43,986 nt of DNA, from NCBI GenBank assembly GCA_020723845.1, contig DYIC01000001.1:7309-51294 (forward strand), read 5' to 3'. Of this stretch, positions 1 through 43,986 are shown in pieces. The notes below the pieces were generated by a model. That model was given only the letters and a program-made list of their open reading frames with translations. It had not been told where the DNA came from and made no database searches. The first letter of the stretch is position 1; each line of letters begins with the position of its first letter. Both the position numbers and the translations under genes were made by a program. This DNA comes from Hydrogenophaga sp. GTDB lineage: Bacteria; Pseudomonadota; Gammaproteobacteria; Burkholderiales; Burkholderiaceae_C.

Positions 1-231
1 GCGCTGTGGGCGGCGGAGGCGTGGGGTGGCTACTGGAGCTGGGACCCGAAAGAAACCTGGGCGCTGATCGTGTGGCTGAACTACGCCGCATGGCTGCACA
101 TGCGCTTGATGAAGGGCCTGCGTGGAACGGTCGCTGCCTGGTGGGCGCTGGTGGGGCTGGCCATCACCACTTTTGCTTTCCTCGGTGTCAACATGTTCTT
201 GAGCGGCCTGCACAGCTACGGCTCGCTCTGA
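1..231 (+). CDS. ccsB: Cytochrome c maturation protein CcsA/CcsB (ResC-like), 3' end only
   Basis: This is the last 76 codons of a haem-handling membrane protein of the system II (Ccs/Res) cytochrome c maturation pathway; the 5' part lies outside the window. Frame 1 opens directly into the tryptophan-rich signature [13 protein letters not shown], the WWD motif that presents haem to the synthetase. It then continues through two hydrophobic segments and ends LHSYGSL at a TGA. In this family the protein works with ResB/CcsB to attach haem to apocytochromes outside the inner membrane. That fits the cytochrome c1 gene at the other end of the window. Naming of the WWD subunit (CcsA or CcsB) differs between databases. 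The gene lies 15 bases before msrP, on the same strand. Confidence 0.9.
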
Positions 232-246
232 CGGGGATTCCCAGCC

Positions 247-1212
247 ATGTCTGCCGTGCGGCCCAGCGAGATCACGCCACGTACGGTCTATGAAAACCGG
301 CGCGACTGGCTGCGCCGCCTGGGCCTGGTCACTGCCGCCGCATGGGCGCCAAAGGGATGGTCGTCATCGACCTCGGCGGTCGTTCGGCCAGGCAAGCGCC
401 CGCCGTTGGCAGCCGTGCCCAGCACGCTGCCTGGCGCCCGCACCGCCGACGCATGGACGCCCTACGAGCAGGTCACCCAGTACAACAATTTTTACGAGTT
501 CGGCGTCGACAAGGACGAGCCAGCTCGGCTCGCGCACCGCATGCCCCTGCGGCCATGGACAGTGCAAATCGATGGCCTGGTGGCCAAGCCGTTGACGCTG
601 GACATCGACGACCTGCTCAAACTCGCGCCGATGGAGGAGCGCATTTACCGGCTGCGCTGTGTCGAGGGCTGGTCGATGGTGGTGCCGTGGATCGGTTACC
701 CGCTGGCCGCACTCATCGAGCGCGTGCAGCCGCTGGGCAGTGCGAAGTTCGTCGAGTTCCACACCCTCGCCGACCGCGAGTCCATGCCGGGCCTGCGCTC
801 CAACGTGCTGCTGTGGCCCTATGTCGAGGGCCTGCGCCTGGACGAGGCGCGGCACCCCCTGACGTTGCTGACCTTTGGTCTGTACGGCGAGATGTTGCCG
901 CCGCAAAACGGCGCACCGCTGCGTGTGGTGGTGCCGTGGAAGTACGGCTTCAAGAGCGGCAAGTCGATCGTGCGCGTGCGATTCGTGGAGAGACAGCCGG
1001 CAACCGCCTGGACGGTGGCCGCGCCACACGAGTATGGCTTTTACGCCAACGTCAACCCGGATGTGCCGCACCCGCGCTGGAGCCAGGCCAGCGAGCGGCG
1101 CCTCGGGCAGGGCGGGCTGTTCGCGCCGCGTGTCAAGACCCAGTTGTTCAACGGCTATGCCGAGCAGGTTGGCCAGCTCTATGCGGGCATGGACCTGCGG
1201 CGCTTTTATTGA
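247..1212 (+). CDS. msrP: Protein-methionine-sulfoxide reductase catalytic subunit MsrP (YedY)
   Basis: This is a 321-residue molybdopterin enzyme of the sulfite oxidase fold. In the known family it repairs methionine sulfoxide in periplasmic proteins, receiving electrons from MsrQ. Arg18-Arg19 in RRDWLRRLGL followed by an alanine-rich stretch look like a Tat signal, although the hydrophobic core is short. Cys138 in YRLRCVEGW is the expected molybdenum ligand. The YNNFYEFG segment (about 79-86) and the C-terminal WKYGFKSGKSI block are typical of YedY. The ATG at 247 puts the twin arginine at a normal distance from the start. msrQ begins one base after the stop, so the two are almost certainly an operon. 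Confidence 0.95.
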   Translation: MSAVRPSEITPRTVYENRRDWLRRLGLVTAAAWAPKGWSSSTSAVVRPGKRPPLAAVPSTLPGARTADAWTPYEQVTQYNNFYEFGVDKDEPARLAHRMPLRPWTVQIDGLVAKPLTLDIDDLLKLAPMEERIYRLRCVEGWSMVVPWIGYPLAALIERVQPLGSAKFVEFHTLADRESMPGLRSNVLLWPYVEGLRLDEARHPLTLLTFGLYGEMLPPQNGAPLRVVVPWKYGFKSGKSIVRVRFVERQPATAWTVAAPHEYGFYANVNPDVPHPRWSQASERRLGQGGLFAPRVKTQLFNGYAEQVGQLYAGMDLRRFY

Positions 1213-1213
1213 C

Positions 1214-1837
1214 GTGGATCGCTGGCTGCGCGCGGCCAAGCCCTGGGTGCTGCTGGCACTGTCCGCACCGGCGCTGTGGCTGTGGGGGATGGCGCTGGCC
1301 GACCGGCTGGGTGCAAACCCGGCCGAGGCGCTGATTCGTGGTCTGGGCGATTGGACGCTGCGGCTGCTGTGCCTGACACTGGCCATTACCCCGCTGCGGC
1401 GCTGGACCGGCTGGGCGGCGCTCGCCGGATGGCGGCGCGGACTGGGACTGTGGACGTTTGCTTATGCGCTGCTGCACCTGCTGGCCTATGCATGGCTGGA
1501 TCAGGGTTGGGATGGGCACGCCGTGTTGCGCGACGTGGCCGAGCGGCCGTTCATCCTCGTCGGCGTGCTGGCGGTGCTGCTGTTATTCCCGTTGGCCGCG
1601 ACGTCGTTCGATGTCGCCATCCGTTGGCTGGGCGCGCGGCGCTGGCGGGCCTTGCACCGGGCGGTGTACGCGGTGGCGGGGCTGGCGATCCTGCACTTTT
1701 TCTGGATGCGCAGCGGCAAGACGCTCTACGGCGAGGTTATCGCCTACGCGGCCGTGCTGGCAGTGCTGCTGGGCTGGCGGGTGTGGGACGCCGTCAGTCG
1801 AGCGCGAGGCCGCGCTCCTGCCGCCACAGGTCGTTGA
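1214..1837 (+). CDS. msrQ: Haem-binding membrane subunit MsrQ (YedZ)
   Basis: This is a 207-residue ferric-reductase-like membrane protein that anchors MsrP and feeds it electrons from the quinone pool. Five or six hydrophobic segments are visible, with family landmarks LCLTLAITPLRRWTG, YALLHLLAYAWLDQG and RALHRAVYAVAGLAILHFFW; their histidines are the likely b-haem ligands. No ATG fits. The GTG at 1214, one base after msrP, gives a length close to E. coli MsrQ (about 211 aa), whereas the next in-frame ATG would cut into the first membrane segment. The 3' end overlaps the convergent lysA gene by 44 bases. Confidence 0.92.
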   Translation: MDRWLRAAKPWVLLALSAPALWLWGMALADRLGANPAEALIRGLGDWTLRLLCLTLAITPLRRWTGWAALAGWRRGLGLWTFAYALLHLLAYAWLDQGWDGHAVLRDVAERPFILVGVLAVLLLFPLAATSFDVAIRWLGARRWRALHRAVYAVAGLAILHFFWMRSGKTLYGEVIAYAAVLAVLLGWRVWDAVSRARGRAPAATGR

Positions 1838-3095
1838 TCGACTCGCGCGCGCGGATCAACTGGGCGCGATCGCCGCTGACCAACACCTCGGCCGCTTTGC
1901 CGCGCGAGTTGTAGTGGCTGGCCATGCTCATGCAATACGCGCCGGCGGACCCGACGGCGAGCCAGTCGCCGGCCTGCACGGCCAATGCGCGCTCGCGGCC
2001 CAGCCAGTCGCCGCTTTCACACACGGGGCCCACCACGTCCCATACCTGGGGCGGCTCGGTGCGGGGGCGTACCGGCGCGATGGCGTGGTAGGCGTCGTAC
2101 ATGGCTGGGCGTGGCAGATCGTTCATGGCCGCGTCCACGATCAGAAAGTTTTTGACCGGGCCGGGTTTGGTGTAGAGCACCTCGGTGATGCAGATGCCGG
2201 CATTGCCCACGAGGGAGCGACCGGGCTCCAGCAGCAGCCGCCGCTGCCCATGCCCGCGCGCGTCCAGGCGCGCCAGCAGCGCTTGCCACAGCGCGTCGGC
2301 CGCAGGGGGGTGCTCGCCGTGGTATTCAATGCCCAGCCCGCCGCCCAGGTCCAGGTGGTGCAGCCGGATGCCCTCGGCTTCGATCGCCTCCACCAGGTCG
2401 AGCACGCGCTCCAGCGCGTCCAGGTAGGGCCCCGTGCTGGTGATCTGCGAGCCGATGTGACAGTCGATGCCGACCACCTGCAGCCCAGGCAGGCTGGCCG
2501 CGTGGCGGTAGGCGTCGAGTGCCTCGTCGTGCGCGATGCCGAACTTGTTGTCTTTCAGACCCGTGGAAATGTAGGGGTGCGTCTGCGCGTCGACGTCGGG
2601 GTTGACGCGCACGCTCACCGGTGCGCGCGCGCCCAGCTCGCGCGCCACCGCATCCAGCACGTCCAGCTCGGCGCGGCTTTCGACGTTGAAGCAGCCGATG
2701 CCTACCTGCAGCGCGCGGCGCATCTCGGCTCGCGTTTTGCCCACGCCGGAAAAAACGATGCGCTCGGGCGCCGCCCCGGCACGCAAGGCGCGCTCGAGCT
2801 CGCCGCCCGAGACGATGTCGAAGCCGCACCCTGCACGGGCGAAGACCTCCAGGATGGCCAGATTCGAATTGGCTTTCATCGCGTAGCACACCAGCGCGTC
2901 GCGGCCCGCCAGGCCGCGCTGGTAGGCGCTCAACGCGCCCAGCATGGCCGCGCGCGAGTACACGAACAGAGGGGTGCCGTGTTCGCGTGCCAAGTCGGCG
3001 ACGCGCACGCCTTCGGCCCAGAGCTCGTCGTCGCGATAAGCAAAGAAGGGAGCGCCGGGCAGATACGGCGTCAGGGGTGTGTCAGCGCGGGACAT
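1794..3095 (-). CDS. lysA: Diaminopimelate decarboxylase
   Basis: This 433-residue fold-type III PLP enzyme converts meso-diaminopimelate to L-lysine, the last step of lysine synthesis. Lys74 in YAMKANSNL is the PLP lysine. HIGSQI, the glycine-rich [22 protein letters not shown], the catalytic cysteine of CESGDWLG and [12 protein letters not shown] follow in the normal order. The length is normal for the family. The start overlaps the end of lptM by 14 bases, so the two genes form an operon. At its other end it overlaps msrQ tail to tail. Confidence 0.97.
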
Positions 3096-3246
3096 GCGAT
3101 GGGGAATGGGAAGGGGAGGAAGGGGAAGAAGCGGCCGCGGTCGGCAGCGTCAGCGGCCCCTTTTGTCCGCAGCCCACCAGGGCCAAGGCCAACACGGCAC
3201 CCCAAGCGGCGGAGCGCCATCCTACAATGCGCCGTCTCGTTTGCAT
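3082..3246 (-). CDS. lptM: LptM-like small outer-membrane lipoprotein (YifL family)
   Basis: This is a 54-residue lipoprotein precursor. A basic N-terminus (MQTRRR) and hydrophobic stretch lead to the lipobox LVGC. The mature protein starts [10 protein letters not shown], the hallmark of the YifL/LptM family, and is followed by a Ser/Pro/His-rich tail. In E. coli LptM helps oxidative maturation of the LPS translocon protein LptD. A position just upstream of lysA is typical of proteobacteria (lptM-dapF or lptM-lysA). Its start codon lies only 16 bases from the divergent cyaY start. Confidence 0.88.
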
Positions 3247-3259
3247 CTGGACGATTGTA
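3223..3259. promoter_or_regulatory. Face-to-face candidate -10 elements for cyaY and lptM
   Basis: TACAAT occurs on the plus strand at 3223-3228, inside lptM, and on the minus strand at 3259-3254, just upstream of the lptM start. At normal -10 spacing the cyaY transcript would start near 3235 (28-base leader). The lptM transcript would start near 3247, essentially at its ATG, making it leaderless or nearly so. Neither element has a good -35 hexamer, so this is an inference from -10 matches and geometry. Confidence 0.3.
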
Positions 3260-3262
3260 GTG

Positions 3263-3592
3263 ATGACCGACCTCGAATACCTGGACCGCGCCGAAGCCGT
3301 GCTGAAGGCGGTGGAGTTGAGCTGTGACCGCATCAACGAGACGACCGACGCCGACATCGACAACCAGCGCGTCGGCGGCATGGTGACGCTCACGTTTCGC
3401 AACGGCAGCCAGATCGTGATCAACCTGCAAAAGCCGCTGCACGAGATCTGGATGGCGGCACGCTCGGGCGGCTACCACTACCGCTTCGACGGTCAGCGCT
3501 GGATGGATACCAAGGGCGCGGGCGAATTTTTCGAGCATTTGTCACGCGAGGCTTCGGCGCAGTCTGGCATGACATTGACATTCGCCCCTTGA
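3263..3592 (+). CDS. cyaY: Frataxin-like iron donor CyaY
   Basis: This 109-residue protein matches the bacterial frataxin length. Frataxin binds iron and modulates IscS-dependent Fe-S cluster assembly. The acidic first helix ([18 protein letters not shown]), the beta core [20 protein letters not shown], and the conserved [20 protein letters not shown] followed by [14 protein letters not shown] are all present. The ATG at 3263 directly precedes the conserved helix. No strong Shine-Dalgarno sequence is visible. It stands alone on this strand, between divergent lptM and convergent ponA. Confidence 0.96.
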
Positions 3593-3620
3593 CGAGGCAA
3601 GAAGCCGCCACAGCGCGTAC

Positions 3621-3638
3621 CCGGCCCCTCATGGCCGG
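3621..3638. terminator. GC-rich inverted repeat between convergent cyaY and ponA
   Basis: CCGGCC (3621-3626) and GGCCGG (3633-3638) form a 6-bp stem with a 6-base loop that covers the ponA stop codon. No T-run follows on either strand, so it is not a canonical intrinsic terminator. It may only be a weak bidirectional pause. Confidence 0.25.
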
Positions 3639-5998
3639 AACAGGTCCAGGATGCTGCGTTTCTCGCGTGCCTCGGGGTCCGCATCGGGGGGGACGTCCCC
3701 TGCAGGCGTGGTCGCCGCATCCTCGAAGCCCAGCCGCCGCACATAGCTGCCATCCGCATATTCGTCATACACCCAGTCGCCCCCGGAGAAGCTCACGCCC
3801 GGCGGGGGCATAAGCTCTTGCACGGGCGTATGGCGTAGCGCCTGGCCCATGAAATCGATCCAGATCGGCAGCGCCAAGGCGCCACCCGTGGCGCGCCGCC
3901 CTAGGTTGCGTGGCGTGTCATAGCCCAGCCAGGCGGCAGCAGACAGCGTCGGGTGATAGCCCACGAACCACGCATCTTGGGCGTCGTTGGTGGTGCCGGT
4001 CTTGCCGTAGAGGTCGGGTCGCTTGAGCGTGGCCTGCGCGCGCGCCGCGGTGCCCGAGCGCGTGATTTCGTTGAGCAACTGGCTCATGAGGAAGGCGTTG
4101 CGCTCGGGCAGGGTGCGGTTGTCCTCGGACGGCGCCTGCGCGGGGACGTCGAGCAGCACGCGGCCTTTGTGGTCACTGATGCGGGTGATGAGCACCGGCG
4201 GCAAGTAGTGCCCGCCGTTGCCAAAGACGCCGTAGCCTGCGGCCATCTCCAGCGGTGTGACGGCGCCAGCGCCCAGCGCCATCGTCAAATAGGGCGGATG
4301 TTTGGCCGGGTCGAGTCCAAAGCGCGTGATCCACTGCTGAGCCGACTGCGTGCCCACGGCCCGCAGCACCTGGATCGAGACCATGTTCTTGGATTTGGCC
4401 AGCGCCGTGCGCACCGTCATCGGTCCCTCGTACTGGCCGTCGTAGTTTTTGGGCTCCCAGGGCTTACCCCCCGTGACGCTGGCCGGAAAGAACAGCGGTG
4501 CGTCATTGACCACTGTCTGGGGCATGATGCCCTTTTCCAGCGCCGCGGAGTAGATGAAGGGCTTGAAGCTCGATCCCGGCTGGCGCTGCGATTGCGTGAC
4601 GCGGTTGAACTTGTTGCGCTCGAAGTCGAAACCGCCGATGAGCGCGCGGATGCCGCCATCGCGTGGGTCGACGGCCACGAACGCCGCTTCGACCTCGGGT
4701 GTCTGGGTCAGATACCAGCCCTGCGGCCCTTTGGCGATGCGCACCACGGCCCCGGGACGCAGGCGCAGGTGGGGCGGGGCACTGGGGTCGAGTCCGGAGC
4801 GCACGGGCTCCAGCCCGGCGCCGGTGATCTCGATCGGCGCGTCGTCGCCGCGCACCACCACCACCCGGCGCGGGTCGGCCGACAGCACGACGGCAGTCAG
4901 CAGCGGCGGGTTGTCCGGCACGGCCGCCAGTGCCTCGTCGATGGCGGCCTCGCGCCGTGCCGGGTCGGTGGGTAGGTCGATGAACCGCTCTGGGCCCCGA
5001 TAGTGCTGCTTGCGCTCGAAGTCGAGCACCCCTTGGCGCACCGCACGCCACGCGGCGCGCTGCAACGCCGCGTCGATGGTGGTGTGGACCTGCAGGCCCG
5101 CGGTGTAGGCGTCTTCGCCGTAGCGCGCGACGATCGCTTGGCGCACCATCTCGGCAATATAGTCGGCGTGCACGTCTTGTTCCGCGTCGTAGCGGCGCAG
5201 GCGCAGCGGCTCCTCGCGCGCGGCTTTGGCCTCGGCCTCGGTGATGAAGCCGTTTTCCAGCATGCGATCGATGATGTAGAGCTGGCGGGCGCGCGCGCGC
5301 TTGGGGTTGCTGATGGGGTTGTAGGCAGAGGGGGCCTTTGGCAGGCCGGCGAGCATGGCGGCTTCGGCAATGGTGAGTTCCTGCAGGGACTTGCCGAAAT
5401 ACGTGCGTGCCGCCGCCGCAAAGCCATAGGAGCGGTGCCCGAGAAAAATCTGGTTCATGTAAATCTCGAGAATCTGCTCCTTGGTCAGCAGGTGCTCGAG
5501 TTTGAATGTCAGCAAGATCTCGTAGATCTTGCGCAGGTAGCTTTTTTCGCTGGAGAGGTAGACGTTGCGCGCCACCTGCATGGTGATGGTGGACGCGCCC
5601 TGGCTCTTGGCTTCGCTCAAGTTGGCCAGCGCTGCCCGCAGCAGGCCCCGGTAGTCGATGCCGCTGTGTTCGAAGAAGCGGGCGTCCTCGATGGCCAGCA
5701 CCGCGTTGATCATGACGGGGGGGATGTCCTCGAACGGCACGAGATTGCGCCGTTCCTCGCCGAACTCGCCCAACAGCGAGCCGTCGCGCGCATAGACCCG
5801 CAGAGGCAGCTTGGGGCGGTAGTCTGCCAGTTCGCTGACGTCGGGTAGATTGGGGTACGCCATCGCCAACCCGAGCGCGACCAACATCAGTCCCGCCAAC
5901 GCAAGCCCTCCCAGCGCACCGAGAACGCCCAGCAACACACGCAGCCAGGCGGGTCGGGCAGGCTTGGGAGCCGAGGGGGGAGAGCCAGAATCAGACAT
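3629..5998 (-). CDS. mrcA: Penicillin-binding protein 1A (bifunctional transglycosylase/transpeptidase)
   Basis: This 789-residue class A PBP polymerises and cross-links peptidoglycan. A membrane anchor lies at about 19-48. The GT51 glycosyltransferase domain shows IEDARFFEHSGID (catalytic Glu104), GASTITMQVARN and KEQILEIYMNQIFLG. The transpeptidase domain has the SxxK nucleophile motif at Ser476-Lys479, the SKN triad element and KTG from Lys666. The start at 5998 (MSDSGSPP) is preferred: the 72 upstream in-frame codons are unlike the family and cross the promoter. The gene is also called ponA, and a position divergent from pilM is classical in beta- and gammaproteobacteria. Confidence 0.96.
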   Translation of the reverse strand: MSDSGSPPSAPKPARPAWLRVLLGVLGALGGLALAGLMLVALGLAMAYPNLPDVSELADYRPKLPLRVYARDGSLLGEFGEERRNLVPFEDIPPVMINAVLAIEDARFFEHSGIDYRGLLRAALANLSEAKSQGASTITMQVARNVYLSSEKSYLRKIYEILLTFKLEHLLTKEQILEIYMNQIFLGHRSYGFAAAARTYFGKSLQELTIAEAAMLAGLPKAPSAYNPISNPKRARARQLYIIDRMLENGFITEAEAKAAREEPLRLRRYDAEQDVHADYIAEMVRQAIVARYGEDAYTAGLQVHTTIDAALQRAAWRAVRQGVLDFERKQHYRGPERFIDLPTDPARREAAIDEALAAVPDNPPLLTAVVLSADPRRVVVVRGDDAPIEITGAGLEPVRSGLDPSAPPHLRLRPGAVVRIAKGPQGWYLTQTPEVEAAFVAVDPRDGGIRALIGGFDFERNKFNRVTQSQRQPGSSFKPFIYSAALEKGIMPQTVVNDAPLFFPASVTGGKPWEPKNYDGQYEGPMTVRTALAKSKNMVSIQVLRAVGTQSAQQWITRFGLDPAKHPPYLTMALGAGAVTPLEMAAGYGVFGNGGHYLPPVLITRISDHKGRVLLDVPAQAPSEDNRTLPERNAFLMSQLLNEITRSGTAARAQATLKRPDLYGKTGTTNDAQDAWFVGYHPTLSAAAWLGYDTPRNLGRRATGGALALPIWIDFMGQALRHTPVQELMPPPGVSFSGGDWVYDEYADGSYVRRLGFEDAATTPAGDVPPDADPEAREKRSILDLFRP

Positions 5999-6019
5999 GG
6001 AAGGCAGGGTAGGCTCTGT

Positions 6020-6049
6020 ATTATAGGAACCCACGCGCGGACGGCTCAC
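6020..6049 (-). promoter_or_regulatory. Candidate sigma-70 promoter of ponA/mrcA
   Basis: Read on the minus strand, a perfect TATAAT lies at 6025-6020. A weak -35 GTGAGC (6049-6044) sits 18 bases upstream. The predicted start is near 6013, giving a leader of about 15 bases before the ATG at 5998. The -10 is the best in the window; the -35 matches only 3 of 6 positions. Confidence 0.5.
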
Positions 6050-6064
6050 CCAGCGGAACTGTCG

Positions 6065-6076
6065 GTTGCCGGCAAC
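6065..6076. repeat. Perfect 12-bp palindrome in the ponA/pilM divergent region
   Basis: GTTGCCGGCAAC reads identically on both strands. It lies in the 197-base gap between ponA and pilM, just upstream of the candidate ponA promoter. It could be an operator, but no regulator is known to me for this sequence. Otherwise the gap holds only the ponA promoter and no convincing pilM promoter. Confidence 0.35.
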
Positions 6077-6195
6077 AGCGGAGAGATAGTCGCATGCCGA
6101 ATGAGATGTTTCTGGCTGACTGCAGCCACTGCTGCTAGGATACCTTGGGTAGATACTGTGCCAGTAGCGGGCCGTGTGGCCCATGGGGGTGGGAT

Positions 6196-7278
6196 TTGAT
6201 TGCACTCGGATCATGGTGGAGCCGCGAGCCTGCGCCGCTGCTCGGCATCGACATCAGCGCGACGACGCTCAAGCTGGTCGAGTTGGGCCGCCGGCGCGAT
6301 GGGGGCTATGCGCTGCTGCACTGTGCGATCGAACCCTTGGAAAAAGGCTGGATCGTCGAGGGCAACATCGAGAAATTCGATGAAGTGGCCGAGGCCATGC
6401 GGCGCCTCGTGCGCAAGGCGGGCACCAAGACGCGCGACGTGGCGCTGGCACTGCCCGGCTCGGCGGTCATCACCCGCAAGGTGCATCTGCCCGCCGGTCT
6501 GCCCGAGGATGTGCTGCAAATCCAGGTCGAGGCCGAGGCCGCGCAGTTGATCCCTTTCCCTCTGTCGGAGGTGGCGCTCGATTTTTGCGTCATCGGGCCG
6601 TCTGCCAATGCGCAGGGATACGACGAAGTTTTGGTGGCGGCTGCACGCAAGGAAAAGGTGGCGGATCGCCAAGGGGTAGCCGAGGCCGCCGGCCTGCACC
6701 CCGTGATCATGGATGTCGAGCCCTACGCCTCGCGCCTGGCCGCGCGCCGGGCGATCGAGCGGCTGCCCAATGGCGGCAAGAACCTGCTCGTCGCCCTGTT
6801 CGAGATCGGCTCGCAGTCGACGGCGCTGCAGGTGATTCGCAACGATGAAATGATTTACGAGCGCGACCAGCCCGTCGGCGGGGCGGCGCTGACGCAGCTC
6901 ATCGCGCGCCAGTATGGTCTGTCGATCGAAGAGGCCGAGCAAAAGAAAAAGCTCGGGTCGGGCTTGCCGGCCGACTATCCCCAGCTCGTGCTGCAGCCTT
7001 TTTTGGACATGCTGGGGCAGGAGTTGGGCCGGGCACTGCAGTTTTTCTTCACCAGCACGCCGTACAACCGGATCGACCACGTGCTGTTGTCCGGCGGGTC
7101 GGCCAGCCTGCCCGGTATCGCCGAAGCGGTCATGGCCCAGACGGGGTTTGTGGCGCGCGTGCTCGATCCTTTCGAAGGCATGACCTTGCCGCCCAGCGTG
7201 CCGGCGGCCCGCCTGGCTGTGGAGGCGACGTCGTACCTGGTGGCCACCGGACTGGCGCTGCGGAGGTTCGTGTCATGA
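6196..7278 (+). CDS. pilM: Type IV pilus inner-membrane assembly protein PilM
   Basis: This 360-residue actin-like ATPase forms a cytoplasmic ring that binds the PilN N-terminus and links it to the pilus motors. The phosphate-1 motif LLGIDISATTLKLVEL begins at about residue 14. The SHS2/FtsA-like core includes DVALALPGSAVITRKVHLP, and the adenosine motif VLLSGGSASLPGI is near the C-terminus. No ATG fits: the first in-frame ATG is far inside the conserved core. The TTG at 6196, after a G-rich stretch, gives (M)IALGSWWSREPAPLLG and a normal length. The stop overlaps the pilN ATG by 4 bases. Confidence 0.95.
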   Translation: MIALGSWWSREPAPLLGIDISATTLKLVELGRRRDGGYALLHCAIEPLEKGWIVEGNIEKFDEVAEAMRRLVRKAGTKTRDVALALPGSAVITRKVHLPAGLPEDVLQIQVEAEAAQLIPFPLSEVALDFCVIGPSANAQGYDEVLVAAARKEKVADRQGVAEAAGLHPVIMDVEPYASRLAARRAIERLPNGGKNLLVALFEIGSQSTALQVIRNDEMIYERDQPVGGAALTQLIARQYGLSIEEAEQKKKLGSGLPADYPQLVLQPFLDMLGQELGRALQFFFTSTPYNRIDHVLLSGGSASLPGIAEAVMAQTGFVARVLDPFEGMTLPPSVPAARLAVEATSYLVATGLALRRFVS

Positions 7279-7886
7279 TCGCCATCAATTTGCTGCCCCA
7301 CCGCGAGTGGGCGCGCAAGAAGCGGCGCGAGGCGTTTTACCTCCAGCTCGGCTTGGCCGTGGTTGGCGCCATCGGTATCGCGGCCGTGGTGTATGGGGTG
7401 TACGAGGCCCGCATCGCGATGCAGGAGGGGCGCAACCGCCAACTGCAAGCCGCCATTGCCCAGCTCGACGAGCAAATCAAGGAAATCGCCACCCTGCAGA
7501 CCGAGCTCGACGCGCTCAAGGCTCGCCAGGATGCCGTGCAAAGCCTGCAGGCCGACCGTAACATGCCCGTGCACCTGCTCAACGAAGTGGTGCGACAGCT
7601 CCCCGATGGTGTCGTCGTGCGCTCCCTCAAGCAAGACGGCGACGCCATCACCCTCGGCGGCGTGGCCCAATCGCAAGAGCGCGTTTCGGAGCTGTTGCGC
7701 AACCTGTCGGGGCGCAGCCCGTGGCTGCATCAGCCGCAGCTCATCGAGATCACGGCGGGCACCATGAACTTCAATCCGGGTGGGCAGCGCCGCGTGTTCA
7801 ACTTTTCGCTGCGTGTGCAGCAGCGCAAAGGCGAGGCTGGCGGTGCGGCGGGTGTCGCCCCAGCCGGTCAGGGCGCAGCGGTCTGA
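7275..7886 (+). CDS. pilN: Type IV pilus inner-membrane assembly protein PilN
   Basis: This 203-residue bitopic inner-membrane protein begins with INLLPHRE, the conserved PilN peptide that docks into PilM. A membrane helix (about 26-46) and a coiled-coil region (about 55-95, including EQIKEIATLQTELDALKARQ) follow, then a ferredoxin-like periplasmic domain. It pairs with PilO to connect the cytoplasmic ring to PilP and the secretin. The ATG overlaps the pilM stop (ATGA), which suggests coupled translation. The last 20 or so residues are Gly/Ala-rich and probably disordered. Confidence 0.95.
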   Translation: MIAINLLPHREWARKKRREAFYLQLGLAVVGAIGIAAVVYGVYEARIAMQEGRNRQLQAAIAQLDEQIKEIATLQTELDALKARQDAVQSLQADRNMPVHLLNEVVRQLPDGVVVRSLKQDGDAITLGGVAQSQERVSELLRNLSGRSPWLHQPQLIEITAGTMNFNPGGQRRVFNFSLRVQQRKGEAGGAAGVAPAGQGAAV

Positions 7887-7904
7887 TTCCCAGTGGGCGA
7901 CTCC

Positions 7905-8591
7905 ATGGCTTCCAAACGCACTTCCCCTTTTGTCGACTGGTCTGCCCTGCAGCAGCGTCTGCAGGCGCAGTTCAGCGGGCTCGACCCCAACGACCCGTCG
8001 CGTTGGCCGCCCCTGCCGCGGGCACTCCTGCTGCTGGCCGTGACGGGTTTTGTGCTGGCGGGGCTGTGGTATGCCTGGCTGTCCGAGCGCAGCGACGCGC
8101 TGCAGGCCGCCCAGCAGCGCGAGGGTGAGTTGCGCGCGCAGTACACCCAGAAGGTGGCCAAGGCGGTGGCGCTCGATGCGCTCAAAGCCCAGCTCGAACA
8201 GGTGCGGCAGTACGTGGTCCAGCTCGAGAAGCAGTTGCCCAACCGCGCCGAGATGGACGCGCTGCTGTCCGACATCAACCAAGCGGGTGTCGGTCGCGGC
8301 TTGCAGTTCGAGCTGTTTCGTCCTGGGCAAGAGGTGGTGCGTGACTACTATGCCGAGCTGCCCATCACGGTGCGCGTCAGCGGCTCCTACCACGACATCG
8401 GGATGTTCGTCTCCGACGTCGCGCACCTGTCGCGCATCGTCACGTTGGGCAATCTGGCGCTCAACCCCGCCCCCAACCGCAACGACTTGCTGGTGATGGA
8501 GACGACGGTGCGCACCTACCGCTATCTGGACCCGGATGAGGTGTTGGCGCAGAAAGCGGCCACCAAGGCGGCGCAGGGGGGCAAGAAATGA
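7905..8591 (+). CDS. pilO: Type IV pilus inner-membrane assembly protein PilO
   Basis: This PilO of 228 residues has the usual beta-proteobacterial N-terminal pattern LDPNDPSRWPPLPRALLLLAVTG leading into one membrane helix. A coiled coil (about 55-95, with KAQLEQVRQYVVQLEKQLPNRAEM) and the periplasmic domain with LPITVRVSGSYHDIGMFVSDVAHL follow. It forms heterodimers with PilN. The ATG at 7905 is preferred; an in-frame GTG at 7893 would add four residues and cannot be excluded. It overlaps pilP by 4 bases. Confidence 0.95.
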   Translation: MASKRTSPFVDWSALQQRLQAQFSGLDPNDPSRWPPLPRALLLLAVTGFVLAGLWYAWLSERSDALQAAQQREGELRAQYTQKVAKAVALDALKAQLEQVRQYVVQLEKQLPNRAEMDALLSDINQAGVGRGLQFELFRPGQEVVRDYYAELPITVRVSGSYHDIGMFVSDVAHLSRIVTLGNLALNPAPNRNDLLVMETTVRTYRYLDPDEVLAQKAATKAAQGGKK

Positions 8592-9148
8592 CGGGTCGTC
8601 CGCTTTCCTGGTCGGTCCTGGCGCTGGCTGTGCCGCTGGCGGCCTCGGGCCTGTTGTCCGGGTGCGCCGATGGCGAGCGTGACGACCTGAGCCAGTGGAT
8701 GGCGCAGCAGCGCGCGTCGGCGCAACCCAAGGTACCCGCCGTGCTGCCTCCGAGCAGTTTTACGCCTCAGGCGTATCTGGGCAGTGAGGCCGTATCGCCC
8801 TTCAGCGAAGAGCGCTTGACCCGCGTGCTGCGCAGTGACACATCGGCCGCGGCATCACGTCTGATCGAGGCCGAAATGCGGCGCCCGCGCGAGCCGCTGG
8901 AGGCGTTCCCGCTCGATGCGATGGTCATGGTCGGCCTGCTCGACAAAGGTGGCCGACGGGTGGCGTTGGTGCGGGTCAATGGCCTGCTGTATCAGGTCAG
9001 CGTGGGCACCCGTCTGGGGCAAAACTTCGGGCGGGTGACCGCCATTACCGAGAATCAAATCGCGCTGCGCGAGATCGTGCAAGACGCCACTGGCGAGTGG
9101 ATCGAGCGCACGGCGACCCTGCAGTTACAAGAAGGAACCGGTCCATGA
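8588..9148 (+). CDS. pilP: Type IV pilus lipoprotein PilP
   Basis: This 186-residue inner-membrane lipoprotein links PilNO to the PilQ secretin. A signal sequence ends in the lipobox LLSGC, with Cys26 as the acylation site. A disordered linker follows, then the HR-type beta domain with DAMVMVGLLDKGGRRVALVRVNGLLYQVSVGTRLGQNFGRV. It overlaps pilO by 4 bases upstream and pilQ by 4 bases downstream. Confidence 0.95.
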   Translation: MTGRPLSWSVLALAVPLAASGLLSGCADGERDDLSQWMAQQRASAQPKVPAVLPPSSFTPQAYLGSEAVSPFSEERLTRVLRSDTSAAASRLIEAEMRRPREPLEAFPLDAMVMVGLLDKGGRRVALVRVNGLLYQVSVGTRLGQNFGRVTAITENQIALREIVQDATGEWIERTATLQLQEGTGP

Positions 9149-11334
9149 CCTCGAGCCTCACAACCCGACACAACGCCCCCGGGCGATCGAGCGTGACGCG
9201 GGGGCTGCGCCGATGGGCGCCCTTCTTCGCCGTGGCCGCTGCCGCGCTACAGATGGGGTGGGCGCATGCGCAGGGCGCCATTCGGTCGGTCAGCGCCAAC
9301 CTCTCCGGTGGACTCGAGGTCGTTCGGATCGAAACCGCGGAACCGCTCAAGGAGCTGCCCGCCGCGTTCACCATCCAGACGCCGGCACGTATCGTGCTCG
9401 ACTTCCCCGGCGCCGTCAATGCCACGGGTCGCAGCACCATCGAGGTCAACCAGGGCAACCTGCGTTCGGTCAACCTGGTCGAGGCAAGCGGGCGCACGCG
9501 GCTGGTGCTCAACCTCAACCGCGCCGTTCCGTACGACACCGAGTTGCAGGGCAACGTGCTGGGCATCCGGTTGCAAAACCCGCCGGCGGTGGCTGGCACG
9601 GCGCCGTCGGCAGTCGGCGGCACCACCTTCGACGCGGGCAGTAGCGCCACCGGCATGGCCGCCCTCAACGATATCGACTTCCGGCGCGGCGACGAGAGCA
9701 CCGGGCGTGTGATCGTCGAGCTGGGCAACCCGCAGACCGGCGTCGACGTGCGCCAACAGGGGCGCAACCTGATGGTGGAGTTTTTGCGCACCACGCTGCC
9801 CGAAGGGCTGCGCCGACGGCTGGACGTGGCGGACTTCGGCACGCCGGTACGCATGATCACGGCGACCCAAGTCGGTGACCGTGTGCGCCTGTTGGTCGAG
9901 CCCGCCGGTGACTGGGAGCACAGTGCGTACCAGAGCGACAACCGGTTCGTGCTCGAGGTGCGGCCGGTCAAGGCCGATGCGAACAAGCTCGTCCAGGGGC
10001 CCAAATACAGCGGTGAGAAGTTGTCGCTGAATTTCCAGAATATCGACGTGCGCGCACTGCTGCAAGTGATCGCGGACTTCACCAACTTCAACATCATCAC
10101 GACCGACACCGTGCAGGGCAACCTCACGCTGCGCCTGAAAGACGTGCCGTGGGACCAAGCGCTGGACATCATTCTGGAGTCCAAAGCGCTGGGCATGACG
10201 CGCACAGGCAACGTCATTCGCGTCGCGCCCAAAAAGGAACTCGATGCCGAGGCCGTGGCGCAGCGCGAGGTCAACAAGAAACTCGAAGAGCTCGAACCCT
10301 TGCGCACCGAGGTATTCCGCCTCAATTTCGCGAAGGCGGAGGAGGTGGCCAACACCCTCAAGGACGCCACCGCCAGCGGTAGTGGTGACAACCGTGCCAC
10401 CAACCGCATCCTGTCGACCCGCGGGTCGGCGATCGCGGACGTGCGTACCAACCAGGTTTTCGTGACCGACGTCGCCGGTCGGCTGGAGTCGGTGCGTGAC
10501 TACATTCGCCGCGTGGACAGCCCCAAGCGGCAGGTGATGATTCAGGCGCGTATCGTCGAGGCGACGGAAGGGTTTGGCAAGTCACTGGGGGTCCGCCTCG
10601 GTGTTGGCGGGCAGCGTCTGGTTCTGGGATCTGTCGATGGCAGTCGCATCAATGCGAATGTGGGTGGGAGCTACAACCAAATCGGTGCATCGCCAAGCTC
10701 GCAAACCTTGTCCGGTAATCCGCCAGCGGCGATGGTCAACCTGCCTGCGCCCAACGCTTTGGCGACGGGTGCGGCAGTTCCAACGTTTGCAGCCTCCATC
10801 TTCAGCCCCAATGCCACTCGATTCCTAACGTTGGAGTTGTCGGCGCTCGAGTCGGATTCTCGTGGTCGGATCATCTCCAGCCCTCGGTTGGTGACGGGTG
10901 ACTTGAGTAAGTCCAAGATCAAACAGGGCGATCAACTCAAGCTCATCCTGCCTGGCGGCAACGACGCTGCCCCACGTGTAGAGACGGTCGATGCGAATTT
11001 GCAGCTCGACGTTGAGCCCCAGATCACTCCTAGTGGGAAAGTTTTGCTGAAACTCAATATCACAAAAAATCGTGTGCAAAGTTTGAGTGCGGCTGGGGCG
11101 AGTCTCGCAGTCAAAGAAATCAACACGGAGGTGATGGTCGACAATGGTGGTACCGTCATGATTGGTGGGATTTTTGAACAGGAAGAGTCCAATGATGTGG
11201 ATAAGGTTCCTGTCCTCGGCGATCTCCCCGGAATTGGTAATCTTTTCAAGGTGCGGGCCAACAAGGTGGAGAAAAAAGAGACGCTGATCTTCATTACTCC
11301 GGTCATTTTGGAAGGCCAGGATACCGCGCAGTGA
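9145..11334 (+). CDS. pilQ: Type IV pilus outer-membrane secretin PilQ
   Basis: This 729-residue secretin forms the outer-membrane channel for the pilus. A Sec signal ends near AHA-Q (residues 41-44). One AMIN domain (about 47-140) and a second AMIN-like segment follow, then the STN/N0 domain (SLNFQNIDVRALLQVIADFT), secretin N domains and the C-terminal gate (VPVLGDLPGIGNLFKVRANKVEKKETLIFITP). The ATG at 9145 has a good GAAGGAA site and overlaps the pilP stop. From about 10600 to the stop the DNA drops to roughly 45-53% GC in hand-counted lines, against about two thirds elsewhere, with A/T-ending codons. Confidence 0.96.
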   Translation: MTSSLTTRHNAPGRSSVTRGLRRWAPFFAVAAAALQMGWAHAQGAIRSVSANLSGGLEVVRIETAEPLKELPAAFTIQTPARIVLDFPGAVNATGRSTIEVNQGNLRSVNLVEASGRTRLVLNLNRAVPYDTELQGNVLGIRLQNPPAVAGTAPSAVGGTTFDAGSSATGMAALNDIDFRRGDESTGRVIVELGNPQTGVDVRQQGRNLMVEFLRTTLPEGLRRRLDVADFGTPVRMITATQVGDRVRLLVEPAGDWEHSAYQSDNRFVLEVRPVKADANKLVQGPKYSGEKLSLNFQNIDVRALLQVIADFTNFNIITTDTVQGNLTLRLKDVPWDQALDIILESKALGMTRTGNVIRVAPKKELDAEAVAQREVNKKLEELEPLRTEVFRLNFAKAEEVANTLKDATASGSGDNRATNRILSTRGSAIADVRTNQVFVTDVAGRLESVRDYIRRVDSPKRQVMIQARIVEATEGFGKSLGVRLGVGGQRLVLGSVDGSRINANVGGSYNQIGASPSSQTLSGNPPAAMVNLPAPNALATGAAVPTFAASIFSPNATRFLTLELSALESDSRGRIISSPRLVTGDLSKSKIKQGDQLKLILPGGNDAAPRVETVDANLQLDVEPQITPSGKVLLKLNITKNRVQSLSAAGASLAVKEINTEVMVDNGGTVMIGGIFEQEESNDVDKVPVLGDLPGIGNLFKVRANKVEKKETLIFITPVILEGQDTAQ

Positions 11335-11882
11335 TTCGATTGGTTTTGATTGGCCTGCCCGGCGCGGGCAAGACCACCGTCGGCCGCCAGCTCGCGCGGC
11401 GGCTGCAGGTGCCGTTTCTCGATTCCGACCAGGTGATCGAGGAGCGCATCGGCTGCAGCATTCGCGAATTTTTTGAGCGCGAGGGCGAGCAGGCCTTTCG
11501 CGACTTGGAGGAGGCGGTGATCGACGAGCTCACGCAGGGCGGGCCGTGCGTGCTGTCCACCGGTGGGGGGGCAGTGTTGCGGCCCGCGAACCGGCAGCGG
11601 CTGCGCGAGCGGGGGCGGGTGTTTTATCTGTGTTCGACCCCTGATGCCTTGATGCGCCGCCTGCGCCACGACCGCACACGCCCGCTGCTACAGGTGGCCG
11701 ATCCGGCGCGGCGGTTGCGCGAGCTGTATGTGGCGCGCGACCCGCTGTATCGCGAGACGGCGCATTACGTGATCGAGACGGGCCGCCCGTCGGTCGCCAC
11801 GCTGGTCAACACGATTTTGATGCAGCTGGAGTTGGGCGCCGATGCGGCTGTGCCGGATTCGGCCGCCGGCGCGGCCCGCTAA
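11331..11882 (+). CDS. aroK: Shikimate kinase
   Basis: This 183-residue P-loop kinase phosphorylates shikimate at the 3-hydroxyl in the aromatic amino-acid pathway. The Walker A motif GLPGAGKTT is at residues 8-16, [11 protein letters not shown] supplies the Mg2+/shikimate Asp, and [20 protein letters not shown] and RDPLYRETA follow. The GTG at 11331 overlaps the pilQ stop by 4 bases and places the P-loop normally. pilQ-aroK-aroB is the classical order in many proteobacteria. Confidence 0.96.
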
Positions 11883-11892
11883 ACTCGGGGGT

Positions 11893-13065
11893 ATGGTCGC
11901 CTCCCGTTCTTCCGTCGATCCGGCGCCGCCGGCCACCCTGTTGCACACGGTCACCATCGAGCTGGGTGAGCGCAGCTACCCGATATTCATTGGGCACGGC
12001 CTGCTCGACGATCCGCAGACCTGGGCCGGACTGCCGCGGGCCTCGACCGCGGTCGTGGTCAGCAATGAGATCGTCGCGCCGCTGTACGCGGCGCGGCTGC
12101 GCGCGGCGCTCGCGCCGCACTATGCCCGCGTGCTGGAGGTCGTGCTGCCCGATGGCGAGGCGACCAAGGATTGGGCGACGCTGAACCGGATTTTCGATGC
12201 GCTGCTCACGCACGGGTGCGATCGCAAAACCGTGCTGTTGGCGTTGGGCGGGGGCGTCGTCGGCGACATGACCGGTTTTGCCGCCGCCTGCTACATGCGC
12301 GGGGTGCCGTTCGTGCAGGTGCCCACGACGCTGCTGGCGCAGGTGGATTCGTCGGTGGGCGGCAAGACCGCGATCAACCACCCGTTGGGCAAAAACATGA
12401 TCGGCGCCTTTTATCAGCCGGTCCGGGTGGTGTGCGACCTGGCGACGTTGGCGACGCTGCCCGAGCGCGAGTACTGCGCCGGCCTGGCGGAGGTGATCAA
12501 ATACGGGCCGATCCACGACTCCGTGTTTTTGGACTGGATCGAGGCCCACATCGAGGCGTTGCGCTCGCGCGAGCCGGCGATCGTGGCCCACGCGGTGCGC
12601 CGCAGTTGCGAGATCAAGGCGGCCGTGGTCGGGCAGGACGAGCGCGAGTCGGGCCTGCGAGCGATCCTCAATTTTGGGCATACCTTCGGTCACGCGATCG
12701 AGGCCGGACTGGGCTATGGCCAGTGGTTGCACGGCGAGGCGGTGGGCTGCGGCATGGTGATGGCCGCCGTGCTGTCTCAGCGGCTGGGCTTGGTGTCGCC
12801 AGCGTATGTCGAGCGGCTGACGCGCCTTGTCGCGGCGGCGGGGCTGCCCACACGCGCGCCGGTGCTGGCGCCCGACAACGCGGCGCGCTACCTGTCGCTG
12901 ATGCGCGTGGACAAAAAGGCCGAGGCGGGCGAGATCCGCTTCGTCGTTGTCGATGAGCGCGGCCAGGCGTTCGTGCGTGCGGTGCCCGACGCGGTGGTGG
13001 CCGAAGTGATCGAGGCCTGCGCGGCGGGTGGAGGCGACACCGATGCTGGCACCCTACGCGTGTGA
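11893..13065 (+). CDS. aroB: 3-dehydroquinate synthase
   Basis: This 390-residue NAD-dependent enzyme converts DAHP to 3-dehydroquinate, the second step of the shikimate pathway. The glycine-rich [51 protein letters not shown] and the metal-binding [11 protein letters not shown] and LHGEAVG motifs are present. The ATG at 11893, ten bases after aroK, is preferred over an upstream ATG inside aroK. The 3' end overlaps dgt by 23 bases. Confidence 0.97.
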
Positions 13066-14218
13066 TCCGGCACGCAGTCGCGGCCGCCGTCACCCCGAGC
13101 CGGCGGCGCCGACGCGCAACGATTTTCAGCGCGACCGGGATCGCGTCATTCACTCGACCGCGTTTCGGCGCCTGGTGTACAAAACCCAGGTCTTCCTCAA
13201 CCACGAGGGCGACCTGTTTCGCACGCGGCTGACCCATTCGCTGGAGGTGGCGCAGCTCGGGCGCAGCATCGCTCGGCCGCTGGGGCTGCACGAGGATTTG
13301 GTGGAGGCGATCGCGCTCGCGCACGACCTGGGTCACACCCCGTTTGGGCACGCGGGGCAAGACGCGCTCAACGCCTGCCTGCACGAGGACACGGGCCCAG
13401 CGGCGCTGGAGCCACCCGGCGAGGACGAGCCGTATGGCGGCTTCGAGCACAACCTGCAGAGCCTGCGCGTGGTGGATGCGCTGGAGGAGCGCTACCCGGA
13501 CTTCGACGGCCTGAACCTGTGCTTCGAAACACGCGAGGGCATCCTCAAGCACTGCTCCCGCGCCAACGCCCAGTGGCTGGAGGCGCGCGAGCCCGGCGGC
13601 GTAGGGGCCCGCTTTCTGCGCGGGCAATCGCCGTCGCTGGAGGCGCAGTTGGCCAACGTGGCCGACGAGATTGCCTACAACGCGCACGACATCGACGACG
13701 GCGTGCGCAGCGGGCTGCTGACGCTGGAGCAGCTGGAGGCGGTGGCGCTGTTCGACCACCACCGGCGTGCTGCCTTGGCCGATCATCCACGGCTACAGGG
13801 CCGGCGGTTGCTCTACGAGACGATCCGCCGCATGCTCAGTGCCCAGGTGTACGATGTGATCGACGCCACGCGGCAGGCGTTGCGCGAGGCCGACGTCCGC
13901 TCGCTCGACGACGTGCGATCGCGCGCGCCCCTGCTGGGCTTTTCGCCCGCGATGCGCGAGGCGTCCGCCGCCCTCAAGCGGTTTTTGCTCACGCACTTGT
14001 ATCGCCATCCCCAGGTGTTGGAGACGACCGGACGGGCGCGGCGTATCGTGGCTGATCTGTACCAGGCCTATTGCGCCGATCCGTCGCTGCTGCCAACGGG
14101 TGCCCGGCGCGCCGGGCTGTCGCTGCGGCGGCAGGTGGCGGACTACATCGCCGGCATGACCGACCGGTTTGCGATCCGTGAACACGAGCGCCTGACCGGC
14201 GAGCGGCTGTTTACCTGA
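13043..14218 (+). CDS. dgt: Deoxyguanosinetriphosphate triphosphohydrolase-like protein
   Basis: This 391-residue HD-domain enzyme belongs to the type 2 dGTPase-like group, which hydrolyses dNTPs to nucleosides and triphosphate. [12 protein letters not shown] (His65), the HD pair His94-Asp95 in [15 protein letters not shown], and [12 protein letters not shown] supply the metal ligands. The ATG at 13043, ten bases after a GGTGGAGG stretch, is chosen; an in-frame GTG at 13028 is an alternative. Substrate preference cannot be read from the sequence. Confidence 0.93.
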
Positions 14219-14236
14219 CGCACGGAGCCCGGCGAC

Positions 14237-14974
14237 ATGGCACGCTTGCCCCGGCTGGCGGTGACGGACGCGGCCCATCTGGTGGTGTGGCGCGGGCACA
14301 ACGGGCAGCCCGTCTTTGTCGACGACGACGACCGCCAAGCGTGGCTGGCGTCGATGGCGGAGGGCGCGGTGCGCGAGGGCGTGGAGTGGCATGGCCACGC
14401 GTTGCTGGTGTCGGCCCTGTGGATGCTAGCCACCCCGCGCCGCGAGGGTGCCTTGTCGCGCTGGATGCAGGCGCTCGGGCGAACGTATGTGCGCCGCTTC
14501 AACCAGCGCCATGGGCGGCGCGGCACCCTGTGGGACGGTCGCTACCGGGCGGCGGTGCTGGCGCCCGACTGGGTGCTGCCGGCATTGGTCTTTTTGGACC
14601 AGGAGCCGGTGAGCGAGGGATTGGCCGCCACGCCGGAGGCCTGGCCTTGGTCGAGCCATCGCCATTACATGGGCGCCGAGCCACAGCGGGCCGTGACACC
14701 CCCCGCTGCTTGGTGGTCGCTGGGCGACACGCCGTTCGCGCGCGAAGCGGCCTACCGCCGCCTGGTGCAGGAGGGGTTGTGCCGGCAGCAGGCGCAGCGC
14801 CTGCGCGAGGCCGCTCTCAAGGGGTGGCCGGTAGGGGATGCCACCTTTTTGGCGGCGTTGCAGGCCCAGACTGGCCGCCGCACCGAACCGGCGCGGCCTG
14901 GGCGCCCACGCAAGGTGGTCAATGATCTGTCCCCAAATAATTACGAGAAGGCTGCGGTGTCAATGAAATTGTGA
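14237..14974 (+). CDS. RayT-type (REP-associated) tyrosine transposase relative with degraded HUH motif
   Basis: This 245-residue protein is recognisable as a REP-associated Y1 transposase. It has the start MARLPRL, HLVVWRGHNGQPVF, the tyrosine helix MQALGRTYVRRFN, GTLWDGRYRAA, WSSHRHYMG and the C-terminal basic RPGRPRK. The metal-binding HUH motif, normally NHVHLL before TP, reads SALWML here, so both histidines are gone. Cleavage by the normal chemistry is therefore unlikely, although the frame is fully open. The last 20 or so codons run into REP-like repeats and are not family sequence. It lies 18 bases after dgt. It may be a decaying gene or a domesticated DNA-binding protein. Confidence 0.8.
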   Translation: MARLPRLAVTDAAHLVVWRGHNGQPVFVDDDDRQAWLASMAEGAVREGVEWHGHALLVSALWMLATPRREGALSRWMQALGRTYVRRFNQRHGRRGTLWDGRYRAAVLAPDWVLPALVFLDQEPVSEGLAATPEAWPWSSHRHYMGAEPQRAVTPPAAWWSLGDTPFAREAAYRRLVQEGLCRQQAQRLREAALKGWPVGDATFLAALQAQTGRRTEPARPGRPRKVVNDLSPNNYEKAAVSMKL

Positions 14975-14990
14975 TCTGACCCCAAAAAAA
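14918..14990 (+). repeat. Two imperfect REP-like direct repeats at the RayT 3' end
   Basis: GTCAATGA...GATCTGTCCCCAAA (14918-14937) is repeated as GTCAATGA...GATCTGACCCCAAA (14959-14987), the second copy with 8 extra bases inside. The two GATCTGnCCCC cores start 49 bases apart. The second copy contains the stop codon of the RayT-like gene. A TCTGACCCC core beside a RayT gene fits a remnant of its cognate REP element; that link is my inference. Confidence 0.45.
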
Positions 14991-14994
14991 GTGC

Positions 14995-15023
14995 TTGCCC
15001 GTTATGCTGCAATGCACTATCCT
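14995..15023 (+). promoter_or_regulatory. Candidate sigma-70 promoter of gltBD
   Basis: TTGCCC (14995-15000) and TATCCT (15018-15023) are separated by 17 bases, each matching 4 of 6 consensus positions. The predicted start near 15030 would give a leader of about 35 bases, with AAGGAG at 15053-15058 in front of the GTG. It begins right after the REP-like repeat. Confidence 0.45.
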
Positions 15024-15064
15024 GTGGCCCTTCGTCTTTCGTCAACCCGGCCAAGGAGTCAGGC

Positions 15065-19852
<4,788 letters not shown>

Positions 19853-19889
19853 AGGCGGCGCCGTTCATCGACTGACGAGGCAATCGATC

Positions 19890-21356
<1,467 letters not shown>

Positions 21357-21381
21357 CGCGCAAGCCCGCGATCGCGCCCGT

Positions 21382-21411
21382 GCGACGCGCTTGCGGGTTA
21401 TCCCGTATGAT
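21382..21411 (+). promoter_or_regulatory. Weak candidate promoter upstream of mlaF
   Basis: TATGAT (21406-21411) matches 5 of 6 of the -10 consensus. GCGACG 18 bases upstream is a poor -35. It falls in the 96-base gap between gltD and mlaF, where a promoter for the long mla-to-his gene run would be expected. Confidence 0.3.
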
Positions 21412-21415
21412 TCGG

Positions 21416-21446
21416 CAGCCGGAGCCACCGGCTGTTGTCATTTTTT
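21416..21446 (+). terminator. Hairpin with delayed T-run between gltD and mlaF
   Basis: CAGCCGG (21416-21422) and CCGGCTG (21428-21434) form a 7-bp stem with a 5-base loop. A run of six T follows at 21441-21446, starting six bases after the stem. It could end gltBD transcripts. It could also be the 5' stem of the mlaF leader, since the mlaF ATG is only six bases after the T-run. Confidence 0.35.
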
Positions 21447-21452
21447 GCATCC

Positions 21453-22277
21453 ATGATCGAGTCCCCCCTCGTCGAGCTGCGCCGCGTCACCTTCGGGTAC
21501 GGGGATGGGCGTCCCGTGCTCGACGACGTGAGCTTGCACGTGCCCCGTGGCAAGGTCACCGTGCTGATTGGAACCTCGGGTGGGGGCAAGACGACGCTGC
21601 TGCGGCTCATCGGTGGGCAGTTGCGGGCCCGCAGCGGCCAGGTGCTGTTCGACGGACAAGACGTCGGCGCGCTCGACCGCGACGGTCTGTACGCGGTGCG
21701 GCGGCGCATGGGCATGCTGTTTCAGTTCGGCGCGCTCTTTACCGACATGTCGGTCTTCGACAACGTGGCCTTTCCGCTGCGCGAGCACACCCGGCTGTCG
21801 GAGCCGCTGATTCGCGACATCGTGCTCATGAAGCTGCACGCCGTCGGTTTGCGCGGCGCGCGCGACCTGATGCCGGGCGAACTCTCCGGCGGCATGGCGC
21901 GCCGCGTGGCGCTGGCGCGCGCCATCGCGCTCGATCCAGAACTCATCATGTACGACGAGCCGTTTTCGGGCTTGGACCCGATCTCGTTGGGCACGGCTGC
22001 GCGGCTGATTCGGCAGCTCAACGACACGCTGGGGCTGACGAGCATCATGGTCTCGCACGAGCTGGAGTCCACCTTCGCGGTGGCCGACCACATCATCGTG
22101 CTGGCCAACGGGCGCGTGGCGATGCAGGGCACGCCAGACGAGGTGCGGCACAGCGAGGACCCGCTCATTCGCCAGTACGTGACCGCGTCGCCCGACGGCC
22201 CGGTGCGTTTTCACTATCCGGCCGTTTCGGTGGCCGAGGATTTCGGCCCCACGCTGCGGGGAGGGCGACGGGCATGA
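21453..22277 (+). CDS. mlaF: Phospholipid ABC transporter ATP-binding protein MlaF
   Basis: This 274-residue ABC ATPase powers the MlaFEDB complex, which moves phospholipids between MlaC and the inner membrane. Walker A is GTSGGGKTT (40-48), the signature is LSGGMARRVALARAI and Walker B is LIMYDEPFSGLDP. The ATG at 21453 is chosen over an in-frame TTG at 21435, because MIESPLVELRRV is the conserved start. It overlaps mlaE by 4 bases (ATGA). Confidence 0.95.
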   Translation: MIESPLVELRRVTFGYGDGRPVLDDVSLHVPRGKVTVLIGTSGGGKTTLLRLIGGQLRARSGQVLFDGQDVGALDRDGLYAVRRRMGMLFQFGALFTDMSVFDNVAFPLREHTRLSEPLIRDIVLMKLHAVGLRGARDLMPGELSGGMARRVALARAIALDPELIMYDEPFSGLDPISLGTAARLIRQLNDTLGLTSIMVSHELESTFAVADHIIVLANGRVAMQGTPDEVRHSEDPLIRQYVTASPDGPVRFHYPAVSVAEDFGPTLRGGRRA

Positions 22278-23056
22278 AAGGGTGGCATCCCGCCGATATC
22301 GGCTTTGCCGTGCGCGCCAAACTGGCCGACCTGGGGCTGGGCGCGCGGTTGTTCGTGCGCCTGTTGCTGGGCACGTGGGCGAGTTGGCGGCGCTTCGGGC
22401 TGATCCGCGACCAGATTCACTTCTTGGGCAACTATTCGCTGTCGATCATCGCGGTCTCGGGGCTCTTCGTGGGTTTCGTCTTTGGGCTGCAGGGCTACTA
22501 CACGCTGCAGCGCTACGGCTCGTCCGAGGCGCTGGGCCTGCTCGTGACGTTGAGCCTGGTGCGCGAGCTGGGGCCCGTGGTCACCGCGCTGCTGTTCGCC
22601 GGGCGGGCCGGCACCTCGCTGACCGCCGAGATCGGCCTGATGAAGGCCGGCGAGCAGTTGAGCGTCATGGAAATGATGGCGGTGGATCCCATCGACCGCG
22701 TGCTTGCGCCGCGGTTTTGGGGCGGGGTCATCGTCATGCCGCTGCTGGCGGCGGTCTTCAGCGCCATGGGGATCATCGGTGGCTGGGTGGTCGGGGTACT
22801 CATGATCGGGGTCGACGGCGGCGCGTTCTGGAGCCAGATCCAAGGCGGTGTCGACGTGTGGGCCGACGTCGGCAATGGCATGATCAAGAGCGTGGTGTTC
22901 GGCATCGCGGTGACGTTCATTGCCCTGCTGCAGGGGTTCGAATCGCACCCGACGCCCGAAGGGGTGTCGCGCGCCACCACGCGCACGGTGGTCATGGCGT
23001 CGCTGACGGTGCTGGGCTTGGATTTCATCCTGACGGCGATGATGTTCACCATCTGA
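22274..23056 (+). CDS. mlaE: Phospholipid ABC transporter permease MlaE
   Basis: This 260-residue MlaE/YrbE permease has the amphipathic N-terminal helix, about five membrane helices and the conserved LVRELGPVVTALLFAGRAGTSLTAEIGLMKAGEQLSVMEMM loop that contacts MlaF. It continues WGGVIVMPLLAAVFSAMG and ends FILTAMMFTI. The start overlaps mlaF. Confidence 0.95.
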   Translation: MKGWHPADIGFAVRAKLADLGLGARLFVRLLLGTWASWRRFGLIRDQIHFLGNYSLSIIAVSGLFVGFVFGLQGYYTLQRYGSSEALGLLVTLSLVRELGPVVTALLFAGRAGTSLTAEIGLMKAGEQLSVMEMMAVDPIDRVLAPRFWGGVIVMPLLAAVFSAMGIIGGWVVGVLMIGVDGGAFWSQIQGGVDVWADVGNGMIKSVVFGIAVTFIALLQGFESHPTPEGVSRATTRTVVMASLTVLGLDFILTAMMFTI

Positions 23057-23077
23057 CTGAGCGAGGAACGTGGAGTG

Positions 23078-23548
23078 ATGCAGCGATCCAAAATCGACGT
23101 GTGGGTGGGGCTGTTCGTGCTGATCGGGGCGGTAGCCATCCTTTTTTTGGCCCTGCAGGCCGCCAACCTGTTGAACCTGAGCTTCAACCCCACCTACCGC
23201 GTCACGGCGACGTTCGACAACGTCGGCTCGCTCAAGCCCAAGGCGGCGGTGCGCAGCGCCGGTGTGGTGGTGGGGCGGGTGGAGTCGATCGCGTTCGACG
23301 ACCAGACCTACCAGGCGCGCGTGGTGCTGGCGCTCGAATCGCGGTATGCTTTCCCGAAGGACAGCTCGCTCAAGATTCTGACCAGCGGCCTGCTGGGCGA
23401 GCAGTATGTGGGGATCGAGCCCGGCGGCGCGGACGCCAACCTGTCCGAAGGTGACGTGGTTACCCACACCCAGTCGGCCGTGGTGCTGGAAAACCTGATC
23501 GGTCAATTCCTCTTCAACAAGGCCGCCGAAGCGGGAGGTGCACAATGA
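23078..23548 (+). CDS. mlaD: Mla substrate-binding MCE protein MlaD
   Basis: This 156-residue MCE-domain protein has one N-terminal membrane helix (VWVGLFVLIGAVAILFLAL) and a single MCE domain (about 40-115) with VGSLKPKAAVRSAGVVVGRVESI and GLLGEQYVGIEPG. MlaD forms a hexameric ring that channels lipids between MlaC and MlaE. The ATG at 23078 is preferred over an overlapping GTG at 23075. It overlaps mlaA by 4 bases. Confidence 0.95.
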   Translation: MQRSKIDVWVGLFVLIGAVAILFLALQAANLLNLSFNPTYRVTATFDNVGSLKPKAAVRSAGVVVGRVESIAFDDQTYQARVVLALESRYAFPKDSSLKILTSGLLGEQYVGIEPGGADANLSEGDVVTHTQSAVVLENLIGQFLFNKAAEAGGAQ

Positions 23549-24264
23549 ACCCAGAAATGGTCATCCGCTGGCGCCGGTCGGGTGCCGCGATGCTGGCGGT
23601 GGCCGCGATCGCTATCTCGGGCTGTGCCACCGGGCCGGATGCCAACCCGCGCGATCCGCTCGAGCCACTCAATCGCGGCGTTTACCAGTTCAACGAGGCG
23701 GTCGATACCGCCGTGCTGCGGCCCGTGGCGCAGGGATATGTGGCGGTGGTGCCGTCGCCCGTGCGCACGGGGGTGGGCAACTTCTTTGCCAACCTGCGCG
23801 ATGCGTGGTCGGCGCTCAACGCCGCGCTGCAGGCGCGCCCGCAGCCAGCGGCCGAGAATTTCATGCGCTTTAGCGTCAACACCTTCCTGGGCCTCGGGGG
23901 TGTGCTCGACATTGCCAGTGAGATGGGCATCCCGCGCACGACGCTCGATTTTGGTCACACGCTGGGTCGATGGGGCGTGCCCTCGGGCCCCTATCTGGTG
24001 CTGCCACTGCTGGGTCCCTCGAGCGTGCGCGAGGCCGTGGCGTTGCCCATCGACCGGCGCGGCGACCCCGTCTCGCAAGGGGTGGACGATGTCGCCACGC
24101 GCAACGGCGCGCAAGCCCTGCGGCTGGTGGACACGCGCGCGTCGCTGCTGCGCGCGGGGGAACTGCTGGAGCAGGCGGCACTGGACAAATACGGCTTTAC
24201 GCGCGATGCCTACCTGGCGCGCCGTCAGCGCCAGATCGATGCCTCGCGTGGCGACGACGAGTGA
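23545..24264 (+). CDS. mlaA: Outer-membrane lipoprotein MlaA (VacJ)
   Basis: This 239-residue lipoprotein extracts misplaced phospholipids from the outer leaflet of the outer membrane and hands them to MlaC. The lipobox AISGC places the acylated Cys at 27. NPRDPLEPLNRGVYQFNEAVD, FFANLRDAWSALNAALQ, RTTLDFGHTLGRWGVPSGPYLVLPLLGPSS and RAGELLEQAALDKYGFTRDAYL are family blocks. It is encoded inside the mla operon; in E. coli mlaA is elsewhere. Confidence 0.96.
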   Translation: MNPEMVIRWRRSGAAMLAVAAIAISGCATGPDANPRDPLEPLNRGVYQFNEAVDTAVLRPVAQGYVAVVPSPVRTGVGNFFANLRDAWSALNAALQARPQPAAENFMRFSVNTFLGLGGVLDIASEMGIPRTTLDFGHTLGRWGVPSGPYLVLPLLGPSSVREAVALPIDRRGDPVSQGVDDVATRNGAQALRLVDTRASLLRAGELLEQAALDKYGFTRDAYLARRQRQIDASRGDDE

Positions 24265-24314
24265 CGCGCCGACGTCACCAGTGGTAACAGTCCGGAACCC
24301 GGCGCGTCTTTTCT
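24263..24314 (+). terminator. Intrinsic-terminator-like hairpin between mlaA and mlaC
   Basis: GACGCGCCG (24263-24271) and CGGCGCGTC (24300-24308) pair perfectly over 9 bp, followed at once by TTTTCT (24309-24314). The 28-base loop holds smaller inverted repeats (ACCAGTGGT, TCCGGA). It starts inside the mlaA stop codon and ends 7 bases before the mlaC ATG. The long loop lowers confidence in termination. Confidence 0.5.
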
Positions 24315-24321
24315 GAACCGA

Positions 24322-25014
24322 ATGGATATGCAAACGACCCTTGTATCTCCGACCCGCCCGGTAGCGGCCGTGATGAACCGCCGCCGCTGGTGGATCACCA
24401 GCGCGGCCGTTGCGCTCGCGGCGACCCTGGCGTGGCAGCCCCACGCCCGCGCCCTGGCGATGGAAGCGCCCGATGCGCTCATCCAGCGCGTGGGCACCGA
24501 AGTGTTCGAGGCCGTCAAGCGCGACCCCGCCCTGCGCAACGGTGACATCGCGCGCATCATGGAGCTGGTCGACAGCCGGCTCATGCCACACGTCAACTTC
24601 GAGCGCATGACCGCGTCGGCCGTCGGGCGCTTCTGGCGGCAAGCCACGCCTGAGCAGCGCCAGCGCCTGATGGCGGAGTTCAAAATCCTGCTGGTGCGTA
24701 CCTACTCGGGCGCGCTGACCCAGATTCGCGACCAGACGCTGGTCATTCGCCCCTTGCGTGCGGCACCCGACGCGACCGAGGTCGTGGTGCGCTCCGAGAT
24801 TCGCGGCGGCAAGGGCGACCCGATCCAGCTCGACTACCGGCTCGAACAGACGCCCACCGGCTGGAAGGTGTACGACCTCAACGTCATGGGGGTGTGGCTG
24901 GTCGAGACGTACCGCACACAGTTCGCGCAGGAGATTGCGGCCAAGGGCATCGACGGGCTGATCGCCGCGCTGGCCGAGCGCAACCGCGCCAACGCCAACG
25001 CGAAGCGGAGCTAA
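24322..25014 (+). CDS. mlaC: Periplasmic phospholipid-binding protein MlaC (Ttg2D)
   Basis: This protein of up to 230 residues carries lipids between MlaA and MlaD. The MlaC domain (about 55-215) shows NGDIARIMELVDSRLMPHVNFERMTASAVGRFWRQATPEQRQRL and GWKVYDLNVMGVWLVETYRTQF. The start is uncertain: ATG 24322 gives a long N-terminus, while ATG 24373 (MNRRRWWITSAAVALAA) gives a normal signal peptide with a Tat-like RRRWW patch. Neither has a clear ribosome site. The body of the gene is not in doubt. Confidence 0.93.
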   Translation: MDMQTTLVSPTRPVAAVMNRRRWWITSAAVALAATLAWQPHARALAMEAPDALIQRVGTEVFEAVKRDPALRNGDIARIMELVDSRLMPHVNFERMTASAVGRFWRQATPEQRQRLMAEFKILLVRTYSGALTQIRDQTLVIRPLRAAPDATEVVVRSEIRGGKGDPIQLDYRLEQTPTGWKVYDLNVMGVWLVETYRTQFAQEIAAKGIDGLIAALAERNRANANAKRS

Positions 25015-25020
25015 ATCGGC

Positions 25021-25317
25021 ATGGCCGAGGCACTCGCCATTCCCCTGCCGCCGCTGCCCGCCACCTTGACCCACGCACAGGCCGAGGATTACGTGGCGCG
25101 CTGCCGTGCCGCGCTCGCGGCCGTGTCGCCCGCCCCGTTCGTGGCGCGGGTGGATGCCGCGGCGCTGCAGGAGTTCGATTCCTCGGCGCTGGCGGCGCTG
25201 CTGGCCGTGCGGCGCGAGGTGCTCGCCCGCGGGGGCGACTGGCAGGTGAGCGGCTTGCCGCCCCGGGCGCGGGTACTGGCAGGCCTGTATGGGGTGGCGG
25301 AGCTGCTGCCGTCGTAG
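25021..25317 (+). CDS. mlaB: STAS-domain protein MlaB
   Basis: This 98-residue protein fits a single STAS domain. EFDSSALAALLAVRRE carries the conserved D-S-S/A patch at the start of the second helix. In the Mla complex MlaB binds MlaF and is needed for its activity. It starts 6 bases after mlaC. The assignment rests on the motif, size and operon position, because STAS domains diverge strongly. Confidence 0.85.
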   Translation: MAEALAIPLPPLPATLTHAQAEDYVARCRAALAAVSPAPFVARVDAAALQEFDSSALAALLAVRREVLARGGDWQVSGLPPRARVLAGLYGVAELLPS

Positions 25318-25329
25318 AATGGCGGGTTT

Positions 25330-26256
25330 ATGTCCGCCGCCGTCCGATTCGATCACGTCAGCAAGCGTTTCGACACGCCACGCGGGCCCTTGCACGCGCT
25401 GCAAGACGTGGCGTTCGACATCGAAGCGGGCGAATTTTTCGGCCTGCTCGGCCCCAATGGCGCGGGCAAGACCACGCTCATCAGTATCCTGGCCGGGTTG
25501 AGCCGACCCAGCAGCGGGCGCGTGGCGGTGTTCGGGATCGATGTGCATGCCGATCCCATGCAGGCGCGGCGGCGCTTAGGCATCGTGCCGCAGGAGCTGG
25601 TGTTCGACCCCTTCTTCACCGTGCGCGAGGCGCTGCGCTTTCAGTCGGGCTACTTCGGCATCCGCGGCAACGACGCCTGGATCGACGAGCTGTTGGCCGG
25701 GCTGGGCTTGACCGACAAGGCCGACACCAACATGCGGCAATTGTCCGGTGGTATGAAGCGGCGGGTCATGGTGGCGCAGGCGTTGGTGCACCGGCCGCCG
25801 GTCATCGTGCTCGACGAGCCGACGGCGGGCGTGGACGTCGAGCTGCGCCAAACGCTGTGGGCGTTCATTTCGCGCCTCAACCGCGAAGGCAGCACCGTGC
25901 TGTTGACCACGCACTACCTGGAAGAGGCCGAGGCGCTGTGTGGCCGCATCGCGATGCTGCGCGCCGGGCGCGTGATCGCCCTGGAGCGCACGGCGGATTT
26001 GCTCAAACGCGCGTCGGCCAACGTGTTGCGCTTCAAGACGGATCAGATGCTGCCGGCGGCGCTGGCGGCGCGCGCGCGCGTGACCGGGCGCATCAAGCAG
26101 ATCAAGGTGCACGACGCTTACGAGGTCGAGCAGACGCTGGCGGCGTTGCGCCAAGCGGGCGTCGTGATGGAAGACATCGAGGTGCACAAGGCCGACCTGG
26201 AAGATGTGTTTCTGGATTTCATGGCCGTACAGCCGACTGCGGAGGCGCCGGCATGA
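25330..26256 (+). CDS. ABC exporter ATP-binding protein (YadG/CcmA-like)
   Basis: This 308-residue ABC ATPase is of the ABC-2 exporter type. Walker A is GPNGAGKTT, and FDPFFTVREALRFQSGYFG, LSGGMKRRVMVAQAL, VIVLDEPTAGVDVELRQ and LLTTHYLEEAEALC follow. The C-terminal 80 residues resemble the accessory domain of YadG-type proteins. It overlaps its permease by 4 bases. The substrate is unknown; its position next to the Mla genes suggests an envelope or lipid role. Confidence 0.92.
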   Translation: MSAAVRFDHVSKRFDTPRGPLHALQDVAFDIEAGEFFGLLGPNGAGKTTLISILAGLSRPSSGRVAVFGIDVHADPMQARRRLGIVPQELVFDPFFTVREALRFQSGYFGIRGNDAWIDELLAGLGLTDKADTNMRQLSGGMKRRVMVAQALVHRPPVIVLDEPTAGVDVELRQTLWAFISRLNREGSTVLLTTHYLEEAEALCGRIAMLRAGRVIALERTADLLKRASANVLRFKTDQMLPAALAARARVTGRIKQIKVHDAYEVEQTLAALRQAGVVMEDIEVHKADLEDVFLDFMAVQPTAEAPA

Positions 26257-27008
26257 GTGGCTGGCAAACCCTGCTGCGCAAGGAGGTGCTGCGCTTCTGG
26301 AAAGTGGCGTTCCAGACGGTGGCCGCGCCCATCGTGACCGCCATGCTGTACCTGCTGATCTTTGGCCACGTGCTCGAAGAGCACGTGCAGGTCTACGACG
26401 GCGTGGGCTACACCGCGTTTTTGCTGCCTGGGCTAGCGATGATGAGTCTGCTGCAAAATGCCTTTGCCAACAGCTCGTCCAGCCTCATCCAGAGCAAGAT
26501 CATGGGCAACCTGGTCTTCATCCTGGTGGCACCGCTGTCGCACTGGGCCTGGTTCGTCGCCTACGTCGGCTCGTCCGTGCTGCGCGGGCTGGTCGTGGGC
26601 ACGGGGGTGTTGTTGGTCACGGCATGGGCGGCCGAGTTGCGTTTTGCCCATCCGCTGTGGATCGGGGTGTTTGCGGTGCTGGGGGCGGGTCTGTTGGGCG
26701 CGCTGGGCGTGATCGCCGGCCTGTGGGCCGAGAAGTTCGACCAGATGGCGGCGTTTCAGAACTTCCTCATCATGCCCATGACGTTTCTGTCCGGCGTGTT
26801 CTACTCCATCCACTCGCTGCCGCCGTTTTGGCAGGCGGTCAGCCACCTCAACCCGTTTTTTTACATGATCGACGGTGCGCGCTACGGCTTTTTTGGGGTG
26901 AGCGACGTCTCACCTTGGCTGAGCCTGGCGGTGGTCGGCACGGCGTTCGTCCTCGTGGCGGCGCTCACGCTGCACCTGCTGCGCATCGGCTACAAGATAC
27001 GCCATTGA
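26253..27008 (+). CDS. ABC-2 type exporter permease (YadH-like)
   Basis: This 251-residue membrane protein has six hydrophobic segments. Typical ABC-2 permease features are LLRKEVLRFWKVAFQTVAAPIVTAMLYLLIFG, a central LLQNAFANSSSSLIQSK and the late loop FLIMPMTFLSGVFYSIHSLPPFWQAVSHLNPFFYMIDGARYGFFG. It completes the two-gene exporter. The substrate is unknown. Confidence 0.92.
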   Translation: MSGWQTLLRKEVLRFWKVAFQTVAAPIVTAMLYLLIFGHVLEEHVQVYDGVGYTAFLLPGLAMMSLLQNAFANSSSSLIQSKIMGNLVFILVAPLSHWAWFVAYVGSSVLRGLVVGTGVLLVTAWAAELRFAHPLWIGVFAVLGAGLLGALGVIAGLWAEKFDQMAAFQNFLIMPMTFLSGVFYSIHSLPPFWQAVSHLNPFFYMIDGARYGFFGVSDVSPWLSLAVVGTAFVLVAALTLHLLRIGYKIRH

Positions 27009-27016
27009 TTTTGCTG

Positions 27017-27030
27017 GGCGCTGCAGCGCC
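27017..27030. repeat. Perfect 14-bp palindrome before ibaG
   Basis: GGCGCTGCAGCGCC lies in the 44-base gap between the exporter permease and ibaG. It could form a short RNA hairpin or be a protein site. No T-run follows, so it is not a canonical terminator. Confidence 0.4.
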
Positions 27031-27052
27031 AGACCTCACGAGAGCACCGACC

Positions 27053-27307
27053 ATGACTGCCGACCAACTGCGCGCCCTGATTGCGGCCGGACTGCCGTGC
27101 GAACACCTGGAGGTCAGCGGTGATGGCCGTCACTGGATGGCCATCGTCGTCTCGCCCGCCTTCGAGGGGTGCCGCGCCATCCAGCGCCACCAGATGGTGT
27201 ACGCCACGCTGGGGCAGCGCATGCACACCGACGAGGTGCACGCCCTGTCCATGAAGACCTACACACCTGCCGAGTGGCAGGCCGCCCGCCGCACAGCGCA
27301 GGAGTGA
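27053..27307 (+). CDS. ibaG: BolA-family protein IbaG
   Basis: This 84-residue BolA-like protein has the beta-alpha-beta core [37 protein letters not shown] and the [13 protein letters not shown] end. BolA proteins bind Fe-S clusters together with monothiol glutaredoxins. IbaG is typically encoded directly before murA, as here, with a 2-base gap. Confidence 0.93.
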
Positions 27308-27309
27308 CG

Positions 27310-28584
27310 ATGGAGCGGCTCAGTATCCGGGGCGGCCAGCGGCTGCACGGCGAGGTGGAGATCTCGGGCGCCAAAAACGCGGCGCTGCCCGAGCTGTGCG
27401 CCGCCTTGTTGACCGACCAGCCGGTGACGCTGCGCAACGTGCCGCGGCTGCGCGACGTGGCCACCATGCGCGCGTTGTTGGAGGGCATGGGGGTGCAGGT
27501 GCGCACGCATGGCGAGCGCGGCGGCATGACGCTGCACGCTGTCGGCGCGCTGCAGCCGGTGGCGCCGTACGAGATGGTCAAGACCATGCGCGCCTCGATC
27601 CTGGTGCTGGGGCCGTTGCTGGCACGCTGCGGCCAGGCGCGCGTGTCGCTGCCCGGGGGGTGCGCGATCGGCTCGCGCCCGGTGGACCAGCACATCAGGG
27701 GTTTGCAGGCCATGGGGGCCGAGATCGTGGTCGAGCACGGTGACATCGTGGCGCGGCTGCCCGCTGGGCGCAGCCGGCTGCGTGGCGCGCGCATCACCAC
27801 GGACATGGTTACTGTCACCGGCACTGAGAACCTGATGATGGCTGCGGCGCTTGCCGAGGGCGAAACCGTGCTGGAAAACGCTGCGCAGGAGCCCGAGGTG
27901 GTCGATCTGGCGCAGCTGCTGATTGCCATGGGCGCGCGCATCGAGGGCCACGGCACCAGCCGCATCCGTATCGAGGGCGTGGCAGCGCTTGCGGGTGCCG
28001 AGCACACGGTCGTCTCGGACCGCATCGAAGCGGGGACGTTCTTGTGCGCGGTGGCGGCCACCGGGGGCGAGGCGTGGCTGCGCGCGGCCCGCGCCGAGCA
28101 CTTGGACGCGGTGATCGACAAACTGCTCGACGCCGGCGTGCAGGTGCAGGCCGAGCCCGACGGTATGCGCGTGCGCTCGCCCGGCGGCGCGGCGTTGCGG
28201 GCGCAGAGTTTTCGGACCACCGAATATCCGGGTTTTCCGACCGACATGCAGGCGCAGTTCATGGCCCTCAACGCCATCGCGCAGGGGCCCAGCGCCATCA
28301 CCGAGACCATTTTCGAGAACCGCTTCATGCACGTGCAGGAGCTGGTGCGGCTGGGGGCGCAGATCCGCATCGACGGGCGCACCGCGTTCGTCGAGGGGGG
28401 GCGGCGGCTGTCGGGCGCGACCGTGATGGCGACCGACTTGCGCGCCTCGGCCAGTCTGGTCATCGCCGGATTGGTCGCCGACGGCGAGACGGTGGTCGAC
28501 CGCATCTACCACCTGGACCGCGGCTACGACCAGATGGAGCGCAAACTGCGTGCGCTGGGCGCCGACATCGAGAGGATCGCATGA
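27310..28584 (+). CDS. murA: UDP-N-acetylglucosamine 1-carboxyvinyltransferase MurA
   Basis: This 424-residue enzyme performs the first committed step of peptidoglycan synthesis, adding enolpyruvate to UDP-GlcNAc. Lys22 in [16 protein letters not shown] and Cys118 in [16 protein letters not shown] are the conserved catalytic residues. With Cys rather than Asp at 118 it should be fosfomycin-sensitive in principle. The end ([24 protein letters not shown]) is typical. The stop overlaps hisG by 4 bases. Confidence 0.97.
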
Positions 28585-29273
28585 GTGCCGACACCGTGAC
28601 CCTGGCCCTGTCCAAGGGCCGGATCTTCGACGAGACGCTGCCGCTGCTGCGTGCGGCGGGCATCGAGGTGCTCGAAGACCCCGAGACCTCGCGCAAGCTG
28701 ATCCTGCCCACCAACCGGCCCGAGGTGCGTGTGGTGCTGGTGCGCGCCACCGACGTGCCCACCTACGTGGAGCACGGCGGCGCCGATCTGGGCGTGTGCG
28801 GCATGGACACGCTCATCGAGCACGAGGCCACCTGGGGCGACGCGGCCCGGGTGGGTCTGTACCGGCCGCTCGATCTGGGCATCGCCCGCTGCCGCATGAG
28901 CGTGGCGGTGCCGGCCGATTTCGACTACGCGCGCGCAGTGCGCCAGGGAGCGCGCCTGCGCGTGGCGACCAAATATGTGGCGATCGCGCGCGAGTTCTTC
29001 GCCAGCAAGGGCGTGCACGTGGATTTGATCAAGCTCTATGGCAGCATGGAGCTGGCGCCACTGACCGGGCTGGCCGACGCCATCGTCGACTTGGTCTCCA
29101 CCGGCAATACCCTCAAGGCCAACCGGCTGGTCGAGGTCGAGCGCATCATGGACATCTCGTCGCAGCTGGTGGTGCGGCCGACCGCGCTCAAGCTCAAGCG
29201 CGAGCGCATCCGCCCCATGCTGCAAGCCTTTGCGCAAGCGGTCGCGCAGCGCTCTGCGACAATGGAATCATGA
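28581..29273 (+). CDS. hisG: ATP phosphoribosyltransferase, short form (catalytic subunit HisG)
   Basis: This 230-residue HisG catalyses the first step of histidine synthesis. [47 protein letters not shown] and the phosphate-binding [15 protein letters not shown] are present. The C-terminal ACT-like regulatory domain of long HisG (about 300 aa) is missing, so this is the short form, which needs HisZ. hisZ is not in the window. ATGA overlaps join it to murA and hisD. Confidence 0.96.
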
Positions 29274-30613
29274 CCATGGCAGATCGACTCTTGGCCCGCC
29301 CACTGCGGCTGGACACCACGGACGCGGATTTCGAGGCACGCTTCGCGGCGCGCCTGCACTGGTCGGCCGAGACCGACGCGGACATCGAAGCGCGCGTCGC
29401 GCAAATTCTGGCCGACGTGCGCACACGCGGTGATGCGGCGGTGCTCGAGGTCACGCGTCGCTTCGACGCGCTCGAGGCGGCCAGCGTGGCCGAGTTGGAG
29501 TTGGGCGCGCCCGTCCTGCGCCAGGCCTTCGATCGCCTGCCTGCCGCGCAGCGCGACGCCCTGCAACAGGCGGCCGCGCGCATTCGCCGCTACCACGAGG
29601 CGCAGCTCGACGCGTGCGGCCGCTCGTGGGAGATTCGCGAGGCCGACGGCACGCGGCTGGGGCAGAAGGTCACGCCGCTGGACCGCGTCGGCATTTACGT
29701 GCCGGGTGGCAAGGCGGCCTACCCGTCGAGCGTGCTCATGAACGCGATACCGGCCCACGTCGCGGGCGTGCCGGAGATCGTCATGGTCGTGCCCACGCCG
29801 CGCGGCGAGCGCAACCCGCTGGTGCTGGCCGCGGCGCACGTGGCGGGCGTCAGCCGCGCATTCACCGTCGGGGGGGCGCAGGCGGTGGCGGCGCTGGCCT
29901 ATGGCACCGCCACCATCCCGAAAGTGGACAAAATCACCGGCCCGGGTAACGCCTACGTGGCCAGCGCCAAGAAGCACGTTTTTGGTACCGTGGGCATCGA
30001 TATGATCGCGGGGCCTAGCGAAATCCTGGTGCTGGCGGACGGCACCACACCACCCGATTGGGTGGCGATGGACCTGTTCAGCCAAGCCGAGCACGATGAG
30101 CTGGCGCAGTCCATCCTGCTGTGTCCGGATGGGGCCTATCTGGACGCGGTGCAGGCAGCCATCGACCGCCTGTTGCCCACCATGCCGCGCGCCGACATCA
30201 TCGCCAAGAGCCTCAACGGCCGTGGCGCGCTCATTCGCACGCGCGACATGGCCGAGGCGTGCGCAATCAGCAACCGCATTGCCCCGGAGCACCTGGAGAT
30301 CGCCAGCCGCGAGCCGCAGCGCTGGGAGCCGCTATTGCGGCACGCGGGCGCGATCTTTCTGGGTGCCTACACCAGCGAGAGCTTGGGCGACTACTGCGCC
30401 GGCCCCAACCACGTGCTGCCCACCAGCGGCACGGCGCGTTTTTCCAGCCCGCTCGGGGTGTACGACTTCCAGAAGCGCACGAGCCTCATCGAAGTCAGTG
30501 CCGACGGCGCGCAGACGCTGGGCCGCATCGCGGCGGTGCTGGCGCATGGCGAAGGCTTGACTGCGCACGCGCGCGCGGCCGAGCTGCGCCTGTGCTCGGA
30601 GGGCGATGCATGA
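29270..30613 (+). CDS. hisD: Histidinol dehydrogenase
   Basis: This 447-residue zinc enzyme oxidises histidinol to histidine in two NAD-dependent steps. [65 protein letters not shown] and [26 protein letters not shown] are conserved blocks that include the zinc and catalytic histidines. The ATG at 29270 overlaps the hisG stop. Confidence 0.97.
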
Positions 30614-31707
30614 GCGCGCGGCTCGACGCCGCCCTGCAGCGCATCCGAGACGACGTGCAGGGCATGCACGCCTACGCGATCCAGGATGCCGTGGGCCTCA
30701 TCAAGCTGGACGCGATGGAAAACCCCTTCGCGCTGTCCGAGCCGCTGCAGCGCGCACTCGGTGAGCGCCTGGGCCGCGTGCCCGTGCACCGTTATCCGGG
30801 GCCGCGCATCGACGACCTCAAGCGCGCGCTGGCCGCGCACGTCGACCTGCCCGCGGGTGCGGCGCTCATGCTGGGCAATGGCTCGGACGAATTGATCGCC
30901 TTGTTGGCCCTGGCGTGCGATCGGCCCGGGGCCGCCATCGTGGCGCCGGTGCCCGGCTTCGTCATGTACGCCATGAGCGCGCAGCTACAGGGCCTGGCCT
31001 TCCACGGCGTGCCGCTCACACCCGACTTCGCGCTTGACGAGGCGGCCATGGTCGAGGCGATCGCGCGCGTGCGGCCGGCAATCACCTATTTGGCGTATCC
31101 CAACAACCCCACCGCCAACCGCTGGGATCCGGCGGTGATGCGGCGCGTCATCACCGCCGTCGGCGCGGCAGGCGGCCTGGTGGTGGTGGACGAGGCGTAC
31201 CAACCCTTTGCCAGCCACACCTGGCTGGACGAATGGCGCGCTGACCCCGACGCGCACGCGCACGTGCTCGTCATGCGCACCCTGTCCAAATTCGGGCTGG
31301 CGGGCGCTCGGCTGGGCTACCTGATCGGCGCGGCGCCCCTCATCGCCCAAATCGACAAAGTGCGGCCGCCCTACAACGTGAGCGCCCTCAACGCCGAGTG
31401 CGCGCTGTTTGCGCTGGAGCACGCCGACGTGTACGCCGCGCAGGCGGCCACCATCCGCGCCGAGCGCGAACGCCTGCAAGGGGCACTGGCCGCGCTGCCG
31501 GGCGTGCGGCCCTATCCCAGCGAGGCGAACATGATTCTGGTGCGCGTGCCCGACGCCGCGCGTGCCTTTGCAGGCTTGCGCGCGCGTGGCGTCTTGGTCA
31601 AGAATGTTTCTACAATGCACCCGTTGCTGGCCAACTGCCTGCGGCTGACCGTCGGCACCCCCGCCGAAAACGACGCGCTGCTGGCGGCGCTGCCTCCCTC
31701 GCTATGA
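30610..31707 (+). CDS. hisC: Histidinol-phosphate aminotransferase
   Basis: This 365-residue fold-type I PLP enzyme has LDAMENPF near the N-terminus, [35 protein letters not shown] and VDEAYQPF. The PLP lysine lies in [16 protein letters not shown], with [11 protein letters not shown] at the end. The start overlaps hisD and the end overlaps hisB, each by 4 bases. Confidence 0.97.
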
Positions 31708-32321
31708 CTACCTTACCCGCTCCCAGCGTCACCCCGCGCACCGCGGAGGTGCAGCGCGTCACGGCCGAAACCCGTATCCGCGTGCGCGTCGACCTCGACG
31801 GCACGGGGCAGGCCCGGCTCGACACCGGCATCGGGTTTTTCGATCACATGCTGGATCAGATCGCCCGCCACGGGCTGATCGATCTGGAAATCGAGTGCCG
31901 CGGCGACCTGCACATCGACGGCCACCACACGGTGGAGGATGTCGGCATTACCCTCGGGCAGGCGCTGGCGCGCGCGGTTGGTGACAAGCGCGGCATCCGC
32001 CGCTATGGGCACGCCTACGTGCCGTTGGACGAAGCCCTGTCGCGCGTGGTGGTGGACTTTTCTGGCCGGCCTGGGCTGCACATGGACGTGCGCTTCACCG
32101 CCGGCATGATCGGGCAGTTCGACACCCAGCTCGTGACCGAATTTTTCCAGGGCTTCGTCAACCACGCGGGCGTGACGCTGCACATCGACAACCTCAAGGG
32201 CGTCAACGCACACCACCAGTGCGAGACGATCTTCAAGGCGTTTGCGCGCGCGCTGCGCGCCGCGCTGGAGCGCGATGCCCGCCTGGGGGACGCCGTGCCC
32301 TCGACCAAGGGCAGTTTGTGA
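31704..32321 (+). CDS. hisB: Imidazoleglycerol-phosphate dehydratase
   Basis: This 205-residue monofunctional IGPD lacks the phosphatase domain found in enterobacterial HisB. Manganese-binding blocks [42 protein letters not shown] and [19 protein letters not shown] are all present. The stop overlaps the hisH GTG start by 4 bases. Confidence 0.97.
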
Positions 32322-33061
32322 GCGCCACCGTCACCGGTCACGAGGCGAACGCAGCTTCCACGAGCACGATGTATACCCCGATCAGGCGCGAGACGGTCGC
32401 GGTCGTCGATTACGGCATGGGCAACCTGCGCTCGGTGGCGCAGGCGGTCATGCACGCGGCGCGGGCCAGCGATCGGGTCGACGTCGTCGTGACGGCCAGC
32501 CCGCAGGTGGTGCGCGACGCCCACCGCGTGGTGTTGCCCGGGCAAGGGGCCATGCCCGATTGCATGGCCGAGCTCGAGCGCAGCGGCCTGCGCGAGGCGG
32601 TGCTGCACGCGGCGGCCACCAAACCGCTGTTCGGTGTGTGCGTCGGCATGCAAATGCTGCTCGACCATTCCGAGGAAGGCGACACCCCCGGCCTGGGCTT
32701 GATCGCGGGCGAGGTGGTGCGTTTTCGCCTGCAGGGCCAGCGCCAGCCCGACGGCAGCCGCTACAAAGTGCCGCAGATGGGCTGGAACCGTGTCTGGTAC
32801 GGCTTCGAGCATGGCGCGAGCGAGCAGCCACCGGCCCATCCGCTGTGGGCGGGCATCCCGGACGGCAGCTACTTCTACTTCGTGCACAGCTACCATGCGC
32901 ACCCGGCGCATCCCGCCCACGCGGTGGGCGTGACCGAGTATGGCGTGCGCTTTGCCAGCGCCATCGCGCGCGACAACCTGTTCGCTACCCAGTTCCACCC
33001 AGAAAAGAGCGCCGCCCAAGGGCTGGCCCTGTACCGCAATTTCCTGCACTGGAATCCCTGA
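32318..33061 (+). CDS. hisH: Imidazole glycerol phosphate synthase glutaminase subunit HisH
   Basis: This class I glutamine amidotransferase supplies ammonia to His[26 protein letters not shown], the nucleophile elbow [26 protein letters not shown] and [10 protein letters not shown] (catalytic His and Glu) are visible. The GTG at 32318 (247 aa) overlaps hisB and has AAGG upstream. The ATG at 32369 (230 aa) is nearer the conserved start but lacks a ribosome site, so the first 17 residues are uncertain. Confidence 0.95.
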
Positions 33062-33084
33062 ACCCTCAACCCCGCCCGAAAGCC

Positions 33085-33825
33085 ATGCTGCTGATCCCCG
33101 CCATCGACCTGAAAGACGGCCAGTGCGTGCGCCTCAAGCAAGGCGACATGGAGCAGTCCACCATCTTTAGCGACGACCCCGCCGCCATGGCGCGCCACTG
33201 GGTCGAGCAGGGCGCCACCCGCTTGCACTTGGTGGACTTGAACGGCGCCTTCGCGGGCAAGCCCCGCAACGAAGCCGCCGTGCGCAGCATCTTGCGCGAA
33301 GTCGGCGACGACATCGACGTGCAGCTGGGCGGTGGCATCCGCGACCTCGACACCATCGAGCGCTACTTGGACGCCGGCCTGCGCTACGTCATCATCGGTA
33401 CCGCCGCCGTCAAGAATCCCGGCTTTTTGCAGGATGCCTGCAGCGCCTTCGGCGGACACATCATCGTCGGGCTCGACGCGCGGGACGGCAAGGTGGCCAC
33501 CGACGGCTGGAGCAAGCTCACCGGCCACGAGGTCGTCGATCTGGCGCGCAAGTTCGAGGACTACGGCGTCGAGGCCATCGTCTACACCGATATCGGCCGC
33601 GACGGCATGCTCACCGGCATCAACGTCGAAGCCACCGTGCGGCTGGCGCAGGCGCTGTCCATCCCGGTCATCGCCTCGGGCGGCCTGTCGGGGCTGGACG
33701 ACATCCGCCGACTGTGCGAGGTTGAGTCCGAGGGCGTGGAGGGCGTGATCTGCGGCCGCGCCATCTACAGCGGCGAGCTGGACTTTGCCGCCGCGGTGCG
33801 GCTGGTCGACGAACTGGGCGCCTGA
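33085..33825 (+). CDS. hisA: ProFAR isomerase HisA
   Basis: This 246-residue TIM barrel isomerises ProFAR to [25 protein letters not shown] carries the first catalytic Asp and [14 protein letters not shown] the second. [19 protein letters not shown] and [17 protein letters not shown] are phosphate-binding loops. It lies 23 bases after hisH and 16 before hisF. Confidence 0.97.
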
Positions 33826-33841
33826 CGGCCGCCCCGACGCC

Positions 33842-34642
<801 letters not shown>

Positions 34643-34683
34643 CGCCGCCGCCATCCCCTTGACGGACGTGCTACGCTAGACCC

Positions 34684-35082
34684 ATGACGACGTGGCTGGA
34701 CGACGTGCGCTGGGATGCGCAAGGGCTGGTGCCGGTGGTCGCGCAAGAGCGCGACAGCGGTGACGTGCTGATGGTGGCGTGGATGAACCGCGAGGCGCTG
34801 CAAAAGACCGCCGAGCTGGGCCGCGCGGTCTACTACAGCCGCTCGCGCGGCCGGCTTTGGTACAAAGGCGAGGAGTCCGGGCACGTGCAACGCGTGCACG
34901 AGATTCGCTTGGATTGTGACCACGACGTCGTGCTGCTCAAAGTCACGCAAACCGGCCACACCCCGGGCATCGCCTGCCACACGGGGCGGCACAGCTGCTT
35001 TTATCAGCGGCTGGATACGGCGCAGGGTGCGTGGCAGGCGGTCGACCCCGTGCTCAAAGACCCTGAGACCATCTACCGCTGA
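34684..35082 (+). CDS. hisI: Phosphoribosyl-AMP cyclohydrolase HisI
   Basis: This 132-residue zinc hydrolase opens the adenine ring of PR-AMP in histidine synthesis. [49 protein letters not shown] and the metal ligands of [12 protein letters not shown] are conserved. It is separate from hisE here, unlike the fused HisIE of enterobacteria. The hisE ATG follows the stop directly. Confidence 0.97.
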
Positions 35083-35487
35083 ATGGCCATGACCGACACC
35101 GCCCCGCCGCTGGACACCCTGCTGCGCCTGGCCGCTGTCATCGACAGCCGCAAGCCCGCCGCTGGCGGCGACCCGCAGCGCAGCTATGTCGCGCGCCTGC
35201 TGCACCAGGGGCCAGACGCCTTTCTGAAAAAAATCACGGAAGAAGCGGGCGAAGTGGTGATGGCCGCCAAGGACCTGCAGCATGGCGCCGGCAGCGCCCA
35301 GGCGCTCGTGGGCGAGGTGGCCGACCTGTGGTTCCACAGCCTGATCGTGCTGGCGCACTTCGGCCTCGGGCCCGCCGACGTGGTGGCCGAACTCGCGCGC
35401 CGCGAGGGTTTGTCGGGCCTGGACGAAAAAGCGCTGCGCAAGGCGCGCGAGCGCGAGGCGGCCCACCCCGGAGCGGCCCATGGATGA
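35083..35487 (+). CDS. hisE: Phosphoribosyl-ATP pyrophosphatase HisE
   Basis: This 134-residue all-alpha MazG-fold pyrophosphatase has [31 protein letters not shown] with its metal-binding glutamates, and [33 protein letters not shown] second ATG at 35089 is equally possible. The C-terminal 20 residues are charged and variable. It overlaps the next gene by 8 bases and ends the histidine set. Confidence 0.95.
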
Positions 35488-35842
35488 TCCCCGCATCATC
35501 GACGTTCGTGCCACGACGCCGCAGCAGCTCGAGAGCCTGCGCCGCCTGACGCTGGCGGTGTATCTGCTGTATGCCGCGTCGTGGTTTTTGGCGGTCACCG
35601 CGCTCATCGGCATCATCATCAACTACGTCAAGCGCGAGGACGTCGTCGGCACCCTCTACGAGAGTCACTTCACCTGGCAGATCCGCACCTTCTGGTGGAG
35701 CCTGTTGTGGGCGGTGCTCGGCTTCATCACCCTGTTCATCGGCGTGGGAGCGGTCATTTTGATCGCGGCGGCCATCTGGTCGCTGTACCGGCTCGTCAAG
35801 GGCCTGTTGTACTGGAACGACCGCAAGCCCATGCCCGTTTGA
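35480..35842 (+). CDS. Small membrane protein, DUF4870-like
   Basis: This 120-residue membrane protein has no known function. A short polar N-terminus (about 1-20) is followed by a hydrophobic segment at 23-49, a loop with [29 protein letters not shown], and two more segments to residue 113. The YVKR...[13 protein letters not shown] pattern matches the DUF4870-like family as I recall it. It overlaps hisE by 8 bases and is probably co-transcribed, but a link to histidine synthesis is not implied. Confidence 0.85.
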
Positions 35843-35872
35843 GGCGCCCGCATCCTTACGATGTCACCGACC

Positions 35873-36232
35873 ATGTCGCACGACCCGAACTGCATCTTTT
35901 GCAAGATCGTCACCGGCCAGATCCCCAGCCGCAAGGTGTACGAGGACGACGAGCTGACCGCCTTTCACGACATCCACCCTTGGGCGCCGGTGCACTTTCT
36001 CATCGTGCCCAAGGCGCACATCCCGTCGATGGCGCAGCTCACGCCCGAGCACGAGCGCCTCATGGGCCGCCTGATGGTGCTGGCCCCGCGCTTGGCGCTG
36101 GAGCAGGGCTGCGAGCCGTATCCAAAAGGGGGGTTTCGCATCGTGTGCAACACCGGCGAGCACGGCGGGCAAGAGGTGCATCACCTGCATGTGCACGTCA
36201 TCGGCGGGCCGAGGCCCTGGCGCAAGGGGTGA
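35873..36232 (+). CDS. HIT-family (HinT-like) nucleotide-binding protein
   Basis: This 119-residue protein has NCIFCKIVTGQIPSRKVYEDDELTAFHDIHPWAPVHFLIVPK and the histidine triad His104-Leu-His106-Val-His108. It matches the HinT branch, which hydrolyses purine nucleoside phosphoramidates. The ATG at 35873 (MSHDPNCIFC) is preferred over 35861, because family members start close to the CIFCKI block. Confidence 0.94.
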   Translation: MSHDPNCIFCKIVTGQIPSRKVYEDDELTAFHDIHPWAPVHFLIVPKAHIPSMAQLTPEHERLMGRLMVLAPRLALEQGCEPYPKGGFRIVCNTGEHGGQEVHHLHVHVIGGPRPWRKG

Positions 36233-36281
36233 GCCCCGCCGGTCTTCGTCGCACGGCCGCGCTTTCGGGCACAATCACGGC

Positions 36282-36368
36282 AGGCGCTATTGGCGGTGCG
36301 GTGAACCCCCGGAGGCCGCACCGGATCGAAGGCATTATGGGGCGCAAGCCCCGTCATTGGAGTGAACC
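36282..36368 (+). other. Structured tatA leader with two hairpins
   Basis: The 136-base gap before tatA contains an 8-bp stem (CGGTGCGG 36294-36301 with CCGCACCG 36316-36323). It also holds a second stem (ATGGGGC 36337-36343 with GCCCCGT 36348-36354) closed by a GCAA tetraloop, with one G-U pair. The tatA ribosome site (GGAGTG, 36359-36364) follows at once. A CACAAT at 36270-36275 is a possible -10, with no good -35. This could be a regulatory leader. No known riboswitch was recognised. Confidence 0.35.
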
Positions 36369-36608
36369 ATGGGCAGTTTTTCCATTTGGCACTGGCTGGT
36401 CGTGCTGCTGATCGTGGTGCTGGTGTTTGGCACCAAGAAGCTCAAGAACATCGGCTCGGATCTCGGCAGCGCCGTCAAGGGTTTCAAGGATGGCCTGAAG
36501 GATGGGGGTTCGGCCCCCGACGCGGCCGCCACCGCCACGGCACAGGTCGGCCAGGACAAGGCGGCCGAGAAGACCACCATCGACGTCGACGCCAAGACCA
36601 AGTCGTGA
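36369..36608 (+). CDS. tatA: Sec-independent translocase subunit TatA
   Basis: This 79-residue protein has a short periplasmic N-terminus, one membrane helix ([16 protein letters not shown]), the hinge [21 protein letters not shown] and an acidic, alanine-rich tail. TatA oligomers form the Tat translocation site. It is the first gene of tatABC, 16 bases before tatB. Confidence 0.96.
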
Positions 36609-36624
36609 TCGCGGCCACTCCCGC

Positions 36625-37116
36625 ATGATCGACCTCGGCATCTCCAAGCTCGCCCTCATCGGTGTCGTGGCGCTCGTCGTCATCGGCCCCGAGAAGCTGC
36701 CGCGCGTGGCCCGCACGGTGGGTGCGCTGCTGGGCAAGGCGCAGCGCTACGTCGCCGACGTCAAGGCCGAAGTCAACCGCACCATCGAGCTCGAAGAGCT
36801 CAAGCGCATGAAGGAGACGGTCGAGAAGACCGCGCGCGAGGTGGAGTCGCAAGTCAGCGCCACCGCCAGCGACTTCGAGCGCGACTGGGCCGAGGTGACC
36901 GCCGGGCTGGGTGGCACGTCGTCATCGGATTCGTTGGCCGACTCGTCCTCGATCGGCAGCCCCGTCTATCCCCAATACCGCCGGCCGAAGAAAAACTTCC
37001 GCCTCAAGCGCCAGGCCGTCCCCCAGTGGTACAAGGCTCGTGCCGGTGTTCGCACGCGGGCGTTGTCCGGTGCGGCCCGGGTGGCGCGTTACCGCCCCAA
37101 GATTCCCCCGCGCTGA
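36625..37116 (+). CDS. tatB: Sec-independent translocase subunit TatB
   Basis: This 163-residue protein starts [33 protein letters not shown], the TatB signature with the Glu of GPEKLP. A long charged amphipathic helix follows (about 35-90). The last 40 residues are basic and Arg/Lys-rich ([11 protein letters not shown]). TatB and TatC form the receptor for twin-arginine signals. Confidence 0.95.
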
Positions 37117-37119
37117 GCC

Positions 37120-37911
37120 ATGGCCGATTCCAAAGAGCCCGCCGACGAGCTTGCCGGCACCGAGCAGCCCTTCGTCGCGCACCTGATGGAATTGCGCGAC
37201 CGAATTCTCTATGCCCTCTATGGCGTGGGGGTGGCGATGGCGCTGCTGGCCATCTGGCCCGGCCCCAGCGGCCTGATCGATCTGATCGCCGTGCCCATCC
37301 GTGCCCACATGCCACCGGACGCCAAGCTGATCGCGGTGGGGGTGTTCACGCCGTTTTTCGTGCCCCTGAAGGTGCTGATGATGGCGGGCCTGCTGCTGGC
37401 GCTGCCGTGGGTCATCTATCAGATCTGGGCCTTCGTCGCCCCGGGGCTGTATAGCCACGAAAAGCGCTTTGCCCTGCCGCTCATCATCAGCGGTAGCGCG
37501 TTGGCCTATCTCGGCATCGCGTTCGTGCAGTTTTTCGTGCTCGACAAGATGTTTGCCTTCATCCAGGGCTTCACGCCCGCCAGCGTCAACGCCACACCCG
37601 ACATCGCCTCCTACGTCGAGGCCATTCTGTCGCTGTACCTGGCGTTCGGCCTGGCCTTTCAGGTGCCGGTGGTGGTGATGCTGATGGTGCGCTTCGACAT
37701 GGTCACCATCGACAAGTTGAAGGCGTTTCGGGGCTATTTCATCGTCATCGCGTTCGTGATCGCCGCCATCGTCACGCCGCCGGACGTGATCTCGCAGCTG
37801 GCCCTGGCCGTCCCCATGTGCCTGCTCTACGAGCTCGGCATCTGGGGAGCGCGCTGGTTCGTCAAAACCAAGCCCGCCGAGGACGAGTCCGCCGCTGCAG
37901 ACAGTCGCTAG
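37120..37911 (+). CDS. tatC: Sec-independent translocase subunit TatC
   Basis: This 263-residue polytopic protein has about six membrane helices. PFVAHLMELRDRILYAL carries the conserved Glu of the signal-binding surface, and VFTPFFVPLKVLMMAGLLLALPWVIYQIWAFVAPGLYSHEKR is the classic block. Its TAG stop sits in a CTAG that also contains the TAG stop of the convergent degS. Confidence 0.97.
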   Translation: MADSKEPADELAGTEQPFVAHLMELRDRILYALYGVGVAMALLAIWPGPSGLIDLIAVPIRAHMPPDAKLIAVGVFTPFFVPLKVLMMAGLLLALPWVIYQIWAFVAPGLYSHEKRFALPLIISGSALAYLGIAFVQFFVLDKMFAFIQGFTPASVNATPDIASYVEAILSLYLAFGLAFQVPVVVMLMVRFDMVTIDKLKAFRGYFIVIAFVIAAIVTPPDVISQLALAVPMCLLYELGIWGARWFVKTKPAEDESAAADSR

Positions 37912-39047
37912 CGGGCAGAAGGGGGCGGACGGCGCGCCGGAATCACCGTCAGCGTGCGGCGGCCATCGCGCCGCTGCACCTCGACCTCGGTGGCCACTCC
38001 CGGTTGGCGTGCCGCCACCGCCGCCAGCAGGCCGGCAACGTCGCGCACGGGCGTGTCGCCTACGCGGCTGATGACGTCGCCGGGGCGGATGCCGGCTTGC
38101 GCCGCCGGCCCGTCTTGCAGCACGCCCGCCACCACCACGCCCTGCGCGCCTGGCAGGCCCAGGTGGTCGGCCAGTTCTGGGGTCAGCTCTTGCGGCTCCA
38201 CACCGATCCAGCCGCGCGTGACCGCGCCATCACGCACGATCGCTTCCATCACCTCGCGCGCGGTGGCGATCGGGATGGCGAACCCGATACCCATCGAGCC
38301 GCCCGAGCGCGAGTAGATCGCGGTGTTGATGCCCACCAAATGCCCCTCGGCATCGACCAACGCGCCGCCTGAGTTGCCCGGGTTGATGGCGGCATCGGTC
38401 TGGATGAAGTTCTCGAACGTGTTGATGCCGAGTTGGCTGCGGCCCAGTGCGCTGACGATGCCCGCCGTCACGGTCTGTCCGACGCCGAACGGGTTACCGA
38501 TCGCCAACACCCGGTCGCCCACTTCCAGCAACTCCGAGCGCCCCAGCACGATCACGGGCAGATCGTCCAGCGCGATGCGCAGAATGGCCAGGTCGGTGTC
38601 GGGATCGGTGCCGATGACCTGCGCCGGCGCTTGCCGACCGTCGCTGAGCTGCACGACGATCTCGTCGGCCTCTTCGACCACGTGGTTGTTGGTCAGGATG
38701 TAGCCCGCTGGGCTGACGATGACGCCCGAGCCCAACCCCGTCTGTGGCTCGAATTCGGGTCGGTCGCCAAAAAAGAAGCGAAACCACGGCTCCTGCGCGT
38801 GCGGGTGGCGCACCGCCTTGCTGGTGCTGATGCTGACCACGGCCGGTGCCGCGGCGCGGGCGGCCGCGCTCAGGCTGGCGCTGGCGATGGTGGGGCTGCG
38901 TTGGTCGCCTTCGATCTGGAATACCGGCACCACGCTGGCCAGCGAGGGCCGCTGCGCGAGCCAGTGCGGCTTGAGCGTCGCGACGACGAACCACACCGCC
39001 AGCAGCACGGTGACGGTTTGCGAAAAGAGCAGCCAGTGGCGTTTCAT
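37908..39047 (-). CDS. degS: Membrane-anchored trypsin-like serine protease with one PDZ domain (DegS-like)
   Basis: This 379-residue S1C protease has an N-terminal membrane helix (about 8-24) with no cleavage site. The protease domain has triad His122 (TNNHVVEEADE), Asp152 (DTDLAILRI) and Ser226 (NPGNSGGAL). One PDZ domain lies at about 282-370. An anchor plus a single PDZ matches DegS/AlgW, which start envelope-stress signalling by cutting an anti-sigma factor; DegP/MucD has two PDZ domains. GAGGAA precedes the ATG at 39047. Its true substrate is not shown by the sequence. Confidence 0.93.
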   Translation of the reverse strand: MKRHWLLFSQTVTVLLAVWFVVATLKPHWLAQRPSLASVVPVFQIEGDQRSPTIASASLSAAARAAAPAVVSISTSKAVRHPHAQEPWFRFFFGDRPEFEPQTGLGSGVIVSPAGYILTNNHVVEEADEIVVQLSDGRQAPAQVIGTDPDTDLAILRIALDDLPVIVLGRSELLEVGDRVLAIGNPFGVGQTVTAGIVSALGRSQLGINTFENFIQTDAAINPGNSGGALVDAEGHLVGINTAIYSRSGGSMGIGFAIPIATAREVMEAIVRDGAVTRGWIGVEPQELTPELADHLGLPGAQGVVVAGVLQDGPAAQAGIRPGDVISRVGDTPVRDVAGLLAAVAARQPGVATEVEVQRRDGRRTLTVIPARRPPPSAR

Positions 39048-39098
39048 GGGTTCCTCGGGCCGGTGCAGGCAAGTTTCATACCCCTGTTTGCAGCGGGG

Positions 39099-39140
39099 TT
39101 GATATGGGTCAATGCGTCGGCGGGCGCGCACCGCTTCAAT
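39099..39140 (+). promoter_or_regulatory. Candidate FNR/Anr box and class II promoter for the DUF3149 gene
   Basis: TTGAT-ATGG-GTCAA at 39099-39112 matches 9 of 10 positions of the FNR/Anr consensus TTGAT-N4-ATCAA. A -10 like TTCAAT (39135-39140) lies where a class II FNR promoter (box centred at -41.5, start near 39147) would place it. The leader would be 30 bases with AGGAG. The box lies in the 129-base divergent gap and could also affect degS. Confidence 0.45.
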
Positions 39141-39176
39141 GGAGGTCGCGTTTGTCGAACGACGCAGGAGCCGAAC

Positions 39177-39323
39177 ATGAAAGCGATTGTGGACCTTTTT
39201 TCGACCGACTATGGGCTCATGAGCGCCGGGGTGATTGCCTTCGTGATCGTCATGGGGGCGTGGTTCTACCGATTCTTCGCGCGCAAGATCGCCGAGTCGG
39301 AGCAAGCCGCGCGCAAGTCCTGA
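39177..39323 (+). CDS. DUF3149-family small membrane protein
   Basis: This 48-residue protein of unknown function begins MKAIVDLFSTDYGLMSAGVI, the DUF3149 pattern, with one membrane helix (about 13-33) and a charged C-terminal tail (ARKIAESEQAARKS). AGGAG at 39166-39170 gives a good ribosome site. It stands alone, 63 bases before the Nif3-family gene and divergent from degS. Confidence 0.85.
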   Translation: MKAIVDLFSTDYGLMSAGVIAFVIVMGAWFYRFFARKIAESEQAARKS

Positions 39324-39386
39324 CGCCCAGCGTGGCGCCAGCGGTCCGTCCGGGGCCGGGGCCGTCCGCGATGCGACAATGCGGGC

Positions 39387-40190
39387 ATGTCTGATCGAAA
39401 CACGGTCACCGACGCGTTGACGCCAGCGGACGGCGCGCCGCGCGAGGAGCTGCTGGCAGCGTTCGATGCGCTGCTGGAGCCCACGCGCTTTCAGGACTAC
39501 GGCCCCAACGGCCTGCAGGTCGAGGGCAAGCCCCGCATCCGCCGCTTGGTCAGCGGCGTCACCGCAAGCCTGGCGCTGATCGAGGCCGCGGTCGAGGCGG
39601 GTGCCGATGCCATCGTTGTGCACCACGGGCTGTTCTGGCGCGGCCAGCGCGGCACCGTCACCGGCTGGATGAAAGCGCGCCTGCAGCGGTTGCTGGTACA
39701 CGACATCAACCTCTACGCCTACCACCTGCCGTTGGACGCCCACGCCGAGCTGGGCAACAACGCCCAACTCGGGCGCCGCCTGGGCTTCGTGCCCGACGAA
39801 GGCGGCTGGCAGCGCTTTGGCGAGCAGCAGCTCGGGTTTTTGGGTGCGTGGGAGGGCTCGCACGCCCAGGCGCTGGCCGACCACGTGCAGCGGGTGCTGG
39901 GGCGCGCCGTGGTCTGCGTGCCGGGTGATGGGCGGCCGATCCGGCGTGTGGCCTGGTGCAGCGGTGGGGCGCAGGGCTATTTCGAGGCTGCCATCGCCGC
40001 GGGTGCCGACGCCTTTCTGACGGGTGAAATCTCGGAACCGCAGGCGCACTTGGCACGCGAGTGCGGGGTGGCATTCTTGGCCTGCGGCCACCACGCCACC
40101 GAGCGCTACGGGGCCCCCGCGCTCGCGGCACACGTGGCCGCGCAGTTCGGCATCGAGCACCGCTTCATCGACATCGACAATCCCGCCTGA
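39387..40190 (+). CDS. Nif3-like dinuclear metal centre hexameric protein
   Basis: This 267-residue Nif3/YbgI-family protein has GPNGLQVEGKPRIRRLVSGVTASLALIEAAVEAGADAIVVHHGLFW, with the first metal-binding histidines, then YAYHLPLDAHAELGNN and the C-terminal ACGHHATERYGAPAL with the remaining ligands. Its biochemical role is unsettled; GTP cyclohydrolase type 1 is often assigned in databases on weak grounds. The pdxA ATG overlaps its stop by one base. Confidence 0.93.
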   Translation: MSDRNTVTDALTPADGAPREELLAAFDALLEPTRFQDYGPNGLQVEGKPRIRRLVSGVTASLALIEAAVEAGADAIVVHHGLFWRGQRGTVTGWMKARLQRLLVHDINLYAYHLPLDAHAELGNNAQLGRRLGFVPDEGGWQRFGEQQLGFLGAWEGSHAQALADHVQRVLGRAVVCVPGDGRPIRRVAWCSGGAQGYFEAAIAAGADAFLTGEISEPQAHLARECGVAFLACGHHATERYGAPALAAHVAAQFGIEHRFIDIDNPA

Positions 40191-41248
40191 TGACCGACTC
40201 GCTCCCGATGCCGCCCGTGGCAGGCACCCTCCCGCTCGCGATCACCATGGGTGACGCAGCCGGCATCGGCCCGGAGATCGTCGCCGAGGTCTTTCGCCGC
40301 CGCCCCGAGTGGTCGCCGCGCTGCGTGGTCGTGGGCGACGTAGCGGTCATGCGGCGCGCGGTGCAAGTCACCGGTGGCGCATTGCCCATCGCCGTGCTCG
40401 ACGGGCCCGCCGACGCGCACCGCGCGCCGCCGCGCTGCGTGCCGCTGTGGCCTGCCGTCAGCCTATCGGCCCTGCCCCGCTTCGGCGAGGTCAGCGCGGC
40501 ATCGGGGCGTGCCGCGGCCGACGCCGTCATCGTGGCGGCGCAGGCCGCGCTGCGCGGCGAAGTTGCGGCGGTGGTGACGGCGCCGCTGAACAAAGCGGCC
40601 TTGGCGGCCGCTGGGGTCGATGCGCCGGGACACACGGAACTGCTGCAGGCGCTGGCGGCCCAACACCGTGGCGTCGCACCGGCCGATTTGCCCGTGCGCA
40701 TGATGCTGTCCAACGACGAGCTGCGCACGGTGCTGGTGAGCATTCACGTGTCGTTGCGCGACGCCATCGCCGCCGTCACCGAAGCGGCAGTGTGGGAGAC
40801 GCTGCGCATCACGCACGAACACTTTACCCGGTTGCTGGGCTGGCCGCACTGCCGCATCGCGGTGGCGGGCCTCAACCCGCACGCGGGGGAAGGGGGTTTG
40901 TTCGGCCGCGAGGAGATCGAGCACATCGCACCGGCCATCGCGCGCGCTCAGGCAGCGGGCTGGGCGGTCAGCGGCCCGCACCCACCGGACACGGTGTTCA
41001 TGCGCGCGCGCCGCGGGGAGTTCGACGTCGTCGTGGCCATGTACCACGACCAAGGCCTGATCCCGGTCAAATACCTGGGCCTGGAGCGCGGCGTGAACAC
41101 CACGCTCGGGCTGCCGTTCGTGCGCACCAGCCCCGACCACGGTACCGCGTTCGACCTCGCCGGGCGGGGCCGGGCCGATCCGTCCAGCCTGATCGCGGCG
41201 TTGGAGGCGGCTTGGGCGATGCGCGCGGGCCAGCGCGAAGTGGCATAG
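40190..41248 (+). CDS. pdxA: 4-hydroxythreonine-4-phosphate dehydrogenase PdxA
   Basis: This 352-residue enzyme of vitamin B6 synthesis oxidises 4-phosphohydroxythreonine. ITMGDAAGIGPEIVAEVF, VTAPLNKAAL, metal-binding PGHTELLQ, AGLNPHAGEGG, and VAMYHDQGLIPVKYLGLERGVNTTLGLPFVRTSPDHGTAFDLAG are all present. The ATG at 40190 gives a normal length and is coupled to the upstream gene. Confidence 0.96.
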   Translation: MTDSLPMPPVAGTLPLAITMGDAAGIGPEIVAEVFRRRPEWSPRCVVVGDVAVMRRAVQVTGGALPIAVLDGPADAHRAPPRCVPLWPAVSLSALPRFGEVSAASGRAAADAVIVAAQAALRGEVAAVVTAPLNKAALAAAGVDAPGHTELLQALAAQHRGVAPADLPVRMMLSNDELRTVLVSIHVSLRDAIAAVTEAAVWETLRITHEHFTRLLGWPHCRIAVAGLNPHAGEGGLFGREEIEHIAPAIARAQAAGWAVSGPHPPDTVFMRARRGEFDVVVAMYHDQGLIPVKYLGLERGVNTTLGLPFVRTSPDHGTAFDLAGRGRADPSSLIAALEAAWAMRAGQREVA

Positions 41249-41279
41249 GCCAACGGGGTTGTTTGCGTCTCGTCAAGGT

Positions 41280-41305
41280 TTGCCCCCGTGGCGATCCCTT
41301 ACAAT
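41280..41305 (+). promoter_or_regulatory. Candidate petABC promoter
   Basis: TACAAT (41300-41305) is a 5/6 match to -10. TTGCCC at 41280-41285 is a possible -35, but only 14 bases away. The predicted start near 41312 leaves a leader of about 74 bases before petA. The 137-base gap also has an ACGGGG/CCCCGT inverted repeat near 41254-41289 with no T-run. Confidence 0.35.
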
Positions 41306-41385
41306 GCCAAATGGTTTATACGCGGCGTGGCGTCCATGCTGCCAAGAGTCCGTCCATCGCATCCCGTTTTACCAGAGAGTCTCCC

Positions 41386-41985
41386 ATGAGCGAAGCCACC
41401 CCAGATCCAGAACGCCGGACTTGGCTGATCACGTCGTGCGCTGTGGGCGGCGCAGGCGTGGCCGCCGCCGCGGTTCCCTTCGTTGCGTCCTTCGCGCCTT
41501 CCGAGCGGGCCAAGGCCGCCGGTGCCTCGGTCGAGGTGGACGTCTCCAAGCTGCAACCGGGCGAAAAAATCGTCGTCGAATGGCGCGGCAAACCGGTGTG
41601 GATCATGCGCCGCACGCCAGAGATGTTGGCCTCGCTGGAAAAGGTGGAGGATCAACTGGCCGACCCCAACTCCGACCGTAAGGCGTACCCCACGCCGCCT
41701 TACGCCAAGAACCGTCACCGCTCCATCAAGCCGGAATACCTTATTGCGGTGGGTATCTGTTCGCACCTGGGCTGCTCGCCCATCGACAAGCTGCAGCCCG
41801 GTGCGCAACCGTCGCTGCCCGACGACTGGCAAGGCGGCTTCTTGTGCCCCTGCCACGGCTCCACGTTCGACCTGGCCGGGCGCGTGTTCAAGAACAAACC
41901 GGCGCCCGACAACCTCGAAGTGCCGCCGCATTACTATGTCTCTGACACGGTGGTGCTGATCGGCGAAGACCCGCCCAAGGCCTGA
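41386..41985 (+). CDS. petA: Ubiquinol-cytochrome c reductase Rieske iron-sulfur subunit
   Basis: This 199-residue subunit of the cytochrome bc1 complex holds the high-potential 2Fe-2S cluster. Arg10-Arg11 in ERRTWLITS followed by a hydrophobic stretch form a Tat-type signal anchor. Cluster ligands are Cys125 and His127 (CSHLGC, 125-130) and Cys154 and His157 (CPCHGS, 154-159), with the disulfide pair Cys130-Cys156. petA leads petABC. Confidence 0.97.
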   Translation: MSEATPDPERRTWLITSCAVGGAGVAAAAVPFVASFAPSERAKAAGASVEVDVSKLQPGEKIVVEWRGKPVWIMRRTPEMLASLEKVEDQLADPNSDRKAYPTPPYAKNRHRSIKPEYLIAVGICSHLGCSPIDKLQPGAQPSLPDDWQGGFLCPCHGSTFDLAGRVFKNKPAPDNLEVPPHYYVSDTVVLIGEDPPKA

Positions 41986-42026
41986 TTCATCGCCTTCGCA
42001 CCGTCTCCACGCATGAGGGAACCACC

Positions 42027-43448
42027 ATGGCCGAGTTCAAGGAAGCCCCACCCAACGCGTCCCGCGGCGAGCAGCTCCTGACCTGGATCGACAACCGCTT
42101 TCCGTTGTCCAAGCTCTACAAGGAGCATCTGGCGGAGTACTACGCGCCCAAGAATTTCAACTTCTGGTATTTCTTCGGGTCGCTGGCGCTGCTGGTGCTG
42201 GTTATCCAGATCGTCACCGGCATCTTCCTCGTCATGCACTACAAACCGGACGCGTCGCTCAACGCTGCCGGCGTGCCCGTGGCGTTCGCCTCGGTCGAGT
42301 ACATCATGCGCGACGTGCCCTGGGGCTGGTTGATCCGCTACATGCACTCCACCGGCGCCTCGGCGTTCTTCGTCGTGGTGTACTTGCACATGTATCGCGG
42401 TCTCATCTACGGTTCGTACCGCAAGCCGCGCGAGCTGGTGTGGATCTTCGGGTGCGCGATCTTCCTGGTGCTGATGGCCGAGGCCTTCATGGGCTACCTG
42501 CTGCCCTGGGGTCAGATGTCGTACTGGGGCGCGCAGGTGATCGTGAACCTGTTCTCCGCGATCCCCTTCATCGGTCCCGATCTGGCCATCCTCATTCGTG
42601 GTGACTTCGTCGTCAGCGACGCGACGCTCAACCGCTTCTTCAGCTTCCACGTCATCGCCGTGCCGCTGGTGCTGCTGGGGCTGGTGGTGGCGCACATCAT
42701 CGCGCTGCACGAGGTGGGCTCCAACAACCCCGATGGCATCGAGATCAAGGCCACGAAGGGCCCCGACGGCAAGCCGCTGGATGGCATCCCGTTCCATCCG
42801 TACTACACCGTGCACGACATTCTGGGCGTGTCCGTGTTCCTGATCGTGTTCTCGGCGATCGTGTTCTTCGCGCCCGAGCTCGGCGGCTACTTCTTGGAGT
42901 ACAACAACTTCATCCCGGCCGACCCGATGGTGACGCCGCCGCACATCGCGCCAGTGTGGTACTTCACGCCGTTTTACTCGATGCTGCGCGCCACGACGTC
43001 CGAGATGATGGTGGTCTTGGTGGCGGTGGTGCTCATCGGCGCCGTGCTGGCCGCGCTCAAGTCGCCCATGGGCATGGTCGGCAAAGCGGGCCTACTCGGT
43101 GGCGCCGTGGTGCTGTCGGCGCTCATGCTGACCATCGACGCCAAGTTCTGGGGCGTGGTCGTCATGGGGGGTGCGGTCATCATCCTGTTCTTCCTGCCTT
43201 GGCTGGACAAGGCCCCGGTCAAGTCGATCCGCTACCGGCCGAGCTGGAACAAGTATCTGTACGGCCTGTTCGTCATCAACTTTCTGATCCTGGGCTACCT
43301 GGGTGTGTTGCCGCCGTCGCCGATCGGCGAGCGCGTCTCGCAAGTGGGTACGCTGTTTTACTTCGCGTTCTTCCTGCTCATGCCGTGGTGGAGCCGCTTG
43401 GGTGAGTTCAAGCCCGTTCCGGCCCGCGTCAATTTCCAGGCCCATTGA
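42027..43448 (+). CDS. petB: Ubiquinol-cytochrome c reductase cytochrome b subunit
   Basis: This 473-residue full-length cytochrome b has eight membrane helices expected. Haem ligands are His107 and His121 (RYMHSTG, YLHMYRG) and His208 and His223 (FSFHVI, VAHIIALHEVGSNNPDG). GYLLPWGQMSYWGAQVI and PADPMVTPPHIAPVWYF (PEWY-like, here PVWY) belong to the quinol sites. As I count them, the second haem pair is 15 residues apart. The start has GAGGGAACC upstream. Confidence 0.97.
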   Translation: MAEFKEAPPNASRGEQLLTWIDNRFPLSKLYKEHLAEYYAPKNFNFWYFFGSLALLVLVIQIVTGIFLVMHYKPDASLNAAGVPVAFASVEYIMRDVPWGWLIRYMHSTGASAFFVVVYLHMYRGLIYGSYRKPRELVWIFGCAIFLVLMAEAFMGYLLPWGQMSYWGAQVIVNLFSAIPFIGPDLAILIRGDFVVSDATLNRFFSFHVIAVPLVLLGLVVAHIIALHEVGSNNPDGIEIKATKGPDGKPLDGIPFHPYYTVHDILGVSVFLIVFSAIVFFAPELGGYFLEYNNFIPADPMVTPPHIAPVWYFTPFYSMLRATTSEMMVVLVAVVLIGAVLAALKSPMGMVGKAGLLGGAVVLSALMLTIDAKFWGVVVMGGAVIILFFLPWLDKAPVKSIRYRPSWNKYLYGLFVINFLILGYLGVLPPSPIGERVSQVGTLFYFAFFLLMPWWSRLGEFKPVPARVNFQAH

Positions 43449-43471
43449 CAGACACACAGGAGTCGATTTCC

Positions 43472-43986
43472 ATGAAACGATGGATTGCCACCGGCCTGGT
43501 GGCCTTGGGTGCGATGCTGGGCGGGGCCACCGCAGCCCTGGCGGCGGGGACGAATTTCCCGATGGACAAGGCCCCCCGCCTGACCACCGATCAGGCGGCG
43601 CTGCAAAACGGCGCCAAGATCTTCGTCAACTACTGCCTGAACTGCCACTCGGCGTCGTTCGTGCGCTACAACCGCCTGACCGAGCTGGGGTTGACCGAAA
43701 AGCAGATCAAGGAAAACCTGATGTTCACCACCGACAAGGTGGGGGACTTGATGATCGCGACCATCGATCCCAAGCAGGCCAAGGCATGGTTCGGCGCCCA
43801 GCCGCCGGATCTGTCGCTGGTGGCGCGCTCGCGCGCGGCACAAATGAGCTACAGCGGCAGCGACTACCTCTATACCCTGCTGCGCGGGTACTACCGTGAC
43901 CCCAACCGCCCCACGGGCTGGAACAACGTCGTGTTCCACAACATCGGCATGCCCCATCCGCTGTGGGAACTGCAGGGCGAGCGCAA
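43472..43986 (+). CDS. petC: Ubiquinol-cytochrome c reductase cytochrome c1 subunit, 5' part
   Basis: This is the first 171 codons of cytochrome c1, cut by the window end. A Sec signal (MKRWIATGLVALGAMLGGATAALA) is followed by the haem c site CLNCH (Cys55, Cys58, His59), then ARSRAAQMSYSGSDYLYTLLRGYYRDPNRPTGWNN, typical of cytochrome c1. The distal Met ligand and C-terminal anchor lie outside. AGGAG precedes the ATG. Maturation needs the Ccs system whose gene ends at position 231. Confidence 0.95.
   Translation, partial: MKRWIATGLVALGAMLGGATAALAAGTNFPMDKAPRLTTDQAALQNGAKIFVNYCLNCHSASFVRYNRLTELGLTEKQIKENLMFTTDKVGDLMIATIDPKQAKAWFGAQPPDLSLVARSRAAQMSYSGSDYLYTLLRGYYRDPNRPTGWNNVVFHNIGMPHPLWELQGER

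Follow-up and report, generated by a model that had tools for sequence, protein, structure and literature searches.

A predicted catalytically dead relative of TIR-associated Y1 transposases, conserved upstream of gltB in Burkholderiales and probably acting at the gltBD promoter

The window analyzed here, a 43,986-nt stretch of a Hydrogenophaga sp. genome (contig DYIC01000001.1), carries an open reading frame (ORF) for a transposase-like protein between dgt and gltB. The initial annotation had described it as an intact reading frame of the RayT family, and the frame is indeed open from start to stop codon between these two neighbors. Two short boxes, a predicted gltB promoter, gltB itself, and an ORF read as gltD complete the locus (Table 1). 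The ORF extends approximately 20 codons beyond the GRPRK tail of the protein (window 14909–14974), through box 1, and its stop codon adjoins box 2; in some sister species (L032–L034), the stop codon adjoins box 1.

Table 1. Features of the dgt–gltB region in the window, with the basis of each assignment
Feature	Position in window	Strand	Basis or remark
dgt, upstream neighbor	13028–14218	+	18-bp gap to the ORF
ORF of inactive gltB-linked TIRYT-derived protein, 245 aa	14237–14974	+	ATG to TGA, open
Codons 60–62, Ala-Leu-Trp in place of the HUH metal motif	14414–14422	+	alignment
Residues 77–89, MQALGRTYVRRFN, kept; equivalent of DNA-binding helix alpha3	14465–14503	+	profile alignment
Residues 96–104, GTLWDGRYR, kept	14522–14548	+	aligns with E. 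coli region around W94/Q95
Codon 119, Phe instead of the catalytic Tyr (Y---NP)	14591–14593	+	alignment
Codon 123, Glu instead of the metal-binding Asn (Y---NP)	14603–14605	+	alignment
Residues 222–224, GRP of the basic tail	14900–14908	+	G and R at 1.00 in per-genus representatives (88 intact, 57 dead)
Box 1, TCTGTCCCC, TIR-derived, inside the 3' end of the ORF	14926–14934	+	
Box 2, TCTGACCCC, directly 3' of the stop codon	14975–14983	+	49 bp from box 1
Predicted gltB promoter, -35 TTGCCC	14995–15000	+	consensus match at fixed offset from box 2
Predicted gltB promoter, -10 TATCCT	15018–15023	+	consensus match, 17-bp spacer
gltB, operon presumed regulated	15065–19852	+	ORF and tblastn neighbors
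ORF read as gltD, 3' of gltB	19890–21356		

A profile built from 60 homologues matched the E. coli TnpA_REP structure (PDB 4er8, E 6e-4) and other solved transposases, and the alignment to 4er8 places the HUH motif at positions 60 and 62 and the nucleophilic Tyr of the Y---NP motif at position 119. Y---NP is the motif of this class, and its Asn (N119 there) is a metal ligand (PMC6006769). The window protein reads A60-L61-W62 where canonical relatives have H-x-H, as the initial annotation had recognized, and it also carries F119 and E123 (E123-P124) at Y---NP. In other words, four catalytic positions are lost, not two, and on the evidence of the alignment the protein is catalytically dead beyond what the first reading had proposed. 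Two details of that reading need correction: the TYVRRFN segment, taken for the catalytic tyrosine helix, sits in the equivalent of DNA-binding helix alpha3, and the N-terminal HH, thought to be reduced to AH, reads HL, with H14 retained and H15 changed to Leu. The GTLWDGRYR block and the GRPRK tail are retained as described. R82 aligns with K82 of the E. coli protein in the profile alignment (contact residue of helix alpha3; PMC8266576), and the E. coli region around W94/Q95 is involved in recognition of the 5' guide tetranucleotide (PMC6006769). An HGH at residues 52–54 does not look like a rebuilt metal site, because H54, as judged from the sequences, is missing from the six other genus members compared; H52 is invariant in the 60-row alignment. 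Single-sequence searches returned little: Pfam Y1_Tnp (PF01797) did not match the window protein, whose sole Pfam match was attributable to chance, NCBIfam REP_Tyr_transpos (NF047646) scored 28 bits (E 1.7e-6), below its curated cut-off of 80, and a PDB search with this one sequence gave no match. An AlphaFold2 model from a two-row alignment (window protein and L001) reached a pLDDT of 38, and the metal site was judged from the profile alignment only.

The gene is widely conserved in its family. A homologue of the window protein was present in 370 of 399 sampled genomes of the family and in all 11 genomes of the genus, with an open frame in each of the 11. After 12 duplicate rows were dropped, 235 homologues were available; the first 117 were those nearest to the window protein, and 80 more stretches were then added, mostly one per genus, together with other families. 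The 79 profile positives had all been positive before and do not form a second prevalence estimate. In the fetched stretches, 205 of the 235 homologues shared the strand of gltB and preceded it, 192 at a distance of no more than 300 bp, and these 205 represent 138 genera, with 120 in the family group of the window (a Macromonas record included) and 18 in eight other families. gltB was present in 70/70 gene-positive genomes tested versus 16/29 gene-negative genomes, some of the latter being incomplete; gene absence here means a one-protein search of partly draft genomes, G387 alone having been re-tested with the family profile. The gene is thus a conserved orthologous gene and not a stray transposon. 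Identities of approximately 26–45%, mostly over the full length, to relatives in other families place its descent among TIRYTs (TIR-associated Y1 transposases; RAYT group 1 or subclass 2.1), and the family profile found relatives in 84 of 229 class genomes. For the 17 best-scoring class relatives (other families; best 17 of the 84 genomes with matches), neither dgt nor gltB was found in the fetched stretch. Viral contigs yielded three relatives. One member of the genus (G234) has, in addition, a distant relative with intact H, H, Y, and N, and no dgt or gltB in the fetched stretch (L037).

Loss of the catalytic residues recurs across these orthologues. HUH is kept in 127 of the 205 gltB-linked proteins and lost in 78; among the 127, 108 keep all of H, H, Y, and N, while 13 have lost Tyr and 9 Asn, and among the 78, Asn is lost in every case and Tyr in 66. 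Counted by genus, 81 are intact, 50 dead, and 7 mixed. On a quick LG+G4 tree from which the catalytic columns were left out, HUH status changed at least 25 times by parsimony, with 11 independent contrasts on supported branches. Asn was co-lost with HUH in 9.6 of the 11 contrasts on average (median p 0.002); Tyr was co-lost in 4.8 and showed no difference in 6.1, which is not significant alone (median p 0.06). By comparison, all of H, H, Y, and N are present in 28 of the 29 TIRYT-type relatives that were not observed at gltB. These 29 comprise 12 of the 30 rows that were not gltB-linked in the fetched stretches and the 17 best-scoring class relatives of the 84 genomes with matches; left out were 11 gltB-type rows, moved or at contig ends (several HUH-less), and 7 rows of a second Y1 family, 3 of them with residues lost. 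Comparison of one representative per genus, intact (n = 88) versus dead (n = 57), showed that H60 falls from 1.00 to 0.02 and N123 from 0.93 to 0.00, while R3, R6, Q78, R82, R102, R169, G222, and R223 stand at 1.00 in the dead proteins. Therefore, as far as the alignment columns tell, the loss is concentrated at the active site, and putative DNA-contact residues and the tail are spared.

The second Y1 family, longer (approximately 290 aa, with an HTH-like C-terminal end by eye), occurs in the same genomes and was not beside gltB in the fetched stretches (L257, L258, L259, L261, L262, L263, and L264). Three of its seven members (L262, L263, and L264) have lost parts of HUH and the Asn with the frame open, so catalytic loss also occurs outside the gltB lineage, and this family may represent a parallel change from enzyme to pseudoenzyme.

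A gene that has lost all four catalytic residues, in a family where such loss recurs across genera, might simply be a decaying transposase gene, and the initial annotation had left this possibility standing. It had noted that decay would be indicated by intact HUH homologues in sister species combined with neutral dN/dS at this locus, and had asked whether the loss was common to relatives. HUH and Tyr are lost in 11/11 genus members, which argues against chance. Intact orthologues do exist in other genera; selection, on the other hand, is far from neutral. Under a codon model, omega was 0.118 in the 11 genus members, all HUH-negative, and the log-likelihood was 413 units better than with omega fixed at 1 and kappa at 2 (lnL -4981 versus -5394). 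Other HUH-less sets gave omega values of 0.124, 0.086, and 0.105 and HUH-bearing sets 0.087, 0.089, and 0.096, so that dead and intact sets are alike, although saturated synonymous sites at such divergence may lower all these values. Omega of 1 was rejected in each of the 5 sets, out of 7, in which it was tested. With the frame open in all 11 genus members and no variation at the putative DNA-contact and tail residues among dead representatives, simple decay was rejected by the codon test, and we give it next to no credence. A gene whose catalytic residues are gone, yet whose frame is open and under strong purifying selection, points to domestication, the first half of the suggestion that this might be a domesticated REP-binding protein.

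The second half of that suggestion concerns the DNA that such a protein might recognize. Two boxes, TNTGTCCC and TCTGACCCC, sit between the gene and gltB. A direct pair was found in 177 loci, with the box starts 48 bp apart in 96, 49 bp in 54, and 50 bp in 24, and in 135 of the 177 loci box 2 starts 19–20 nt upstream of a sigma70-like promoter of the form TTGnnn-N16-18-T(A/G)nnnT. Among intact loci, 119 of 127 had the direct pair, and among dead loci 58 of 78, so the boxes are less regular in dead lineages by this strict test (p 2e-4); a coding control gave 11 of 205. Because this test undercounted loci in which the second box is inverted (seen by eye), a loose test accepting either orientation was added afterwards, and it detected pairs at 124/127 intact and 70/78 dead loci versus 6/205 in the coding control. 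The 12-base core TCTGWCCCCAAW has exactly two matches in the window genome (a 2.27-Mb draft, 95.7% complete), both at this locus. Across the family, the strict pair pattern was present in 234 of 399 genomes, mostly once, with two in about 10 genomes among the matches listed, not every one of which was seen at gltB; a reversed-pattern control gave about 22 matches in 21 of 399 genomes. In G387, which has no detected gene, the match is a GC-rich stretch on a contig other than that of gltB and was taken as chance. A dispersed REP population was rejected because the core has just these two exact matches and the pair pattern mostly occurs once per genome; the core search thus found no dispersed cognate family of the kind that accompanies REP-associated RAYTs (groups 2 and 3).

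Mobile-type relatives have the same core on both flanks in inverted orientation, with one copy upstream of the start codon and one near the stop codon. The left end was found in 16/17 and the right end in 14/17 class relatives, and in 9/12 and 10/12 order relatives, respectively. Near-identical copies within one genome occurred in G471 only, so mobility is demonstrated by copies there and is taken from the TIR flanks for the others. Furthermore, the box core equals, read on the other strand, the GGGGWSAS core carried by the ends of published TIRYTs (PMC3733652). Judging by this match and by its position around mobile-type relatives, the boxes are most likely old transposon ends. With no dispersed box repeat and with relatives flanked by TIRs, REP binding in the usual sense is not supported, so only the domesticated half of the earlier suggestion stands.

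The two ends have had different fates. A left inverted end was detected in 67 of 127 intact but in only 5 of 78 dead loci (p 9e-13), and it was absent within 120 bp of the ORF start codon in the window; the direct right-side boxes remain in 58 of the 78 dead loci. The retained part of the ends is thus the part at the gltB promoter. This asymmetry bears on the idea that the protein is an immobilized repressor of its own element, silencing residual transposases or itself, with gltB serving merely as a safe neighbor. Such a repressor would suit the inverted end located approximately 55 nt upstream of the protein's own start in mobile-type relatives and many intact orthologues, but 73 of 78 dead loci have no left end that was found while the gltB-side boxes mostly stay, the window genome holds no further exact copies of the 12-base core, and gene retention tracks gltB. 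We consider this explanation improbable.

Because the gene and the boxes are usually adjacent, their joint loss could be a single deletion, and the association was therefore examined where they are apart. In nine genomes from seven genera, the gene is not beside gltB (G179, G298, G358, G384, G188, G115, G458, G605, and G615); it lies approximately 731 kb from gltB in G615 and on another contig in G179, G384, and G115, and it was not found in the gltB flank in G188. A direct pair with 47–49-bp spacing is nevertheless present at gltB in eight of the nine, G605 being the exception, and at least four of these eight proteins lack HUH (G179, G384, G458, and G115). No direct pair was found in any of 11 genomes (six genera) with readable sequence upstream of gltB and no detected gene (Fisher p 7e-5 by genome; 6/7 versus 0/6 by genus, p 0.005), and the loose test gave 9/9 versus 2/11. 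Within a single genus (g86), G188 and G384 have both gene and boxes, and G263 and G326 have neither. The 11 gene-negative loci fall in six genera and several share a neighborhood, so they do not amount to 11 events. G131 (L119/L286) has boxes without a detected gene; since its contig stops less than 200 bp upstream of gltB, this genome was excluded from the 11, as were L121, L126, L127, and L130, whose contigs start too near or inside gltB. In three of the loci without a detected gene (L120, L122, and L291), gltB follows the apparent end of a glutamine synthetase gene in a closely similar upstream region; there, gltB seems to have been relocated or replaced along with the loss of gene and boxes.

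The boxes stay at gltB when insertions or relocation separate them from the gene, and a mere 3' appendage of the gene was rejected for this reason. Their geometry is fixed relative to the promoter and not to the gene, which would also suit promoter elements for another host factor, or AT-rich UP-like DNA, the protein being kept for an unrelated role in single-stranded DNA or replication; a survey of the class speculates on roles of such proteins at replication forks (PMC6006769). The boxes, however, track the gene even when the two are not adjacent (8/9 versus 0/11), and they carry the core that also flanks mobile-type relatives. This alternative is unlikely.

Another possibility is that the boxes work not as duplex operator sites but as hairpins of RNA or single-stranded DNA, in the manner of an attenuator-like switch. 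Binding to folded single strands is described for Y1 proteins (PMC8266576), the box 2 consensus is quasi-palindromic, strong spacer hairpins occur in L115, L071, and L226, and in intact loci the arms were more complementary than under cross-locus pairing (box 1, p 0.003; box 2, 0 of 300 permutations). In dead loci, by contrast, complementarity was not significant (p 0.09 and 0.067), median z was -0.30 in intact and 0.16 in dead loci, the window has no hairpin, and the predicted gltB start site is downstream of both boxes. A conserved hairpin was accordingly rejected as a general feature of the boxes, and a folded switch is a very improbable account of them. Rfam gave no match in the 5 loci examined. 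At L115, L071, and L226, long near-perfect inverted repeats that differ in sequence fill the 48-bp spacer, which suggests that in those lineages the site exists in a folded-strand form.

We therefore favor, with a probability of roughly 0.68, a transposase turned into a dedicated DNA-binding protein for the gltBD promoter, in which catalysis has become dispensable and has been lost repeatedly. A TIRYT would have settled upstream of gltB before several Burkholderiales families diverged and would have retained its DNA-recognition surface. The protein would now bind two copies of its former right end, frozen 48–50 bp apart and positioned approximately 20 nt upstream of the gltB -35 element, and, when bound, would control gltBD transcription. 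Such control would not require DNA cutting, and the metal site and the nucleophile have accordingly been lost many times, including in this genus. Binding to the boxes and control of gltBD are what we infer from sequence comparison. The boxes lie upstream of and clear of the promoter hexamers, so activation or a role in promoter architecture would, as a guess, be somewhat likelier than repression (about 60:40); repression is possible, and a position upstream of -35 is by itself no argument for it.

More broadly, and with confidence only a little on the favorable side of even, the family may constitute a one-target transcription regulator derived from an inactivated single-strand HUH transposase, with its own ends as the operator, established at the gltBD promoter in at least nine Burkholderiales families and having changed from enzyme to pseudoenzyme some 10–25 separate times without giving up that role. 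If this is true, it would be a bacterial counterpart of the transposase-derived transcription factors of eukaryotes, and control of ammonium assimilation across a large order of bacteria may lie with a protein that could readily be taken for a transposase. What the host would maintain at a single promoter is the DNA-binding part, and enzyme and pseudoenzyme versions both occur in nature at the same place. Why bacteria retain single-copy RAYT-type genes is treated as open in the cited papers, and for one lineage this family would offer an answer that is concrete and can be tested.

Neither a gltB-linked nor a catalytically dead RAYT was mentioned in the literature searched. To enter the selected set of the 2018 survey, a protein had to have HUH as well as Tyr (PMC6006769), so members without HUH or Tyr would drop out of it, and surveys that discard such proteins would overlook 91 of the 205 gltB-linked members in the present sample. 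Domesticated single-copy RAYTs and TIRYTs are already known; a RAYT lineage that is tied to a single host promoter, retains its ends there, and has repeatedly lost catalysis was not seen in that literature. The window protein resembles TIRYTs (RAYT group 1 or TnpAREP subclass 2.1) in its homologous core, its length (approximately 240 aa in TIRYTs), and the GGGGWSAS TIR core that its boxes share (PMC3733652; PMC6006769). In the TIRYTs aligned in PMC3733652, HUH and Tyr were reported to be conserved in all. The window protein, in contrast, lacks HUH, Tyr, and Asn, and is a single copy fixed at gltB; in place of the flanking inverted GGGGWSAS repeats of an active TIRYT, there is no inverted left copy, and the right end is doubled, in direct orientation, beside a host promoter. 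The TnpAREP/RAYT proteins of groups 2 and 3 (E. coli and Stenotrophomonas) are likewise single-copy domesticated Y1 proteins, with a common fold indicated by the profile, but they keep the catalytic center and dispersed GTAG REPs (PMC8266576). SfsB and the Xre antitoxins are, like the present case, DNA binders of mobile elements kept for a host operon (PMC8987985); these, however, were already HTH regulators, whereas the candidate regulator described here would be an HUH transposase that lost its activity and acts on what were once its own ends.
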